Part shown: positions 1 to 64,000 of the stretch, piece after piece
How the letters are laid out: every line of letters begins with the position of its first letter
How positions within the stretch are numbered: the first letter of the stretch is position 1
Assembly: GCF_030388665.1 (NCBI RefSeq)
Contig: NZ_CP128846.1
Coordinates: 6,460,501 to 6,524,500, forward strand
Reading direction: 5' to 3'
Length of the DNA stretch: 64,000 nt
Source: Streptomyces flavofungini
GTDB lineage: Bacteria; Actinomycetota; Actinomycetes; Streptomycetales; Streptomycetaceae
Notes under the pieces: model-generated
Databases searched by the model: none
What the model was told of the DNA's origin: nothing
Seen by the model: the letters and a program-made list of their open reading frames with translations, nothing else
Program-made: the position numbers and the translations under genes

Positions 1-152
1 CGTCCAGCCAGGACGTATTCGGGACACGTTCCGGACGCAAGGAGAGGAGCAGACCGACAAGGGTCCATGAGGGCAGGAACAGCGCATGCCTTCTGACCTG
101 GTAAAACGGCCAGTTTCGGCGATGATCGACAAGAGCCGCCAAGATCCTCGAA

Positions 153-197
153 GGACTCATAATCCGTCGGCCGTGGGTTCGAGTCCCACCCGCCCCA
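153..197 (+). pseudogene. 3' end of a tRNA with CAT anticodon; possible attachment site
   Basis: Only the 3' part of a tRNA is present. The anticodon loop CTCATAA is flanked by a GGA/TCC stem. A T-arm follows with stem GTGGG/CCCAC around loop TTCGAGT. The acceptor strand CCGCCCC and discriminator A end at 197. The matching 5' acceptor GGGGCGG and the D-arm are absent at the expected distance (about 124), so this is not a functional tRNA. Tyrosine-recombinase elements integrate into tRNA 3' ends and leave such fragments at one border, so this may mark an island edge. No integrase gene is in the window. The CAT anticodon fits Met or modified Ile. Confidence 0.7.
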
Positions 198-496
198 CAG
201 AAGTACTTACGAAGAAACGTTCTGACCTGCGGAAATGCGGCAGGGCGGTTGTTTTGCGTGAGGCAGTTGCCTCACCTCGGTGAGGCAATCGTGCGCCTGT
301 GCGGCCTGCCGGGTCTCTGATCCCCTTGTGGCCTGGGGCTTTGGGGGTACACCTCGGTGGGGGCTGTGGTTGACGGTCCCACGGCTCATCCATGAAACAT
401 CTGTGCCCCCGGCCCTTCCGGTGAAATGGCCGTTTCGTCCGGGCGGTCGGATCGCGTCTGTCTCGTGCGTGGGGGGCTGTCGCGAGGAATGTTGGT
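198..496. other. Intergenic stretch before vapBC, no supported gene
   Basis: About 300 bases between the tRNA fragment and the vapB operator. Open frames on both strands lack family-like composition and a ribosome binding site. A short hairpin, TGAGGCA-gttgcctcacctcgg-TGAGGCA in context, gives TGAGGCAgTTGCCTCA near 260-275 and may be a small terminator or operator. Confidence 0.4.
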
Positions 497-519
497 GATG
501 TAGCTTGGTTATGTACATC
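497..519 (+). promoter_or_regulatory. Inverted repeat upstream of vapB (likely autoregulatory operator)
   Basis: GATGTA (497-502) and TACATC (514-519) form a perfect 6-bp inverted repeat with an 11-base spacer, 27 bases before the vapB start. VapB antitoxins and VapBC complexes usually bind inverted repeats at their own promoter, so autoregulation is the likely role. Binding itself is inferred. Confidence 0.55.
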
Positions 520-546
520 ATGGACTCGCGGTGAAGGGTGGCCGGT

Positions 547-780
547 ATGTCTGTTACCCAGATCGATCTCGATGACGAGGCGCTGGCCGAGGCGATGCGG
601 CTGATGGGTGTCTCGACGAAGAAGGAGACCGTCAACACGGCTCTGCGGGACTACGTGGCGCGGATCAAGAGGCTTGAGGCCGCCGAGAAGCTGGCCGCGC
701 GGGGTGAGCGGGGCGAGTTCGAGGCCGCTGCTGCTGCTCATGGCGCCGCCAAGGACGCCCGGCGGGCAGCCTTCGAGTGA
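547..780 (+). CDS. vapB: VapB-type antitoxin
   Basis: Antitoxin of a type II toxin-antitoxin pair. It should bind DNA through its N-terminal half and neutralise the VapC nuclease through its C-terminal tail. The 77-residue product begins MSVTQIDLDDEALAEAMRLM, followed by a segment with VSTKKETVNTALRDYV. This is the ribbon-helix-helix pattern of the VapB/DUF2191 family. The second half is charged and Ala-rich, as expected for a disordered toxin-binding tail. The ATG at 547 is preferred over the GTG at 538 because an AAGGGTGG-like Shine-Dalgarno precedes it and homologous starts look like MSVTQID. The stop overlaps the next start (GTGA), implying translational coupling. A decayed copy of its 3' end lies at 17005-17080. 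Confidence 0.85.
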   Translation: MSVTQIDLDDEALAEAMRLMGVSTKKETVNTALRDYVARIKRLEAAEKLAARGERGEFEAAAAAHGAAKDARRAAFE

Positions 781-1184
781 TCACGTACCTTCTCGATACT
801 TCCGCCTTGTGGCACCTCTTCCGTACGCCGGGGGCGTTGCGGCCCTGGGAAGGGCACATCGCCGCCGGCGTGTTCCATATCTGTGAGCCCACGAGGGCGG
901 AGTTCCTCTACTCGGCGACCAGCCCGGCCCACCGGGATGAGCTGGCCGAAGAGCTGGACGCTCTCTGCCAGTTCTCGCCGGTGCCCAAGAACGCGTGGCG
1001 CTGGGTCGATACGGCGCAGTACAAGCTCACCCAGCGGGCACAGCACCGGGCCGCCGGAGCCGTCGATCTTCTTGTGTGCGCGACAGCGGTCCATCACGGC
1101 CACACCGTGCTCCACGTGGACAACGACTTCGCCACCGTGGCGGCGGTCCTCAAGGAAGTGCAGCAGCGGGACGTACGCGCCTGA
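777..1184 (+). CDS. vapC: VapC-type PIN-domain toxin ribonuclease
   Basis: Toxin of the VapBC pair, a Mg-dependent PIN-domain RNase that usually cleaves tRNA or other structured RNA. The 135-residue product covers a complete PIN fold. LLDTS at the N-terminus supplies Asp7, Glu42 lies in PTRAEFL, Asp97 in AVDLLVCATA, and Asp115/Asp117 in HVDNDF. These match the acidic quartet that binds metal. The GTG start overlaps the vapB stop by four bases. The position next to a tRNA fragment at the edge of an island fits a role in stabilising the element. All catalytic acids are present, so it is probably active. Confidence 0.88.
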   Translation: MITYLLDTSALWHLFRTPGALRPWEGHIAAGVFHICEPTRAEFLYSATSPAHRDELAEELDALCQFSPVPKNAWRWVDTAQYKLTQRAQHRAAGAVDLLVCATAVHHGHTVLHVDNDFATVAAVLKEVQQRDVRA

Positions 1185-1201
1185 CCGCTGGCCATCTGCT
1201 C

Positions 1202-1426
1202 ATGGCCGGCGTGGGTCGACAGGAACTCACGGACCGCGAGAGGCGGTTGCTGGCCCTGCTCATACCCTCACGCTGGGATCGGTCGCTCACCTGTGGACGA
1301 CGGGAAGATCCTCAACGGCAGAGTCTCTTGGGGCCCGTCATCCGCGCGATGGGATCGCCGCGCCCGGGGCCGCAGCGGCGATCGCGCCCTGTGCCCCCGG
1401 CCCGCGCGCCGAACGTAGATGGCTGA
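1202..1426 (+). pseudogene. Possible IS5-like transposase N-terminal remnant
   Basis: The frame starting MAGVGRQELTDRERRLLALLIP resembles the N-terminal DUF4096-type segment of IS5-family transposases (pattern LTDxxWxxLxPLLP). A shifted frame further on reads VDDGKILNGRVSW, comparable to the V-[DN]-x-[RK]-x-[IV]-[IL]-NG-I-x-[WY] segment that follows in those proteins. No catalytic DDE region is present and no terminal inverted repeats were found. The reading is tentative. The remaining sequence from 1185 to 1499 shows no other gene. Confidence 0.35.
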
Positions 1427-1499
1427 TCACTTCCCTGATCAAACCGCCCGAGCTGAGCCGTGCTTGAGATGTCGATCAACGCAGCTCAGGCCTTGATCG

Positions 1500-2006
1500 A
1501 TGTTTCGAGTGCCCCATAGCGTCAGGGTGGTGGAAACAACGCACCGGCCCGCGGCCCGGGTCATCTGTCTGGACGCCGCCCATCGCCTGCTTCTTCTGCG
1601 CTGGCGTGATCCGTTCGACGGGACATGGCTCTGGGAGCCGCCCGGTGGCGGCATGGAGCCGGGCGAGACGCCGCTGGAGGCGGCACGACGTGAGCTGGGC
1701 GAAGAAACCGGACTCGATCCGGCTGCGGTACGTGATCGGTATGTGCTGGTTGACCGTGATGTGCGGTGGAACGGCAAGCGGTACACCGGGACGGAGTATT
1801 TCTTCGTCGCGCAGTTCGCCGGCGAACGACCCTCGCTCGTGCGGACCGGTCTGCTCCCCGATGAGCAGACCAATTTGGACACGCACGTGTGGATAGCGTG
1901 GTCGGATCTGGGCTCGCTGGCAGACCCGGTTGAGCCGCCGCAGTTGCTGGCCGTGCTGGGCGCCCTGGTGCCGGGCGGCCCGTGGGTTGATCGTGCTCGT
2001 GCATGA
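1500..2006 (+). CDS. Nudix hydrolase
   Basis: Predicted nucleoside-diphosphate-linked-moiety hydrolase of 168 residues. The Nudix box pattern GX5EX7REUXEEXGU is complete: GGGMEPGE followed by RELGEETGL, residues about 49-73. The two Glu of REL-GEE should coordinate Mg. The surrounding beta strands (RVICLDAAHRLLLLRW and WLWEPPGG) are typical of the fold. Substrate cannot be assigned. The gene stands alone between the vapBC edge and the decayed MFS gene. The start at 1500 lacks a strong Shine-Dalgarno; an internal start such as GTG in RVVETTHRP is possible. Confidence 0.85.
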   Translation: MFRVPHSVRVVETTHRPAARVICLDAAHRLLLLRWRDPFDGTWLWEPPGGGMEPGETPLEAARRELGEETGLDPAAVRDRYVLVDRDVRWNGKRYTGTEYFFVAQFAGERPSLVRTGLLPDEQTNLDTHVWIAWSDLGSLADPVEPPQLLAVLGALVPGGPWVDRARA

Positions 2007-2075
2007 CCAGCGGTCCCACCAGGCTGCCGACCCGATGGCATTGATCGTTTATGAGGCCGGGGGTTCGCTGGGGCG

Positions 2076-3038
2076 TCATCTGCGCCCCCGTGTGTTTGCG
2101 GCCGTCGCGAGTGCCGCACCGGCGGCGGAGACACCGGCGAGGAGAGCGAAGAGGCCGGGGTGGCCGCCGAGAGGCCCGGCGATGGCCGCACCCGCGAACG
2201 GGGCGAGGGCCGCACCCGCGAACGGGGCGAGGGCGCTGGCGATGGTGACGGGTGCGGCGGGGATGCCCGAGAGGCGGCCGTAGTTGGTGGTGCCCCAGCG
2301 GTCGGTGACGGCGGTGGCGTGGAGGCGGGTGAGGTTGCCGCGGACCAGGCCTGCTGTGATGGCCAGGAGCAGTAGGAGTGGGTACGGGCCCGGTGTGATG
2401 GCCAGAGCTGCCGTGGTCATGCCTCCTGCGGCGATGAGGGCGTGGGCGGGGACGGTCACGACGGCGAGGATCAGGGCGAGGACGGTGTACGTGGTGCGCC
2501 GGCCCGGGTGTTCGGCGAGCACGGCCGTCAGGGTGCGAAGGCGGTGGAGGCCAGGCCGCCGGCGAGGGTGACGACCGTGAGCGCGCGGACGCGGTTCTCG
2601 CCTCACCGGCCGGTGAGGGCGGCGAAGGCGGGCTGAGAGAAGGTGGTGGCCATGGTGACGCCCGCAAGGAGCCAAGCCGCTGTGAAGACCGCCAGGTTGG
2701 GAGCGCGCGCGAGGCTGAGCACGGTGGTGACGCCGAGCACGGAGCCGGTGGTCATCACGGCGCGCGGGCCGCGGCGGTCGAGGACGCGGCCGGCCCGCCG
2801 GGGTGCCGACGGCGGCCGAGCCCAGGAGCGCCGCGGAGAATGCCGCGGTGGTGCTGGTCGCGGACCAGCCGGTGTCGGCGGTGATGCGGGCGTTGAGGAC
2901 CGGGAAGGCGTGGTGGACGATGCCCCAGCTCGTGATCTGCGTGGCGCAGAGGGCGGGCAGGGCGGCGCGAGGGCGCGACCGGTCCCCCGTTCCGGTCGCG
3001 TCCTCGCGGGTGCCGAGGTCGGTCACGACGGTCAGCAA
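2076..3038 (-). pseudogene. MFS transporter, broken by frameshifts and a stop
   Basis: Remains of a major facilitator exporter downstream of a flavoprotein and overlapping its stop (ATGCTGA). The N-terminus reads as a first MFS helix pair (LCATQITSWGIVHHAFPVL ... SATSTTAAFSAALLGSA). The reading then slips near 2790-2805. The correct continuation (PAGRVLDRRGPRAVMTTGS ... AAWLLAGVTMATTFSQPAF) runs in another frame to an in-frame TGA at about 2605. A further shift near 2530 returns to helices such as TTYTVLALILAVVTVPAHAL. At least two frameshifts and one stop make this non-functional unless they are sequencing errors. Near the C-terminus a 24-bp unit is duplicated (2187-2234), doubling LAPFAGAA. 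Confidence 0.75.
2187..2234. repeat. 24-bp tandem duplication inside the broken MFS gene
   Basis: Two perfect copies of a 24-base unit, 2187-2210 and 2211-2234, encode two copies of LAPFAGAA on the minus strand. A clean duplication within decayed coding sequence looks recent. Confidence 0.9.
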
Positions 3039-4387
3039 CTCCCAGAGGTGCCGGCCGCGCCGCCGATCTGCAGGGTGGCGGGAGCGGCGCAGCAGCCCCC
3101 GGCCTGCTCGGTGTTCTCGGGTTCGTCGAAGAGGCCCGCTCCGCCGCAGACCCCGGTCTCGGGGAGGGTGAGCTCGACGCGCTCGGCGGCCTCCTGGTCA
3201 CCGGCGAGGGCGGCGGCGATCGAGCGCACCTGCTCGTAGCCGGTCAGGGCCAGGAAGGTGGGGGCGCGGCCGTAGGACTTCATCCCGACCAGGTAGAGGT
3301 CCTTCTCCGGGTGGGAGAGCTCCGCCACGCCGTGGGGGTAGACGGTGCCGCAGGAGTGGACGTTGGGGTCGATCAGCGGGGCGAGCGCGGTCGGTGCCTG
3401 GAGGCGTTCGTCCAGGCCGAGGCGGACTTCGGAGAGGAAGGTCAGGTCGGGGCGGAAGCCGGTGAGGACGATGACCTCGTCGACCGGGTCCAGGCGGCGG
3501 CCGTCCTCTGCGACGAGTACGACCTGGTCGCCGTCCCGGTCGACTGCCTCGGTGCGGAAGCCGGTGACCGCCGACGCGTGTCCGTCGTCCACCGCGGCCT
3601 TGGCCCGCAGGCCGAGTGCGCCGCGAGCCGGGAGCTGGTCGGCCGTGCCGCCGCCGAAGGTGTCGGCGCCGAGCCCGCGGCGCAGGATCCACACGGCGTG
3701 CGTGTCCGGCTCCTGCTCGGCCAGGTCGGCGAGGTAGGCGAGGGCGGTGAAGGCGGAGGCGCCGGAGCCGACGACGGCGGTGCGCTTGCCCGCGTAACGG
3801 GCGCGCACGGCTGGGTCCTTGAGGTCCGGGACCTGGTAGGAGACATGGTCGGCGGCCGCGCTCTCGCCGAGGGCGGGCAGGCCGTTCGCGCCGAGTGGGG
3901 AGGGTGTGGACCAGGTGCCGGAGGCGTCGATGACGGCACGGGCGCCGATCCGCTCCTCGCCGCCCTCGGCGGTGCGGATGTGGACGGTGAAGGGCTGCTC
4001 GGCGCGGTCGGCATCGACGATCCGGTCCCGGCCCGCGCGGGCCACGCCGGTCACCGTCGCGCCGCAGCGGACCCGCTCGCCGAGGACGTCGGCGAGCGGC
4101 TGGAGGTACTGCCCGGCCCAGTCGCCGCCGGTCGGGTACGTGGCGCCGTCCGGGCGCACCCAGGTGGTCGGAGCCAGGAGCTTCTCCGCGGCCGGGTCGA
4201 CCACCTCACTCCAGGGGGAGAACAGCCGGACGTGCGACCACTCCCGCACGGCGGTGGCCGCCGACGGTCCCGCCTCCAGGACCAGCGGTTCGAGGCCGCG
4301 CTCGACGAGGCGGGCGGCGGCCGCCAGGCCGACCGGTCCGGCACCGATGACCACGACGGGCAGCTGATCGTTAGTGGGCGCGCTCAC
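3032..4387 (-). CDS. FAD/NAD(P)H flavoprotein monooxygenase-like, arsenic island, Cys-rich tail
   Basis: A 451-residue two-dinucleotide-fold flavoprotein. The FAD fingerprint VVVIGAGPVGLAAAARL is at residues 11-27. A second Rossmann motif TAVVGSGASAFTAL lies near 205, and IVLTGFRPDLTFL near 305 is the conserved ATG/TGFRPD-type motif. It belongs with flavin monooxygenase/ArsO-like oxidoreductases. The tail is unusual: Cys414, Cys432, Cys433 and Cys451 (the last residue) sit in a Gly/Ala-rich extension that could hold a thiophilic ion. It is co-translated with the broken MFS gene. Its promoter carries TCGAC-N4-GTCGA and ATAGACATCTAT sites facing arsR1 DNA, so arsenic induction is likely. The substrate is unknown. 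Confidence 0.75.
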   Translation of the reverse strand: MSAPTNDQLPVVVIGAGPVGLAAAARLVERGLEPLVLEAGPSAATAVREWSHVRLFSPWSEVVDPAAEKLLAPTTWVRPDGATYPTGGDWAGQYLQPLADVLGERVRCGATVTGVARAGRDRIVDADRAEQPFTVHIRTAEGGEERIGARAVIDASGTWSTPSPLGANGLPALGESAAADHVSYQVPDLKDPAVRARYAGKRTAVVGSGASAFTALAYLADLAEQEPDTHAVWILRRGLGADTFGGGTADQLPARGALGLRAKAAVDDGHASAVTGFRTEAVDRDGDQVVLVAEDGRRLDPVDEVIVLTGFRPDLTFLSEVRLGLDERLQAPTALAPLIDPNVHSCGTVYPHGVAELSHPEKDLYLVGMKSYGRAPTFLALTGYEQVRSIAAALAGDQEAAERVELTLPETGVCGGAGLFDEPENTEQAGGCCAAPATLQIGGAAGTSGSC

Positions 4388-4403
4388 GAGATTCCCCTTT
4401 GTT

Positions 4404-4417
4404 TCGACTTCTGTCGA
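4404..4417. promoter_or_regulatory. Inverted repeat TCGAC-N4-GTCGA upstream of the flavoprotein
   Basis: Perfect 5-bp arms around ttct, 17 bases before the minus-strand flavoprotein start. The same TTCGAC/GTCGAA core recurs as the outer arms of the site at 5126-5157 over arsR1. Both are probably ArsR1 operators (inference). Confidence 0.55.
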
Positions 4418-4461
4418 TGTCTTGCGCGGTCAGCATGCCACCTGATTCGATGAGCGTCAAC

Positions 4462-4473
4462 ATAGACATCTAT
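4462..4473. promoter_or_regulatory. Palindrome ATAGACATCTAT between divergent flavoprotein genes
   Basis: 12-bp sequence with arms ATAGA/TCTAT around CA. It lies between the minus-strand flavoprotein (start 4387) and the decayed arsO copy (start 4495). It resembles the ATAGAT/ATCTAT half-sites found at four other ars/pst promoters in this island. Confidence 0.5.
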
Positions 4474-4494
4474 CGAATCAGCGAGGTGTGCTTC

Positions 4495-5099
4495 ATGGGG
4501 CACGTGGACGTGGTGGTGATCGGGGGCGGCCAGTCGGGGCTGGCCACCGAGCACTCCTTGCTCGGGGTGGGGCTCGAGCCGGTGGTGCTGGAGGCGTCCG
4601 AGCGGGCGGCGGGATCGTGGCCGCGCTACTACGACAGCCTCACGCTCTTCTCTCCCGCCGGGTGCGGTTCCCTGCCCGGGATGCCGTTCGGTGGCGATCC
4701 GGATCGCTACCCGCACCGGGGCGAGGTCGCCGCCTATCTGCTGCGCTACGCGGACCGCCTGGACGCTGACATCCGGACGAGGGCCCGGGTGCGCGAAGTC
4801 CATGCCGAAGGCGGCGCGTTCACGCTGGCGCTGGAGGACGGCGAGCGGCTGTCGGCCCGGACTGTGGTGGCCGCGTCCGGAGCCTTCGGGCATCCGTACC
4901 GCCCGGCGCTCCCGGGCCTGGAGGGCTTCACCGGCACCCTGCTGCACGCCATCGCGAAGGGGTGTCGCTGACGCACCCCGGCCTCGCGTACGTCGGCCTG
5001 GAGTGGCAGCGCAGCCTGTCGTCGAACTCCTTGCGCGGGGTGGGCCGGGACGCGGAGCGGGTCGCCCGCCGCCTGGCCGGGTACCTGCGCCGGGGCTGA
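4495..5099 (+). pseudogene. ArsO-like flavoprotein, internally deleted and frameshifted
   Basis: The first 158 residues resemble the intact ArsO at 6864-7928: VDVVVIGGGQSGLATEHSL, then SWPRYYDSLTLFSPAG, LPGMPF, and an AASGAFGHPYRP segment. The frame then ends at TGA 4969-4971. The C-terminal end of the same family (SLTHPGLAYVGLEWQRS ... VARRLAGYLRRG) follows immediately in another frame and stops at 5097-5099. The middle NAD(P)H-binding region, roughly 150 residues, is missing. One deletion event with a net frameshift explains this. It lies just upstream of arsR1 in the same orientation. Confidence 0.8.
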
Positions 5100-5125
5100 G
5101 AGGGCGCCGGTCCTGGGCGCACTAG

Positions 5126-5157
5126 TTCGACATGTGTCAACATAGATGTATGTCGAA
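5126..5157. promoter_or_regulatory. ArsR-type operator overlapping the arsR1 start codon
   Basis: TTCGACAT (5126-5133) and ATGTCGAA (5150-5157) form an 8-bp inverted repeat with a 16-base centre that contains ATAGAT. The right arm includes the ATG start of arsR1, so repressor binding would block initiation or a leaderless transcript. Autorepression is inferred from position. Confidence 0.6.
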
Positions 5158-5527
5158 CACCAAGGTGCTGCCGCTGTTGGGACCCGACGCCGACGCCGAC
5201 GCCGCCGAGGTCGTGGCGCCGTGCTGCCCGCCGCTGACCGAGCGCCCGTTCACCGCCGAGGAGGCCGAGCGGACGGCGCCGATGTTCAAGGCACTGGGGG
5301 ATCCGGTCCGGCTGCGGCTCTTCTCGGCGGTGGCCTCGCACGAGGGCGGCGAAGCCTGCGTGTGCGACATCTCCGACGTCGGGGTCTCCCAGCCGACCGT
5401 CTCGCACCACCTGAAGAAGCTGAAGGAAGCCGGACTGCTCACCTCCGAGCGGCGCGGGACCTGGGTGTACTACCGGGTGGAGCCGTCGGTCCTCGCCGCG
5501 ATGGGGAACCTGCTCACCCTCCGCTGA
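5150..5527 (+). CDS. arsR: ArsR-family arsenic-responsive repressor (first of three)
   Basis: Winged-helix metalloregulator of 125 residues. The metal-sensing motif EACVCDISDVG gives Cys70 and Cys72, the CVC site in the helix before the recognition helix that binds As(III) in classic ArsR. SQPTVSHHLKKLKEAGLL is the recognition region and RRGTWVYYRV the wing. An extra Cys pair (Cys25-Cys26, CCPP) near the N-terminus may contribute a third ligand. The ATG at 5150 is chosen over 5132 because the operator repeat abuts it and the conserved part begins later. It lies between a decayed arsO and a lone pstS gene. Its recognition helix nearly matches that of ArsR2 (10425-10811), so the two may share operators. 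Confidence 0.9.
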   Translation: MSNTKVLPLLGPDADADAAEVVAPCCPPLTERPFTAEEAERTAPMFKALGDPVRLRLFSAVASHEGGEACVCDISDVGVSQPTVSHHLKKLKEAGLLTSERRGTWVYYRVEPSVLAAMGNLLTLR

Positions 5528-5607
5528 GCCTGCGTCACATCAGCACCCCCGGCGCGACAGGAACGTGTCAGCAGACGTTCGCCTGAGCGTCGCCCCCACC
5601 GAGACTG

Positions 5608-5623
5608 CATAGGCAAACATCTA
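5608..5623. promoter_or_regulatory. ArsR-type box ATAGGC-N4-ATCTAT before lone pstS
   Basis: ATAGGC (5608-5613), AAAC, ATCTAT (5618-5623), ending 19 bases before the pstS-like start. Spacing and sequence match the site before the pst operon at 16428-16443 and the perfect repeat at 10913-10928. Confidence 0.6.
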
Positions 5624-5642
5624 TCTCCTGGTACGTGGCGGC

Positions 5643-6845
5643 GTGAGTCGACGGCCGGTTCATGACGTTGTCCCCATCCGCCACCCGTACGCCTTCCGAA
5701 GGGGGCCAGGGGTGCAGCATCGGCGCGGGAAACGGAATCGTCTTCTGCCGGTCGGCGTGGCCGCGGCCGTGGTCGCGGCGACCGGCGGGGTGCTGAGCTG
5801 GCGGTGGCAGGCCGACGACGGCGGCTCCGGCGCATCGGCTGCCTCGTCGGCCGTGGCGCGGGCCGACTGCGCCAGGAGCGGGAAGGTGCCGGGCTCGGGG
5901 TCGACCGCTCAGCAGAACGCGATGAAGTACTGGATCGGGCAGTACGAACGTGCCTGTCCGCCGGTGCGCATCGCCTACAACCCCCTGGGCTCGGGCGCCG
6001 GAGTCGCGCAGTTCATGCGGGGCGCCACCGCGTTCGGCGGCTCCGACACCCCCGTCAAGCCGGAGAACGCCAAGCCCGCGCAGGGCGTGTGTCCGGGCGG
6101 CCGCGCGATCAACCTGCCGATGCTGAGCGGCCCCATCGCGCTCGGCTACAACGTGCCCGGTGTCGAGGACCTGGTCCTGGACGCGCGGACGCTCGCCAGG
6201 ATCTTCGACTCGAAGATAACCACCTGGGACCACCCGGCCATACGCAGGCTCAACCCGAAGTCCGTGCTGCCGTCGATGCCCATCCGGGCGGTGCACCGCT
6301 CCGACGACTCGGGCACCACTCAGAACTTCCAGGCGTATCTCGCGGGCGCGGCCCCCGAGGTCTGGTCGCATCCGGCGGAGAAGGCGTGGCAGGGGCGCGG
6401 GGGCGATTCCGCCAGTGGTTCGGATCTCGCGGCCAGGACGGTGAACTCCACGACCGGTTCCATCGGTTACTTCGAACTGTCCTTCACGACCAGGTTCCAT
6501 ATGAAGAGCGCGCGCATCGACACCGGGGGCAGCGAGCCCGTGCCGGCGACGACGAAGACCGCGTCCGCGGGCATCGCCGCCGCCGAAGTCGTGGGCGCGG
6601 GCAAGGACATGACGTTGAAGTTCGACTACCGGACCTCGGCCGCCGGTACGTATCCGATCGTCCTGGTGGCGTACGAGATCGTGTGCGACAAGGGCAACGC
6701 GCCCGACACCCTGCCCGCCCTCAAGTCGTTCCTGACCTACACCGCCAGCCGTGCCGGACAGCGGCCCCTGTCCAGGATCCACTACGCGCCGCTGCCGGAA
6801 TCCGTCGCCGCCGAGGTGCGCGAGGTCGTCAGGACGTTGCGGTGA
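5643..6845 (+). CDS. PstS-like phosphate-binding protein, stand-alone
   Basis: Periplasmic-type phosphate-binding protein of 400 residues with no ABC genes beside it. A basic start and hydrophobic stretch (residues about 33-50) form a signal peptide or anchor; no lipobox Cys follows. PstS signatures: a GSGSTAQQNAM segment, YNPLGSGAGVAQFM, FGGSDTPV, and RSDDSGTTQNFQAYL, the phosphate-contacting Ser/Asp/Thr loop. It diverges from the operon PstS at 15317-16294 (no TGGG loop), so it is an older paralog rather than a recent duplicate. An ArsR-type box lies directly upstream. It probably feeds phosphate to the PstCAB encoded 7-9 kb away, with a possible role in choosing phosphate over arsenate (inference). 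Confidence 0.82.
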   Translation: MSRRPVHDVVPIRHPYAFRRGPGVQHRRGKRNRLLPVGVAAAVVAATGGVLSWRWQADDGGSGASAASSAVARADCARSGKVPGSGSTAQQNAMKYWIGQYERACPPVRIAYNPLGSGAGVAQFMRGATAFGGSDTPVKPENAKPAQGVCPGGRAINLPMLSGPIALGYNVPGVEDLVLDARTLARIFDSKITTWDHPAIRRLNPKSVLPSMPIRAVHRSDDSGTTQNFQAYLAGAAPEVWSHPAEKAWQGRGGDSASGSDLAARTVNSTTGSIGYFELSFTTRFHMKSARIDTGGSEPVPATTKTASAGIAAAEVVGAGKDMTLKFDYRTSAAGTYPIVLVAYEIVCDKGNAPDTLPALKSFLTYTASRAGQRPLSRIHYAPLPESVAAEVREVVRTLR

Positions 6846-6863
6846 AGCCCTCCGACGCGTTCG

Positions 6864-7928
6864 TCACCGCTCGGTGAGCAGTTCTGCGATGGAGCGGGCC
6901 GTATCCCGCGCCGGACGGCCGACGCCGATGAGTGTGGCGGAGGCGGGTCCGGTCCAGTCGCCGTAGCCGAGCAGGTACAGGCGGGGCTCGTCCACAGCCC
7001 GCGTCCCTACGGTGGGGATGCGGCCGCGCGGGCCCCGCAGCCCCAGGGGCACCAAATGCCCGAGCGTCGGGCGGAAACCGGTGCACCAGATGACCGCGTC
7101 CGCGTCCGCCCGCGTTCCGTCCGCCCACACGACGCCGTCACGGTCGAGGTGCGCGAACGTCGGCGACGCCTTGAGCAGCCCCGCGTCCCGGGCCTCACGC
7201 ACGGGCGGTACGGCGACGATGTCGCCCAGCGAGGCGACACCGCCGCTGTCTGCCCGCCCTTGGTCGAGGGCGCGGCGCCGCGCGGTGGCGGCGTCGAACA
7301 GGGCGCGGCCGTCGATGTCGTCGGCCAGGAAGCGTGGTGGGCGCTGGGTGGCCCAGGTCAGCTCGGTGTCGTACGCGAGGTCGGCGGCGATCTGCGCGCC
7401 GGAGTTGCCGCCGCCGACCACGACCACCTGCTTCCCGGCGAAGTCGCGCGGGCCGCGGTAGTCGACGGTGTGCAACTGCCGTCCACGGAAGCCGGACCGG
7501 CCGGGAACAGCGGGCAGGAAGGGGCGCCACCAGGTGCCGGTGGCGCTGATGACGGCCCGGGTCCGCCAGGTGCCGGAGTCGGTCTCGACGCGCAGGAACG
7601 CGTCTTCCTCCCGGTGGACCGCGGAAACCCGGACGGGCCGGTGTACCGGCAGCTCGTACCGGTGCTCGTATTCGGTGAGGTAGCCGACCACATGGGCCGC
7701 GTCGGGGTACATCTGCCCCGTCTGCGGGGGCATGGGGCGCCCGGGCAGGGAGGAGTACGCGGCCGGGGAGAACAGGTGCAGCGAGTCCCAGGCGTGCTGC
7801 CAGGCGCCGCCCGGCGTGTCCTGGGCGTCGAGGATGACGAAGTCGACGCCGAGGCGGCGCAGATGGTAACCGGCGGCGAGCCCGGCCTGGCCGCCGCCGA
7901 TCACCACCACGTCGACGTGCCGCGTCAT
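6864..7928 (-). CDS. arsO: ArsO-type flavin monooxygenase
   Basis: 354-residue flavoprotein, last gene of an arsR-acr3-arsO operon. FAD motif VVVIGGGQAGLAAGYHL at the N-terminus, NAD(P)H motif VVVVGGGNSGAQIA near 165, and IWCTGFRPTLGHL near 285. The GGAWQHAWDSLHLFSP segment is typical of the ArsO/CzcO-like group. ArsO genes accompany arsR and arsB in Streptomyces arsenic operons, but their exact reaction is not settled. The ATG at 7928 overlaps the acr3 stop (ATGA), so it is translationally coupled. It is intact, unlike the copy at 4495-5099. Confidence 0.85.
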   Translation of the reverse strand: MTRHVDVVVIGGGQAGLAAGYHLRRLGVDFVILDAQDTPGGAWQHAWDSLHLFSPAAYSSLPGRPMPPQTGQMYPDAAHVVGYLTEYEHRYELPVHRPVRVSAVHREEDAFLRVETDSGTWRTRAVISATGTWWRPFLPAVPGRSGFRGRQLHTVDYRGPRDFAGKQVVVVGGGNSGAQIAADLAYDTELTWATQRPPRFLADDIDGRALFDAATARRRALDQGRADSGGVASLGDIVAVPPVREARDAGLLKASPTFAHLDRDGVVWADGTRADADAVIWCTGFRPTLGHLVPLGLRGPRGRIPTVGTRAVDEPRLYLLGYGDWTGPASATLIGVGRPARDTARSIAELLTER

Positions 7929-9019
7929 GAACCCAGTTGGTCGGCCGTGAACTTCTTCCGCCACGCCAGCGACACGTACACGAGCGCCACCAGGACCGGC
8001 ACCTCGATCAGCGGGCCGACGACGCCGGAGAGCGCCTGGCCGGAGGTGACGCCGAAGGTGCCGATGGCGACCGCGATGGCCAGCTCGAAGTTGTTGCCCG
8101 CCGCGGTGAAGGCGAGGGTCGCGGTGCGGTCGTAGGCCAGACCGATCGCCTTGCCGAGGGCGAAGGCGCCGAACCACATCACCGCGAAGTACACCAGGAG
8201 CGGCAGCGCGATCCGTGCCACGTCGAGGGGCTGCGAGGTGATCGTCTTTCCTTGCAGGGCGAAGAGGATGACGATGGTGAACAGCAGGCCGTACAGGGCC
8301 CACGGGCCGATCTTCGGCAGGAAGTCGGCCTCGTACTTCTCGCGCCCGAGCTTCTGCTCGCCGATGCGGCGGGTCAGGAAGCCTGCGAGCAGTGGGACGC
8401 CGAGGAAGATGACGACGTTGAGGGCGATCTTCCACAGGGAGATGTCGAGGTGCTCGCCGTCGCCCAGGCCGAGCCAGCCGGGCAGCAGGTCGAGGTAGAA
8501 CCAGCCGAGCAGGCCGAAGGCCAGGACCTGGAAGACGGAGTTGAGGGCGACCAGGACGGCGGCGGCCTCGCGGTCGCCGCAGGCGAGGTCGTTCCAGATG
8601 ATGACCATGGCGATGCAGCGCGCGAGGCCGACGATGATCAGGCCGGTGCGGTACTCGGGGAGGTCGGCCAGGAAGATCCAGGCGAGGGCGAACATGATCG
8701 CCGGGCCGAGCACCCAGTTGATGACCAGCGAGGAGATCATGAGCTTGCGATCGCCCGTGACGGCGTCGAGCTTGTCGTAGCGGACCTTGGCCAGGACCGG
8801 GTACATCATGACCAGCAGGCCGAGCGCGATCGGCAGGGAGATGCCGCCGATCTCGACCTTGGCGAGGGCGTCGTCGAGGCCGGGGATGAGCCTGCCGAGC
8901 CCCAGGCCGACGGCCATGGCGATGAGGATCCAGACGGCCAGGAAGCGGTCGAGCGTCGACAGCTTCTGGACGACCGACGACTCCCCGGTGGTGGTCGCGG
9001 GTGCTTCGGTGCGGGTCAC
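7925..9019 (-). CDS. acr3: Arsenite efflux permease Acr3 (ArsB/BASS family)
   Basis: 364-residue inner-membrane exporter with about ten helices that pumps arsenite out using the proton gradient. The conserved Cys of transmembrane helix 4 is present in GLARCIAMVIIWNDLACGD, which also carries the second family Cys. FTAAGNNFELAIAVAIGTFG is the conserved helix-break region of the BASS/Acr3 fold. The GTG at 9019 overlaps the arsR stop (GTGA), and its own stop overlaps arsO. The N-terminal 20 residues are hydrophilic and cytosolic. This is the only intact arsenite exporter in the island. Confidence 0.95.
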   Translation of the reverse strand: MTRTEAPATTTGESSVVQKLSTLDRFLAVWILIAMAVGLGLGRLIPGLDDALAKVEIGGISLPIALGLLVMMYPVLAKVRYDKLDAVTGDRKLMISSLVINWVLGPAIMFALAWIFLADLPEYRTGLIIVGLARCIAMVIIWNDLACGDREAAAVLVALNSVFQVLAFGLLGWFYLDLLPGWLGLGDGEHLDISLWKIALNVVIFLGVPLLAGFLTRRIGEQKLGREKYEADFLPKIGPWALYGLLFTIVILFALQGKTITSQPLDVARIALPLLVYFAVMWFGAFALGKAIGLAYDRTATLAFTAAGNNFELAIAVAIGTFGVTSGQALSGVVGPLIEVPVLVALVYVSLAWRKKFTADQLGS

Positions 9020-9324
9020 GGGCAGGCCCTCTTGTTGTCGGCGGCGGTGCGGGCGGTCTCGGCCAGGTCGGCGAACTGTCCGGCGAGCGAGGCGATGACG
9101 TCCGGCCGCAGCCTGTAGTAGGTGAACCGGCCGCAGGGCTCTGTCTCGACGACCCCGGCCTCGCGCAGGACTCTCAGATGGTTGGACAGGTTCGTCTGCT
9201 TCGCGCCGGTCTCCTCCACCAGGTGGGTGGTGCACAGCGTCTCGCGGGCCAGCAGGGTCACGATCTGGAGCCTGAGCGGGTCGGCCAGGACCCGGATCAG
9301 TTCAGTGTCGACTGACGTCATCAT
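9016..9324 (-). CDS. arsR: ArsR-family repressor of the acr3 operon
   Basis: 102-residue ArsR/SmtB winged helix. The core reads LIRVLADPLRLQIVTLLARETLCTTHLVEETGAKQTNLSNHLRVLREAGVV. It lacks the CVC motif of the other two ArsR proteins: a single Cys31 (LCTTHL) sits at the alpha3 position, and further Cys occur late (EPCGRFTYY and near the C-terminus). The recognition helix KQTNLSNHLR also differs, fitting a different operator (ACTGACGTCAGT). It heads the arsR-acr3-arsO operon with GTGA coupling. Two adjacent ATG codons are possible starts. Confidence 0.9.
   Translation of the reverse strand: MMTSVDTELIRVLADPLRLQIVTLLARETLCTTHLVEETGAKQTNLSNHLRVLREAGVVETEPCGRFTYYRLRPDVIASLAGQFADLAETARTAADNKRACP
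9313..9320. promoter_or_regulatory. TGACGTCA octamer over the arsR3 start
   Basis: Palindrome TGACGTCA overlapping the start codons of the minus-strand arsR. A second copy lies at 9369-9376 in the same divergent promoter region, so both are candidate sites for ArsR3. Confidence 0.5.
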
Positions 9325-9366
9325 GGGCTGATACTCTCACATCAGTCGCACCTGATACCACTAGAT

Positions 9367-9378
9367 ACTGACGTCAGT
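9367..9378. promoter_or_regulatory. Palindrome ACTGACGTCAGT in the arsR3/arsC promoter region
   Basis: Perfect 12-bp palindrome between divergent arsR3 (start 9324) and arsC (start 9416). CTGAT/ATCAG half repeats surround it (CTGATA near 9329, CACATCAG near 9338, CACCTGAT near 9381). This dense repeat cluster probably lets ArsR3 control both operons. Confidence 0.6.
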
Positions 9379-9415
9379 CACACCTGATGTCCTCTTGAGG
9401 CGAGAGAGGCCCCTG

Positions 9416-9838
9416 ATGCCCGAGAAGCCCTCCGTGCTGTTCGTCTGCGTCCACAACGCGGGCCGTTCCCAGATGGCCGCTGCGTGGTTGAATCACCTGG
9501 CCGGGGACCGGGTGGAGGTCCGCTCCGCCGGTTCTGCCCCCGGGGACCGGGTCAATCCGGCCGCCGTCGAGGCCATGCGCGAGGTCGGCATCGACATCTC
9601 CGCCGAGTCCCCGAAGATCCTGACCGTCGACGCGGTCAAGGAGTCCGACGTGTGCATCACGATGGGGTGCGGCGACACCTGCCCGGTCTTCCCCGGCAAG
9701 CGGTACCTGGACTGGCAGCTGGACGACCCGGCCGGTCAGGGAGTCGAGGCCGTGCGCCCGATCCGCGACGAGATCAAGGAGCTCGTCGAAGGGCTGATCA
9801 AGGAGATCGCGCCGGAGCGGCCGGAGCCCAAGGTGTGA
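9416..9838 (+). CDS. arsC: Arsenate reductase, LMW-phosphatase type
   Basis: 140-residue enzyme reducing arsenate to arsenite for export by Acr3. The P-loop CVHNAGRSQ (Cys11 to Arg17, CX5R) is at the N-terminus. GCGDTCPVFPGKRYLDWQLDDP carries the later Cys and the Asp loop seen in actinobacterial ArsC proteins that use thioredoxin or mycothiol. The ATG at 9416 follows a GAGAGAGG Shine-Dalgarno. It is divergent from arsR3-acr3-arsO. Its stop overlaps the GTG of a truncated thioredoxin reductase gene, the arsCT arrangement known in Streptomyces. Confidence 0.93.
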   Translation: MPEKPSVLFVCVHNAGRSQMAAAWLNHLAGDRVEVRSAGSAPGDRVNPAAVEAMREVGIDISAESPKILTVDAVKESDVCITMGCGDTCPVFPGKRYLDWQLDDPAGQGVEAVRPIRDEIKELVEGLIKEIAPERPEPKV

Positions 9839-9975
9839 GCGTGACCCGGGGCGTCCGCGAGGTCATCGTCATCGGCTCGGGCCCCGCGGGCTGCGCCGCC
9901 GCGCTCCACACCGCCCGCGCCGACCTCCAGCCTCTCGCCTTCGGTGGCGCCGTCTTCGTCGGCGGCTCTCGTCGA
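9835..9975 (+). pseudogene. Truncated thioredoxin reductase (arsT-like)
   Basis: The GTG at 9835 overlaps the arsC stop. The reading VREVIVIGSGPAGCAAALHTARADLQPLAFGGAVFVGG is the N-terminal FAD-binding strand-helix of thioredoxin reductase. Similarity stops at about 9975 and unrelated sequence follows. The redox CxxC and the NADPH domain are missing. The arsenate reductase must therefore draw electrons from elsewhere in the cell. Confidence 0.8.
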
Positions 9976-10092
9976 CGCACCCGCGACGGCGGAGCCCGTC
10001 ACCGCCTGGCGGCGAGGAGGGGATCCACGCCCGGTTGCCCGAGGACGGTGCCGGACATGGCGCCGTGCCTGAGGGGGGAAGGCCGGTGGGAA

Positions 10093-10394
10093 GTGGCGAC
10101 CGCATCGGAACAACCATGGGTCAAGCGGTATGCGGACGTCGGTGAGGCCCGCGTCGCATGCGTCGATGAGGGCGCCGGACCGCCGGTGGTCCTGCTGCGC
10201 GGCTGCCCGTTCTCGTCCTTCGTCCGGCGCCGGGGCGTCCCGACGCTGAGGTCGCGCTTCCGGTGCGTGGCCCCCGACCTGCTGGGCCTGGGCGACACGG
10301 AGACCCCGCCCGAGGCGGACTTCTGCCGATGGAGGGCAGGTCGAGCGAAGTCGCCGCGCTCATGGGGGACTTCGTCAACGACCACGCGAGGTGA
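10093..10394 (+). pseudogene. Alpha/beta-hydrolase (haloalkane-dehalogenase-like) remnant
   Basis: From GTG 10093 the frame reads ASEQPWVKRYADVGEARVAC then VDEGAGPPVVLLRGCPFSS and RFRCVAPDLLGLGDTETPP. This is the start of a haloalkane-dehalogenase-like hydrolase, but the oxyanion motif HGNP has become RGCP. Near 10330 the frame shifts; SSEVAALMGDFVNDHAR ends at TGA 10392-10394. The nucleophile and catalytic His are absent. Confidence 0.65.
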
Positions 10395-10424
10395 CGGCCC
10401 GTGGCGAGCACGGCCGTGGCGGGG

Positions 10425-10811
10425 TCATGCCGTGGCGGCGGCCACGGCCGACGGGTTCAGGATCGCCCGCACCCTGTTCAGGCCGTCGTAGTTCACCGAG
10501 TACCAGGCCCATGTGCCGCGGCGTTCGCGGTTCAGCAGGCCGGCCTCGGTCATCAGCTTCAGGTGGTGGCTGACGGTCGGCTGCCGGAAACCCAGGCAGT
10601 CGGCCAGGTCACAGACGCACGCTTCGCCCGCCGGTGCGCGCTCGATGATGCGGAAGATCTGCAGCCGGGTGGGGTCGGCGATGGCCTTGAGCATGAGGGC
10701 CAGACGCTTGGCCTCGTCGCGCTCGATGAGCAGGCACGCGAGGCCGGGACTGCAGGTCTCGCCCTGCGTCTCGTCCGCCCCCGCTGTGGCGCCCAGTTCA
10801 GTGATAGCCAT
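10425..10811 (-). CDS. arsR: ArsR-family repressor divergent from arsC2
   Basis: 128-residue ArsR with the classic As(III) motif EACVCDLADCLG (Cys65, Cys67, with Cys72 nearby) and two more N-terminal Cys (20 and 26). Recognition helix RQPTVSHHLKLMTEAGLL and wing RRGTWAWY nearly match ArsR1. The start ATG lies inside an ATAGAT-N4-ATC box, so it probably represses itself. It is divergent from arsC2, with two more control sites in the 165-base gap. It is the best candidate to govern the ATAGAT-N4-ATCTAT sites that also precede both pstS genes (inference). Confidence 0.92.
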   Translation of the reverse strand: MAITELGATAGADETQGETCSPGLACLLIERDEAKRLALMLKAIADPTRLQIFRIIERAPAGEACVCDLADCLGFRQPTVSHHLKLMTEAGLLNRERRGTWAWYSVNYDGLNRVRAILNPSAVAAATA

Positions 10812-10815
10812 CTAT
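10800..10815. promoter_or_regulatory. ArsR-type box overlapping arsR2 start
   Basis: Read on the minus strand: ATAGAT, GGCT, ATCACT, covering the start codon of arsR2. It matches the ATAGAT-N4-ATCTAT pattern in five of six left and four of six right positions or better. Confidence 0.5.
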
Positions 10816-10872
10816 TCACCATAAGCGCGACTCTGACCCCACCAAGTGTTCGAGAGTGCATGCGGGGGCGTT

Positions 10873-10894
10873 GTTCACCGGGCGTTCACTTGGG
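10873..10894 (+). promoter_or_regulatory. PHO-type box: two 11-bp direct repeats
   Basis: GTTCACCGGGC (10873-10883) is followed directly by GTTCACTTGGG (10884-10894). Tandem 11-bp units starting GTTCACC are the Streptomyces PhoP binding pattern. It lies about 80 bases before arsC2 and 62 bases before arsR2, next to a perfect ArsR-type box. Confidence 0.7.
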
Positions 10895-10912
10895 TCGCCC
10901 TCTGTCCAATAA

Positions 10913-10928
10913 ATAGATACACATCTAT
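10913..10928. promoter_or_regulatory. Perfect ArsR-type box ATAGAT-ACAC-ATCTAT
   Basis: ATAGAT (10913-10918) and ATCTAT (10923-10928) with a four-base spacer, 48 bases before the arsC2 start. It is the best example of the box shared by arsR2, the lone pstS and the pst operon. Confidence 0.7.
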
Positions 10929-10976
10929 TATCAATGGCGGCGGGGTGCGCCAGGCCGCCGACCAAGGAGGTGCCCC

Positions 10977-11657
10977 ATGCGCGAGCCGAACCCTCCCAGC
11001 GGTCCCCACCGCGCCGCCCCGCCCCTGCGTGACCTCACCCCCGTACTCGAACGCCTCACCGCCCGCTTGGCTGCACGCCACAGCAGGTCCTTCTCCCGGG
11101 AAACGGTCGAGAACTACGTCGAGGAGTGCTCCTGGCTGCTCGCGGCACGCGCCCGTGTGGAGCTCCATCTGCCGGTCCTGGTCGAGCGGTTCGCCGATCA
11201 GCGGCTCGGTGCGCTGGCCCGCGGCATGGGGCTCTCGCCGAAGCCGGTGCCCGAGGTGCTGTTCGTCTGTACGGAAAACGCGGGGCGTTCGCAGCTCGCC
11301 GCCGCCCTGATGCGCCGCCGTGCGGGCGCCGCGATCCGGGTGCTGTCCGCCGGCTCCGCTCCAGGCACGGACATCGCCCCTGTTGTCCGGCAACTGCTCG
11401 CCGAGCAGGGCCTCGACGTGGGCGAGGAGTTCCCGAAGCCGCTGACCGCCGAGGTCGTCACGGCTGCCGACGTCGTCATCACGCTGGGCTGCGGCGACGC
11501 GTGCCCGATCCGGCCCGGGCGCCGCTACCTCGACTGGAACATGCCGGATCTGACCGGCCTCGACATCGAGAGCGCGCGGGCGGTGCGGGACGGGCTGGCC
11601 GCACGGATCGACGAACTGGCGCGGGAGCTGCTGCCAAGCGGAGTGATCCAGGAGTGA
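10977..11657 (+). CDS. arsC: Arsenate reductase / LMW phosphatase with N-terminal helical domain
   Basis: 226-residue protein. The C-terminal part (about residue 93 on) is a full LMW-phosphatase-type arsenate reductase: LFVCTENAGRSQLAAALM with Cys98-X5-Arg104, SAGSAPG, then GCGDACPIRPGRRYLDWNMPDL. The first 90 residues form a separate helical domain (RLAARHSRSFSRETVENYVEECSWLLA), as in actinobacterial ArsC variants. Shine-Dalgarno AAGGAGG lies 7 bases before the ATG. PHO-type and ArsR-type boxes upstream suggest dual control. It converges on the pst response regulator. Confidence 0.9.
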   Translation: MREPNPPSGPHRAAPPLRDLTPVLERLTARLAARHSRSFSRETVENYVEECSWLLAARARVELHLPVLVERFADQRLGALARGMGLSPKPVPEVLFVCTENAGRSQLAAALMRRRAGAAIRVLSAGSAPGTDIAPVVRQLLAEQGLDVGEEFPKPLTAEVVTAADVVITLGCGDACPIRPGRRYLDWNMPDLTGLDIESARAVRDGLAARIDELARELLPSGVIQE

Positions 11658-11664
11658 GCGCGAC

Positions 11665-12465
11665 CTACGCGGTGGGAGCCGGGGTGATCGACGGTGTGGG
11701 CGGAGCTGCCGGGGAGCAAGCGTTGCCGCACTCCAGGCGGTAGCCCATGCCACGGATGGCGTCGATGGTGCAGCAGCTCTTGCCGTCCTGCCTCAGCCGG
11801 ATGCGGACCCGGCGCACATGCACGGTGAGGGTGTTGCTGTCGAGGGCGTCGGTGCCCCACAGCGCGCGGGTGAGCTCGGCCCGGCTGACGACTCGGCTGG
11901 CGTTCTCCATCAGGTAGCGCAGGAGCATGAACTCACGGACGGGCAGGTGCAGCGATTGCCCGCGTACGTAGACGTGGAAGCCCGCCGGGTCGAGCTCGAT
12001 GTCGCCGACCATGAGCGGTTGGCCCGCCCCCGCACCCTCCCGGCTGCCGGACACGACCAGGGGGACGATCTCCGCTGCCCGGTAGGGGCGGGCCACGAAG
12101 GCGATCGCGCCGGCCACCACCGCGGCCGCCGCCTCCTCGGCCCCCTCCGGCCCGGCCCCGACCAGGACCGGCACCGGGTGGAGCCGGGCGATCAGCTCGG
12201 TGACCCGCGCGGCGCTCACCACCGGCAGCGGGGCGCCGAGCAGGACAGCCCGGGGGCGGCAGGCGCCGACCTGCAACAGGGCCTCGGCGCCGTCGTGGCA
12301 GAGGACGGTGCGGATGCCCGCGCTCTCGAAGCGGGCCAGGGCCTCGGCGGCCAGGTCCTCGTCGGGCTCGGCGAGGAGCAGATCGGCGGTATTGCCGTCG
12401 CCCGGGCCGCTCGGAATGCTGATGCGCGCGACGGGCTGAGCGGCCCGGTGTGCGTCGGGTGTCAC
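11665..12465 (-). CDS. Atypical OmpR/PhoB-like response regulator in the pst operon
   Basis: 266-residue regulator after pstB. The C-terminal half (about 160-255) is an OmpR winged helix: LPVREFMLLRYLMENASRVVSRAELTRALWG, TVHVRRVRIRLRQDG, IRGMGYRLE. The N-terminal half looks like a receiver domain (LLLAEPDEDLAAEALARFESAG), but the phospho-acceptor position reads LLGAPLP, with Gly77 where Asp is expected, and the usual Lys-Pro is Arg-Pro (ARPYRAAEI). It is probably not phosphorylated and may sense a ligand or act constitutively. The GTG at 12465 is chosen because AAGGAG lies 8 bases upstream; an upstream ATG at 12510 has none. There is no cognate kinase nearby. Confidence 0.85.
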   Translation of the reverse strand: MTPDAHRAAQPVARISIPSGPGDGNTADLLLAEPDEDLAAEALARFESAGIRTVLCHDGAEALLQVGACRPRAVLLGAPLPVVSAARVTELIARLHPVPVLVGAGPEGAEEAAAAVVAGAIAFVARPYRAAEIVPLVVSGSREGAGAGQPLMVGDIELDPAGFHVYVRGQSLHLPVREFMLLRYLMENASRVVSRAELTRALWGTDALDSNTLTVHVRRVRIRLRQDGKSCCTIDAIRGMGYRLECGNACSPAAPPTPSITPAPTA

Positions 12466-12523
12466 CCGTGAAGCTCCTTCACGTGGGGGGTGCGCAAAGG
12501 GAGGCGGCACACGGGACCTCGTC

Positions 12524-13375
12524 TCAGCCGAAGCGGCCGGAGATGTAGTCCTCGGTGCGCTGGTCGGAGGGATCGGTGAAGATGCGTGCCGTCTCGTCGT
12601 ACTCGACGAGCCGCCCGTGGCGGTCGCCGGTGGCCTCGTCGACGGCCGCGGTGAAGAAGGCCGTACGGTGCGAGACCCGCGCGGCCTGCTGCATGTTGTG
12701 TGTGACGACGATGATCGTGAATTCCTGGGCGAGGTGCTCCATCAGGTCCTCGATCTTGGCGGTGGCGATCGGGTCGAGGGCCGAGCAGGGCTCGTCCATC
12801 AGGATCACCTCTGGGCTGACCGCGATGGTGCGGGCGATGCACAGCCGCTGCTGCTGGCCGCCGGACAGGGCCAGGGCCGAGGTCTTGAGCTTGTCCTTGA
12901 CCTCGTCCCACAGGGCGGCATGGGTGAGGGTCTGCTCCACCAGGTCGTCGAGACTGCCCTTGAAGCCGCCGACCCGGGGCCCGTAGGCGATGTTGTCGTA
13001 GATGGACTTGGGGAACGGGTTGGGCTTCTGGAAGACCATGCCGATGCGGCGGCGCACCTCGATGGGGTCGACCTCGCGGCCGTAGAGGTCCTCGTTGTGG
13101 TAGCGCATCTTGCCCGTGACGCGTGCCCCTTGGATGAGATCGTTCATGCGGTTGAAGCAGCGCAGGACGGTGGACTTGCCGCAGCCTGAGGGGCCGATCA
13201 TCGCGGTGATCTGACGGTGACCGATGTGCATGTTCACATCGCGTACGGCCTCGTGGTCGCCGTAGAACACCGACAGGCCGCCTATCTCGAAGACCGGGCT
13301 GGCCAGAGGCGGCGCGTCACGGTAGACGACCTCCGGGGTGCGGGTGCCGCCGGGGGCGTCGGAGGGCTGGTTCAT
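12524..13375 (-). CDS. pstB: Phosphate ABC transporter ATPase PstB
   Basis: 283-residue cytoplasmic ATPase powering PstCA phosphate import. Walker [10 protein letters not shown], the Q-loop [20 protein letters not shown] (diagnostic PstB wording), signature [15 protein letters not shown], Walker [13 protein letters not shown] and switch VVTHNMQQA are all intact. The ATG at 13375 has CAGGAG six bases upstream; an earlier ATG at 13453 would overlap the pstA end region and add a Pro-rich leader. It is fourth in pstS-C-A-B-regulator. No phoU follows, unlike many pst operons. Confidence 0.96.
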
Positions 13376-13458
13376 GGCGGTCTCCTGGCCGGACTGGGTG
13401 AGCTTGTCGGCGGGGCCGGATCGGTCGGCTGCCGGGGGAGGGGGAGAGGTCATGGCCG

Positions 13459-14370
13459 TCACCACTTGTGGCTGTAGCGGTTGCGGAGCCAGATCGCCAA
13501 GGAGTTCATGGCAAGGAGGATCACCAGGAGAATGACGATCGCGGCGGAGGCCAGAGCGACGAACTCCGAGCGCGACTGGCTGATCCAGTTGAAGATCTGG
13601 ATGGGCAGGACGGTGAACTGGCTTTCCACACCGGTGGGGTTGAAGGTGATGAAGGTCAGCCCGCCGAGCAACAGCAGCGGCGCGGCCTCGCCGATGGCGC
13701 GGGACAGGGCGAGGATCGAGCCCGTGGCCATGCCGGGCACGGCCGCGGGCAGGACCTGGCGCCAGATCGTCTGCCACTGCGTCGCACCGAGCGCGAGCGA
13801 GGCTTGCCGGATGGACTGCGGCACCGCGCGGATCGCTTCCCGCGAGGAGATGATCACGACGGGCAGGACGAGGAGCGACAGGGTGAGCGAGGCGGTGAGG
13901 ACGGTCTGGCCGAAGCCCAGCCCGCGGGAGATGACTCCGAGGCCGAGGATGCCGTAGACGATCGAGGGCACGGCTGCCAGGTTCTGGATGTTGATCTCGA
14001 CGGCGCGGTTGTACCAGCGGTTCTGATCGGCGTACTCCTCCAGGTAGATCGCGGTGAGGATGCCGGTCGGCAGGCAGTACAGCGCGGTGAAGCCGATGAC
14101 CCAGAGCGTGCCCATGATCGCCGACTGGGCGCCGCCGTTGGACGGGGTGATCAGGTCGGGGAAGTTCGTCCAGAGCCGGGAGTCGAGCCGTGACCAGCCC
14201 TCCACGACCACGTACGTGATCAGGCCGACCAGGAAGACGACACCGACAGCGAGCGAGGCCCACAGGCTGAGGTGGAAGAAGCGTTCGCGCCACGGGGTGC
14301 CGCGCCCCTTGAGCCGAGGCGCCCCGGGCGCACCGGCGATGGGGTCGCGTTCGAGGACCTTGGAGCTCAT
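13459..14370 (-). CDS. pstA: Phosphate ABC transporter permease PstA
   Basis: 303-residue inner-membrane permease with six helices. The family region [21 protein letters not shown] and the cytoplasmic EAA-like loop ([26 protein letters not shown]) contact Pst[12 protein letters not shown] is a conserved PstA motif. The ATG at 14370 shares a base with the pstC stop (TGATG), so translation is coupled; a GTG one codon earlier is also possible. Confidence 0.95.
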
Positions 14371-15320
14371 CACTCGTACACCTCCCGGTACTTGCGCACC
14401 AGGCGGATGCTCAGCAGGTTCATCACCAACGTCATGACGAACAGCAGCGAGCCGACGGCGAAGATCGTCTGGTACCCGGTGGAGCCCGTGGGCAGGTCGC
14501 CGATACCGGCTGCCGCGATGAAGGCGGTCATGGTCTGCATGCCTTCAAGGGGGTTGAAGGACAGATTGGGCTGGCCGCCCGCGGCGATCGCGACGATCAT
14601 CGTCTCGCCGACCGCACGGGAGATGCCGAGGACGATGGCCGCGACGATGCCCGAGAGCGCGGCCGGGAAGACCACCCGGGTCGAGACCTGCATGCGCGAG
14701 GAGCCGAGCGCGAAGGCACCGTCGCGCAGGGCGTGCGGGACGGCGCTCATGGCGTCCTCGGCGAGGGAGGCGATCGTAGGGATGATCATGATGCCCATGA
14801 CGAACCCGGCGGACAGCGCGTTGAAGATCTGCGGCCCGTCCCCGAACGGCCAGTGGTCCTGCAGCGCCGGCGTGATGGCCTTCAACGCGAAGAAGCCGTA
14901 GACGACCGTGGGGATGCCGGCCAGCACCTCCAGCATCGGCTTGAAGACCGTACGGGTGCGGGGACTGGCGTACTCGCTCAAGTACACGGCCGCGCCCAGG
15001 CCCAGCGGCACGGCGACGAGCAGCGCGATGAGGGTCACCATCAGCGTGGCGCCCACCAACGGCAGAACACCGAAGTGCGGCGGCTTGAACAGCGGGGCCC
15101 AGTTGGTGCCGGTGATGAAGTCGCCGAAGTCCACCTTGCCGAAGAACTCCCCGGCCGGGGGAATCAGGGCGATGACGATGCCGACCGTCGTCAGCACCGA
15201 GACCAGCGAGGCGGCCACCAGGAGCACCTTGATGACCTTCTCGCCGTAACGCGGTTGGGACTGCTTCAGGAAGCCGGGGCCGCCTGAAACAGTCCGCTGT
15301 CCCGGAGCGCCGGACTTCAT
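14370..15320 (-). CDS. pstC: Phosphate ABC transporter permease PstC
   Basis: 316-residue permease partner of Pst[21 protein letters not shown] and the coupling loop [20 protein letters not shown] are PstC hallmarks. [21 protein letters not shown] contains the Arg/Glu pair typical of the translocation path. The ATG overlaps the pstS stop (ATGA). It starts with a short basic leader before helix 1. Confidence 0.95.
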
Positions 15321-16294
15321 GACTTGTGCTGCTCCCGCAGCGTGTCGAGGTCCTTCTTCAGCTCCGTCTCCTGCGCGGAGTTGAGCGGTACGAACAGGGA
15401 CTTCTCGGCGATCTCGGCGTGCTTCTCGACGTAGAACTCGACGAACGCCTCGACCTCGTCCTTCTCCAGGGACTTGGCCTTCGGGTAGATGAACAGCGGC
15501 CTGGAGAGGGGCTTGTAGCTGCCGTCCTGCACGGTCTTGCTGGTCGGCTCGACGCAGCCGTCGCCGCCGTCGACCTTCACGACCTTGAGCTTGTCCTTGT
15601 TCTCCTCGTAGTACGACAGGCCGAAGTAACCCAGGCCGCCCTTGGAGCCGGACACACCGCGGACGGTGACGTTGTCGTCCTCGCTCGGGTTGTAGTCGGT
15701 GCGTGAGGCGCCCTCTTCACCGTTGATGGCTTCGGTGAAGTAGTCGAAGGTGCCCGAGTCGGTGCCCGCGCCGAAGAGTTCGAGCTTCTGGTCGGGGAAC
15801 TTCGGGTCGACCTGCTTCCAGTTGCTCACCTTCGACTCGGGACCCCAGATCTTCTGGAGCTGGTCGACGGTGAGGCACTCGACGAAGTCGTTGTCCTTGC
15901 TGACCACGATCGACAGGCCGTCGTTGGCGACCTGGAACTCCTCGTACTTCACGCCCTTCTTCTCGCACGCGGCCTTCTCCTCGTCCTTGATGGGGCGGGA
16001 GGCGTCGGAGATGTCGGTCTCGCCGGCACAGAACTTCTCGAACCCGCCACCCGTGCCGGACGTGCCGACGGTGACCTTGACGCCGGAGTTCTCCTGTTGG
16101 AAGAGCTGAGCCGCCGCCGTGGACAGCGGGGCCACTGTGCTGGAGCCGTCGACCCGGATGTTCCCGGCCAGCTTGCCGTCCTTGCCGTCGCCCGAGCCCG
16201 CGTCACCACCGCCACACGCACTCGCCGCCAGTACCGCGGCCGCCGAAAGAGCCAGGGGTGCCTTGGCCCGCCACAACGCAGAGGAAATGTTCAC
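15317..16294 (-). CDS. pstS: Phosphate-binding lipoprotein PstS
   Basis: 325-residue extracytoplasmic phosphate receptor. Signal peptide with lipobox LAASAC (Cys27). Phosphate-site motifs: VDGSSTVAPLSTAAAQLF, GTSGTGGGFEKFCAGETDISDASRP and GAGTDSGTFDYFTEAI, giving the Ser/Thr/Asp/Arg contacts. Start GTG 16294 (VNISSALWRAK) has AAGGG about ten bases upstream; longer frames lack this. It leads pstSCAB plus regulator. The promoter region carries an ArsR-type box about 135 bases upstream and only a single GTTCAC, not a clear PHO-box pair. Confidence 0.95.
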   Translation of the reverse strand: MNISSALWRAKAPLALSAAAVLAASACGGGDAGSGDGKDGKLAGNIRVDGSSTVAPLSTAAAQLFQQENSGVKVTVGTSGTGGGFEKFCAGETDISDASRPIKDEEKAACEKKGVKYEEFQVANDGLSIVVSKDNDFVECLTVDQLQKIWGPESKVSNWKQVDPKFPDQKLELFGAGTDSGTFDYFTEAINGEEGASRTDYNPSEDDNVTVRGVSGSKGGLGYFGLSYYEENKDKLKVVKVDGGDGCVEPTSKTVQDGSYKPLSRPLFIYPKAKSLEKDEVEAFVEFYVEKHAEIAEKSLFVPLNSAQETELKKDLDTLREQHKS

Positions 16295-16427
16295 GAGTCT
16301 CGACCCTTGTGTCAGCCGGGGTGCCCCGGCGTGTGGATCGGCGCGCAACGCGCTCCGTTCGGACACCTTGGATCGAAGTCTGACTATATGAACCTGGGGT
16401 GTACGGACGGGACTTCGCCCGTGAACT

Positions 16428-16443
16428 ATAGGCACCTATCTAT
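16428..16443. promoter_or_regulatory. ArsR-type box ATAGGC-N4-ATCTAT before the pst operon
   Basis: ATAGGC (16428-16433), ACCT, ATCTAT (16438-16443), continuing into TATAGAT so that a perfect 12-bp palindrome ATCTATATAGAT overlaps at 16438-16449. Same left arm, spacing and right arm as the site at the lone pstS (5608-5623). Confidence 0.6.
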
Positions 16444-16449
16444 ATAGAT

Positions 16450-16825
16450 GAATCCTGATCAATGTGACCTGGGGGCACTCCGAGCTGAGGGGTGAAATCC
16501 AGACACCCAAGAGGCGTCGAAGCGGGGCCTGGCGACGCGGCTCGGCCGGACTTCGCCAACCCGGGACCATGGGTCGAAGGCGGCGCCACAGGCACTCTCA
16601 CTGCAGGGAGATCTCCCCGTCCGGGAGCCTGCCGTCCCGGTACCCGTCGATGAAGTCCGGCGGGATCACGGGCTCCACCACGGCACGGACTGTCCGGAGC
16701 CGGGCGGTTGTCCACCAGCGCTCCGCTGTGCCGGGCGGTGCGGGAACACGTGTTGGCCAGGCGGGGGAGGGCGGCGGCGCGAGGGCGTCGTATTCGGGAG
16801 GCCGCCGCTCCCCACCGGCAGGGAC
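16450..16825. other. Island edge without supported gene
   Basis: Between the pst promoter and the transposase-like remnant there is no frame with a ribosome binding site or recognisable domain. Open frames here are Arg/Pro-rich shadows of high GC. Confidence 0.4.
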
Positions 16826-16906
16826 ACGTCGTATGAGGGTGAGTTGGGCGGTGGCTTCGTGGCGGACGGCGAGAGTGTCGTAACGCGGCAGCTTGCCCAC
16901 AACGCC
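16826..16906 (-). pseudogene. Possible IS5-type transposase C-terminal remnant
   Basis: The minus-strand frame reads GKLPRYDTLAVRHEATAQL, comparable to the C-terminal RYDKLAVRYEATV-type ending common in IS5-like transposases of Streptomyces. About 27 residues are recognisable; the rest is degenerate. With the N-terminal-like scrap at 1202-1426 it suggests old IS activity at both island edges. The assignment is tentative. Confidence 0.4.
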
Positions 16907-17004
16907 GAAAGCGTCGGCCGCTTCCGCCGGGGCCCCGGGGCCCCGCGCCCGGCGAGGAGCGGGCGTCGGGGCGGCGCGGCGGGAAGGGCAGCGTGATGGA
17001 CGCC

Positions 17005-17080
17005 GAACGGGGCGAGTTGGAGACTGTGGCTTGCTGCTCATGCCGCCGTCAAGGACGCCCGGCGGGCCGCCTTCGAGTAG
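17005..17080 (+). pseudogene. Decayed 3' end of a second vapB antitoxin gene
   Basis: About 76 bases align with the 3' end of vapB at 705-780, including an identical block AAGGACGCCCGGCGGGC and the ending CTTCGAGTAG versus CTTCGAGTGA. The 5' part and any vapC are missing. It is a displaced copy of the antitoxin end on the far side of the arsenic/phosphate island. Confidence 0.75.
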
Positions 17081-17128
17081 TCGGCGGCGCGCGCTGTCCA
17101 CTCGACTGCTTGCGCCTGCTGCCCTCAC

Positions 17129-17512
17129 TCAGGACGCGGAGTCGGTGAGGACTGCGAGCCCCGCCAGTAGTCCTATGTAGGCCAGGACCACGAGCAGGCT
17201 GAAGAGGATCAACAGCCAGCCGGTCACGATGCCCAGGAGCGCGGCGCCTCGGTCGACGCCGCCCAGGCGCTTGCCCCGGCGGCGGCCGAGGTGTCCGGCG
17301 GGCACCGCGACAAGACCGGACACGAACACGAAGAACGTGTAGAACCCGCCGTACATCAACCAGAACACCGGTGTCAGGAAGATGCCCGCGATCAGGCCGA
17401 CACCCAGGATGGCAGCCCAGATACTCACCCGTGCCGGTGTGTTCCGAGGAGCAGCACTGGCCGCACCTATGCCGTGAGCACCTTCAGTCACTTCTACCTC
17501 TCCCTGTTTCAT
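17129..17512 (-). CDS. Small DUF4190-like membrane protein
   Basis: 127 residues with two or three hydrophobic segments: SIWAAILGVGLIAGIFL, FWLMYGGFYTFFVFVSGLVAVPAG, and LLGIVTGWLLILFSLLVVLAYIGLL near the end, joined by a basic loop (GHLGRRRGKRLGGVDRG). This resembles Streptomyces DUF4190 proteins. Function is unknown. The start at 17512 follows a weak Shine-Dalgarno. It is the first intact gene outside the island. Confidence 0.65.
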   Translation of the reverse strand: MKQGEVEVTEGAHGIGAASAAPRNTPARVSIWAAILGVGLIAGIFLTPVFWLMYGGFYTFFVFVSGLVAVPAGHLGRRRGKRLGGVDRGAALLGIVTGWLLILFSLLVVLAYIGLLAGLAVLTDSAS

Positions 17513-17620
17513 ATCAGCGGGCCACTCTACGAGAGGGACCTCTCACCACCGGCTCAGCGGCCTGCTCGCCGTCACTGCCTCGCTGACCCGACGGTTGATC
17601 TCGGCCCGGTTGTCGGGCAC

Positions 17621-18970
17621 TCATGCCGCGCTGCCGGGGGTCTGCTGGTAGATGTCGGGGATGCCGTCGCCGTCCTGGTCGAGGTTCTCGGCCTCGTACA
17701 GCCTGCGGTAGATCCGGTCACGCCGTTTCAGGAGCACCGCGGCCAGGGCGGCGGCCGTCAGGGAGCCGGTCAGCACCGCGGCCTTGACGTGCTCGACGTC
17801 GGCGGGTGCGGGGAAGGCCAGTTCCCCGATCAGCAGGGAGACGGTGAACCCGATGCCGGCCAGGACGGCGAGGGCGAAGACGTCGGCCCAGGCCAGGTTC
17901 GGGTTGAGCCGGGCGCGGGTGAACCGCGCGGCCAGGTACGTCCCGGCGAAGATGCCGACCGTTTTGCCCAGGACCAGGCCGAGCGTCACGCCGAGCGGTT
18001 CGGGCCGGGTGAAGACCTCGCCGAGTACGGGCAGGGAGATGCTGACTCCGGCGGAGAACAGGGCGAACAGCGGGACGGCGATCCCGGCGGACACGGGCCG
18101 CATCAGGTTCTCGGTGCGCTCGGCGGGTGAGGCGGTCTCGGCGGTCCGGCTCGCGGTGGCGGGGTCGCGGGTGGTGCGGAGGAGCAGGCCCATCGCGACG
18201 CCGGCGACGGTGGCGTGGACGCCGCCGTTGTACATCAGCGCCCAGATCACGATGCCCAGCGGCACGTACCACCACCAGCCGCGCACCCGGAGCCGCTGGA
18301 GCAGGTAGAACACGACGAGCCCGGCAACCGCCCCACCGAGGGCGAGGAGGTTCAGGTCGGCGGTGAAGAAGACCGCGATGACCAGGATCGCGCCGAGGTC
18401 GTCGACGACGGCCAGGGTCAGCAGGAAGGCCCGCAGGGCCGAGGGGAGGTGGGTGCTCAGGACCGCCAGGACGGCCAGGGCGAAGGCGATGTCGGTGGCC
18501 ATCGGCACCGCCCACCCTTTCAGGGAGCCGCCGCCGGCCGCGGCGGTGGCGGCGTAGAGCGCGGCGGGTACCGCCATCCCGCACACGGCTGCGACCACCG
18601 GCAGTGCGGCGGCGGCCGGGGTGCGCAGCTCGCCGACCACCAGTTCGCGTTTCAGCTCGATCCCGGCGACCAGGAAGAAGACGGTGAGCAGACCGTCGGA
18701 GGTCCAGTGCCCCACCGACAGGTCCAGTCCCAGCGTGGGTATCCCGAAGTGCAGGTCGCGCACGGTGTCGTAGGCGGCGGACCAGGGGGAGTTCGCCCAG
18801 GCCAGCGCCAGGACGGTGGCGGCCAGCAGGACGAGACCGCCGACGGTTTCGGTGCGCAGGGCCCGGGAGACCGCACTGCGTTCGGGCCAGGGCAGCAGGC
18901 CCAGGAAGACGGAACGGTCACGAGGGGCGGCGCACATGGCAAGCCTCCCGGCGATCGGGGAAACGGACAT
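17621..18970 (-). CDS. nhaA: Na+/H+ antiporter NhaA with calcium-loop-like tail
   Basis: 449-residue inner-membrane antiporter. FFLVAGIELKRELVVGEL, MATDIAFALAVLAVL and LTLAVVDDLGAILVIAVFF carry the Asp residues for ion binding; NGGVHATVAGVAMGLL and GIGFTVSLLIGELAF are NhaA signatures. It has about 12 helices. After the last helix comes a hydrophilic tail with LDQDGDGIPDIYQ, a DxDxDG-type calcium-loop motif not part of the usual NhaA fold. The start at 18970 may be replaced by the ATG at 18937 (MCAAPRDR). It stands alone. Confidence 0.95.
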   Translation of the reverse strand: MSVSPIAGRLAMCAAPRDRSVFLGLLPWPERSAVSRALRTETVGGLVLLAATVLALAWANSPWSAAYDTVRDLHFGIPTLGLDLSVGHWTSDGLLTVFFLVAGIELKRELVVGELRTPAAAALPVVAAVCGMAVPAALYAATAAAGGGSLKGWAVPMATDIAFALAVLAVLSTHLPSALRAFLLTLAVVDDLGAILVIAVFFTADLNLLALGGAVAGLVVFYLLQRLRVRGWWWYVPLGIVIWALMYNGGVHATVAGVAMGLLLRTTRDPATASRTAETASPAERTENLMRPVSAGIAVPLFALFSAGVSISLPVLGEVFTRPEPLGVTLGLVLGKTVGIFAGTYLAARFTRARLNPNLAWADVFALAVLAGIGFTVSLLIGELAFPAPADVEHVKAAVLTGSLTAAALAAVLLKRRDRIYRRLYEAENLDQDGDGIPDIYQQTPGSAA

Positions 18971-19225
18971 AGCTGTCCCTGCCCGCCGACCAGACTTCCC
19001 GGCACACCCCGCTCGTCTTGACGCGTTCTTTACACTTTATCGGGGCCCGGCTCCAGGCGCCTTTGCCAGGCCCGCACGCCCCGCTGCCCGGCCGGCCGTT
19101 CAACGACCTGTGGAAGAAAGACCACCGGAGGCGGCGGGTGAGGTCTCAGGGCGGCCTCGGCACAGGCAGGGGGCCGACGCCGGGGAGGGCACTCGCGTAC
19201 GTCGCCCCTCACGCCCCTGGGACGG

Positions 19226-19600
19226 CTATGAAGTGTGTATGTGCGCGCACTTTGTGGCGTTCGCGGGGAAGGCCACGTCGGTCTCCTCCTCCATGGCGGT
19301 GAAGAAGTGGCGGCCGTCGGAGGTCTGTCGGGTGGTGGACCAGGCATAGTGCGCGCGTCGTTCCTGGGCCAGCGCGTGGTGCAGCGCCTCGCGGGCGATG
19401 CCCTGGTCCTGCCAGTGGACGGCGACGGCGATGTTGCGGATGAGGCCCCGTCGGCAGGTATGGCAGATCTGGAAGTCGAGCCGGCCGACTGGGCGGTCGT
19501 GGGGGTCCAGAGCGGTCAGGGTCTGGCGCCCCGCGGCGGACTCCCTGTCCGGTGCGATGCGGGCGAAACGGACCGTGGGGAGCCGCGCCGGGCCGCTCAT
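19226..19600 (-). CDS. GNAT-like acetyltransferase, small
   Basis: 124-residue protein with GNAT-like pattern: RPVGRLDFQICHTC, then IRNIAVAVHWQDQGIAREALHHALA as the acetyl-CoA loop and helix (Q-x-x-G-I/R-A). A CHTC pair is present. The ATG overlaps the stop of the membrane acyltransferase upstream (ATGA), so the two are co-translated. The acceptor is unknown. The assignment rests on a short motif. Confidence 0.6.
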   Translation of the reverse strand: MSGPARLPTVRFARIAPDRESAAGRQTLTALDPHDRPVGRLDFQICHTCRRGLIRNIAVAVHWQDQGIAREALHHALAQERRAHYAWSTTRQTSDGRHFFTAMEEETDVAFPANATKCAHIHTS

Positions 19601-20790
19601 GACGTAATCCCTGCTCGCTCCGTTCGCTCCGTTCGCTCCGTTCGCTCCGGGCTTCCTGTTCTTCTCGTTCTTCTCGGGCCGCCCGCGTGCCTGCCGCCTC
19701 TGGACTGCCGACTGTCCTTGAAAGCCCATTCCATCTTCGGTTCCATCGCGAAACGGAAGAGGCGTTGGACGGGCGGGGTGCACAGCAGGGTGACGACCGT
19801 GATGGCGACAAGGGTCACCGTGATCTCGCCGAGGGGCTGGTGGATCCAGTCGTGCTCGTACCAGTCCCAGAAGCGAGAGCCCTTGGCGAGGAAGCCGTGC
19901 AGGAGGTAGCCGTACAGGGTGCCCGCGCCCAGGGCGGTGAACCACAGCCTGCGTCCCGGGACCCAGGCGAAGAAGCAGGCCACCAGGACCAGGGAGCAGC
20001 CGAACATCGCCAGGGTCATGACCGGGCCGGTCCAGCCGGGGGCGGCCAGTTCCTGGGCGCTGTCGCGGCGGTAGAACCAGGCCGCGTTCATGTGCGGGGC
20101 CGCCCAGTACGCGAAGGCGAGGGCCAGGGCCGCGATGGGCAGGGCCAGGAGGCGGGCCTCGCGGCGGCGCACGATGCGGAAGTGCTCCGGCTTCAGGCAC
20201 AGGCCGAGGACGAAGAAGGGCAGGAACTGCAGGACGCGCTGGAGGTCGAGGTCGTCGCCGATGTCGGGGGACGTGGAAGCCAGCGCGGCGATGGCGAGCG
20301 CGATGGGCAGTGGCCAGCGCAGGACCTTCCACAGCGGGGTGGTCAGGCGCCAGATGAACAGGGCTGCCAGGAACCAGGTGAGGTACCAGGGGTCGAGGAG
20401 ACTGACGGGGTACGTCGGGTCGTCGTCGGCCCATCGTTTGAACAGGGTGTAGGCGACTTCGAAGAGGACGTAGGGCACGGCGATGCCGGTGACCAGCCGT
20501 CGCAGTCGTCCGGGGCCGGCGTCGAAGCTCTTGGAGAAGTAGCCGGAGATGATGATGAAAGCCGGCATGTGGAAGGTGTACACGGCGACGTACAGGGCGG
20601 CCGCGGCCCGGCTGTCGTCGCGCAGTGGCTCCCAGGCGTGCCCCATCGCGACCAGGACGATGGCCAGGTACTTGGCGTTGTCGAAGAAGGAGTCCCGCTT
20701 CGGCGGGGCCGGTCGGACCGGTTGGGGCTCTGGTGCGTGCCGGTCCGGCGTGCGTGCCTCGACGCGGGACAGGCGCAGTGTGTCAGTCAC
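19597..20790 (-). CDS. Membrane acyltransferase family 3
   Basis: 397-residue membrane protein of the acyltransferase-3 type. FFDNAKYLAIVLVAMGHAWEPL carries the conserved N-terminal His, followed by about ten helices including YTFHMPAFIIISGYF and LWFTALGAGTLYGYLLHGFLAKG. Such proteins O-acylate cell-surface sugars or secondary metabolites at the membrane. The C-terminal 40 residues are charged and contain a TER repeat produced by a 9-bp DNA repeat. Its stop overlaps the GNAT-like gene. Confidence 0.85.
   Translation of the reverse strand: MTDTLRLSRVEARTPDRHAPEPQPVRPAPPKRDSFFDNAKYLAIVLVAMGHAWEPLRDDSRAAAALYVAVYTFHMPAFIIISGYFSKSFDAGPGRLRRLVTGIAVPYVLFEVAYTLFKRWADDDPTYPVSLLDPWYLTWFLAALFIWRLTTPLWKVLRWPLPIALAIAALASTSPDIGDDLDLQRVLQFLPFFVLGLCLKPEHFRIVRRREARLLALPIAALALAFAYWAAPHMNAAWFYRRDSAQELAAPGWTGPVMTLAMFGCSLVLVACFFAWVPGRRLWFTALGAGTLYGYLLHGFLAKGSRFWDWYEHDWIHQPLGEITVTLVAITVVTLLCTPPVQRLFRFAMEPKMEWAFKDSRQSRGGRHAGGPRRTRRTGSPERTERTERTERAGITS
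19616..19650. repeat. 9-bp tandem repeat CGCTCCGTT
   Basis: Three complete copies plus a partial one of CGCTCCGTT. On the minus strand it codes for ERTERTER in the tail of the acyltransferase. Such a repeat can change copy number without shifting frame. Confidence 0.85.
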
Positions 20791-20849
20791 CGGCCCTCCT
20801 GAAGGAACCCAGGACCCGGTTCTCGCGTCTTAGCTGATTTGTGGGTGTG

Positions 20850-20881
20850 GGGAGGGTGCTGGACATTCCCAGCACCCTCCC
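20850..20881 (-). terminator. Strong hairpin terminator
   Basis: A 13-bp perfect stem (GGGAGGGTGCTGG with CCAGCACCCTCCC) with loop acattc, between the end of the CBS-protein operon (20927) and the acyltransferase start. It probably ends minus-strand transcription of the CNNM-type pair. Confidence 0.8.
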
Positions 20882-20926
20882 ACTCCCCTTACGGCGCGTT
20901 CAACCCTCGTGCGTGTGACCCGCCGC

Positions 20927-21955
20927 TCACATGTTGGCCAGGGCGGGGTCCGGGCCGACGAGTTCGGACAGGACGTCCTCCATCGTGACGAAGCCGATGA
21001 CGGTGCGCTTGTCGCCGGTGACGGCGGCCAGGTGGCTGTCCATGGCCCGCAGCGCGGTGAGGGTGTCGTCGAGCGGGGTGTCGATGCTCACCCGGGTGAG
21101 CGGATGCAGCGCCGTGCGCGGGAAGGGCTTGTCCCGCTCGGTGACGCCGAGGGTGTCCTTGATGTGCAGGTAGCCGAGCAGGGCCCCGCCCTTGCCGGTG
21201 ACCGGGAAGCGGGAGAAGCCGGCCTGCGCTGCCACCTGCTGGAGGCGGGCCGGGGTGACGGTGTCGTCGACGGTGCGCATGCGCGCGGCCGGGACGAGGA
21301 TCTCGCCGACCGGGCGCGTGCCGAGCTCCAGGGCGTCCCGCAGCCGTTCACCGTCGGCCGCCGACAAGAGGCCGGCCTGGCTGGAGTCCATCACCATGCG
21401 GGCCAGTTGGTCGTCGGTGAAGACGGCCTCGACCTCGTCCTTCGGCTCGACCTTCAGCAGCTTCAGCAGGGTGTTGGCGAAGGCGTTGATGCCGAAGACC
21501 ACCGGCCTGAGCGCCCGGGTGAGGGCGACCAGGGGCGGCCCGAGGACCAGCGCGGTCGGTACGGGGGCGGCCAGCGCGATGTTCTTGGGGACCATCTCAC
21601 CGATCAGCATGTGCAGATACGTGGCCACGGTGAGCGCGATGGCGAAGGCGATCGGGTGCACCAGGGCACCGGGGACGTGGGTGGCCTCGAAAGCGGGCTC
21701 CAGCAGATGGGCGATGGCCGGTTCCGCGACCGCGCCGAGCACCAGCGAGGAGACGGTGATGCCGAGCTGGGCGGTGGCCATCGCCGCGGAGATGTGCTCG
21801 ATGCCCCACAGAGTGCTCCGGGCGCGGCGGTTTCCCGCCTGGGCCCGGGGCTCGATCTGGCTGCGGCGCACCGAGATCAGGGCGAACTCCGCGCCGACGA
21901 AGAAGGCGTTGGTCAGCAGCGTCAGAGCGCCGATGAGGAGCTGGATCGTGGTCAT
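20927..21955 (-). CDS. CNNM-type transmembrane protein with CBS pair (short form)
   Basis: 342-residue membrane protein. The N-terminal DUF21/CNNM domain (about 1-190) has helices around NAFFVGAEFALISVRRSQIEP and GEMVPKNIALAAPV, the conserved E-x-x-PK motif of the ion path. Two CBS motifs follow (ILVPAARMRTVDDTV and LHIKDTLGV ... VIGFVTMEDVLSELVG). The C-terminal CorC_HlyC domain is absent. Relatives are implicated in Mg or Co handling. It is second in a two-gene operon, overlapping its partner by ATGA, and is followed by a strong terminator. Confidence 0.9.
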   Translation of the reverse strand: MTTIQLLIGALTLLTNAFFVGAEFALISVRRSQIEPRAQAGNRRARSTLWGIEHISAAMATAQLGITVSSLVLGAVAEPAIAHLLEPAFEATHVPGALVHPIAFAIALTVATYLHMLIGEMVPKNIALAAPVPTALVLGPPLVALTRALRPVVFGINAFANTLLKLLKVEPKDEVEAVFTDDQLARMVMDSSQAGLLSAADGERLRDALELGTRPVGEILVPAARMRTVDDTVTPARLQQVAAQAGFSRFPVTGKGGALLGYLHIKDTLGVTERDKPFPRTALHPLTRVSIDTPLDDTLTALRAMDSHLAAVTGDKRTVIGFVTMEDVLSELVGPDPALANM

Positions 21956-23286
21956 CGGGCCTCCTCCAAGGCTGTATCGCCCTGGCGGACGGGCGCGGTG
22001 ATGCGGACGCGGTCGGCACGGTGGTGCTCGACCGCCTCGACGGCCAGGCTCCAGCTGTCGAGGTCGACGGTGTCGCCGACGGCCGGGATGCGGGCCAGGC
22101 GGGTGGCGATGAGTCCGGCCACTGTCTCGTACGGGCCTTCCGGTGCCGCCAGCCCTATTGCTCCGAGCTGGTCGACGCGGACGCCGCCGTCCGCCTCCCA
22201 CACGGCACGGCCGTCCTGGCCGGGTGCGGCGGGCACGAGGTCGGGAACCTCGACGGGGTCGTGCTCGTCGCGGACCTCGCCGACGACTTCCTCCACGATG
22301 TCCTCCACCGTGGCCACGCCCGCCGTGCCACCGTACTCATCGATGACGACCGCCATCGTGCGGGCGGCGCGCAGCCGCTCCAGGAGTCGGTCGGCGGGCA
22401 GGCTGTCAGGCACGAGCAGCGGTTCGCTGGTCAGGTCGGTGACCGGGGTGAGCTGCTGCTTGTCCGGGTCCAGGGCGAGGATGTCGCGGATGTGGACGGT
22501 GCCGATGACCTCGTCCAGGGTGTCGCGGTAGACCGGGAAGCGGGACAGGCCCGTGGCGTGGGTGAGGTTCGCCGCGTCCGCCGCTGTGGCGTGCGCCTCC
22601 AGTGCCCGTACGTCGACGCGCGGGGTCATCACGTTCTCGGCGGTCAGCTCGCTCAGGTGCAGGGTGCGGACGAACAGTTCCGCGGAGTCGGCCTCCAGGG
22701 CCCCCTCGGCGGCCGAGTGCCGGGCGAGGGCCACCAGTTCGTCCGGTGTGCGGGCGAAAGCAAGCTCCTCGGCGGGCTCCAGGCCGAAGCGCCGCACGAA
22801 GCGGTTGGCGGTGTTGTTCAGATGGTGGATGAACGGGCCGAAAGCGGCGGTGAAGCCGCGCTGTGGAGTGGCCACCACCTTGGCGACGGCCAGCGGGCGC
22901 GAGATCGCCCAGTTCTTCGGCACCAATTCGCCGACGACCATCAGGATCACGGTGGAGACCGTGACGCCCAGGACGGTGGCCGCAGGCGAGGCCGCGACAC
23001 CGAGGCCGGCCGCTTCGAGCGGCCCGCGCAGCAGCGCCGCCAGTGACGGCTCGGCGAGCATGCCGATCACCAGCGAGGTGACCGTGATGCCGAGCTGGGC
23101 GCCGGAGAGCTGGAATGTCAGGCGGCGTACCGCCCGCAGCGCGCTGTGCGCGCCCCGCTCGCCGGCCTCGGCGGCGCGCTCCAGGTCACCGCGCTCGACA
23201 GTGGTCAGCGAGAACTCGGCGGCGACGAAGACGGCGCAGGCCAGAGTGAGCAGCAGGGCCAGGAGCAGCAGCAGGACCTCGGTCAC
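21952..23286 (-). CDS. CNNM/CorC-type transporter with DUF21, CBS pair and CorC_HlyC domains
   Basis: 444-residue full-length hemolysin-C-like membrane protein. AEFSLTTVERGDLER opens the DUF21 domain and VGELVPKNWAISRP is the membrane PK motif. CBS pair: NVMTPRVDVRALE ... GLSRFPVYRDTLDEVIGTVH and MAVVIDEYGGTAGVATVEDIVEEVVGEV. The CorC_HlyC domain (GPYETVAGLIATRLARIPAVGD) closes the protein. It is probably a Mg or divalent-cation transporter or sensor, working with the shorter downstream paralog. A TTCTACA/TGTA repeat lies about 145 bases upstream. Confidence 0.92.
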   Translation of the reverse strand: MTEVLLLLLALLLTLACAVFVAAEFSLTTVERGDLERAAEAGERGAHSALRAVRRLTFQLSGAQLGITVTSLVIGMLAEPSLAALLRGPLEAAGLGVAASPAATVLGVTVSTVILMVVGELVPKNWAISRPLAVAKVVATPQRGFTAAFGPFIHHLNNTANRFVRRFGLEPAEELAFARTPDELVALARHSAAEGALEADSAELFVRTLHLSELTAENVMTPRVDVRALEAHATAADAANLTHATGLSRFPVYRDTLDEVIGTVHIRDILALDPDKQQLTPVTDLTSEPLLVPDSLPADRLLERLRAARTMAVVIDEYGGTAGVATVEDIVEEVVGEVRDEHDPVEVPDLVPAAPGQDGRAVWEADGGVRVDQLGAIGLAAPEGPYETVAGLIATRLARIPAVGDTVDLDSWSLAVEAVEHHRADRVRITAPVRQGDTALEEAR

Positions 23287-23430
23287 CGTGCCACCCCCGT
23301 TCCCTCAACCTGTGGCTGCGGGCAGGCAATGGCACGGCTGGTACTGGGAGGCTCACCCATCGTGGGTCCGTGGCTCCTTCTGATGTCTCGTACGTCATTC
23401 AAGATCAGCGGGCACCGGCGAGGCGCCCGC

Positions 23431-23448
23431 TTCTACACCCACTGTAAA
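23431..23448. promoter_or_regulatory. TTCTACA-N5-TGTAAA imperfect inverted repeat
   Basis: TACA and TGTA arms, extended to TTCTACA on the left, upstream of the CNNM operon. It resembles sites at 23864-23885 and 26222-26237. Confidence 0.4.
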
Positions 23449-23863
23449 GGAATGGCAAACCCGCGCGACAGAGGCCATGGCCTCCGTCACGCGTCGCGGT
23501 CGTGCGGCAACCGAGTGGTGATGGTCGGCAGCACCTCGGCGTCCGCGGTCACGAGCGCGAGCGGGGGTCGGGTGGCGAGGGGGTCGGCGGTGATCACCGC
23601 GGTCGCGGCCCCGGCCGAATGTCGCCGGCCTCAAGGTCGGGCCCGGGGCGTCCGCGACTGTGAGCGGTCCGGCAGCCTCGGAGCCGGCGTGTTTCCCGCC
23701 CCGGTGTGGGGGCACCTCCGGCGGCGCGATCGAGCAGCGGCGGTCGGCGGCGGGGTCAGGGGTCGCGCGGAGCACCGGGGATCGTACGAGCATGGCGACG
23801 GGTACGGGCACGACTTCCACGGGCAGGGCCATGGGCGCGGGTCCGTCGGGCACGCTCCTGCTA

Positions 23864-23885
23864 ACTTCTACTTTGCTGTAGAAGT
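23864..23885. promoter_or_regulatory. Perfect inverted repeat before terB
   Basis: ACTTCTAC (23864-23871), TTTGCT, GTAGAAGT (23878-23885): an 8-bp perfect inverted repeat, 69 bases before the terB start. It is the strongest member of the three-site set in this region. Confidence 0.65.
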
Positions 23886-23954
23886 CGAGTGTCGCCCGGA
23901 CCGTGCCTCTGCGGCCCGGGCAACGCTCCTCACCACGTCAGGAGTTGAGCGGGC

Positions 23955-24410
23955 ATGGCCCTGTGGGACCGGCTCAAGGAATCCGCGTCGCAGATGCAGA
24001 CGCAGCTCATGGCCAAGAAGAACGACCTGAAGAGCGGCGCCTTCCGGGACGCCAGCATGGCGATGTGCGCCCTGGTCGCGGCCGCCGACGGCTCGGTGGA
24101 CCCCTCCGAGCGCCAGCGCGTCACCGAACTCATCCTCACCAACGAGGTGCTGCGCAACTTCCCCTCCGAGGACCTCCAGCGCCGGTTCGAGGCGAACCTC
24201 GACCAGCTGGCCGCCGACTTCCAGCTCGGCAAGGTCAGCGTGCTCCAGGAGATCGCCAAGGCCAAGAAGAAGCCCGCCGAGGCCCGCGCGGTCATCCAGA
24301 TCGGCATCGTCATCGGTGGTGCCGACGGCGACTTCGACAAGGACGAGCAGGCCGTCGTGCGCGAGGCGTGCTACACGCTCGACCTGCCGCCGCACGAGTT
24401 CGACCTCTGA
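23955..24410 (+). CDS. terB: TerB-family tellurite-resistance protein
   Basis: 151-residue soluble helical protein matching TerB: SAFRDASMAMCALVAAADGS-like and GIVIGGADGDFDKDEQAVVREAC segments supply the two acidic AADG/GADGDFD loops that form the metal-linked site of TerB. Length fits the family. A CAGGAG lies about 11 bases before the ATG. TerB proteins act with TerC and TerD at the membrane in stress and phage defence systems. Here the only partner is the damaged terD that follows; no TerC or TerE is in the window. Confidence 0.9.
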   Translation: MALWDRLKESASQMQTQLMAKKNDLKSGAFRDASMAMCALVAAADGSVDPSERQRVTELILTNEVLRNFPSEDLQRRFEANLDQLAADFQLGKVSVLQEIAKAKKKPAEARAVIQIGIVIGGADGDFDKDEQAVVREACYTLDLPPHEFDL

Positions 24411-24555
24411 GGGGCACTCGCCCGGCCGCCGTGGCCGTGGGGCCGCGGCGTGCCCCCTTCCCGTTCCGGACCCGCGTCGGGCAGGGGAGGGGGCGGCGGT
24501 CGGCACACGCCGCCGCCCTCGGCGTCTCGGAGACCCGGGGCATCGACTGGATCGA

Positions 24556-25071
24556 ATGGGCGATCCAGTCGCGCTGGGCGCAGCGGGTGTGGCCGGGCTC
24601 CAGCGGTTCGATCTCGCCGCGGTTCCCGCCGACGTCACCAGGATCACGTTCCCGGTGTCCATCCACGACGCCGAGGCCCGCCAGCAGCCCTTCGGCCAGG
24701 TCCGAGGCGCCTTCATCCGTGTCGTGAACCAGGCCGACAGCCAGGAGATCGCCCGCTACGACCTCACCGAGGACGCCTCCACCGAGACGGCCATGGTCTT
24801 CGGGGAGCTGTACCGCAACGGCGAGGAGTGGAAGTTCCGCGCGGTCGGCCAGGGCTACGCCAGCGGCCTCGCCGGTATCGCCGCCGACTTCGGCGAGTGG
24901 GTCCTGAACCTCGCCAGCGAGGACGGGTCCGTGCGTCACACCGGCGACAACCTGGGCGGCGGCGCGGGTCAGGGCGGCGGCGACGAAGCCATCCTCGTCG
25001 ACCTCGCCTCATGCCCGCCATCGCCGAACAGTCGACCTCGCCTCATGCCCGCCATCGCCGAACATCTGTGA
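24556..25071 (+). pseudogene. Scrambled TerD-like gene
   Basis: The frame begins with the C-terminal half of TerD: LAAVPADVTRITFPVSIHDA, FGQVRGAFIRVVNQAD, IARYDLTEDASTETAMVFGE, KFRAVGQGYASGLAGIAADFG. It then continues into a segment that in TerD lies earlier: LASEDGSVRHTGDNLGGG ... DEAILVDLA. The order is therefore permuted and the first 40-50 residues (including the GWD calcium-site segment) are absent. Recombination between tandem terD copies is a likely cause. Its end is further altered by a 34-bp tandem duplication. Expression is possible, but a normal TerD fold is not expected. Confidence 0.75.
24997..25064. repeat. Perfect 34-bp tandem duplication
   Basis: Bases 24997-25030 are repeated exactly at 25031-25064. 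The first copy follows the TerD-derived ILVDLA codons, and the second carries the scrambled gene to its stop. A separate 16-bp tandem repeat (GGTGAAGTGAGCGCCC) lies at 25135-25166. Confidence 0.95.
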
Positions 25072-25207
25072 CCCGCGGGCGCACACGCCGGACGGCCGGC
25101 CCGGACCAGGGCAAGGGCTGATCGGTGCCCGGCTGGTGAAGTGAGCGCCCGGTGAAGTGAGCGCCCCCGAGCGGGTGTTGGGGCGGTATCGGTTGTGGGC
25201 GTCCTCG

Positions 25208-26125
25208 TTACGGGCGCCTGCCGCCCGCCGAGGCGCTCTGTTCCGCGTCCCGCGGTGGAGGAGGCAGTGCCTGTTCGAGGCTGTCGAGGGCGCGACGCGC
25301 CGTGGCGATGCGTTCGCGGAGCAGCTCCGGGTCGACGGGCGCCGCTGCACCGGAGGGAGCCACGGCGTCACCTTCCGCATCGCGCTTCTTCTCCATGTCG
25401 CGCGCTTCCTCCAGCGAGGTGATGACCACGCCGATGAGGACGTTGACCAGGACGAAGGAGGCCAGCAGGACGTACGAGGCGTAGTAGACGAAGCTCCAGC
25501 GGGAGATCTCCAGACCCGCGCGGACCGCGTCCCCCAGGCCGTCCAGGGTCATCAACAGGAACAAGGTGAGGACGGCACGGCCGATGGAGCCGAAGTGCTC
25601 GGGGTCGTGGTCGGCGAAGAAGACCCAGCCCACCATCGCGTACAGATACAGCAGCAGCGCGCCGACGAGCAGGAAGCTGACCGTACCCGGCAGGCTGCGC
25701 CCCACGGCGACCATCACCACGCGCAGCTGCGGCAGGAAGCGGGCCGCGCGCAGGATGCGCGCCAGGCGCAGCAGCCGCAGGACGGTGCCGTTCTCGCGGA
25801 TGACCGGCAGGAACGCGGACAGGAGGACGGCCAGGTCGAAGAGGTTCCACGGGTCGCGGAAGAAGTCCCTGGGCCGGTCGGCGTGCGCGGCGGCGCGCAG
25901 GAGTATCTCGATGGTGAAGGCGGCCACACAGACGTGCTCGGCGAGGCTCAGCCACCGGTGCCAGTCCGCCACCAGACCCGCGTACGTCTCCACGCCCAGC
26001 AGAGCCGCGTTGGCGAGGATCAGCGCGAAGACGGTGACCGCGAACCAGCGCGCCTCGGTGACGGCCCTGCAGCGCGCCGCGAGAACCTCGCGGGAGCATA
26101 ACGCCCCGGCCGTGGGGTCCGACAT
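25208..26125 (-). CDS. One-domain voltage-gated ion channel-like protein
   Basis: 305-residue membrane protein of the NaChBac type with S1-S6. S4 is RLLRLARILRAARFLPQLR (about 117-135), with Arg roughly every third position. The pore region reads LTLFLLMTLDGLGDAV, with the filter TLDGLG at 193-198, followed by S6 (YVLLASFVLVNVLIGVVITSLEEA). Bacterial Na channels usually have TLESW, so Asp replaces Glu and Trp is lost. Ion selectivity is therefore uncertain. A charged tail after S6 (residues about 240-300) looks helical and may oligomerise. Divergent from the YqiJ-flotillin operon across a shared operator. Confidence 0.85.
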   Translation of the reverse strand: MSDPTAGALCSREVLAARCRAVTEARWFAVTVFALILANAALLGVETYAGLVADWHRWLSLAEHVCVAAFTIEILLRAAAHADRPRDFFRDPWNLFDLAVLLSAFLPVIRENGTVLRLLRLARILRAARFLPQLRVVMVAVGRSLPGTVSFLLVGALLLYLYAMVGWVFFADHDPEHFGSIGRAVLTLFLLMTLDGLGDAVRAGLEISRWSFVYYASYVLLASFVLVNVLIGVVITSLEEARDMEKKRDAEGDAVAPSGAAAPVDPELLRERIATARRALDSLEQALPPPPRDAEQSASAGGRRP

Positions 26126-26221
26126 CCTGCTTCCTCACATCTCGACGGTGCGGCGCCCACCACCACCGGCCAACAGAACGCAAAGGCGGGGATGTTGAGA
26201 CACCCCGCAAGGGGAGACACT

Positions 26222-26237
26222 TCTACAGGATTGTAGA
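26222..26237. promoter_or_regulatory. TCTACA-N4-TGTAGA inverted repeat
   Basis: Perfect 6-bp arms around GGAT, between the divergent channel gene (start 26125) and the YqiJ-like gene (start 26535). It matches the terB-side site when aligned on TCTAC and GTAGA. Confidence 0.6.
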
Positions 26238-26534
26238 TACAGGCGCGTCGTGCGCCGAACCGTTCGCGGCGTGGGTCGGCGGAACGCTGGTTCTTGATGA
26301 CTTGCTGACGTTTCCTTAGCGACATCCTGGCACGAACGCCCGTACCAACACTGCCGGAAACCGGCAATGCGGCAGACGGCGATCCCGGGCATGATGGACG
26401 TGAGGGAAGCGCTGCGGATCGCCCTGATGCCGGATACCGGCACATTCGGAGCCATGCCGGGATCAGGGCCCTCGGCTGTCGTGCACGGACCGGCGTGCAC
26501 CGAGGAACGGGATGAATCGGGGGAGGGGACGGGC

Positions 26535-27149
26535 ATGCGGGCGTTCGTCGAAGCCAGCGTGGGGTTCCCCACGGCCGTGTTCACGGCCGCCCTCGCCGTG
26601 GTCGTGGTCTTCTGGCTCCTCGTCGCCGCGGGCGTCACCGATTCCGACGGCTTCGACGCGGACGCGAGCTTGTCCGCATGGGGCCTGGGCGGTGTGCCCG
26701 TCACGGTCGCCGTCTCGTTCATGACGGTGCTGTCCTGGTTGTTGAGCCTGTCCGCGAGCGTGCTCTCGTCGGCGGTCGCTTTCTCGGGCACGGTGCGATT
26801 CGTCGCCGGTGCCGTCGCGCTCGTCGCCGTACCGCTGTTCGCCTGGCGGGTGACGAGGGTGGCCGTGCGCCCCTTCGCGCGCTTCTTCCCTGACGAACCC
26901 GGGCCGTCCCGGCAGGACTTCATCGGGTCGGTCTGCTCCATCCGCACGGGGCGGGTGGACGCGGACTTCGGCCAGGCCGAGGTCGCCGCCAGGGACGGCT
27001 CCACCGCCGTCGTCCAGGTCCGGCAGTACGGCACCGACTCCCTGAGCCGGGGCAGTACCGGGCTGCTGTACGCCTACGACGACATCGGCGAGTTCTTCTG
27101 GGTCGCGCCCTACGACGCGGCGCTCGATCCGCAGCCGCACCGCGACTGA
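26535..27149 (+). CDS. YqiJ/NfeD-like membrane protein with OB fold
   Basis: 204 residues. N-terminal membrane part with three helices (AVFTAALAVVVVFWLLVAAG; VTVAVSFMTVLSWLLSLSASVL; FVAGAVALVAVPLFAW), then a soluble C-terminal beta domain (GSVCSIRTGRVDADFGQAEVA ... STAVVQVRQYGT) typical of the OB-fold of NfeD/YqiJ partners of flotillins. The ATG at 26535 follows GGGAGGGG; upstream in-frame starts add a non-conserved leader. Seventy-eight bases separate it from the flotillin gene, as in yqiJ-yqiK operons. Confidence 0.82.
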   Translation: MRAFVEASVGFPTAVFTAALAVVVVFWLLVAAGVTDSDGFDADASLSAWGLGGVPVTVAVSFMTVLSWLLSLSASVLSSAVAFSGTVRFVAGAVALVAVPLFAWRVTRVAVRPFARFFPDEPGPSRQDFIGSVCSIRTGRVDADFGQAEVAARDGSTAVVQVRQYGTDSLSRGSTGLLYAYDDIGEFFWVAPYDAALDPQPHRD

Positions 27150-27227
27150 ACCGCCGCCCACCACCTCTTCTCACCTCACCGGGGCCCGGCCACGTCCACG
27201 CCCCAGGAATCACTAGGACGTCACCAC

Positions 27228-29240
27228 ATGGATGCCATCACCGTGGGCATAGGCGTGTCCGTCGCCGTTGTCCTGCTCATCGTCATCGTGCTGCTGCTGG
27301 TCCTCACCCGACTGTTCCGCAAGGTGGAGCAGGGCAAGGCGCTCATCGTCTCCAAGATGCGCAAGGTCGACGTGACCTTCACCGGGCAGGTCGTCCTGCC
27401 CGTGCTGCACAAGGCCGAGACCATGGACATCTCGGTGAAGACCATCGACATCACCCGCACCGGCCGTGACGGCCTGATCTGCCGGGACAACATCCGCGCC
27501 GACATCCGGATCTCGTTCTTCGTCCGCGTGAACAAGACCGTCGAGGACGTCATCCGGGTCGCCCAGGCCATCGGCACGGCGCGCGCCAGCGATCAGAACA
27601 CCCTGCAGGAGCTGTTCAACGCCAAGTTCTCCGAGGCCCTGAAGACCGTCGGCAAACAGATGGACTTCTCCGACCTGTACACCAAGCGCGACGAACTGCG
27701 CGACCGCATCATCCAGGTCGTCGGGACCGATCTGAACGGCTACAGCCTGGAGGACGCGGCGATCGACTACCTGGAGCAGACGCCGCTGAACCAGCTCGAC
27801 CCGGCCAACATCCTGGACGCCCAGGGCATCCGGAAGATCACGGAGCTGACGGCCGTCGAGCACGTGCGCACCAACGAGTACACACGGAACGAGGAGAAGG
27901 AGATCACCCGGCAGAACGTCGACGCCCGCGAGGCCATCCTCGAACTGGAGCGACGCCAGGCGGATGCCGAGATCAAGCAGAAGCGCGAGGTCGACACCGT
28001 ACGGGCACGGGAGGAGGCGGAGACCGCACGCGTGGCGGAGGAGGAGCGGCTGCGCGCGCAGAGCGCCTTCCTCGCCACCGAGGAGAAGCTCGGTGTCCTG
28101 CGTGAGAACCAGGCCCGCGAGGTCGCCGTCGCGCAGAAGAACCGCGAGCGCGTCATCGCCATCGAGAACGAGCGCATCGAGAAGGACCGCCTCCTCGAAG
28201 TCATCGCCCGCGACCGGGAGACCGAGCTGACCCGTATCGCCGCCGAGAAGGAAGTCGAGGCGGAGAAGCGGGAGATCGCCGAGGTCGTCCGTGAGCGCGT
28301 CGCCGTCGACCGCACGGTCGCCGAGCAGGAGGAGTCCATCAAGAAGCTGCGGGCGGTGGAGGAGGCCGAGCGCAAGCGGCAGTCCGTCATCATCGCCGCC
28401 GAGGCCGAGGCACAGGAAGGCCTGGTCAAGAACATCAAGGCCGCCGAGGCAGCGGAGCAGGCCGCCACACACCGCGCCGCGGAGGAGCTCACGCTCGCCG
28501 AGGCCCGGCTCAAGGCCTCCGACCTGGACGCGCAGGCCAAGCAGCGCCTCGCCGAAGGTGTCCAGGCCGAGCGCGCCGCCGAGGGGCTCGCGGCCGTCCA
28601 GGTACGGGAGAAGGAGGCCGACGCGATCGAGAAGGCCGGGCGCGCCGAGGCCGGGGCCACCGAGGCCCGTATGCGCGCGGAGGCCGAGGGCGTCCAGGCG
28701 AAGCTGACGGCCGAGGCCGCCGGGCTCACGGAGAAGGCGGCCGCGATGGCGGCCCTGGACGAGGCGTCGCGCACGCACGAGGAGTACCGGCTGCGCCTGG
28801 AAGCGGACAAGGAGGTCCGGCTCGCGGGCATCGAGGTGCACCGCCAGGTCGCCGAGGCGCAGGCGACCGTCCTGGCGACCGGCCTGGAGAGCGCCGACAT
28901 CAGCATCGTCGGCGGCGAGTCGGTCTTCTTCGACCGCCTCGTGTCCTCGATCGCCCTCGGCAAGGGCATCGACGGCTTCGTACAGAACTCCGAGACCGCA
29001 CAGGCCCTCGCCAGGCCGTGGCTGGACGGCAGCGCCAGCTTCACCGACGACCTGACGCGGCTGCTCGGGTCGGTCTCCACGGCCGACGTTCAGAACCTCA
29101 CGGTGTCCGCCCTGCTGATGAAGCTCATGAAGGGTGACGGGGAGCGGTCCGGGCAGGTGCGCGAACTGCTCGACAAGGCAGGGCAGCTGGGGCTCGCGGA
29201 CATGCCGCTCGCCGAGCTCAACGGCTCGCTCAAGAGCTGA
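27228..29240 (+). CDS. Flotillin-like (YqiK-type) SPFH protein
   Basis: 670-residue membrane scaffold. One N-terminal helix (VSVAVVLLIVIVLLLVLTRLF), then the SPFH/band-7 domain (KALIVSKMRKVDVTF ... DNIRADIRISFFVRVNK). A very long Glu/Ala/Arg-rich coiled coil (about 210-520) follows. The C-terminal region (GLESADISIVGGESVFFDRLVSSIALGKG) matches the YqiK flotillin end. These proteins oligomerise and organise membrane domains. It is preceded by the YqiJ-like gene and followed by a giant DUF3686-type ATPase, a recurrent trio. Confidence 0.92.
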   Translation: MDAITVGIGVSVAVVLLIVIVLLLVLTRLFRKVEQGKALIVSKMRKVDVTFTGQVVLPVLHKAETMDISVKTIDITRTGRDGLICRDNIRADIRISFFVRVNKTVEDVIRVAQAIGTARASDQNTLQELFNAKFSEALKTVGKQMDFSDLYTKRDELRDRIIQVVGTDLNGYSLEDAAIDYLEQTPLNQLDPANILDAQGIRKITELTAVEHVRTNEYTRNEEKEITRQNVDAREAILELERRQADAEIKQKREVDTVRAREEAETARVAEEERLRAQSAFLATEEKLGVLRENQAREVAVAQKNRERVIAIENERIEKDRLLEVIARDRETELTRIAAEKEVEAEKREIAEVVRERVAVDRTVAEQEESIKKLRAVEEAERKRQSVIIAAEAEAQEGLVKNIKAAEAAEQAATHRAAEELTLAEARLKASDLDAQAKQRLAEGVQAERAAEGLAAVQVREKEADAIEKAGRAEAGATEARMRAEAEGVQAKLTAEAAGLTEKAAAMAALDEASRTHEEYRLRLEADKEVRLAGIEVHRQVAEAQATVLATGLESADISIVGGESVFFDRLVSSIALGKGIDGFVQNSETAQALARPWLDGSASFTDDLTRLLGSVSTADVQNLTVSALLMKLMKGDGERSGQVRELLDKAGQLGLADMPLAELNGSLKS

Positions 29241-29373
29241 CTCGGACCGGGCCGGGGCCGCTCCACGGGGGTGAGCGGCCCCGGCCCCTGCCCTGCTCAC
29301 GGACGACCCGCCCCCGCACGGCACGAACACCATCTCCCGCACAGCGCACGGAGCCACAGGAAAGAAGGCGGAC

Positions 29374-32300
29374 ATGGAGACCGGGACCGGTCTGGACACG
29401 GGAACGTACGAGGTGCTGCGCGACCGGCTCGCGGGACAGGCCCGGCAACTGGCCGAGCGCGCCACGGCCCTCAACGACCGTCGCACAGCCGCCTTCGGAT
29501 CCACCGAACTCACCCTCACCGGCACCCGGAGCCTGCGCACCGACCGGGCCTGCGTGCCACGCGACATCGTCGCCGTCGGCGAGGCCCTGCTGTTCGGCTC
29601 CAACGTGTTCACCGGCCGCAGCACCGAGACCGCCGTCGGCGATGTCTTCGCCCTGTACGACCGCGACCTGAACCGGCTGCCCGACGACGCCGTCCCCGGC
29701 CTCCTCGACGATCCCGCCTTCGCAGCCGAGTTCTCCGCTCTCTTCCGCTATTACCGTGACGCCCACCTGCTGCAGCTGCGCAGGACCGAGGGCAAGCTGC
29801 TCGCCGTCTTCCAGACCGGTGAGAAGGCGGCGGACATCCGGGTACTGCGCTGGGCGCTGACCGGCGAGGGGCACGCGGAGTTCCTGGACGCGCGGGGCGA
29901 GCGCGATCACGCCTTCCCGCCGTCCCACGACTTCACCTGGACCCAGGCGACCCGCGAGGACCACGTCCTGGGCCGCCACCCGCACATCTCCGTCGCGGGC
30001 GAGGCCTTCGTGGCGACGGTCGGCGGCACCCTCACCGTCAAGACCGAGAACGACACCGAGACCGACAAGGGCGTCTACGCGGAGCCGGTCGACGAGCCGC
30101 TGCAGTCCCTGGCCGACGCGGACGTCGCCCACGCACGCGTGGGCCCCCTGATCCTGCTGCGCGTGCGCCCGTACAAGGAAGACACCTGGCGCCACCTGGT
30201 CCTCAACACCCTCACCGGTGCCGTCGTGCGTCTCGACGGCATCGGGCAGGCGTGCCACCGCCTGCCCGAGGACCAGGGCATCGTCTTCCCCGGCGGCTAC
30301 TGTCTGGCCTCGGGGGCCCACAAGACCTTCGACGGCCTCGACACCGCCGACCTCGAGTTCGAGCGCACGGTGCGCTCACCCAACGGCGAGGACGTGCTGT
30401 ACGCGTACCACGCGCGCGAGCAGGGCCGTGGCCTCCTGCTCTCGTACAACCTGATCCGCAAGGAAGTCGCGACCCCGCTGTCCTGCCACGGGCACGCGCT
30501 CTTCGGCGACGGCACTCTCGCCGTGCTGCGCGCCGAGGCCGAGGAGCACACCCGTCTGCACCCGGTGCAGACCTGGCAGTCGCCCTACGTCTCGGACACC
30601 CACGCCGCCGCGCTGCCGACCGGCGACGACGCCCTGGCCCGCATCGGCAACGCCGACCTCGTCCGCGGCATCTCCGACTGCCTGTCCCTCGCCCACGCCG
30701 CCACCGAGGTCACTCCGACCGTCGAGGTGTACCGGGCGCTCGCCGCGTCCTGCGTGCGCGCCGCCGACTCCCACCACTGGCTGGGCCAGTCCGAGGCGGG
30801 TGATCTGTGGGCCCCGCTGGACGCCCTGCGGGCCACCGCCGAACAGGTCCTCACCGAGTTCGAGACCGTCCGGACGCTCACCCGGCAGGCCGCCGACGCC
30901 CTCGCCGAGTCGGCCGTGACCATCGCCACCCTCGTGCGCCGCATCCGGGGCGAGGCACCGCGCACCGCCCCCGAATGGGTCGAGCGCCTCACCGAACTCC
31001 GCCGCGCCCAGGGGCATCTGCTCACGCTCAAGGACATGCGGTACGCCGACACGGACCGCATCGACGAACTCGCCGACGACCTGGCGGGGGACATCGCCGC
31101 GGCAGGACAGCGTGCCGTCACCTTCCTCGGCCGCTCGGACGCCTTCGCCACCCACCACGCCGACATCGAGCGGCTCACCGCCGACGCCGCCACGATCGAC
31201 ACGGCCGCCGAGGCGGATCCGCTCGCGGACCGGCTCCAGGAGCTGACCGAGGGGCTCCAGACCGTCACCGAGGTGATCACCGGCCTGGACATCGGCGACG
31301 CCACCGTCCGCACGGCCATCCTGGAGCGGATCGCGGAGGTACTCGCGGGTGTCAACCGGGCCCGCGCCACGCTGGAGGCCCGGCGCCGCGAACTGACCGC
31401 GCACGAGGGGCAGGCCGAGTTCGCCGCCGAGTTCTCCCTGCTCGGGCAGGCCGTCACCGGCGCGCTCGCCGTCGCGACGACAGCCGAGGCATGCGACGAC
31501 CAACTGGCCCGCCTGCTGCTCCGGCTGGAGAACCTGGAGTCCCGTTTCGCGGACTCCGACACCTTCCTCTCCGACCTCGACGGCAAGCGCACCGAGGTCT
31601 ACGAAGCCTTCGCCTCCCGCAAGCAGACGCTCGCCGACTCCCGGGCCCGGCACGCCGAACGCCTGGCGACCTCCGCGGCACGCGTCCTGGACACGGTGGC
31701 CCGACGCCTGAGCACGCTCACCTCCGCCGACGAGATCAACACCTGCTTCGCGTCCGACCCCATGGTCGCCAAGGTTCGCCGCGTCATCGACGAGCTGCGC
31801 GACCTCGACGACCAGGTGCGCGCCGAGGAACTGGCGGGACGGCTGAGGGACGCGCGCCAGGAAGCCGCCCGCTCCCTGCGCGACCGCACCGAGCTGTACG
31901 CCGACGGCGGCGACACCATCCGGCTGGGCCGGCACCGCTTCGCCGTCAACAGCCAGCCCCTCGACCTCACACTCGTCCCGTACGACGACGGCATGGCCTT
32001 CGCTCTCACCGGCACCGACTACCGCGCGCCCGTCACCGACGCCTCCTTCGCCGAACTGCGCCCCTACTGGGGCCAGCTCCTGCCGTCCGAGAACGCCGAC
32101 GTCTACCGAGCCGAACACCTGGCCGCCCGCCTCCTGGAGGAGCACGGCGCACAGACGCTCCTCGCCACCGACGATCTGCCCGGCCTCGTGCGCGCGGCGG
32201 CCGAAGCCGCCTACGACGAGGGCTACGAACGCGGCGTGCACGACCACGACGCGACCCGGATCCTCACCTCGCTCCTGCGCCTGCACGACACCGCGGGCCT

Positions 32301-34242
32301 GCTGCGCCACACCCCCGAGGCCCGGGCCGACGCCCAGCTCTTCTGGACGTTCGGGACCGACAGCGAGGAGCGCGCGCTGTGGACCCGGCGAGCGGTGTCC
32401 CTGGCGCGCGCTCGCGACACCTTCGGACTCGCTCCGGCCATCGATGAATTCCGCGCCGAACTCGCCACGCACATCGGCGCACCGGCATCCGCCTACCTCT
32501 TCGAGGAACTCACCACCGGACCCGCAGGATTCGTCACCGCGGCGACGGCACGCACCTTCCTCGACAAGTTCCACCGCGCGGTCGACAGCTCGGCGTACCG
32601 GAACGACCTGGCGGACGTCACCGACCTGGCGCCGCGGCGCCAGCTCGTGGAGGCCTGGCTGTCCGCCTACGCGGCGGCCACCGGCGAAGGCGGCGACGAC
32701 CTGGCCGAGGCGGTGGCCGTCGAACTCTGCCCGGGACTCGACCGCTACGACTGCGCGGCTCCCGTCGCCGAGACCGTCACGGGACTGCTCGGCACCCACC
32801 CACTCCTCGACGGCGGCCGCCTGACCGTCCGGATCGACGAACTCCTGGCCCGCACCAGGCGGTTCCGGGAGGAGACCGTACCGGGCTTCCGTGCCTACCA
32901 GGCCCGGCGCTCCGCGCTGGCCGCGGCCGAGCGCGCCCGTCTGCGCCTGGACGAGTACCGCCCCAGGACGATGTCCACCTTCGTGCGCAACCACCTCGTC
33001 GACGAGGTGTACCTGCCGCTCATCGGCGACAGCCTCAACAAGCAGCTGGGCACGGCGGGCGGCCTGCTGCTGCTCGTCTCACCGCCCGGCTACGGCAAGA
33101 CGACGCTCATGGAGTACGTCGCCGACCGCCTCGGCCTGATCCTCGTGAAGGTCAACGGCCCCGCCCTCGGCCACCGCGTCACCTCGCTCGACCCCGCCGA
33201 AGCACCCAACGCCACCGCGCGCCAGGAGGTCGAGAAGATCAACTTTGCTCTGGAGGCGGGCAACAACGTCCTGCTGTACCTGGACGACATCCAGCACACC
33301 TCCCCCGAACTGCTGCAGAAGTTCATCTCCCTGTGCGACGCCCAGCGACGCATGGAAGGCGTGTGGAACGGCACGTCACGCACGTACGACCTGCGCGGCA
33401 AGCGCTTCGCCGTCTGCATGGCGGGCAATCCCTACACGGAGTCCGGCGGCCGCTTCCGTATCCCGGACATGCTCGCCAACCGCGCCGACGTCTGGAACCT
33501 CGGCGACGTCCTGACCGGCAAGGAGGACGCCTTCGCCGCCAGCTTCGTCGAGAACGCCCTGACGGCGAACCCGGTGCTCGCCCCGCTCGCGGGACGCGAC
33601 CGGGCCGACCTCGACCTGCTGATCCGACTCGCCGAGGGAGAGCCCACAGCGCACGCCGACCAACTCACCCACCCCTGGGCCCCGGCTGAACTTCAGCAGA
33701 TCGTCGCCGTTCTGCGGCATCTGCTCACCGCCCGCACCACGGTCCTCGCCGTCAACGCCGCCTACATCGCCTCCGCCGCCCAGGCGGACGCCACCCGAAC
33801 CGAGCCGCCCTTCCAGCTCCAGGGCTCCTACCGCAACATGAACAAGATCGCCGCGCGCATCGACCCCGTCATGAACGACGCCGAACTCACCGCCGTCATC
33901 GACGACCACTACGCCGGCGAGGCCCAGACCCTCACCAGCGGCGCCGAGGCCAACCTGCTCAAACTCGCCGAACTGCGGGGCACTCTCACCCCCGAATCGG
34001 CGGCCCGCTGGGCCGAGGTCAAGAACGCCCACGCCCGGGCGAGGACTCCCGGCGGCGCCGAGGAGGACCCTTCCCCAAGCTCTGAACTCCGTTCGAACAG
34101 GGGAGACCCCGTTGTCCGTGTCGTGGACGCACTCGGTCTGCTCGCCGACCGCGTCCTCGCCGTCGAAAAGGCCCTCACCCGCGCCGCCGACCCCCGCCAC
34201 GCCCTCACCAACCCCAACGCCCGGCACGCCGACCGCCCATGA
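29374..34242 (+). CDS. Giant DUF3686-type AAA ATPase (annotated elsewhere as DNA-repair ATPase)
   Basis: 1622 residues. The N-terminal half has a beta-rich region (about 60-430), then long helical/coiled segments (about 480-860). The C-terminal third carries an AAA-type ATPase: Walker A SPPGYGKTTLMEY near 1237 and Walker B VLLYLDDIQHT near 1300, with NPYTESGGRFRIPDMLANRAD downstream. This is the family described as DUF3686, found beside flotillin genes; the DNA-repair label rests on weak RecN/SMC similarity. Its neighbours suggest work at flotillin membrane sites (inference). The stop overlaps an ATG (34239) in front of the PucR-type gene. Confidence 0.85.
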   Translation: METGTGLDTGTYEVLRDRLAGQARQLAERATALNDRRTAAFGSTELTLTGTRSLRTDRACVPRDIVAVGEALLFGSNVFTGRSTETAVGDVFALYDRDLNRLPDDAVPGLLDDPAFAAEFSALFRYYRDAHLLQLRRTEGKLLAVFQTGEKAADIRVLRWALTGEGHAEFLDARGERDHAFPPSHDFTWTQATREDHVLGRHPHISVAGEAFVATVGGTLTVKTENDTETDKGVYAEPVDEPLQSLADADVAHARVGPLILLRVRPYKEDTWRHLVLNTLTGAVVRLDGIGQACHRLPEDQGIVFPGGYCLASGAHKTFDGLDTADLEFERTVRSPNGEDVLYAYHAREQGRGLLLSYNLIRKEVATPLSCHGHALFGDGTLAVLRAEAEEHTRLHPVQTWQSPYVSDTHAAALPTGDDALARIGNADLVRGISDCLSLAHAATEVTPTVEVYRALAASCVRAADSHHWLGQSEAGDLWAPLDALRATAEQVLTEFETVRTLTRQAADALAESAVTIATLVRRIRGEAPRTAPEWVERLTELRRAQGHLLTLKDMRYADTDRIDELADDLAGDIAAAGQRAVTFLGRSDAFATHHADIERLTADAATIDTAAEADPLADRLQELTEGLQTVTEVITGLDIGDATVRTAILERIAEVLAGVNRARATLEARRRELTAHEGQAEFAAEFSLLGQAVTGALAVATTAEACDDQLARLLLRLENLESRFADSDTFLSDLDGKRTEVYEAFASRKQTLADSRARHAERLATSAARVLDTVARRLSTLTSADEINTCFASDPMVAKVRRVIDELRDLDDQVRAEELAGRLRDARQEAARSLRDRTELYADGGDTIRLGRHRFAVNSQPLDLTLVPYDDGMAFALTGTDYRAPVTDASFAELRPYWGQLLPSENADVYRAEHLAARLLEEHGAQTLLATDDLPGLVRAAAEAAYDEGYERGVHDHDATRILTSLLRLHDTAGLLRHTPEARADAQLFWTFGTDSEERALWTRRAVSLARARDTFGLAPAIDEFRAELATHIGAPASAYLFEELTTGPAGFVTAATARTFLDKFHRAVDSSAYRNDLADVTDLAPRRQLVEAWLSAYAAATGEGGDDLAEAVAVELCPGLDRYDCAAPVAETVTGLLGTHPLLDGGRLTVRIDELLARTRRFREETVPGFRAYQARRSALAAAERARLRLDEYRPRTMSTFVRNHLVDEVYLPLIGDSLNKQLGTAGGLLLLVSPPGYGKTTLMEYVADRLGLILVKVNGPALGHRVTSLDPAEAPNATARQEVEKINFALEAGNNVLLYLDDIQHTSPELLQKFISLCDAQRRMEGVWNGTSRTYDLRGKRFAVCMAGNPYTESGGRFRIPDMLANRADVWNLGDVLTGKEDAFAASFVENALTANPVLAPLAGRDRADLDLLIRLAEGEPTAHADQLTHPWAPAELQQIVAVLRHLLTARTTVLAVNAAYIASAAQADATRTEPPFQLQGSYRNMNKIAARIDPVMNDAELTAVIDDHYAGEAQTLTSGAEANLLKLAELRGTLTPESAARWAEVKNAHARARTPGGAEEDPSPSSELRSNRGDPVVRVVDALGLLADRVLAVEKALTRAADPRHALTNPNARHADRP

Positions 34243-34256
34243 CAGAGCGAGCCACA

Positions 34257-34352
34257 GATGATTCCCTGAGGTTTCCGGGATCCGGCAGCGTCCCGCTGCC
34301 CTGCCGCTCCCCACTCGCACGAAGCGCGATAGAACGGCGTCAGGGAATCATC
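34257..34352. promoter_or_regulatory. 13-bp inverted repeat upstream of the PucR-type gene
   Basis: GATGATTCCCTGA (34257-34269) and TCAGGGAATCATC (34340-34352) are perfect complements separated by 70 bases, ending 21 bases before the likely start at 34374. It may be a two-site operator looped by the regulator, or a stem in the mRNA between the ATPase and regulator genes. Confidence 0.6.
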
Positions 34353-34373
34353 AAGAACTACGTTGGGGCGGAC

Positions 34374-35435
34374 ATGGCCGATCACGACATACCCGAGGAG
34401 TATCTGGACGGGTTTGCCCGCATTCTCACCGAAGCCTCGGCCACGGGGCGCAGGCTGACCCGGGACGAACTCGACTCCCGTCGCGCCCTCGGCGAACGGG
34501 CCGCCGAGGCGGGCCACGGGCTGCGTGCCCTGGTCGCCGCGCATCTGGCAGCGACACGCGAGAACCTGCCCGGCGGCGGCAGCGCCTCGGCCGACCAGAT
34601 CCTGGCCACCGTCGAGCAGGCCGTCGACGCCTTCGCCGAGGGGTACGAGCGGGCCCAACGTGTCGCCGTACGCCAAGAGAGCACGGCGCGACGGGAGTTC
34701 ATCGACGACCTGCTCTACGGCCGCAGCGACCTCGGACTGCTCGCCCAGCGCGCCGAGCGCTTCGGCCTGCGGCTCTCCTACGAGCACGCCGTCGCCGTCG
34801 CCCGGGGAGAGGTCGCCCATGACGAAGGCGATGCTGTGCCCCGCGAGGTGGAACGCGCCCTGATCAGCCGCTTCGGCGACCGCAGCATCCTGCTCACCAC
34901 CAAGGACGGCCGCCTGGTGTGCATCGCCCCCGGCGACCAGGACGAGATCCTCACCTACTTCGCCAAGCAGGCCCATGCCGCCACCGACGGCGGGCGGGTC
35001 GCCATCGGCCGCCCGCAGCCCGGGCCCGGCGGCGTCGTCCAGTCGTACGAGGAGGCGCTGAACGCCCTCGACCTCGCCGAGCGCCTGGAACTGGACGATC
35101 CCGTCCTGCGCGCCGCAGACCTCCTCGTCTATCCCGTGCTCACCCGCGACCGTCAGGCCATGGCCGACCTGGTGCGGAGCACCCTCGGCCCGCTGCGCGA
35201 CGCCCGCGGCGGCGCCCAGCCACTCATCGACACCCTCACGGCGTACTTCGACTCCGGCTGCGTCGCGGCGGAGGCCGCCCGGCGCATGGCATTGAGCGTG
35301 CGTGCCCTGACATACCGCCTGGAGCGCATCCACCGGCTCACCGGCGCGGACCCGGCCGACCCCGTGCACCGGTACATGCTGCAGACCGCCGTGATCGGGG
35401 CGCGCCTGCTGGGCTGGCCGGACGACGACTCCTGA
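34374..35435 (+). CDS. PucR/CdaR-like transcriptional regulator
   Basis: 353 residues. The C-terminal helix-turn-helix LIDTLTAYFDSGCVAAEAARRM followed by SVRALTYRLERIHRLTG is the PucR C-terminal (HTH_30) DNA-binding signature. The middle (about 140-260) resembles the GGDEF-like CdaR sensor domain (SYEHAVAVARGEV; RVAIGRPQPGPGGVVQSYEEALNALDLA). The ATG at 34374 (MADHDIPEEYLDGFARIL) is preferred. An in-frame ATG at 34239 overlaps the ATPase stop, but that leader looks non-coding and holds the 13-bp repeat. It may sense the state of the flotillin/ATPase system (inference). Confidence 0.85.
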   Translation: MADHDIPEEYLDGFARILTEASATGRRLTRDELDSRRALGERAAEAGHGLRALVAAHLAATRENLPGGGSASADQILATVEQAVDAFAEGYERAQRVAVRQESTARREFIDDLLYGRSDLGLLAQRAERFGLRLSYEHAVAVARGEVAHDEGDAVPREVERALISRFGDRSILLTTKDGRLVCIAPGDQDEILTYFAKQAHAATDGGRVAIGRPQPGPGGVVQSYEEALNALDLAERLELDDPVLRAADLLVYPVLTRDRQAMADLVRSTLGPLRDARGGAQPLIDTLTAYFDSGCVAAEAARRMALSVRALTYRLERIHRLTGADPADPVHRYMLQTAVIGARLLGWPDDDS

Positions 35436-35572
35436 GACGGCTGTTCCCGAGGCCGGCGGGCCTCACTTCCGGGAACCGGCGCGGGTCCGTCTTCCAGGTC
35501 GCCGACGATCGCCAACAGGATCGCGAGAACCCCCAGGGCGACGGCAGCGCAGGCGCGGCCGGAGCGGGGCGC

Positions 35573-37588
35573 CTATGTCTCCGGGGTGTGTGCTCGGGTC
35601 CGGCGCGGCCGCCCGAGGAGTTCGGCCAGGCCCTGGCGGGTGGCGGCGAGGACGACCCGGTCCTGTGGACGCAGTACGTAGCCGGGGTGCAGATCCCAGA
35701 CCAGACCGACGGGGTGCTCGGCGCCGTCGCCGGAGGGGGCGGACGCCAGGTCCGGAAGCCGCTCGTCCGGCGCGGCGGAGTCCAGGGCCAGAACGCGCCA
35801 GGCCCCGGCCCTGAACGACTCGTCGATGGTGCGCCCTTCGAGTTGGGGGTGCCCGCCGACGTCGAGGGCGGCGACGAGCAGCACCCTGCGCTCGACGGGG
35901 ATCGCGCCGAGGATCTGGCGGCCCATCATCGCTCCGGCGAAAGCGGGCGCGGCGAGGGTGGAGACGCTGCGGCTGCGGGTGAGGGCCTGGGGGTGGGCGG
36001 CACGCAGCGTGCGATACACCGCGGTGGCGAACCCGTCGTCGTACAGACGCAGCACCGCGCGCAGGTCGGGCTTGACGGAGCGTGCGTACAGGGCCGCTTC
36101 GAGATTGGTGGTGTCGCTGCTGGTCAGGGCGAGCAGGGCGTGCGCACGGTGGATCTTCGCGGCTTCCAGTACGCCCTCGTCGGTGACGTCGCCGATCACC
36201 GTGGGCACGCGCAGGCGGCGGGCCAGGGGGACGCCGCGAGCCTCAGGGTCCTCTTCCACGCACACCACGGGGATGCCGAGTTCGCGCAGCCGGGCGAGTA
36301 CGCGCGTGCCGACCTTGCCGAGTCCGAGGAGGACGACATGGCCGGAGAGCCCGCGGGGCGGTCGGCGCAGGGCGGCCGCGCTGCGGAAGGTTCCCAGGGC
36401 TTCCAGGACGGCGGCGAGGAGGACGGGCAGGAGCAGCAGCCCCGCCAGGCCGGAGAGGAGTTGAAGGACCTGGCGGGTGGCGGATTCACCGAGGGCGGGG
36501 TCGTCGATGGCGAAGAGGTCGAGCAGGGTGAGGTAACCCGCATGCAGCGGGTGGGTGCGGGGAACCGTGAGCCAGTTCGCCACCGCCAGGCCGAGCACGC
36601 AGGCCGCGAGCCCGGCGAAGGACCAGCGCAGCCGAGGCGAGAACAGCGAGCCGAACGGCAGGCCGCGACCTGCCAGACGGCCCGGAGGAAGTGCGGGACC
36701 GGCGTGCGAGATGGTCTCGAGGACGACGGTGCCGCGGCCCGTGGCGGCGGCCACCGTGCGGTCGTCGGGCAGCAGTTGGGGACCCTCCCCTTGGCCGCTG
36801 TCGTCCGAACCTTCCGCTCCGCCCGGGTCGTTGGTGGTGGCCGACAGGAGAGCGAGGGTGCACAGGCCGGGGTCGGCGACCTGATCGCGGCGCGGCGGGG
36901 TGCGTTCCACGGCGCGAAGGAGGAGCCCGTCGGCCTGGACGACCTTGTTCGTCCCGGCGACGGCGGTGGCCGCGAGGGCGGGGGCAGCGGTGTCGGCGTC
37001 GGACAGGACGGTGGTGGAGGTGTCGAGTGCCGTCAGGTCGAGCCCGGGAGCGGCGACAGCCGCGGCCTGGTCGAGGAGCTGCGCCAAGTGCTGGCCGAGC
37101 TTGCGGTTGTAGAGCCGGATCACCAGGCGCAGCCGGGGATTGAGCCTGCGGGCGGCCAGGGCGGCATGGATGTTCGTCTCGTCGTCGTCGTGGACGAGGG
37201 CGAGCGCGGCTGCCTCGCGCACGCCCGCCCGCACCAGGGTCGCCTCGTCGGGGCCCGGGGCCTCAAGGACCCGTGGCTCCAGTGCGCCCCCGCCGTCGGG
37301 GACCCGGGCCGGGCGGCCCACGACCGCCTGCATGCGGCCGAGCAGAGCGGCGGCTGCCCTGCCCGCCGAACCGGTACGGGCTCCCGCGCCCACCCGCGTG
37401 GACGGTACGACGACGGTGACGGCTTCGCGGTAGACGGCATGCAGCTCTGCGGCCAGCCGTTCGGCGAGCGCGTCATCGCCGCACACGATCATGTGGCCCG
37501 CGGACGGCACCTGCTGCGTCTGGTGAGGAAGAGAGGACACATCACGTGGAGCACGGTGGGGGGCTCGCTGGTTCCCGTGCTCCGCCAC
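35573..37588 (-). CDS. TrkA-N / CASTOR-POLLUX-like ion channel protein
   Basis: 671 residues. First NAD-binding (RCK/TrkA-N) domain at residues 32-200 (HMIVCGDDALAERLAAEL ... VIRLYNRKLGQHLAQ). A membrane region follows near 340-460 with helices FAGLAACVLGLAVANWLTVP and VLQLLSGLAGLLLLPVLLAAVLEALG. A second TrkA-N domain has HVVLLGLGKVGTRVLARL, then TVIGDVTDEGVLEAAKI and LRAVLRLYDDGFATAVYRTL. The last part contains FAGAMMGRQILGAIPVERRVLLVA, then a TrkA-C-like region. Predicted potassium or cation channel regulated by nucleotide. It converges with the PucR-type gene. Confidence 0.85.
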   Translation of the reverse strand: MAEHGNQRAPHRAPRDVSSLPHQTQQVPSAGHMIVCGDDALAERLAAELHAVYREAVTVVVPSTRVGAGARTGSAGRAAAALLGRMQAVVGRPARVPDGGGALEPRVLEAPGPDEATLVRAGVREAAALALVHDDDETNIHAALAARRLNPRLRLVIRLYNRKLGQHLAQLLDQAAAVAAPGLDLTALDTSTTVLSDADTAAPALAATAVAGTNKVVQADGLLLRAVERTPPRRDQVADPGLCTLALLSATTNDPGGAEGSDDSGQGEGPQLLPDDRTVAAATGRGTVVLETISHAGPALPPGRLAGRGLPFGSLFSPRLRWSFAGLAACVLGLAVANWLTVPRTHPLHAGYLTLLDLFAIDDPALGESATRQVLQLLSGLAGLLLLPVLLAAVLEALGTFRSAAALRRPPRGLSGHVVLLGLGKVGTRVLARLRELGIPVVCVEEDPEARGVPLARRLRVPTVIGDVTDEGVLEAAKIHRAHALLALTSSDTTNLEAALYARSVKPDLRAVLRLYDDGFATAVYRTLRAAHPQALTRSRSVSTLAAPAFAGAMMGRQILGAIPVERRVLLVAALDVGGHPQLEGRTIDESFRAGAWRVLALDSAAPDERLPDLASAPSGDGAEHPVGLVWDLHPGYVLRPQDRVVLAATRQGLAELLGRPRRTRAHTPET

Positions 37589-37919
37589 TTGCCCGATGGC
37601 CCCCTGCGCGGCGGTCGGCAGCCAGCCGGGAGCTTCGCTCCGTTCACCGTCCGCGCTGTCGGCCGAGGGCGCGGTGCTGTCCGCCGAATCCCCTGGAACA
37701 GCCGTCGTACCCGGGAGGCTTCGGGGGCGTCGACCTGTGACTGGATCTCTCGGGTGCGGGGGGCGACACGCGCGTACCCGGGACGGATCTCCGTCCGGGC
37801 GACGGGTGCCGGGTGCCGGGCGACGGTGCCGGGAGCTTCTGCACCGGTGGAGCGGACCAGGCCGGGGCGGTACCTGCTGGGTGACGCGGGCGCCGTACCC
37901 GCCCGCTGTCGCTGTCGGG
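37589..37919. other. Intergenic region without supported gene
   Basis: About 330 bases between the TrkA-N gene start and the sigma-factor stop. No frame has a domain pattern or Shine-Dalgarno; no clear hairpin was seen. Confidence 0.4.
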
Positions 37920-38879
37920 TCACCACTGGGCGAGGAGCGGCGCGTCCGGGTCGTGCTGCCGCCAGGCCTCGGTGAGGCGGGCGAGGCGGGTGGGGGCGGC
38001 GATGCCGCGCACGGTGGCGATTCTGCCCCCGGTGAGGTCGAACGTCACGGCGCCGATGACCTGGTCGCCGATGACGAAGAGGACGGCGGGGGCGCCGTTG
38101 ACGAGCGCGTAGTGGATGGCGGGCGTGCCGCCGGCGAGTCGCCGTTTCGCGGGGGTGGGCTTGAAGCCGGCCCGTGCGATGGCGGCGATTCGCCGCGGGG
38201 TGTCGAACTGCAGCAGCTTCTCGGTCAGGCCGGCGCCGTCGGAGATCGCGGTCGCGTCGTCGGTGAGGAGTGCCACCAGGCGTTCGGTGCGGCCCGAGGA
38301 GGCGGCGGCGAGGAATTCCTCGACGATCCCGCGGGCGGACGCCGGGTCGACTTCGGCGTCACCACCGCGGCGGCGCGCGGCGGTGACGCGCTGCCGGGCC
38401 CGGTGGAGGTGCTGCTGGCTCGCGGAGGCGGTGATGTCGAGGATCTCGGCGATCTCGGCGTGGCTGTGGGAGAACGCTTCGCGCAGGACGTAGACGGCCC
38501 GCTCCAGCGGTGACAGGCGCTCCATGAGCGTCAGCACGGCCAGGGAGACCGATTCGCGTTGCTCGAACGTGTCGGCCGGGCCGAGCATCGGGTCGCCGTC
38601 GAGGAGCGGTTCGGGCAGCCAGGCGCCGACGGCGCGTTCGCGGCGGGCCTGCGCCGAGCGGAGCCGGTCGAGGCACAGGTTGGTGACGACCTTGGCCAGC
38701 CACGCTTCCGGCACCTTGATCCGATGCCGGTCGGCGGCCTGCCAGTGCAGGAACGCATCCTGCACGGCGTCTTCCGCGTCGGCGGCGGAGCCCAGCAGCC
38801 GGTACGCCAGCGAGGCCAGTCGGTTCCGGCCGGCCTCGAACCGACGGGTGTCGAAGCGATCAGTGGCGGTGTCGTCCAC
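37920..38879 (-). CDS. ECF41-type RNA polymerase sigma factor (SigJ-like)
   Basis: 319 residues. Region 2 (ASLAYRLLGSAADAEDAVQDAFLHW) and region 4 (LSPLERAVYVLREAFSHSHAEIAEILDITASASQQHLHRAR) are complete. A SnoaL-like C-terminal extension (about 185-300) is the mark of ECF41, where it modulates activity in place of an anti-sigma. The gene follows an FAD oxidoreductase by 21 bases; ECF41 factors typically control such a neighbour. No anti-sigma gene is present. Confidence 0.92.
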   Translation of the reverse strand: MDDTATDRFDTRRFEAGRNRLASLAYRLLGSAADAEDAVQDAFLHWQAADRHRIKVPEAWLAKVVTNLCLDRLRSAQARRERAVGAWLPEPLLDGDPMLGPADTFEQRESVSLAVLTLMERLSPLERAVYVLREAFSHSHAEIAEILDITASASQQHLHRARQRVTAARRRGGDAEVDPASARGIVEEFLAAASSGRTERLVALLTDDATAISDGAGLTEKLLQFDTPRRIAAIARAGFKPTPAKRRLAGGTPAIHYALVNGAPAVLFVIGDQVIGAVTFDLTGGRIATVRGIAAPTRLARLTEAWRQHDPDAPLLAQW

Positions 38880-38900
38880 GCGAACCCTCTCGTCAGGCGG

Positions 38901-40100
38901 CTACGCCACCGTCTTCTCGGCTGACGCATCCGGTACGGCGGCCAGGCGGCGCTTGAGCTTGGGCAGGCCGAAGGTCGGGTGGGAGGTGGTCCACAGCGAC
39001 ATCCTGAGGATGCCCCCTTTGATCCGCGCGGCTTTCCGGCCGCTCACATAACCCGGCTTCGCCCGCGCTTCGTCGTCGACCATCTGCAGGATCCCGTCCC
39101 GCCGCCCGAGACTGATGTGGTTGCCCAGGTACGCCAGTTTGGTGTTCCGCATGCTGCGGCCGGTCAGGCGCCCCACGATCGCGGCCGTGGCCTGCATGGC
39201 GGTGCAGCCGGCCGAAGCGCAGGACATCGGCAGCGGCCTGCCGTTGTCGCCGAGGGCGTAGGCACTGTCGCCGACGGCGTGGACGTTCGGGTGCGAGAGC
39301 GAGCGCATGGTGCGGTCGACGACGATCCGACCGGTCCCGGTGACCTCGAGCCCGCCGTCGGCGGCGATGGGGCTGACCGCGAACCCGGCCGTCCACACGG
39401 TCGCGTCGGACGCCAGGGCGGTGCCGTCCGCGCACAGCACCCGCGCCGCTTCGACGGCTTCGACGCCGGTGTGCTCCAGGACGGTGATGCCCAGCCGGTC
39501 GCAGGCCCGGCGCAGATGGCCGCGGGCCCCGGCGGCGAGCGAGGCGCCCAGTTCACCGCGGGCGACCAGCGCCACCGACAGGCCGGGCCGGGATTCGGCG
39601 ATCTCGGTGGCGGTCTCGATGCCGGTCAGCCCGTCTCCGACGACGAGCACACTGCCGCCCCCGTCCCGCCTGCTGAGGCTGTCCAGGCGCTCGCGCAGGC
39701 GCAGCGCCGCCGGACGACTGGTGACGTGGAAGGCGTGCTCGGCCACGCCGGGGACGCCGCGGTCGGCGACGTGGCTGCCGAGCGCGTAGAGGAGGGTGTC
39801 GTAGCCGAGCTCGGCGATGCCGTTGGAGTCGGCCACGGCGACGACCTGCCGCTCGGGGGCCACGGCGGTGACACGGGCCAGGCGCAGCCGTATCCCCGTG
39901 CCCGCGAAGACGTCGTCGAGCCGCGGGGCCTCGATCTCCTGGCCGGCCGCGAGCTGGTGCAAGCGCAGCCGCTGGACGAAGTCCGGCTCGGCGTTGACCA
40001 CCGTGATGTCGGTGTCCGCCGGGGACAGCCGACGGGCCAGGGTCCCGGCCGCGTAGGCCCCGGCATAGCCGGCGCCGAGGACGACGATGCGGTGCTTCAT
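38901..40100 (-). CDS. NDH-2-like FAD/NAD(P)H oxidoreductase, ECF41 partner
   Basis: 399 residues. FAD motif IVVLGAGYAGAYAAGTLARRL at the N-terminus, NAD motif VLVVGDGLTGIETATEI near 150, and HPNVHAVGDSAYAL, the second FAD-binding GD motif. This is the type-II NADH dehydrogenase-like fold. The C-terminal 80 residues are basic (RIKGGILRMSLW ... LKRRLAA), suggesting membrane contact. It is transcribed with the sigma factor. TGTCACA on the minus strand at 40174-40180 is a possible ECF41-type -35 element. Confidence 0.88.
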   Translation of the reverse strand: MKHRIVVLGAGYAGAYAAGTLARRLSPADTDITVVNAEPDFVQRLRLHQLAAGQEIEAPRLDDVFAGTGIRLRLARVTAVAPERQVVAVADSNGIAELGYDTLLYALGSHVADRGVPGVAEHAFHVTSRPAALRLRERLDSLSRRDGGGSVLVVGDGLTGIETATEIAESRPGLSVALVARGELGASLAAGARGHLRRACDRLGITVLEHTGVEAVEAARVLCADGTALASDATVWTAGFAVSPIAADGGLEVTGTGRIVVDRTMRSLSHPNVHAVGDSAYALGDNGRPLPMSCASAGCTAMQATAAIVGRLTGRSMRNTKLAYLGNHISLGRRDGILQMVDDEARAKPGYVSGRKAARIKGGILRMSLWTTSHPTFGLPKLKRRLAAVPDASAEKTVA

Positions 40101-40173
40101 GCGATGCTCCTGTCAGTTGCCTGCCTTCCTTGACTTGAGCGGAGCAGCGCCCTGATTCCTGACAGGAAGTGCG

Positions 40174-40180
40174 TGTGACA
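40174..40180 (-). promoter_or_regulatory. Possible ECF41 -35 element TGTCACA
   Basis: TGTCACA reads on the minus strand 73 bases before the oxidoreductase start; ECF41 promoters use this -35 sequence. A matching CGTC -10 at the usual spacing was not found, so support is partial. Confidence 0.35.
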
Positions 40181-40272
40181 CGGGTCACTGGGCGCGGGGG
40201 CGGGGGGCTGCTCCCCGGCCGGGTCGAGCAGCCGAAGTCGGCCGGGCGACGCCATGCGTGTCCCCGGCGTGC

Positions 40273-41793
40273 TCAGTGATCGCCAGGCCGTTGGGGGTCG
40301 GCCAGGGCGTGCCTCGGCCCGATCGAGCGGCACGGATGGCACAGGAGCACGTACTTGCCGCTCAAGTGCCCTTGGCCGAGGCGCCGATGGGCCTGTGCTG
40401 CCCGCGCGAGGGGCAGGGCCGTGACCGGGGGCGGGCTGATCTCGCCCGCGTCGAGCAGCCGGAACAGCTCATCGAGGTCCTGGCGGTACCAGTCGGGGTG
40501 CCGGTCACGGAGTTCGGCGATCCGGTACGTCGTCACGTGCTTGTGGCTCGGCAGCGCCGTGGCCGCGAAGAGCAGGGCGCCCACGGCGTGGAAGCCGAGG
40601 GTGCGGGCCAGGCTGCGCCGGCCGTGGGAGAGCGCGGCGTGATGGCCGAACAGGACCAGCCGTCCGCCGGGGCGCAGGGCCCGGAACGAGTCCCAGGCGG
40701 TACGGCCGCCGATGCCGTCGAGCACGACATCCGCGCCGCCGTCGGTCAGCGCGCGCACCCGCGCGGCCACGTCCTCGCGCGTGTAGTCGACGGGTGTGGC
40801 GCCGAGGGCCGCGACCTGCTCGGTGGTCGCGCCCGCGGCCGTGCCGTACATCTCCAGGCCGTCGCGCGGCCCGAGTTGGAGGGCGGCGATGCCCACCGCG
40901 CCCGCGGCGCCCTGGACCAGGACGCGCTCCCCCTTGCGTACGCGGGCGACGCGGTGCAGCAGTTGGTACGCCGTCACGTAACTGAGCAGGAGCCCCAGTG
41001 CCCGAAGCGGGTCCAGGCCGGACGGCAGTGGCACCAGGCGCTGGGTGGGCAGGCAGATGTGGCCGGTGTAGGCGCCGTACACGGTCAGCGCCGCGACTCG
41101 CTGCCCGGACGACCATCCCAGGACCCCCGGGCCGAGCTCGTCGATGACACCGACCAGGTCGTAGCCAGGCGTGAACGGCGGCTTCGGCCCGCCCGGGTAG
41201 ACGCCCTCACGCAGGAGTGCGTCGGTGAAGTTGACCTCCGCGGCCGTGACGGCGACCCGGACTTCTCCGTACCCGGGCTCCGGGACGGCCTCCGTGATCA
41301 GCTGGAGCGTCCGGGGGCCGCCGTGGCGTGTGACGACGATCCGGTGATTCGCTGCCTCACCGGCATGGGGCGCGGGGCCGGGCCTGTGCGGCCGCAGCCG
41401 CACCACTACCACCCCGCCGTGGGGGACCCGGGCCCAGGGAAAGCGGCGGCGGTACAACCGCAGGGCGTCGCGGGCCTCGTGCGGCAGGACGGCGCTGTCG
41501 AGAACGTCAGCGGTGGCGGCGACCTCGCGGTCGCGGAGGCGGAGTCGGACCGGCGCCGACGGACGCAGGGCGCGCCACCAGCTCTCGAGGCGGGCGTCGC
41601 CCACGAGGACGTGGATGACGTCACCGTCGGTGGAGCGCGCGTAGCGGACAGGGACGGTGCGGACGGGCCCGCTCGGGTGGCTCGCGTAGCTGATCAGCAG
41701 CAGCCTGCCGCTGAGCAGCCAGTGGGCCCGCGAGCGCAGCACGATGCGGGCGACGGCGTGAGCAGCATGGGTCGTACGGGTGGGCAGACGCAT
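40273..41793 (-). CDS. Zinc-independent quinone-oxidoreductase-like MDR protein fused to a nitroreductase-like N-domain
   Basis: 506 residues in two parts. Residues about 1-145 resemble deazaflavin-dependent nitroreductase/PNPOx-like proteins (LSGRLLLISYASHPSGPVRTVPVRYARSTDGDVIHVLVG, ESWWRALRPSAPVRLRLR). Residues about 150-490 are an MDR-type oxidoreductase: TPGYDLVGVIDELGPGV, VLVQGAAGAVGIAALQLG (NADPH motif), GADVVLDGIGG. Zinc ligands of alcohol dehydrogenases are absent. The two domains could handle F420H2 and NADPH chemistry on one substrate (inference). Stands alone. Confidence 0.82.
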   Translation of the reverse strand: MRLPTRTTHAAHAVARIVLRSRAHWLLSGRLLLISYASHPSGPVRTVPVRYARSTDGDVIHVLVGDARLESWWRALRPSAPVRLRLRDREVAATADVLDSAVLPHEARDALRLYRRRFPWARVPHGGVVVVRLRPHRPGPAPHAGEAANHRIVVTRHGGPRTLQLITEAVPEPGYGEVRVAVTAAEVNFTDALLREGVYPGGPKPPFTPGYDLVGVIDELGPGVLGWSSGQRVAALTVYGAYTGHICLPTQRLVPLPSGLDPLRALGLLLSYVTAYQLLHRVARVRKGERVLVQGAAGAVGIAALQLGPRDGLEMYGTAAGATTEQVAALGATPVDYTREDVAARVRALTDGGADVVLDGIGGRTAWDSFRALRPGGRLVLFGHHAALSHGRRSLARTLGFHAVGALLFAATALPSHKHVTTYRIAELRDRHPDWYRQDLDELFRLLDAGEISPPPVTALPLARAAQAHRRLGQGHLSGKYVLLCHPCRSIGPRHALADPQRPGDH

Positions 41794-42180
41794 GGCGTCT
41801 TCCTCCTTCGCCGCCTTCCGGTCCTTCCGGTTCCTTCCGGTCCTTCCTGTGCTTGCTTCCAGCCTGCGCGGGGGCGGGCATCAGTGTCGCGGGGCCGAAG
41901 GGCTCGTGGCGGGGTGCGGACGGCTCTGCCCTCGGCGTCAGGGCTGACGGTGTCAGGGCTCACGGCCGTCGCCACCTCGGCGCCCGAGCCTCCTCGGGGG
42001 CAGCTCCTCCGGAGGGACTTGAACCGGCCGGAGGAGGCTGTCGGTCGGGACGGAGCAGTCCGGCAAGGTGCTGTCTCGCCTCCGCGGGGTGGAGGCCCAG
42101 CGGGTTGAGATCATGTGCATTCCCGTCCACAGGACGCGCTCCACCCGGGCGACCGGTGTCTTCCCCTCACGCAGTGTGGC
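41794..42180. other. Intergenic region with CCTTCCGG repeats
   Basis: About 390 bases. Next to the MDR start, CCTTCCGGT-type units repeat four times between 41814 and 41852; on the minus strand they read as repeated GGAAGGA, giving several Shine-Dalgarno-like cores before the ATG. No gene is supported in the remainder. Confidence 0.5.
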
Positions 42181-42573
42181 TCATCCGTGCACGATGGGAG
42201 TCCCGTGGTGGGGTGTGTGCCGACCCAGTGCCTCGGCGAGGGTGTGTACGGGGTCGAAGACGGAGTCGAGACGGGTGATGTGCAGGACGCGGCGTATCAA
42301 GGGGTGCGGGCAGACGAGTTCGAGGTTGCCCTGGCGGGTGGTGACGCGGCGGTGGGCGTGGCACAGCAGCCGGAGTCCGGAGCAGTCCAGGAAGGTCACG
42401 AGGGTCAGATCGATGACCACGAACTGTTCGGGCGTCTCGGTCGCCGCGTCCACGTGCGGCATCAGCTGGAGGAGGGCGGCGATGTCGATCTCGCCGGTCA
42501 GCTCCAGGACGGTGTGACCGTGAGCGTGGTAGCGGCGCAGCCGCTCTGGCGTGGGCGGAGAGGGTGGAGTCAT
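42181..42573 (-). CDS. STAS-domain anti-sigma-factor antagonist
   Basis: 130 residues covering one STAS domain. HTVLELTGEIDIAALLQL and FVVIDLTLVTFLDCSGLRLLCHAHRR are typical; Ser65 in DCSG is the phosphorylation site. The ATG at 42573 is taken because earlier starts add a Pro/Arg-rich leader with no conserved content. Antagonists of this type release sigma-B-like factors by binding an RsbW-type kinase. A possible HATPase-like protein lies 870 bases upstream, but no sigma factor is adjacent. Confidence 0.85.
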   Translation of the reverse strand: MTPPSPPTPERLRRYHAHGHTVLELTGEIDIAALLQLMPHVDAATETPEQFVVIDLTLVTFLDCSGLRLLCHAHRRVTTRQGNLELVCPHPLIRRVLHITRLDSVFDPVHTLAEALGRHTPHHGTPIVHG

Positions 42574-43442
42574 GTCGGTGGACCTGGGGAGGCGGGCTGC
42601 GGGAAGGGCCGTGGGCGGGGCCAGTAGCCGAGGGGTCGCCGGGGTCTGGGGCGGCATGACACGGTACGGGTGGGGGGAAGGGCGCGGGGCGAAGCAGGTG
42701 GGCAAGGGGCCTCACCGGCATGGATGCCCCGCGTGAAGAAATTGCAGCACCGCGCGCCGCCGGTGTCAGCAGGCAAGAGGGGTGAACTTTCTGTGAGTTG
42801 GGGCCTGCCCCGGTAGTTCCGGGAAACGGGCTCCCGCGCGTGTGTCGTGGGACCGCACGATGCGCGCTGCCATGGCCCCCGGCCGAGGCGGGACCCACCC
42901 CCGCGAAACGGTGAGACTCACCGCGTCGCGAGCGCCCAGGACGGAACGGAGGACCGGGCGCCCGCAGCGCCCGCCCTTCCCGTCGGGACGGGAAACGCAG
43001 GGCGGACCGTGCTCACCGCCTCGCAGGCTCCTCTCCTCGTCTTCAGCGTGGCCCGGGACCGAGCCTTTCCGGGAACGGGCTTCTGGCCCTCAGCAGGCCG
43101 CCGTCCGGCTTTACTTGGCGACCGGCGTGCCACACGGCCGGTCCCGCCCGAGCGTTGGCCCCTCATGGCCGATGCGCTGTGGGGGAGCGGCCCGCCGCCG
43201 ATGCGGAGGATGCGACGGGCCGCAGCCGGGAAGACCACACCCCCCTCATCGAGTCGGCCTTCCCGTGCCGCCCGCGCGGGCTCGGGGACGTCGGGAGGGC
43301 TGATCCCGGACGTACCGCGCGGGCGGTGGGGCCGAAGCCGCCGCATCCTGCCCGATGAAACGGCTCTCCGCCGTATCGGTTGCCCGGCCGACGAATTCCC
43401 TCAACCCTCGTCGGCCGGGAAACGGCCCTCACGCCGGCTGCA
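42574..43442. other. Large non-coding interval
   Basis: About 870 bases. No frame with a domain or ribosome binding site was found on either strand. GGGAA(A)CG occurs at least four times (near 42821, 42968, 43071, 43417), once inside a small hairpin GGCCGGGAAACGGCC at 43413-43427. Otherwise nothing recognisable. Confidence 0.45.
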
Positions 43443-44006
43443 TCACGGGGTCGCGGCGCGGGGCTGGGGGAGGGAGCTGTCGCGATGCTGCCGACGTGGC
43501 ATCGCCTGCTCCCACGGGGCATGCGTACCGAGCCGTATGTGTCCGTCGGGCGTGCGGTGCAACTGCAGTCCGTCGGCGTGCGGATCGGCCGTCAGAGGGT
43601 CGACACCCGGCCGCACGCCATGGAGATGGAGGGTGTTGTCGGCGGTGACCGGCAGCCAGGCCGGAGGGCCGAACCACACTGGTGCGCTGTAGTCGGTGAC
43701 GGCCAAGGTCACCGTCGTCCCGTCAGCTGTCACGGTGAGGCTGATGCGCGGTGTGCTGCTGTGGCCGACGAGGTAGTGGGCCGCGATCCTGACCGTGTCC
43801 TCCGTACGCTTGAGCAGCCACCTGGAGGCCCCGGCCCTGGCCAGGGCCGCGACCGCCACATCCGCCAACAGCGCCAGGTCCCTGGAGGAGCGTCCGGCCT
43901 CCACGGTCAGCGACAGCCTGTGATCACTTTGCGGCGCCGACTGCTGCCCGGCGGCGTCGTCCTCAAGAAGGCGGGGCAGCCCACGCACCTCAACGGTTCG
44001 TCCCAT
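43443..44006 (-). CDS. Hypothetical protein, possibly HATPase/RsbW-like
   Basis: 187 residues starting at ATG 44006 after a GGGGAGG Shine-Dalgarno. The centre (SRDLALLADVAVAALARAG ... VRIAAHYLV, then RISLTVTADGTTVTLAVTDYSAPV) is laid out like the helix-strand pattern of anti-sigma HATPase domains, with VTDYS where DxGxG would lie, so ATP binding is doubtful. It is upstream of, and on the same strand as, the STAS gene, but 870 bases away. Function is not assigned. Confidence 0.5.
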   Translation of the reverse strand: MGRTVEVRGLPRLLEDDAAGQQSAPQSDHRLSLTVEAGRSSRDLALLADVAVAALARAGASRWLLKRTEDTVRIAAHYLVGHSSTPRISLTVTADGTTVTLAVTDYSAPVWFGPPAWLPVTADNTLHLHGVRPGVDPLTADPHADGLQLHRTPDGHIRLGTHAPWEQAMPRRQHRDSSLPQPRAATP

Positions 44007-44373
44007 CGACGCCTCCCCTGCGCCTTGAGCACGTAACAACGCGGACGCAAGACGACCCGTGGGGGCATGGCCTCGCGTACAAGCGGCACGAGCCTGGGTC
44101 CAGGGCGTACCCGGGAGGCTACGACTCCACCGGCAGCCGGTCCAGGTGCCTCGGGCCACAAGTACGGGACCTCTGACCCATTGACCGCGTAGGGGCGCTC
44201 GGCCACCCGTGGGCCGACGACACCTCTGCAGGCTCCGGAGCGAATCGGGGTGGGGGCGGGCATGTCCGGCTCCCCGGTGAAACCGGAGGGGAGACGGGTC
44301 ACCGCTTGGGGTCGAGCCCCACCCGCCCCCTGGTTCGGGGAGGGGTGGGGTCGGCGCACCACGAGGGCCCACC
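44007..44373. other. Intergenic region with a tRNA-end-like sequence
   Basis: About 370 bases between the hypothetical gene and the surface protein. GGGGTCGAGCCCCACCCGCC at 44309-44328 (continuing CC) matches 19-20 of 22 bases of the tRNA 3' fragment at 175-196. No other feature was seen. Confidence 0.4.
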
Positions 44374-47300
44374 TCACTGGTGGTCGCGTACCTCTCGCCG
44401 CCTGTGGGCGATCGCCGCGAGCAACGTCCCTGCCGCGAGCAGCGCCGCAGCGATTCCCGACGCCATCCACATGCCCCCCGCCCCGGTGTCCGGCAGCGGC
44501 GGCGTCGGGGTCGACTCCGACGGTGAGGGGGACGGGGAGTCGGAGGGGGAGGGGGAGTCGGAGGGGGACGGCGACGGGGAGTCGGACGGGGACGGTGAGG
44601 GGGAGGGGGAGTCCGACGGTGAGGGGGACGGCGAAGGTGAGTCGGACGGGGACGGGGAGGGGGAGGGGGAGTCCGACGGTGAGGGGGACGGCGAAGGTGA
44701 GTCCGACGGGGACGGGGACGGGGAGGGGGAGTCCGACGGTGAGGGGGACGGCGACGGGGACGGGGAGTCCGACGGCGAGGAGGACGGCGAAGGTGAGTCC
44801 GACGGAGACGGCGACGGCGAAGGTGAGTCCGACGGGGACGGCGACGGAGAGGGCGACGGGGGCCGGTGGATCTCGTCGACCACCCAGGGGGCCTCCGTCG
44901 CGAGGAGGCGGCGGGTCGTGCCGTCGGGCTGGCGGCGGTCGCCCGCGATGGCGATCTTGTTCCAGGTGCGTTCGCCGCCCTCGAACGGCTCGTCGTCGGG
45001 GCCGCGCTCGGGCACGGCCATGGTCCAGCGGAGCGTGTAGCGCTCGCCGGCCGAGAACACATGGTCGCCGAAGTCGAAGCGGACCGAGCGGATCCGGCTC
45101 CAGTCGGTGACTTGGCCCGCTGGTACGAAGGACGGGTCGGGGCGGCCTTCGCACTGGAAGGGGGCGCTGTCGTCCGGGGTGTTGTCCATCTCGGGGCGGC
45201 ACGGGTCGGCCTTGTCCGAGTAGGTGATGGTCACAGGGGCCGAGCCCGCGTCGATGGGCCCGGTGAGCCGGGGGCGCCACTCGCTCGTGACGTCGTCGCC
45301 GTACCGCCCGCTGGTGACGCCGGTGGTGTCGGGGGCGGGCAGCAGGTCGTAGGCGACGACGTTGGTGAGGGCGGTGTTGCCCATGTTGCCGAGGACGGTG
45401 CGGTACTCGACGGTGCCGCCGATCGCCGACTGTCCGACCTCGTCCTCCTTGCCGGGGACCTCCGCCGAGCCCTTGAACGCGTCGTCCTCGTCGCCCTTGA
45501 CCTCCTTGGTCACGAACAGCGCGGAGGACTCGGCGATCGCGAAGTCGTCGGTGGCCTCGGCGACGTTCTCGCCGGTGTTCCCGTCGCCGTCGATGTCGTG
45601 GCGGTCGGTGGTGCGGGTGTTGATGGGCCGCTCGGCGTCGTAGAGGCCCGCGCGGTTGCCCGCGTAGTCGGCGTCGCCGGGGGAGCCGCCGTAGGTGCCG
45701 CTGGCGACGCCGGGCTCGACGGTCGTGCGGAAGGTGTAGACGCAGGAGGAGTCGTCGGCGGGGATCTCGGCGCCGGGTTCGGCGGTCAGCTCGACGCGGG
45801 TGCGGCCGTCGGGGATCTCGGGGCCCGCGGTGACCGTCTCGGTGAAGCGGTCGCCCGCGGGGCAGTGGTCGGGCTGGTCGTCCGCGAGGGCCCAGGAGCC
45901 CTTCACATAGGTGAGCTGGCGGGGTACGAGGTCGACGAAGCGCGGGCGCAGCGGTGAGGAACCGGTGCGGTAGCGGTCGTTGGTGAGCGTCACCGTCCAG
46001 GTGTGGCTGCCGCCGGGGCCGACGGGCGCCGGGTCGGTGGACTTGGCGAGCTCGGGCTGGGAGACCTCGGGTTCGATGTGGAAGCTCGCGCAGGACTCCT
46101 CGTCGGCGCTGCCGCTGCCGCCGGTGAGGCCGAGGCGGGCGCAGTTGTCGACGTCGCCGCTGCCTCCGGGGATCTCGGAGCCGTCGGCGCGGCCGGAGAC
46201 CTGCACGACGAGGTCGGTGCCCGCGGGCAGGCGCGGCACGTCGACGCGCACGGAGACGAGGTCGCCCGAGCCGCGCAGGTCGATGCTCTGCCCGGACGGT
46301 GTGAGGGTCTCGGTGCTGCCGTCGCGCCGGGTCACGACCACCGACCAGTCGCCGCCGTAGGCTCCGCCGGACGGGGTGGACAGGCTGAGGACCTGGGGGT
46401 CGAACCCGGCGGGCAGGGGGTCGCTGAGGCGGGCGTCGGCGGCGTCGGTGCCGGTGTTGGCGAAGCGCAGCACGTACGACACGCGCTGGCCGTCGGCGGC
46501 GAGCGGCGGGTCGACGGACTTGTCGAGGGTGCCGGACACCTCGCCGCCGCCGGAGCCGACGACGGTGTCGGCCGTGTCGGTCTTGGTGATCTTCTCGGTC
46601 TCCGGCCCGTACGGGTCGCCGGTGACGGACGCGGTGTCGGTGAGCGTGGTGCCGTCGGCGACGTCAGCGCGCACCTTCACGCGGATCTCGTGCACGACGC
46701 CGTAGGGGTAGCTCTTGACCTGCGCCAACTGGTCGCCGGGCCGGTCGGGTTCGGTGTCGACGGGCCAGCTGACGGTGCGGGTCGCCGCGTCGTAGGTGTA
46801 GCCCGCGGGGGTGGCGTCGACGAGGTCCACGCCCTCGGGGAGCACGTCGGTGAGGACGGCGTTCTCCAGGGCGAGGTTGCCGCGCGGCCGGTTGGCGTTC
46901 CGGGGGTCGTTGGTGGCGGTGACCTTGTACGTGATGGTCTCGCCGGGCCGGGCGCGGGAGGGGCCCTCCTTGCGGACGGCCGGGTTCGGCTCGGCGGTCA
47001 CCTCGACGACGGCGTCGTCGGTGCTGGGGGTGCCGTCGCCGTTGCCGGCGGTCGCCGACATGCCCGCCCTCTGGTCGCCGGGCGGCGTCCAGTAGTCCTC
47101 GGTGGGCCAGCTGACGGTGAGCTGGGAGCTCTGCCCGCTGGCGATGGAGCTGTACGTGACGGTCACGGTGCCGTCGTCGGCCGCGCTCACACCGGTGACA
47201 CCCGGCGGGTACGGCTGCGACACCACGCCCTTGCCCAAGGCGCCGGGCGGGGGCGTGAAGGTGACGGTCACCGCCTGGCAGTCGCCGGGGATCGAGCACT

Positions 47301-47493
47301 GGATGAACCCGTTGTACGTGACGTGGTCGCCCGCGGGCACCGGCGACGTGCCCGGGTCGAGCCGCACGCTCATCCGGGGGTCGACGCGGGCCTCGCTGTC
47401 GTGGGGCACGAGGGCGAGCGCCGCGAGGGCGGCGACGAGGACGGCCACCGCGGCGACGAGCGCGCGACGGTACCGATGGGCGATGGGGACCAC
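44374..47493 (-). CDS. Large LPXTG-type cell-wall-anchored surface protein
   Basis: 1039 residues. Signal peptide (RRALVAAVAVLVAALAALALVPHDSEA). Then several DUF11-like beta repeats (e.g. RPGETITYKVTATNDPRN; ADGQRVSYVLRFANTGTDAADARLSDPLP; GGSHTWTVTLTNDRY; GGTVEYRTVLGNMGNTALTNVVAYDLLP) spanning about 150-860. A Ser-Pro stalk with SPSPSPSDS units (about 870-990) precedes LPDTG (1000-1004), a hydrophobic helix and a basic tail RRREVRDHQ. This is a complete sortase signal. It probably projects through the wall as an adhesin or coat component. The LPDTG form differs from the LAXTG used by Streptomyces chaplins. Confidence 0.9.
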   Translation of the reverse strand: MVPIAHRYRRALVAAVAVLVAALAALALVPHDSEARVDPRMSVRLDPGTSPVPAGDHVTYNGFIQCSIPGDCQAVTVTFTPPPGALGKGVVSQPYPPGVTGVSAADDGTVTVTYSSIASGQSSQLTVSWPTEDYWTPPGDQRAGMSATAGNGDGTPSTDDAVVEVTAEPNPAVRKEGPSRARPGETITYKVTATNDPRNANRPRGNLALENAVLTDVLPEGVDLVDATPAGYTYDAATRTVSWPVDTEPDRPGDQLAQVKSYPYGVVHEIRVKVRADVADGTTLTDTASVTGDPYGPETEKITKTDTADTVVGSGGGEVSGTLDKSVDPPLAADGQRVSYVLRFANTGTDAADARLSDPLPAGFDPQVLSLSTPSGGAYGGDWSVVVTRRDGSTETLTPSGQSIDLRGSGDLVSVRVDVPRLPAGTDLVVQVSGRADGSEIPGGSGDVDNCARLGLTGGSGSADEESCASFHIEPEVSQPELAKSTDPAPVGPGGSHTWTVTLTNDRYRTGSSPLRPRFVDLVPRQLTYVKGSWALADDQPDHCPAGDRFTETVTAGPEIPDGRTRVELTAEPGAEIPADDSSCVYTFRTTVEPGVASGTYGGSPGDADYAGNRAGLYDAERPINTRTTDRHDIDGDGNTGENVAEATDDFAIAESSALFVTKEVKGDEDDAFKGSAEVPGKEDEVGQSAIGGTVEYRTVLGNMGNTALTNVVAYDLLPAPDTTGVTSGRYGDDVTSEWRPRLTGPIDAGSAPVTITYSDKADPCRPEMDNTPDDSAPFQCEGRPDPSFVPAGQVTDWSRIRSVRFDFGDHVFSAGERYTLRWTMAVPERGPDDEPFEGGERTWNKIAIAGDRRQPDGTTRRLLATEAPWVVDEIHRPPSPSPSPSPSDSPSPSPSPSDSPSPSSSPSDSPSPSPSPSPSDSPSPSPSPSDSPSPSPSPSDSPSPSPSPSDSPSPSPSPSDSPSPSPSPSDSPSPSPSDSPSPSDSPSPSPSESTPTPPLPDTGAGGMWMASGIAAALLAAGTLLAAIAHRRREVRDHQ
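44516..44876. repeat. Ser-Pro stalk tandem repeats
   Basis: Imperfect 24-30 bp units (GAGTCCGACGGTGAGGGGGA-like) repeated about a dozen times and coding on the minus strand for (SPSPSP)SDSP units of the surface protein. Unit length varies in multiples of 3, keeping the frame. Confidence 0.9.
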
Positions 47494-47574
47494 AGCACTT
47501 CCGACCGCGAGGGGACCTGAGGACGCGTCAACTGTGCGGTGGCGGAGGGCGGCTTCGACCGCTACGACAAGGCG

Positions 47575-47991
47575 TTAAGCCCACGTTTCACCTGAAAGGC
47601 CCCGTGTCGGGGGCTGCCCCGCGGCCCACGCCCACGCCGGCGCCGGTGCCGGCACTGGCGTCGGCGCCCTGCGGGGACACGCGGGCGGCTGCGCGAAGCG
47701 CACATCCAAGGGTGACGTCCCGCACGGCTCCTGCTGTGCCTTCAGGAACGCCAGGCCCACGAGGAAGGCCGTCCCGACGAGGATCACGTGGGTGAACGCG
47801 GTCCGCCAGAAGCGGAGCAGTGCGGCGACGCGGAATCCGCCGGCCGCCAGCAGTCCCACGAACATGAGGACGCTGTCCTCGAAGGTCTCCGCGTCCCGAG
47901 CGCCTTCCGGGGGCGACGCACCGATTCCGGACGCGACGATCGCGTAGCCCGCGACGAGCAGGACCATGAGGTCGAGGACCGCCGCGGCCAC
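47575..47991 (-). CDS. Small membrane protein of unknown function
   Basis: 138 residues from GTG 47991. Three hydrophobic segments: LDLMVLLVAGYAIVASGIGA, VLMFVGLLAAGGFRVAALL and THVILVGTAFLVGLAFL, then a Pro/Ala-rich tail (TPVPAPAPAWAWAAG) with two Cys. No family was recognised. It sits 35 bases after the TPR gene on the same strand and 82 bases before the surface protein, so it may share their transcript. Confidence 0.6.
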   Translation of the reverse strand: MAAAVLDLMVLLVAGYAIVASGIGASPPEGARDAETFEDSVLMFVGLLAAGGFRVAALLRFWRTAFTHVILVGTAFLVGLAFLKAQQEPCGTSPLDVRFAQPPACPRRAPTPVPAPAPAWAWAAGQPPTRGLSGETWA

Positions 47992-48026
47992 GGCCAGCGG
48001 TCAGTCGCTCCGGCCCGGTTCACGTC

Positions 48027-49310
48027 TCATGCGGCGATTCTTCTCGCTGGGGCCCAAGGAGGGCTGAGCAGGCGTACTCCGAAGGGGGCGCAGGGGGTGC
48101 AGGGGGTGCAGGGGGTGGGCCGGGTGTCCGGGAGGGCCTGGGCAGGGGCTTGCGGCGGCAGCGACTCCAGGAGGTGCACCGCCGCGTCCCGCGCGGACGC
48201 CGGGACGCGGTCGGGGCCGTGCAGGACGCGGCGCGCGGTGCCCCGCAGGCGTTCGGTGGTGCGGGCGGAGCCGATGTCCGCCGCGCGCGGGGCGAGGTCC
48301 GCCACGAGCAGTTCCGCGTCGGTCCACGCGCCGGCGCCGGTCAGGGCGGCCAGGAGGTGGGCCGTGAACAGGTGCCGGTAGGACGGGTCGCCGGAGGCGG
48401 TGGCGGCGCGGCGCAGCAGCGGGACGGCGCGGCCGAAGTCCCCCAGGCGGGCGGCGACCCAGCCCCGGTGGCCGGTCAGTTCGCGCTCGTCGAGCCACCA
48501 CGCCCACGCGGGATCGCGCCCCGAGACGCCGTCGAGGAACAGGCTTCCGGCGCGGGCCATGAGCTCCGCCGGCTCGCGCCGGGCGCCCCGCATCGCCGTC
48601 GCGTGGGCCTCGCGGATCCGTACGAGGGCCGCGACGCGCGGCGGCAGCGGGCGGGGGCCCCGGGCCCGGGCGGCGGCGGCGAGGGCGGCCCGGGGCTGCC
48701 CGATGTGGGCCAGGAGCATGCTGTCGTTGAGCAGGGTGAGGCGGGCCGTCCAGCGGTCCCCGCACAGCTCGGCGAGGGCGAGCGCGCGGGCGTTCATCCG
48801 GTGGGCGGCCCCGTGGAGCCCGGCGTCGAAGAGCACCCACCCGATCACCTCGCACAACTCCGCGAGCACGGCGAGCCGGTCACTGCCCGCGCCCGCGAGC
48901 GACGCGGGGTCGGCGGTCACCTCGGGCACCGCGCGTACGACGGCCCGGGCGAGGGGGACGGCGGTGACCCCGCCTCCGGCGGAGTCCAGGCCGATGAGCC
49001 GCCGGGTGACGGCGCGGAGCGCTTCGAGGCCGGGGCGGGGGTGGCCGCAGCGGTCGTGGTCGGACAGGCCGAGGCCTGCGCCCGGGTCAAGGGCTGCGCC
49101 CAGGCCGAGGCCTGCGCCCGGGTCAGGGGCTGCGCCCGGGTCGAGGCCTGCGCCCGGGTCAGGGGCTGCGCCCGGGTCGAGGCCTGCGCCCGGGGCGAGG
49201 CCCGTAGCTGGGCCAGAGGCTGCGCTCGGCGCAGATCCTGCGCCCGACCTCAAGTCCCGTCCCATGCCCGTACCCAAGCCCTCGCCCGCCCTCACACCCG
49301 CCCTCCCCAC
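48027..49310 (-). CDS. TPR-like protein with repeat-expanded N-terminus
   Basis: 427 residues. The centre (about 90-370) is built from paired Ala-rich helices of tetratricopeptide type (LAVLAELCEVIGWVLFDAGLHGAAHRMNARALALAELCGD; RLTLLNDSMLLAHIGQPRAALAAAARA; WVAARLGDFGRAVPLLRRAATAS), as in Streptomyces TPR regulators, but no DNA-binding domain is seen. The N-terminus is a GAGLDPGAAPDP repeat from an 18-bp DNA repeat, and the C-terminus has CTPCTPC from a 9-bp repeat. It lies 36 bases after the PLP-enzyme gene, so it could be the last gene of that operon. Confidence 0.7.
   Translation of the reverse strand: MGRAGVRAGEGLGTGMGRDLRSGAGSAPSAASGPATGLAPGAGLDPGAAPDPGAGLDPGAAPDPGAGLGLGAALDPGAGLGLSDHDRCGHPRPGLEALRAVTRRLIGLDSAGGGVTAVPLARAVVRAVPEVTADPASLAGAGSDRLAVLAELCEVIGWVLFDAGLHGAAHRMNARALALAELCGDRWTARLTLLNDSMLLAHIGQPRAALAAAARARGPRPLPPRVAALVRIREAHATAMRGARREPAELMARAGSLFLDGVSGRDPAWAWWLDERELTGHRGWVAARLGDFGRAVPLLRRAATASGDPSYRHLFTAHLLAALTGAGAWTDAELLVADLAPRAADIGSARTTERLRGTARRVLHGPDRVPASARDAAVHLLESLPPQAPAQALPDTRPTPCTPCTPCAPFGVRLLSPPWAPARRIAA
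49077..49200. repeat. 18-bp tandem repeat array
   Basis: About seven copies of two alternating 18-base units, GCCCGGGTCGAGGCCTGC and GCCCGGGTCAGGGGCTGC. They code for the Gly/Ala/Pro/Asp repeats at the start of the TPR protein. The units abut without unique spacers, so it is not a CRISPR array. Confidence 0.85.
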
Positions 49311-49346
49311 CCCGCGCTCATCCCCGCGGCCCCCGCCCTCCCTCGA

Positions 49347-50546
49347 TCATGCCAAACCCCGGCCCCGTCCCCGGGAGACCGCATGGACGGGCCCCCGCCC
49401 GGTCCCGTCCGGCGTCTCCGCCTGGGCGGGCGCCTCCGCCCCGGCCCACTCCATCCGCGACCACGGCAGGGCCAGCTCCGCCGCCGACGACACCGTGCGG
49501 GGTGCGAGGCCGTCCAGGTCGGCGGCCTCGGCGTGGCGGGCGAAGACCGTGTCGACGTAGCGGTGGCCGGTGTCGGCCGCGAGGAACACCGTGGTGCCGC
49601 CCGGGACCCGGGCGTGCTCCCAGCGGGCCGCCGCGTAGCTCGCGCCGGTGGACAGGCCCGCGAACACGGCGTGGCGGCGCAGCAGGTCGACGCTCCCGGC
49701 GAGGGCGGTGTCGAACGACAGCCAGTGGACGGTGTCGTACGCCGTGTGCGACACGTTGGCGAACGGGATCGAGCTGCCGATCCCCGCGATGATGATCTCC
49801 GGGTCGGCCACGTGCTCGCTGCCGAACGTGACACTGCCGAAGGGCTGCACGCCCACGAGCCGCACCGGCCCCGCGCCGTCCGCCCGCCGGATTGGACCCG
49901 TACCGTCCGCCCGCAGGTACCGGGCCAGCGCACCCGTCGAAGCTCCCGAGCCCACCCCGCCGACCAGGGTGAGCGGTCCGCCGTCCGCGGGCGCCGCCGC
50001 GCGGACGCGGTCGGCGATCGCGCGGTAGCCGAGGTAGTGGATGTCGTCGTGGTACTGCCGCATCCAGTGGTAGTCGGGGTGCGCGGCCAGGATCTCGTGC
50101 ACGCGGGCGACCCGCCGCTTCTGGTCCAGCTTCAGGTCGGAGCTCGGCGGCATCTGCTCCAGGCGCGCTCCCAGGACGGCGAGTTGGGTGCGCAGGGCGC
50201 GGTCGACGGTGGTGGAGCCGACGATGTGGCAGCGCATGCCGTAGCGGTGGCAGGCCAGGGCGAGGGCGTACGCGTAGATGCCGCTGGAGCTGTCGAGGAG
50301 GGTGTCGCCGCGGCGTACCGCGCCCGTGTCCAGGAGATGGCGGACCGCGGCGAGCGCCGACACGACCTTCATGGTCTCAAAGCGCAGGCAGATGAGCCCC
50401 TCGTCGACACGTATCAGGTCGGGGCGGCCGATCGCCTCCGCGATGTGCTCGTCCATCCCGTCCATCCCGTCCATCCCGTCCACCTCGTGCATCTCGCCCG
50501 CTTCGTCCGTCTCTGCTGTCTCTTGTGTCGCTACCGTCTCTTCCAT
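49347..50546 (-). CDS. PLP-dependent cysteine-synthase-fold enzyme (metallophore-type operon)
   Basis: 399 residues of fold-type II PLP enzyme. The likely PLP lysine is Lys60 in RFETMKVVSALAAV, replacing the usual S-x-K-DR motif. DSSSGIYAYALALACHRYG is the substrate (Asn-loop) motif in altered form, and LVGGVGSGASTGALARYL is the glycine-rich phosphate cup. Related enzymes (CysK, SbnA) replace the beta-group of O-acetyl- or O-phosphoserine. The ATG at 50546 has GGAGGAG seven bases upstream. It overlaps the kinase gene by 170 bases in another frame. Best guess: beta-replacement on a phosphorylated amino acid made by that kinase, giving a diamino-acid-type unit (inference). Confidence 0.82.
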   Translation of the reverse strand: MEETVATQETAETDEAGEMHEVDGMDGMDGMDEHIAEAIGRPDLIRVDEGLICLRFETMKVVSALAAVRHLLDTGAVRRGDTLLDSSSGIYAYALALACHRYGMRCHIVGSTTVDRALRTQLAVLGARLEQMPPSSDLKLDQKRRVARVHEILAAHPDYHWMRQYHDDIHYLGYRAIADRVRAAAPADGGPLTLVGGVGSGASTGALARYLRADGTGPIRRADGAGPVRLVGVQPFGSVTFGSEHVADPEIIIAGIGSSIPFANVSHTAYDTVHWLSFDTALAGSVDLLRRHAVFAGLSTGASYAAARWEHARVPGGTTVFLAADTGHRYVDTVFARHAEAADLDGLAPRTVSSAAELALPWSRMEWAGAEAPAQAETPDGTGRGPVHAVSRGRGRGLA

Positions 50547-51618
50547 GCGGGTGCTCCTCCGTGAAGATGTGTGAAATGGCGGTGTGGGGGCGGGAGTTCG
50601 AGTGGCCTGGCAGGGGAGCGGTCCGCCTCGGGTCCGTCGCGAAGGTGTACGTGGCCGGGATGCCCGCCGCCGCCAGCGCCTGGGAGCAGCGGCGCAGCCG
50701 CCCCCGCAGGTCCGCGGCCGCCGGGTCGAAGAGCAGGCCCGCCACATTGCCGCTGTGCGCGACCTGCACGCCCACCGCGCCGACCCGGCCCGCGATGGCC
50801 GTGAGCTCCCCGAACTCCTCGTGCGGCAGGACGCGTTGGCCGCGCCGTGCGCTCTCGGTCGCGACATGGCCGAGCAGCACCGGGTCCGCGGTGGCGACGG
50901 CCCGCCGCAGCAGGGCGCGCAGCCGCTCGTACGCGCGCACGTCCTCGTCGTCGTACCCGCGCGTCGGGAGCGCCAGGGTGTCCACGGGCCGCCCGCCGCC
51001 GAGCGCGCAGCCGACGACGACCGCTGGCGGCAGCGCGGCGCCGAGCTCCTCAAGGACCCGGCCCTCCCGCTGGGCGAAGAGGAGCGGGCGGCCGTCCAGC
51101 ATCAGCGGATCCGACGCCCGCTCGGCGCGCACCGCGAGCCGGGCGATGGCCTCCGGCGCGAGGAGCACCCCGAACGCGTCCGCGACCGCGCGCACCGCGG
51201 CGATCACGTCACTGCTCGACGAGCCCATGCCGAGCCCCACGGGTATGGCGCCCGACAGCCGCAACTCGCCGCCGCACAGGGGCTCCTGACAGTGCGTCGC
51301 GCATTCCGCCATCGCGTAGGTGGCGGCCCGCAGCGCCTTGGTGCGGTCGGCGGGCACCACCGTGACGTCCTCGGCGTCCGGGCGGCGCACGAACTCCGCC
51401 CGGGTGCCGAGCGCGGGCAACGGCAGGGTGACCAGGCCCGCCCGCCGCCGCCCGCGCTCGTCGAGGAAGACCCCCTGGAGGATCTCGCCGTGGTGGCAGG
51501 CGGCGTGCCCGGTGCCGGTGCTGGTGCCGGTGCCGGTCGTGGTGCCCCCGCTGGTGGTGGTGCGCGGGTCCGTGCGTGTGCCGGTGCCGGGCCCGTCCTG
51601 CGGCGCCGCGCCCCTCAC
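50377..51618 (-). CDS. GHMP-family amino-acid kinase, PduX-like
   Basis: 413 residues. GHMP motifs: HHGEILQGVFLDERG near the start, PVGLGMGSSSSDVIAAVRAVAD as the ATP loop, and GVQVAHSGNVAGLLFD near the C-terminal part. The HGEILQG and HSGxxxGLL forms are closest to PduX-type L-threonine kinases. It would phosphorylate Thr or Ser as leaving-group activation for the PLP enzyme next door (inference). The GTG at 51618 overlaps the DUF364 stop (GTGA). A Thr/Gly repeat (TTTGTGTSTGTG) precedes the domain. The last 60-70 residues are Arg/Asp/Gly-rich, overlap the PLP gene and are probably not conserved. Confidence 0.82.
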   Translation of the reverse strand: MRGAAPQDGPGTGTRTDPRTTTSGGTTTGTGTSTGTGHAACHHGEILQGVFLDERGRRRAGLVTLPLPALGTRAEFVRRPDAEDVTVVPADRTKALRAATYAMAECATHCQEPLCGGELRLSGAIPVGLGMGSSSSDVIAAVRAVADAFGVLLAPEAIARLAVRAERASDPLMLDGRPLLFAQREGRVLEELGAALPPAVVVGCALGGGRPVDTLALPTRGYDDEDVRAYERLRALLRRAVATADPVLLGHVATESARRGQRVLPHEEFGELTAIAGRVGAVGVQVAHSGNVAGLLFDPAAADLRGRLRRCSQALAAAGIPATYTFATDPRRTAPLPGHSNSRPHTAISHIFTEEHPHGRDGSDTRDSRDGRSGRDARGGRDGRDGRDGRAHRGGDRPPRPDTCRRGAHLPAL

Positions 51619-52436
51619 GACCCGCCCTTCGCGCGCGGCTCCGCCCGGTACCGGTACAGCGCCGTCGGCTCGGCGCTGAACTGGGAGAACGGGAACGGCT
51701 CCGCGGACAGCGCGGTCACCCCTGCGCCCAGGAACGCCCGCGCCACCGCGCTGCCAGACTGCGCGTACACGATCAGCGGCACGCCGCGCTCGCGGCAGCG
51801 GGCGAGGATCGTGTCGAAGGTGCCGTTGCTGAGGGTCATGCCGGTGGCGACGACGGCGTCGGCCGTGGCGAGCACCTCGTGCATGTCGTCGCTGACGGGG
51901 TCGCCCCACTGGGTCGTGCGCAGGTTGAGGTCGCAGGGCAGCGGGTCGCCGCCGCGTTCGCGGATCGCCGCCACCAGCGGGTTGACGACGCCGATCAGGG
52001 CGACCTTGGCGCCGGGCTCGATGTCGAGGAGGCCCGCTATGGCCGTGTCCCGCGCCACCGCGCGGACCTCGGGCGGCCCGGCGGGCAGCGTCACGGGCTC
52101 GGCGCCCGCGGCCTCGCGGTGCGGTGAGACGGCGGCCAGGTAGGCGTCGAGCGCGGCCGTCCGCAGCGCCCGCGGCGCCTGCCGGAGCAGCGTGGCCAGC
52201 GAACTGCCCGAAGCGTCCCGGCAGATGGCCGGGTCGATCTCGCCCGCCTCGAAGGCGCAGCCGCCGAAGGCTCCGCCGACCCGCACGAGGACGTACTGGT
52301 TGAGGTAGGTGACGTCGCCGCCCGCGAGCCGCGTGCCGTGATGGATCCAGAACACGCTGGTGGCAGTCAACTCGGCGGGATCCGGGCCGAGTTCACCGGC
52401 GAGGACGGCGGAGAGGAGTTCGTCGACGGTCTTCAC
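51615..52436 (-). CDS. DUF364-type protein (putative heavy-metal chelation domain)
   Basis: 273 residues. The N-terminal half (TVDELLSAVLAGEL ... SVFWIHHGTRL, VGGAFGGCAFEAGEI) matches the DUF4213-like segment and the C-terminal Rossmann half (KVALIGVVNPLVAAIRERG, ADAVVATGMTLSNGTFDTIL) matches DUF364. Such genes are often beside metal or siderophore ABC transporters. A cyclase or ligand-handling role is possible; no reaction is established. GTGA overlaps on both sides lock it between the methyltransferase and the kinase. Confidence 0.85.
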   Translation of the reverse strand: MKTVDELLSAVLAGELGPDPAELTATSVFWIHHGTRLAGGDVTYLNQYVLVRVGGAFGGCAFEAGEIDPAICRDASGSSLATLLRQAPRALRTAALDAYLAAVSPHREAAGAEPVTLPAGPPEVRAVARDTAIAGLLDIEPGAKVALIGVVNPLVAAIRERGGDPLPCDLNLRTTQWGDPVSDDMHEVLATADAVVATGMTLSNGTFDTILARCRERGVPLIVYAQSGSAVARAFLGAGVTALSAEPFPFSQFSAEPTALYRYRAEPRAKGGS

Positions 52437-53320
52437 GCGAAGCCTCCGGGGGTCGGCTGAGAAGAGGATGGGGACTGGGGAGGGGACGAGGGCTGGGAGG
52501 GGGACGAGGGCTGGGGAGGGGATGCGAGCGGGGAAGAGGACGAGGGCCGGGAAGGGGATGCGGCCTGGGACGGGGGCGGGGACTGGCGCGAGGACGTGAG
52601 CTGGAATTTGAGGAGGAACGTCAGGACGCCGTCCTCCCAGTCGTGCAGATGGTCGACCTCCGTCGTGAAGCCCCTGGCCAGCGCGTCCCCGACGATGGCG
52701 CGCAGATCGGCGGTGTTCGACACGATCACGTACACCTCGCCGCCCGGCGCGAGCAGGTCCCGCTCCGCGAGCTGCGCGAAGAAGCGCGCGAGCAGTGGCG
52801 CCCCCACGCACACGTTCCGTACGACGTCGGGGTCCTCGCTGACCGGCTGGCTGACCGCGGGCGGGTTGAACGTCACGACGTCGAGCCGGACGCCCGCGGG
52901 CAGCGCCTCGAAGACGTCGCCGACGAGGGGGAAGAGGCGGGTGCCGGGGCGCTCGCCGACCAGGCGGGCGTAGTGCCGGGCCGTCGTGGCGACGCTCTCG
53001 GGGTGCACGTCGAGCGCGTAGATCTCGCGGGCCCCGCGCACGCCCGCGGCGACCGCCTCCACGCCGAGTCCGGCGCCCATCGCCGCGTACCGGCGAAAGC
53101 GCGTCTCGATGCGGCCGTCGAGCAGCCGCTCGTGGATGAGGCGGCTGGTCCAGCCCGGTATGAACACGCCGGGCGGCACGTCGAAGGCCCAGCCGTTCCA
53201 GGCGTAGGAGCGGGAGGTGTGCAGGTCCGCCTTGGGCTGGTTGAGCGCGATGACGCGCGCGGCGGGCAGCGGCGGCGGCAACTGGTCGAGCAGGGCGGCT
53301 CCGGTGGCCGTGGCGTCCAT
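52433..53320 (-). CDS. Class I SAM-dependent methyltransferase
   Basis: 295 residues. SAM motif I is MGAGLGVEAVAAGVRGA (about 81-97), with acidic EIYALDVHPE after it. VVTFNPPAVS supplies the NPP tripeptide (152-154) found in methyltransferases acting on polar amino or amide nitrogen. It may N-methylate the metallophore or its building block (inference). The ATG follows AGGAGG and overlaps the FecE-type stop (TGATG). The last 50 residues are a Ser/Pro repeat encoded by simple GA-rich DNA (about 52445-52590), not part of the fold. Confidence 0.82.
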   Translation of the reverse strand: MDATATGAALLDQLPPPLPAARVIALNQPKADLHTSRSYAWNGWAFDVPPGVFIPGWTSRLIHERLLDGRIETRFRRYAAMGAGLGVEAVAAGVRGAREIYALDVHPESVATTARHYARLVGERPGTRLFPLVGDVFEALPAGVRLDVVTFNPPAVSQPVSEDPDVVRNVCVGAPLLARFFAQLAERDLLAPGGEVYVIVSNTADLRAIVGDALARGFTTEVDHLHDWEDGVLTFLLKFQLTSSRQSPPPSQAASPSRPSSSSPLASPPQPSSPSQPSSPPQSPSSSQPTPGGFA

Positions 53321-54225
53321 CAGGCCTCCTTCGGCCGTGCGGTCCATGAGGTCTCCTTCGGGGTGGGGGAGTCGGCGGGTTCGGGGGCGGGGGCGGGGCG
53401 GGCCGCCGGGACGAGAGGCGCGGGGGCGGGGGACGCGGGCGTGCCCGCGGGGGTGGCGGGCGCGGCGACACCCCGGTACGCGACCGCGAGGTGCCCGAGC
53501 GCGTCCGGCCCCGTCACCGCGTCCACCTCGAACACCTCGGCGAGCAGCGGTGGCGTCAGGACCTCCCTCGGCGCCCCGTCGGCGACGAGGCGGCCGTCGT
53601 GCAGCAGGAGCAGCCGGTCGCAGTAGCGGGCGGCGAGGGACAGGTCGTGCAGCGCGACCAGGACGGTCTGGTCGGTGGCCGCGAGCAGGTCGAGCAGCTC
53701 CAACTGGTGCTTCACGTCGAGGTGGTTGGTCGGCTCGTCGAGCAGGATCGCGTACGGCTGCTGGGCCAGGGCGCGGGCGATGTGGGCGCGCTGGCGCTCG
53801 CCGCCCGACAGTGCCTTCCAGGGGCGCTCGCCCAGCTCGGTGAGGCTGAGGCGGTCGAGGGCCGCGGCCACGACGGCCCGGTCCCGCGCACCGAAGCCGC
53901 GCCACCGGTCGCCGAAGGGCGTACGGCCGAGCGTCACCACGTCCACGACCCGCAGGTCGCTGTCGGTGTCGGCGGCCTGCTCCACGAACGCCACGTGGCG
54001 GGCGATCCGGCGCGCGCTCCACGACCGGATCGGCTCCTTGTCGTACGAGACCGAGCCGGACGTCGGAGCGCGAAGACCCGCGAGACAGCGCAGCAGCGTG
54101 GACTTGCCGGAGCCGTTGGGGCCGATCAGGCCGACCGTCTCGCCCGGCGCGATGTCCAGGCCGACGCCGTCGACGACGCGTCTGCCCGCCACGGACCAGC
54201 CGAGGCCTTCGGCGGTGATCCTCAC
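53320..54225 (-). CDS. FecE-type ABC transporter ATPase for metal complexes
   Basis: 301 residues. Walker A GLIGPNGSGKSTLLRCLAG, signature LSGGERQRAHIARALAQQP, Walker B AILLDEPTNHLDVKHQ and H-loop VLVALHDLSLAARY are complete. The form is that of siderophore and cobalamin importers. The C-terminal 45 residues are Ala/Pro-rich and likely flexible. The GTG start overlaps the permease stop (GTGA). It is upstream of the biosynthetic genes in the same transcript. Confidence 0.95.
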   Translation of the reverse strand: MRITAEGLGWSVAGRRVVDGVGLDIAPGETVGLIGPNGSGKSTLLRCLAGLRAPTSGSVSYDKEPIRSWSARRIARHVAFVEQAADTDSDLRVVDVVTLGRTPFGDRWRGFGARDRAVVAAALDRLSLTELGERPWKALSGGERQRAHIARALAQQPYAILLDEPTNHLDVKHQLELLDLLAATDQTVLVALHDLSLAARYCDRLLLLHDGRLVADGAPREVLTPPLLAEVFEVDAVTGPDALGHLAVAYRGVAAPATPAGTPASPAPAPLVPAARPAPAPEPADSPTPKETSWTARPKEA

Positions 54226-55376
54226 AGTTCCCCCCGCTTGCGCAGGACCAGCAGGAACAGCGGCACGCCGAGCAGCGCCGTGAACACCCCGACGGGCACC
54301 TCTTGCGGTGCGAACGCGACCCGCGCGAGCGCGTCCGTCCACACCAGGAACACCGCGCCGACCAGCGCCGACAGCGGGAGCAGCGTCCGGTGCGGCGGCC
54401 CGACGAGGAACCGCACGCCGTGCGGCACGATCAGGCCGACGAACCCGATGGCGCCCACGGACGCCACGGCCACCGCCGTCATCAGGGACGTCACGACGAG
54501 CAGCGTCCAGCGCGTCCTGCGGACGTCCACCCCGAGGGACGCGGCCGTGTCCGTACCGAACGAGAAACCGTCCAGGGCAGCCGAGTTGAGCCACAGGACG
54601 AGCAGCCCCGCCGCCGTCACCGCCGCGGTCACCGCCGTGGTGTCCCAGCGCGCCGGGGCCATCGAGCCGAGCAGCCACTGCGTGATCGCCCGGATCGCCT
54701 CGGAGTCGCCGGACGCCATCAGGACGAGCGAGGTCAGCGCCGTGAAGAGCTGCGAGACGACCACACCGGTGAGCACCACCCGGACCGAGTCCAGGCCGCC
54801 CTTCCTGAGGAGCAGCATCAGCAGCCCGAACGACACCAGCGCGCCCACGAACGCGCCGCCGGTCACCCCGAGCGAGGCGGACCCGACCCCGAGCACGACC
54901 ACCGTGACCGCGCCCGTCGACGCCCCCGAGGAGATGCCGAGGAGGTAGGGGTCGGCGAGCGCGTTGCGCGTGATCGCCTGGAGCGCCGCGCCGCACACCG
55001 CGAGCGAGGCCCCCACCAGCGCCGCCATCAGCACCCGCGGCACCCGCAGGTCCCAGATCAGCGAGTCCACCAGACGCGGCAACGGCTCGACGTCCAGGCC
55101 CAGATGGAACCCGGCGGTGCGCACCACGTCGGCGTACGACACGTCGGTGGTGCCGATCCGGACGGACGCCACGAGGGAGACGGCGAGGGCGAGGCCGGTG
55201 AGGAGGTGGAGGGACACCGCCGAGGGGGCGGACAGACGCGCGCGGCGCGCCGTCCGCTCCGGGGCCGGGCCCCGCGGAACCGGTGGCGCCGCGGTGACAC
55301 GGGCCGCGATGTCACGGGCCGCGATGTCACGGGCCGAGGGGTGCAGCAGGTCGAGGGAGCCCGGGCTAGCGGGCAT
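54222..55376 (-). CDS. FecCD-type ABC permease for metal complexes
   Basis: 384-residue permease with about ten helices. LRVPRVLMAALVGASLAVCGAALQAITRNALADPYLLGISSGAS is the FecCD signature (quoted in its parts RVPRVL, GAALQ, NPLA-like NALADPYLLG). The coupling region SVGAIGFVGLIVPHGVR contacts the ATPase. The first 45 residues are hydrophilic and repeat ARDIAAR. A single permease gene implies a homodimer. The ATG at 55376 overlaps the end of the lipoprotein gene by 11 bases. Confidence 0.93.
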   Translation of the reverse strand: MPASPGSLDLLHPSARDIAARDIAARVTAAPPVPRGPAPERTARRARLSAPSAVSLHLLTGLALAVSLVASVRIGTTDVSYADVVRTAGFHLGLDVEPLPRLVDSLIWDLRVPRVLMAALVGASLAVCGAALQAITRNALADPYLLGISSGASTGAVTVVVLGVGSASLGVTGGAFVGALVSFGLLMLLLRKGGLDSVRVVLTGVVVSQLFTALTSLVLMASGDSEAIRAITQWLLGSMAPARWDTTAVTAAVTAAGLLVLWLNSAALDGFSFGTDTAASLGVDVRRTRWTLLVVTSLMTAVAVASVGAIGFVGLIVPHGVRFLVGPPHRTLLPLSALVGAVFLVWTDALARVAFAPQEVPVGVFTALLGVPLFLLVLRKRGEL

Positions 55377-56400
55377 ACCCGAGGTCCTTCATCCCGGCCG
55401 TGAGGCGCGGCAGCGCGCCGACGGTGCGGACGGACGGGTCCATCTCCGTGCCCGGGATCTCGATGAACCGCTTCTTCTCGACGGCGTCGAGCTTCGCCGT
55501 CACCGGGTTCGCACGGATCGCCTTGAGCTTGTCGGCCGCGCTGTCACCGGGCTTGCCGCGCTCCGACAGGTCGCCGATCACGATGAAGTCCGGGTTCCGC
55601 TCGGCGATCTGTTCCCAGGTGACGGTCGGCCAGTCCTCGTCGATGTCGTCGAAGGCGTTCTTCGCGCCGACGGTCCTGCTCATCTCGCTGGGGATCGCGC
55701 TCCTGCCCGCGACGTACGGGGTGTCGCCGTAGACGGAGTACAGCCAGACGACGGTGGGTTCGCCCTTGACCCGGTCCTTGGTCCGCGCCGCCTCCGTGAG
55801 CGTGGCGCGCTGCTTCTCGACCAGCTTCGCGGCCCGCTTCTCCACGCCGAAGATCCGGCCGAGGTCCCGGTAGTCCTGGAAGAGCAGCTCGAAGGGCGAC
55901 TTGGCCTTCTGCCCCGCCCCGGCGTTCTGCTTGGGGCAGTCCACGGCGCTCACGAACGACGGCAGACCGAGCCCCGCGAGCTCCTCGCGGGTGCCGACGC
56001 GGTCCTTGGTGAAGTAGTCGGTGAAGCCGCCGATGGTGAAGTCCGGTGTCGCGGCGCGCAGTTGCTCGCTGGTGAGGATCTTCGGGCTGAGCACGTCGAC
56101 GGTGTCGTACGCCTTCCGGTACTCGGGCGCGATCTTCGTCTTCAGGTTGGACGTGCCGGCCATGCGGCCCTGGAGGCCGAGTTCGAGCAGCACCTCCGTG
56201 GCGGACTGGTCGAGGGCGACGGTGCGCTCGGGCGGTCCGTCGAAGCTCAGCTTCCGGCCGCAGCTCGTGACGGTCGTCTCCCGGCCGCCCGCCCTGTCGT
56301 CCGAAGCGGAGCCGCCGCCGTCGGACGACGAACAGCCGACGGCCGTGAGGGCGAGCGTGAGGGCGGCTATGCCGTAGCGGGCGGGGTGGCGGTGGCGCAT
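55366..56400 (-). CDS. FecB-type metal-complex-binding lipoprotein
   Basis: 344 residues. Lipoprotein signal with lipobox TAVGC (Cys23), followed by a Ser/Gly/Asp linker. Substrate-binding domain begins VTSCGRKLSFDGPPERTVAL, then SATEVLLELGLQGRMAG and later WEQIAERNPDFIVIGD, the periplasmic-binding-protein-2 pattern of siderophore receptors. The ATG at 56400 follows GGAGG by five bases; the longer frame from 56448 lacks this and would run into the Zur-type box. First gene of the operon. Confidence 0.93.
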   Translation of the reverse strand: MRHRHPARYGIAALTLALTAVGCSSSDGGGSASDDRAGGRETTVTSCGRKLSFDGPPERTVALDQSATEVLLELGLQGRMAGTSNLKTKIAPEYRKAYDTVDVLSPKILTSEQLRAATPDFTIGGFTDYFTKDRVGTREELAGLGLPSFVSAVDCPKQNAGAGQKAKSPFELLFQDYRDLGRIFGVEKRAAKLVEKQRATLTEAARTKDRVKGEPTVVWLYSVYGDTPYVAGRSAIPSEMSRTVGAKNAFDDIDEDWPTVTWEQIAERNPDFIVIGDLSERGKPGDSAADKLKAIRANPVTAKLDAVEKKRFIEIPGTEMDPSVRTVGALPRLTAGMKDLGYAR

Positions 56401-56439
56401 GGGACCTCCGGTCTGGGGTGGGACGCGATAAGGGTACTG

Positions 56440-56460
56440 TAATGGCAATCATTTTCATTA
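56440..56460. promoter_or_regulatory. Zur-like 21-bp palindrome in the divergent promoter
   Basis: TAATG and CATTA outer arms surround inner AAT and ATT arms, centred on C56450; the two variable dinucleotides are GC and TT. Read on the minus strand it contains TGAAAATGATT, the core of Streptomyces Zur sites. It lies 40 bases before the lipoprotein start and about 170 before the MFS start, so one site could control both operons. It does not match the TTAGGTTAGGCT-type iron (DmdR/IdeR) box. Confidence 0.75.
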
Positions 56461-56627
56461 ATGGGTTCCGGGGTGTCCGCCGCCGCCCGGTGACGGGTCA
56501 CCGGCCCTCTTCAACTGCCTCTCTTCGCAGGTCGGTTGGGTGGCGGTAGCGGGCCCCATAACGATTTCGAGATCCGTACGCGGGCCGTGGGAGGCCGGTG
56601 CGGACCGTCAGGAGAGGAGTGCGTGAC

Positions 56628-57968
56628 GTGGCGACTACGCCGATACGGACGGGGGCCGACGAGGCCCAGGAGGACGGCGCCGCCGAGGAGGCGGCCCGGG
56701 GGCCCGGTGTGCTGCGGGACCTGGCCTTCCTGCGGCTCTGGTGCGGGACCACCGCGTCCGGGCTCGCGACCTGGGCGCTGCCGTTCGTCCTCGGGCTCGC
56801 CGTCCTCGACCGGACCATCGGCGCGGCGACGCTCGGCCTGCTGCTCGCCGCCCGTACCGCAGGCTTCCTCGTGGCCGTCGCCGTCGGCGGGGTCCTCGCC
56901 GACCGGTACTCGCGGCGCGGCGTCGTCCTGTGGGCCGGCCTCGCCGCCGCGACCGCGACCCCGCTGCTCGCCCTCGGGCTCGGGCGGTCGCTGCCGCTGA
57001 TGCTCGCCGCGGCCGTGGTCGCGGGCGCGGGGCAGGGCGCGTGCCGCCCCGCCTTCCAGGCGCTCACCGCCGAAGTCGTCGACGAGGACCGCCGCCAGGC
57101 GGCCAATGCCGCGATGACCCTGTCGGTACGCGCCACCACCCTCGCCGGTCCCTCCCTGACGGCGCTGCTCGCCGTCGTCCTCGACACCTGGACGCTGCTG
57201 CTCGGGATCGGGGCGCTGTGGCTGGCGGCCGCGCTGGTGCCGGGACCCGGGGCGGGGCGGCGGGGGACCGCGGAGGCCGCGACCGGGAGCGGGGCCGACA
57301 CCGACGGGGAAGGCGTGGGCGACCGCCGACGGCCCTCGTTCTTCGCGGAGTTCGCGGAAGGGCTGCGCGAGGCGCGGCGCCACCCCTGGTTCCTCGCCGG
57401 GCTCGGCGCGCTCACCGTCGTCATCAGCACCGGCTACTCGGCGACCGGCGTCGCGCTCCCGCTGGTCAGCCGCGACAAGTACGACACCGGCTTCGTCCTC
57501 GCCGCCGCCATGACCGCGTACACGCTGGGCGCGCTCGGCGGAGCCGTCGTCGTCGCGCGCTGGCGCCCCCGCGCGCAGGGCTGGGCCGCGCTCGCGGGCC
57601 TCGGCCTGTACGGCTTCGCGCCGCTGAGCCTGCTGCTTCCCGTGCACTGGGCGGTCGTCGTGGCCGCGTACGTGGTGGCGGGGATCGGCATCGAACTGTT
57701 CAACGTGCCCTGGTTCACGGCGACGCAGCGCGAGGTCGCCCCCGACAAGCTGGCCCGCGTCTCGTCCCTGGACTTCATGCTGTCCTACGGCCTCGCGCCC
57801 GCCGGGCTCGCCCTGATCGCCCCGGCCATCGAGCAGTTCGGGCCCCGGCCCGTGCTCGCCGTGTGCGCGGTGCTGTGCTTCGCGGCGCCCGCGGCGGCGG
57901 CCCTGGTGCCGAGCGCGCGCGGGTTCGCGCGGCGGGAGCCTGTGGAGGCGGGCGCACGCGATGCGTGA
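56628..57968 (+). CDS. MFS exporter (candidate metallophore exporter)
   Basis: 446 residues from GTG 56628, placed after GAGAGGAG; GTG at 56619 or 56598 are alternatives. Twelve helices in two halves: FLRLWCGTTASGLATWALPFVLGLAVL, GGVLADRYSRRGVV (the MFS loop 2-3 motif), and after the central loop STGYSATGVALPLVSRDKYDTGF and GIGIELFNVPWFTATQREVAPD. It resembles enterobactin-exporter-like (EntS-type) proteins. Divergent from the importer operon across the Zur-like box, it is well placed to secrete the product. Confidence 0.88.
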   Translation: MATTPIRTGADEAQEDGAAEEAARGPGVLRDLAFLRLWCGTTASGLATWALPFVLGLAVLDRTIGAATLGLLLAARTAGFLVAVAVGGVLADRYSRRGVVLWAGLAAATATPLLALGLGRSLPLMLAAAVVAGAGQGACRPAFQALTAEVVDEDRRQAANAAMTLSVRATTLAGPSLTALLAVVLDTWTLLLGIGALWLAAALVPGPGAGRRGTAEAATGSGADTDGEGVGDRRRPSFFAEFAEGLREARRHPWFLAGLGALTVVISTGYSATGVALPLVSRDKYDTGFVLAAAMTAYTLGALGGAVVVARWRPRAQGWAALAGLGLYGFAPLSLLLPVHWAVVVAAYVVAGIGIELFNVPWFTATQREVAPDKLARVSSLDFMLSYGLAPAGLALIAPAIEQFGPRPVLAVCAVLCFAAPAAAALVPSARGFARREPVEAGARDA

Positions 57969-58740
57969 CCCGCTCCCGGGCGCCGCGCCCGGCCACGGCA
58001 TCGTGCCGCCCCGCGTCCCGCCCGAGCGCGTCGACGAAGCCCCCGGCCTGCTCGCCGAGCACGGCGCCGTCGTCCTGGCCGCGTACGACGGCGGCGGCGC
58101 CGACCCCCTCACCCTCGCCGCCGCGCGGGTGCTCGGGGCCCGGCTGCGCGAGCTGTACCCGCAGCGGCTGCGGACCTCGCGGGACGGCGGCCCCGTCCAC
58201 CTGCACGCGGACAGCTTCGACGTGTCGGTGGACGTCGGCGGCGTACCCAGCAGGCGCCGCCACCCCGACGAGGACCACGTCTTCGTGCGCTGTCTGCGTC
58301 CGGCGCCGTCCGGCGGGCACTCCTTCGCCCTGGACGCGGGCCGGTTCGTGGACGGCCTGGCCGCGGCCGACCCCGAGCTCGCGGACTTCCTGACGGGGTG
58401 CGACGTGGATCTGTACGGGGCGTGGGCGGGCCTGCGCGGGCTGCCCGCGACGCCGCGCGTCGGGCGGCACGTGGAGTGGACGCGCACCGGGCGCCGGATC
58501 GTGCGGCGCACCGACGGCGCGGTGCCCCTGCACCGCGACCCGGACGCCGAGCGGGTCACCGCCCTGCTCGACCGCTTCACGCGGACCGTGCACGGCCTCG
58601 AAGGCGCGCTGCCGCGCTTTTGGCTCGACGCGGGCGACATCCTCGTACTCGACAACTACCGCTGCTGGCACGGCCGGGACGGGCACGCGGGGGAGCGGGC
58701 GGTGCGGATCCTGACGGTACGCAGCACGGAGGCGCGGTGA
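57961..58740 (+). CDS. TauD-like Fe(II)/2-oxoglutarate oxygenase
   Basis: 259 residues. The facial triad is suggested by HLHADSFD (His82-x-Asp84) and by the distal His in DNYRCWHGRDGH, followed by an Arg (RAVRIL) for 2-oxoglutarate. DAGDILVLDNYRCWHGR is the classic TauD/clavaminate-synthase-like C-terminal motif. It could hydroxylate an amino acid side chain of the metallophore (inference). The ATG overlaps the exporter stop by eight bases (ATGCGTGA). Confidence 0.82.
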   Translation: MRDPLPGAAPGHGIVPPRVPPERVDEAPGLLAEHGAVVLAAYDGGGADPLTLAAARVLGARLRELYPQRLRTSRDGGPVHLHADSFDVSVDVGGVPSRRRHPDEDHVFVRCLRPAPSGGHSFALDAGRFVDGLAAADPELADFLTGCDVDLYGAWAGLRGLPATPRVGRHVEWTRTGRRIVRRTDGAVPLHRDPDAERVTALLDRFTRTVHGLEGALPRFWLDAGDILVLDNYRCWHGRDGHAGERAVRILTVRSTEAR

Positions 58741-58976
58741 CGGGACGCCGGACCGGGACCCCGGGCCGACGGGTTTCTCCGGGACCCCGGGCCGGCGGGT
58801 CTCTCCGGGCCACCGGGCCTGCGCGTCTCTGGGCCACCTGCCACCGGGCCACCTGCCACCGGGCCTCCGTGCCGCCTTGGCGCTTCGTCCAGCAGGCAGA
58901 AGGCCGCCTCGCATCTGCGATGTAGGTTCGCCCGAACTTTTACAACTGCCAGGCAAACGGGCTTATCGTGCTGCAC

Positions 58977-59372
58977 ATGCAGTCCTACACCATCGGTCAG
59001 GCCGCCCGGCTCCTCGGCGTCAGCCCCGACACCGCCCGCCGCTGGGCGGACGCCGGGCGGGTCGTCACGCGCCGTGACGACGCCGGGCGCCGCGTCATCG
59101 ACGGGCGCGACCTGGCGGCGTTCTCCGTGGAGCTGGCCCGGGCCGGGACCACCGGGGACGAGGACACGTACACGTCCGCGCGCAACGCGTTCCCCGGCAT
59201 CGTCACCGCCGTGAAGCTCGGCGACGTGGCCGCGCAGGTCGAGATCCAGGCGGGCCCGCACCGCCTGGTCTCGCTGCTCACCCGCGAGGCGGTGGAGGAG
59301 CTCGGCCTGGAGGTCGGCATGGAGGCCACTGCCCGGGTGAAGTCCACCAGCGTGCACATCGACCGCGTCTGA
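58977..59372 (+). CDS. HTH-Mop (TOBE) molybdate-responsive regulator
   Basis: 131 residues. An excisionase/MerR-like helix-turn-helix ([27 protein letters not shown]) is at 2-30. A molybdate-binding Mop/TOBE domain ([40 protein letters not shown]) follows at about 60-128. Starting at ATG 58977 gives MQSYTIGQ; the frame from 58968 adds three residues. It is 31 bases before modA, and probably senses molybdate and controls the mod genes. Confidence 0.9.
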
Positions 59373-59403
59373 ACCCCTCGAACGCAGACCAGGAGCCCCG
59401 CTC

Positions 59404-60273
59404 ATGCCCCCCGTTTCCCCTGCCTCGTCGCTCTCCCGTGCCGTCCGCTCCCCGCGGACCCGGACCCGGACCCGGACCCGGCGCCGTGCCGCCGCCGCGG
59501 TGGCCGCCGCCGCGCTGCTCCTGCCGCTCGCCGCCTGCGGTGACGACGGCGACGGCGGCAGCGAGAAGGACAAGGGCGGTGAGGGCGGCACGGCCGGTGC
59601 CGTGCCCAAGGCCGATCTGACCGTGCTCGCCGCCGCGTCGCTCACCGACGTGTTCAAGACCGTCGAGACCGCGTACGAGAAGAAGCACCCCGGCACGAAG
59701 CTCACCTTCTCCTTCGCCGGTTCGCAGGAACTGGCCGCGCAGGTCAAGCAGGGCTCGCCCGCCGACGCGCTGGTCACCGCCGACACCAAGACCATGGACG
59801 GCCTGAAGTCCGACGTCGGCTCGCCGACCGTCATCGCCAAGAACCGCCTCGTCATCGCGACGCGCGACGGCAACCCCAAGAAGATCAAGAGCCTTGAGGA
59901 CCTCACCGACAGCGACCTCAAGGTCGTGCTCGCCGCCCCCGAGGTGCCCGTCGGGCGCTACAGCCAGCAGGTGCTCGACGCCCAGAAGCTCAAGGTCGAG
60001 CCCGTCTCGCAGGAGGCGAGCGTGCGCGGTGTGCTCAGCAAGGTCGAGCTGGGCGAGGCCGACGCGGGCGTCGTCTACAAGACGGATGCCGCGACCGCCC
60101 CCGACAAGGTCGACGCCGTCACCATCCCCGACGCGCAGAACGCCGTGGCGTCCTACCCGGCCGCCACCCTCAAGGAGTCCGGGCACAAGGAGGCCGCGGA
60201 GGCGTTCGTGAAGTGGCTGAGCACGCCCGAGGCGCAGAAGATCCTTCAGGAGGCGGGCTTCCAGAAGCCGTGA
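59404..60273 (+). CDS. modA: Molybdate-binding lipoprotein ModA
   Basis: 289 residues. A [12 protein letters not shown] basic start, hydrophobic core and lipobox LAAC (Cys45). [52 protein letters not shown] and [13 protein letters not shown] supply the Ser/Ala/Tyr oxyanion contacts of Mod[17 protein letters not shown] is also typical. It follows the HTH-Mop regulator and precedes the fused ModBC. Confidence 0.95.
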
Positions 60274-60388
60274 CCACGGGACGGGCCCGCCCCGCCCCGC
60301 CCCGCTTCGCGCAAGCCCCGCTCCGCCTTGTCCGTCCCTGCCGTCCCCTCCGTGACCCGCTGATCCCTCCCGTACGTCAGGACCACCG

Positions 60389-62455
<2,067 letters not shown>

Positions 62456-62631
62456 CCGTGGGCCGGACGGCGTGCGGATGCCTCCACCTGGGCCACGGCG
62501 CCCCCGATCGCGGCCTGCGGCCTGGCTCGTCCTCAATCGCCGGACGGGCTTTTCCCCCCGCCCACCCCCGCTCGCCCTCCGGGCAGGGGCGGGCTGTCCC
62601 ACCCGAAGGGGACACTCACGCCCCCGGAGGG

Positions 62632-64000
62632 TCAGAGTGGGGCCTGCCACGTCACCGTGGTCCCCGCGCTCACCCCGTCCGTCTCCCCGTCGTCGTACAC
62701 GGTGAGCCGCACCCCGCCCCGCCCGTCGGGCAACCCGACCCCCGCGTCGACGGCGACGTCGACCCGGGTGACGGCGACCCGCCGGGACGCCGCGGCGAGG
62801 GCCCGGCGCAGGGCCCGCAGGAGCCGCCCCGCGACCGGATCGGTCACGCGGGTGTCCACGGCACCGCTGAAGTGGACGGACGGCTGCACGCCGAGCAGCG
62901 CGGCCGCCCCGGCCGTCTCCTTGAGCACCTTCCCCCGGAACGTCGTCGGCGCGTCGGCAGGCGGCTGCTGCAACGCGAAGATGGCCGTCCGCACCTCCTG
63001 GATGGTGGACTCCAGCTCGTCCACGGCGTGGTCGAGCGCCGCCCCCACCGGCGCCGAACCGGCCCTGCGCCGCGTCGACTCCAGCATCATGCCGGTGGCG
63101 AAGAGGCGTTGGACGACGAGGTCGTGCAGATCACGGGCGATCCGGTCACGGTCCTCGAAGACGGCGAGGCGCTGCCGGGACTGCTGCGCGTCGGCGAGGA
63201 CGAGGGCGAGCGCGGCCTGGGAGGCGAACTGGGTGGCGAGGAGCCGTTCGACGGCCGTGTAGGGGCGGTCGCCGCGGCGGCGCGGCAGCGCGAGGGTGCC
63301 GATGAGGCGGCCGCCCGCCTGGAGGGGCAGCATCATGCTGGGCCCGAAGCGGGACCGTACGTGCGTCGTCATGCGCGGGTCGGTCGCGGAGTCCTCGATG
63401 AACACCGGTTCGCCGCCGAGGAGTTGTTCGAGGACGGCGCTGCCGGGCTCGATGGTGGTGCCGATGAGGTCGTTCTGGGCGGCAGCCGCGGGGTGCCTGC
63501 GGCGCTCGGGCGGAAGTCCGCCGCCCGCGGCGTCCGTCGCCGCGGCCACGATGGTCATGCCGCCCGCGGGCGTGGGCTGGAGGACGACCCCGGCGGCCGC
63601 GCCCGCGAGCAGCCGGGCCTGCTGAGCCACCGTCATCAGGGCGTCCGCGGCGGCCTCGCCGGTGAGCAGCGCGGTGGTGACGGCCGCGGCACCTTCGATC
63701 CAGCGTTCGCGCTGGCGGGCGGTCTCGTACAGGCGGGCGTTGCCGACGGCGATCCCGGCCTGCCCGGCGAGCACCCGCAGCAGCCCGCGGTCGGCGTCGC
63801 TGAACCCTCCGGCGCCCCCGGGGGTCAGGTGCAGGATCCCGAACTCCTCGTCGCGCACGAGGATGGGAACGCTCAGGGTGCCCGGGGCGACGCCCGGCGC
63901 GGACGCCTCGCCGCCCTCTTCGGCCCCCGCTCCCACCTCCACCCCCGCCGTGAACACCTCGCCCACCCCGCCGCCCGGCCCTTCGCCGACCTCGAGTACG
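62632..64000 (-). CDS. GAF-domain sensor histidine kinase, partial (runs off window)
   Basis: At least 444 residues of the C-terminal part; the open frame continues to the window edge. Two GAF domains (SVPILVRDEEFGILHLTPGGAGGFSDADRGLLRVLAGQAGIAVGNARL and RSRFGPSMMLPLQAGGRLIGTLALPRRRGDRPYT). HisKA_3 dimerisation helix DRDRIARDLHDLVVQRLFATGMMLES has the phosphorylated His. The last part should be a HATPase domain, but N and G boxes are weak (LTVYDDGETDGVSAGTTVTWQAPL). Layout resembles DevS/DosS-type kinases. The partner regulator is not in the window. Convergent with modBC. Confidence 0.85.
   Translation of the reverse strand, partial: VLEVGEGPGGGVGEVFTAGVEVGAGAEEGGEASAPGVAPGTLSVPILVRDEEFGILHLTPGGAGGFSDADRGLLRVLAGQAGIAVGNARLYETARQRERWIEGAAAVTTALLTGEAAADALMTVAQQARLLAGAAAGVVLQPTPAGGMTIVAAATDAAGGGLPPERRRHPAAAAQNDLIGTTIEPGSAVLEQLLGGEPVFIEDSATDPRMTTHVRSRFGPSMMLPLQAGGRLIGTLALPRRRGDRPYTAVERLLATQFASQAALALVLADAQQSRQRLAVFEDRDRIARDLHDLVVQRLFATGMMLESTRRRAGSAPVGAALDHAVDELESTIQEVRTAIFALQQPPADAPTTFRGKVLKETAGAAALLGVQPSVHFSGAVDTRVTDPVAGRLLRALRRALAAASRRVAVTRVDVAVDAGVGLPDGRGGVRLTVYDDGETDGVSAGTTVTWQAPL

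Follow-up and report, generated by a model that had tools for sequence, protein, structure and literature searches.

A candidate Zur-controlled amino-acid metallophore locus in Streptomyces, centred on a PLP enzyme and a DUF364 protein

Related systems and layout of the locus

Opine-type zincophores such as staphylopine and pseudopaline rely on a small zincophore that is exported and then imported by an ABC transporter, and the 2,3-diaminobutyrate pathways of NRPS antibiotics use a kinase, a PLP enzyme and a lyase. The pseudopaline genes are described as being under Zur. The zincophore [S,S]-EDDS of Amycolatopsis japonicum (aes genes) is, as far as the accessible part of its description goes, Zur-controlled and produced without an NRPS or NIS synthetase; EDHA of Streptomyces scabiei is presented as a related aminopolycarboxylate with an 11-kb cluster. 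For the staphyloferrin B precursor pathway, which involves SbnA and SbnB, the accessible text of PMC12414870 describes SbnI as an accessory amino-acid kinase.

We analyzed a locus of nine genes in a window of 64,000 nucleotides (the whole stretch of DNA under study) that probably encodes a Zur-repressed amino-acid metallophore made without NRPS or IucA synthetase, zinc being the most likely metal. Among known systems EDDS and EDHA come closest, judged by the descriptions of their products rather than by gene lists: the locus resembles EDDS in its apparent Zur control and in lacking NRPS and NIS synthetases, but it has a methyltransferase and a kinase, neither of which is expected from the EDDS and EDHA products. 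With SbnA-SbnB it shares an SbnA-like PLP enzyme with the same Lys, Arg and Tyr and, given SbnI, an accessory kinase; SbnI and the GHMP kinase of the window presumably belong to different kinase families. It differs from that system in having no SbnB (no such dehydrogenase was found with Pfam among the nine proteins), no IucA-type synthetase, a Gly in place of Ser185 and a zinc box. The 2,3-diaminobutyrate-type loci L135-L139 have a related kinase (192-221 bits) and a related PLP enzyme (110-148 bits) with Ser at position 200, as in the window; unlike the window, the three that are annotated (L135, L137 and L138) carry an argininosuccinate-lyase-like gene, and all of L135-L139 lack DUF364 and FecBCDE and have Zur scores at background only. 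The opine-type systems share the plan of a small zincophore, export and ABC import with the locus as we propose it, but Pfam matched neither a nicotianamine-synthase-like enzyme nor an opine dehydrogenase among the nine proteins. A literature search, which most subscription papers lay beyond, returned no title or abstract opening describing such a cluster.

All nine genes of the original prediction were recovered, Pfam supporting eight of the nine, with the methyltransferase as the exception. The features are:

49347..50546, minus strand: SbnA-like PLP enzyme, fold type II (PF00291, 104.1 bits)
50377..51618, minus strand: GHMP small-molecule kinase (PF00288, 48.8 bits; motifs GEILQG and GLGMGSSSSD)
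51615..52436, minus strand: DUF364 protein, both domains
52433..53347, minus strand: HemK/N6AMT1-like class I methyltransferase (NPPAVS motif; start at 53347 or 53320)
53320..54225, minus strand: FecE-type ATPase (PF00005, 118.7 bits)
54222..55376, minus strand: FecCD-type permease (PF01032, 303.3 bits)
55366..56400, minus strand: FecB-type substrate-binding lipoprotein (Peripla_BP_2, PF01497, 94.8 bits)
56440..56460, no strand: Zur-box separating the divergent operons, roughly 40 bp upstream of fecB, fitting the Zur consensus
56598..57968, plus strand: MFS transporter, proposed exporter (PF07690, 110.7 bits)
57961..58740, plus strand: TauD-like Fe(II)/2-oxoglutarate oxygenase, accessory (PF02668, 47.1 bits)

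The overlap of genes at nearly every junction, also claimed before, is real: 11 bp at FecB/FecCD, 4 at FecCD/FecE, 4 at methyltransferase/DUF364, 4 at DUF364/GHMP and 8 at MFS/TauD, while two further overlaps depend on the start chosen (FecE/methyltransferase 1 or 28 bp; GHMP/PLP about 80-170 bp). The true start of the PLP enzyme is probably 50456 (MDEHIAEA, as in relatives); its residues Lys60, Arg145, Tyr165 and Ser200 are numbered here from 50546. GGAGG lies upstream of the FecB gene start, and a lipobox, LTAVGC, was spotted by eye in FecB. As predicted, neither NRPS nor IucA/IucC synthetase occurs among the nine proteins according to Pfam, which likewise detected in them no adenylation or condensation domain of a coelibactin-type NRPS; the Rfam scan of the window and the tRNA search returned no match.

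The predicted Zur-box between the operons

The intergenic palindrome claimed earlier is the 21-bp element TAATGGCAATCATTTTCATTA at 56440-56460, 16 of whose 21 positions match its own reverse complement. It agrees with the published actinobacterial Zur-box at 14 of the 15 specified positions, and the same 21-mer scored 14/15 in L017. The pattern TGNNAATGATTNNCA has two exact sites in the 9.36-Mb genome; with at most one mismatch it has 4 forward and 10 reverse sites, whereas the reversed pattern, used as control, has 2 in each orientation. A one-mismatch box stands directly before a znuA-like gene of the same genome, upstream of the best Fur-family match. A promoter-near site, a zur gene and a recognised Zur target, the sequence marks of a Zur regulon, are all found in this genome.

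Scored against dinucleotide shuffles, the 21-bp box came out ahead in 70 of 76 distinct loci (71 of 77 rows, which include L045, a second copy identical to L044 at the opposite end of the same contig; L048 is without an upstream region), a pass being at most 1 in 60 shuffles, with two or three passes expected by chance; the test failed in 6 of the 76 with the 21-bp form and in 14 with the 15-bp form. A degenerate pattern gave 84 matches across 78 loci and its reversed form none. The box was found too in methyltransferase-free relatives; L153, L154 and L155 had Zur scores at background only. A chance palindrome is ruled out by the genome-wide pattern counts, the shuffle test and the reversed-pattern controls. 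CobW is a usual Zur target, and its gene family (Pfam, one member tested) occurs in 5 of the loci. At the level of sequence, the agreement with the published consensus, the znuA box in the same genome and the conservation across loci support the predicted Zur control, and the gene set is apparently switched on by zinc lack.

Recurrence of the gene set and residue 200 of the PLP enzyme

A search of genome contigs for the methyltransferase gave at least 78 loci, and absence from this set carries no weight. In the 77 actinobacterial methyltransferase loci (L045 left out, L048 included), DUF364 and the PLP enzyme are both present in 72, the MFS gene in 66 and TauD in 14; methyltransferase, DUF364, PLP enzyme, MFS and full FecBCDE occur together in 51 of the 77 within the stretch covered, some stretches stopping at contig ends. 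The gene set recurs in other genomes with FecBCDE and MFS. Among 117 distinct DUF364-PLP loci (not counting 8 duplicates and 16 loci whose PLP enzyme could not be read within the limits applied, seven of these 16 being a distant DUF364 group), 37 lack a methyltransferase at a distance of up to 4.5 kb from the PLP gene. The earlier view that methylation and TauD hydroxylation are core steps had to be given up on these counts, and the methyltransferase was dropped as a defining core gene. At the core of the clusters stand the PLP enzyme and DUF364. An MFS exporter accompanies them almost without exception, and in most an ABC importer can be seen; the kinase, the methyltransferase and the oxygenases are the variable parts.

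The presence of the kinase is tracked by residue 200, beside the PLP phosphate loop, which is Ser in 97/97 DUF364 clusters with a GHMP kinase (window included) and Thr in 21/21 without. It is the only column that splits perfectly; residue 93, next best at 0.607 of information, was rejected as a second specificity site because its split is imperfect. The same-genus sample, drawn evenly, gave Ser with kinase in 45 of 45 (window included) and Thr without kinase in 9 of 9, all 56 close-DUF364 loci having been read, the window among them, and the PLP enzyme being readable in 54. On a tree of methyltransferase and DUF364 the coupling holds in 6/6 independent pairs (p=0.031) and on the PLP tree in 5/5 (p=0.0625), a sign test that rests on few events; residue and kinase state have made 5-6 independent switches. 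A single ancient split inherited by descent was rejected, as well supported branches force at least five switches. Outside DUF364 clusters, kinase-linked PLP enzymes carry Ser in 8/8, and the three of these that were checked adjoin an argininosuccinate-lyase-like gene; Thr is found in SbnA and in the distant DUF364 group that has no kinase (7/7). One locus without DUF364, L143, has Ser despite having no kinase within 4.5 kb, its kinase lying farther off.

This coupling supports the prediction that kinase and PLP enzyme act in one pathway. Because residue 200 tracks kinase presence, it is strongly supported that the two share a substrate, and very likely the kinase product is the donor of the PLP enzyme. 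We propose O-phospho-threonine as donor in clusters with the kinase and O-phospho-serine in those without: Ser in place of Thr would free room for the methyl group of threonine, and the residues of the kinase-linked enzymes elsewhere, of SbnA and of the kinase-less distant group point the same way.

Comparison with SbnA leaves space for another donor. SbnA Lys47, Arg132 and Tyr152 correspond to Lys60, Arg145 and Tyr165, each invariant in 25/25 rows, and the accessible text of PMC12414870 gives these SbnA residues roles in phospho-donor binding. Three of four SbnA positions are kept, Ser185, the third donor contact, being replaced by Gly199; the substrate loop is also unlike that of SbnA (SSSGIY against TSGNLG), and for these two reasons the donor could be something else. 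The best NCBIfam model is that of SbnA (TIGR03945, 113.5 bits, below its cut-off of 349.95). The GHMP kinase motifs are retained, with small changes, in 18 aligned relatives.

Proposed pathway and alternatives

Under zinc scarcity, Zur would come off its box (56440-56460), allowing expression of both operons. The GHMP kinase would phosphorylate an amino acid bearing a hydroxyl group, L-threonine being the most likely one. The SbnA-like enzyme would then remove the phosphate by elimination and join a second amino acid, through its amino group, to the beta carbon, so that an aminocarboxylate of the 2,3-diamino-acid type results; in kinase-less clusters the Thr-bearing enzyme probably uses O-phospho-serine from normal metabolism. 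DUF364 may be responsible for another invariable step, in which the adduct is perhaps condensed or processed, while N-methylation by the methyltransferase and hydroxylation by the TauD oxygenase would be optional decorations. Judging by their families, MFS would export the product and FecBCDE reimport the metal complex. Of the earlier pathway reading, Zur control at the level of sequence, the absence of NRPS and IucA, the joint kinase-PLP pathway and recurrence stand; the core status of methylation and hydroxylation does not.

The DUF364 protein (PF04016) reaches the curated score and has the two-domain fold of Dhaf4260 (PDB 3l5o) and PH1506 (3npg). The methyltransferase has no Pfam match at E<=0.001 and weak HemK/PrmC-type NCBIfam matches under their cut-offs; its model best matches HemK-type N-methyltransferases, which by itself would still allow aminobutyryl transfer. 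According to the accessible part of PMC2954201, DUF364 genes generally lie near metal transport genes; no partnership with a PLP enzyme is mentioned there, and we propose it here.

It is unlikely that the locus is an EDDS- or EDHA-type cluster in which Zur controls the synthesis of ethylenediamine-disuccinate, or of something very similar, from O-phospho-serine and aspartate. O-phospho-serine is an EDDS precursor, and EDDS is described as Zur-controlled and as made in a way that resembles neither NRPS nor NIS pathways, but such a product gives the methyltransferase, the kinase and DUF364 no obvious job, and none of the nine proteins matches a decarboxylase or lyase in Pfam. It is likewise improbable that the chelator serves iron, cobalt, nickel or copper, with Zur control as a general metal-stress response. 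The usual cargo of FecBCDE importers is iron chelates or corrinoids, aminocarboxylates bind several metals, and the related cluster L165 has a family-5 binding protein, a type known also from nickel and staphylopine import; all this would suit another metal. Against it, the Zur-box is found in 70 of the 76 distinct loci, whereas the IdeR/DmdR1 box rises above shuffles in one (L055), a result on which iron was rejected as general regulator. An uptake and zinc-sparing amino-acid pathway acting inside the cell, for instance converting a metal chelate made by others, with no secreted metallophore, is very improbable: DUF364 genes are reported near metal transport genes (PMC2954201, accessible part), but the gene for an exporter-type MFS protein is transcribed divergently from that box, and 66 of the 77 loci have an MFS gene.

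Returning to the preferred metallophore reading, we tentatively extend it, as a possibility that falls short of an even chance, to a whole family of amino-acid metallophores under Zur control, large and so far undescribed, in which DUF364 would supply the biosynthetic partner that SbnA-like PLP enzymes have lacked, Ser200 with the kinase leading to threonine-derived 2,3-diaminobutyrate-type chelators and Thr200 without it to serine-derived 2,3-diaminopropionate-type ones, with several lineage switches. If true, DUF364, long named as a family of unknown role, would gain a function area, a new route to metal-binding amino-acid chelators would be at hand and the rule at residue 200 would predict the building block. 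The usefulness of such chelators is exemplified by EDDS, described as biodegradable, and by aspergillomarasmine A, reported to take zinc and so inhibit metallo-beta-lactamases (PMC8319579, accessible part).

If true, this reading would also suggest that a large share of Streptomyces scavenges zinc outside the NRPS and NIS rules. Among 295 sampled genomes of the same genus, 122 have a DUF364 relative at E<=1e-40 and 56 a close one (E<=2e-138). In a phylum-wide sample of 396 genomes the methyltransferase turned up in 2, the genome of the window and a second from that genus. Searching for the PLP enzyme across the class gave matches in 132 of 325 genomes (E<=1e-15), among which the weaker ones probably include many ordinary cysteine synthases.

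Gene layout and the Zur-box

The nine genes of the cluster are arranged in two divergent operons, as first noted. The genome spans 9.36 Mb over 4 contigs, with the window at C1:6460501-6524500. The gene coordinates give an overlap at all seven same-strand junctions (7/7). The evidence throughout is sequence and predicted structure. The features are the following:

49347 to 56400, minus strand: seven-gene operon, from fecB at 56400 down to the PLP enzyme gene at 49347
56440-56460: 21-bp element, in the divergent region between the minus- and plus-strand genes
56598, plus strand: MFS gene, family confirmed by Pfam
57961, plus strand: TauD gene, family confirmed by Pfam

Pfam also supports Peripla_BP_2, FecCD, ABC ATPase, DUF364, GHMP kinase and PALP; the methyltransferase has no Pfam match and shows weak HemK-type matches in NCBIfam. 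The claim that the cluster contains neither NRPS nor IucA-type synthetase is supported: none of the nine proteins has a Pfam match to an NRPS domain, an IucA/IucC synthetase, an SbnB-like dehydrogenase or a lyase. The PLP enzyme has its closest named relatives in Streptomyces, with S. alboflavus first, and this genus is therefore assumed for the window.

Zur control is supported at the sequence level, at which the 21-bp element is a Zur-box. On the minus strand it reads TAATGAAAATGATTGCCATTA and matches 14/15 specified positions of the longer form of the published consensus (the score being that of the same 21-mer in L017, a related locus). The window's genome has four Fur-family matches, the best at C1:6328065. 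Genes for a permease, an ABC ATPase and a ZnuA-like protein rich in His, named from their translations, precede it on the same strand, and a site with one mismatch is found directly before this znuA-like gene. The box recurs in related loci: of 76 distinct ones whose upstream sequence was tested, the 21-bp form was above dinucleotide shuffles (at most 1/60 equally good) in 70, the 15-bp form in 62 and an iron-regulator consensus in 1. The 21-bp form did not exceed shuffles in six loci (L026, L051, L053, L058, L084 and L090). Zur-box-like sites (at least 12/15, or 11/11) are present in 51/55 close DUF364 loci outside the window and in 4/7 loci of a distant DUF364 group, both counts resting on the best score in each whole locus, whatever its position relative to the cluster genes; in one of the two scoring runs, the best scores after block-shuffling each locus eight times ranged from 8 to 11. 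Relatives of a CobW-type GTPase gene (L067:13513-14697; Pfam, in this locus only) occur in five loci: L067, L076, L080, L090 and L093.

A core smaller than the nine-gene set

The profile A1, an alignment of 24 methyltransferases, retrieved at least 78 loci from named actinobacterial genomes, 77 of which were kept after leaving out one identical copy; contig ends cut some of them. Among the loci listed, DUF364 is present in 73/77, the PLP enzyme in 72, MFS in 66, the kinase in 59, FecB in 58, FecE in 57, FecCD in 56 and TauD in 14. Methyltransferase, DUF364 and PLP enzyme occur together in 72/77 listed loci and, inside the stretch compared, these three with MFS and all of FecBCDE in 51/77. Genera represented include Streptomyces, Amycolatopsis, Nocardiopsis, Prauserella, Saccharothrix, Actinokineospora and Glycomyces; three Actinopolyspora loci (two annotated) have the methyltransferase without the rest of the set. 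One locus, L086, carries two exporter-importer sets, one with TauD and window-type FecBCDE, the other with another FecBCDE type beside the biosynthetic genes. No description of this cluster was found in the open-licence library searched.

The core is smaller than the gene set first proposed. Of 295 same-genus genomes in an evenly drawn sample, 18 carry the methyltransferase and 56 a close DUF364 (E<=2e-138); in 66 others the best match is a DUF364 that is more distant. The view of the nine genes as one pathway stands in part: DUF364 and the PLP enzyme recur, but the methyltransferase does not belong to the core.

All 56 close DUF364 loci, the window among them, were read, and several versions emerged. 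One has FecBCDE-DUF364-kinase-PLP plus MFS and lacks the methyltransferase (e.g. L129-L134); the window type has it. Another consists of PLP-DUF364-second-type MFS-FecBCDE with a divergent kinase, directly after which L141 adds a Fur-family regulator gene (L141:9042-9662), perhaps a cluster-specific Zur. A kinase-less version is composed of methyltransferase-PLP-PhyH oxygenase-DUF364-MFS (L149-L153, L155; PhyH by Pfam in L149). The distant group (L163-L168, L200; seven loci read, three annotated), in which DUF364 is paired with a PLP enzyme, is a second type of DUF364-PLP cluster. In L165 (cluster at L165:6402-15284) Pfam supports an ATP-grasp ligase, a member of the enolase superfamily, an MFS protein and a binding protein of family 5, and the ligase gene is immediately preceded by a Zur-box-like site.

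Coupling of kinase and PLP enzyme at residue 200

Residue 200 of the PLP enzyme lies beside the PLP phosphate loop, in V-G-G-V-G-[S/T]-G-A-S-T, and follows the presence of the kinase. In the first set of 72 enzymes, window included, it is Ser in 58/58 with the kinase and Thr in 14/14 without; with the same-genus sample added (118 DUF364-linked enzymes, window included) the counts are 97/97 and 21/21, and this is the sole perfect column, the next best carrying 0.607 of the information. The 56-genome sample gave Ser in 45/45 and Thr in 9/9 of 54 readable enzymes. Trees were quick searches. In that of methyltransferase and DUF364 (69 rows), kinase and residue change 6 times each, jointly in 6/6 independent pairs (p=0.031); a PLP tree without the residue-200 column and column 93 gave 5 changes and 5/5 pairs (p=0.0625), and in the enlarged set well supported branches force 5 switches, again with 5/5 pairs (p=0.0625). 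Outside DUF364 clusters Ser was found in 8/8 enzymes whose kinase gene is no more than 4.5 kb away, and also in L143, where the kinase is farther away; in the distant DUF364 group, which lacks the kinase, 7/7 enzymes carry Thr.

This coupling bears out the placing of kinase and PLP enzyme in one pathway, and is most simply read as the kinase supplying the donor of the PLP enzyme, with a different donor in the groups with and without kinase. According to PMC12414870, the substrates of SbnA, the staphyloferrin B PLP enzyme, are O-phospho-serine and glutamate; its phospho-donor is selected by Arg132, Tyr152 and Ser185, and SbnI, a kinase, overlaps redundantly with central metabolism. Lys60, Arg145 and Tyr165 of the window enzyme, identical in 25/25 rows, align with SbnA Lys47, Arg132 and Tyr152, whereas Ser185 is replaced by Gly199; at the residue-200 position SbnA has Thr (Thr186).

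Relatives of the window kinase (192-221 bits) and PLP enzyme (110-148 bits) stand side by side in L135-L139, where large neighbouring ORFs resemble NRPS by eye; the three annotated loci (L135, L137, L138) have an argininosuccinate-lyase-like gene next, and L137 and L138 also an ATP-grasp ligase. A kinase, a PLP enzyme and a lyase make up the logic of the 2,3-diaminobutyrate route, and by this analogy such clusters suggest 2,3-diaminobutyrate. Because of these relatives, we propose that the kinase would act on threonine instead of serine, and that Ser instead of Thr at residue 200 would leave space for its methyl group. In mureidomycin, 2,3-diaminobutyrate derives from threonine (PMC3179956). 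Zur scores in L135-L139, L143 and L144-L146 were only at background, with block shuffles as control. L144-L146 have a kinase and a PLP enzyme (Ser200) without DUF364 or Zur-box; FecBCDE-type genes are present in L144 and L145, and L146 has an ATP-grasp ligase, another methyltransferase and an MFS-like ORF (by eye).

Relation to EDDS and surroundings of the cluster

The nearest described kind, as judged from its description, is EDDS, the Amycolatopsis japonicum zincophore, which is under Zur control and is made by a route that differs from the NRPS and NIS (IucA/IucC-type) ones. By Pfam, none of the nine proteins of the cluster would be expected to carry out a decarboxylation or the addition of a second succinate. 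The cluster is probably a variant of the EDDS-like kind, with a reasonable chance of being more than that.

Low-complexity stretches occur at several operon gene junctions (49347-54225): the kinase has a Thr/Gly-rich head, a repeated ATGGACGGG precedes the PLP enzyme, and the methyltransferase has a Ser/Pro-rich tail, absent from the other 23 rows of A1 except for a short one in P0123. The stretch beside the cluster (58977-62455) encodes a MerR-TOBE regulator, a ModA-type binding protein of family 11 and a protein of 688 residues that combines permease and ATPase-TOBE parts in a single chain. The DUF11-repeat protein encoded at 44374-47493 contains a long repeat of Ser/Pro/Asp and ends in an LPDTG-like sequence.
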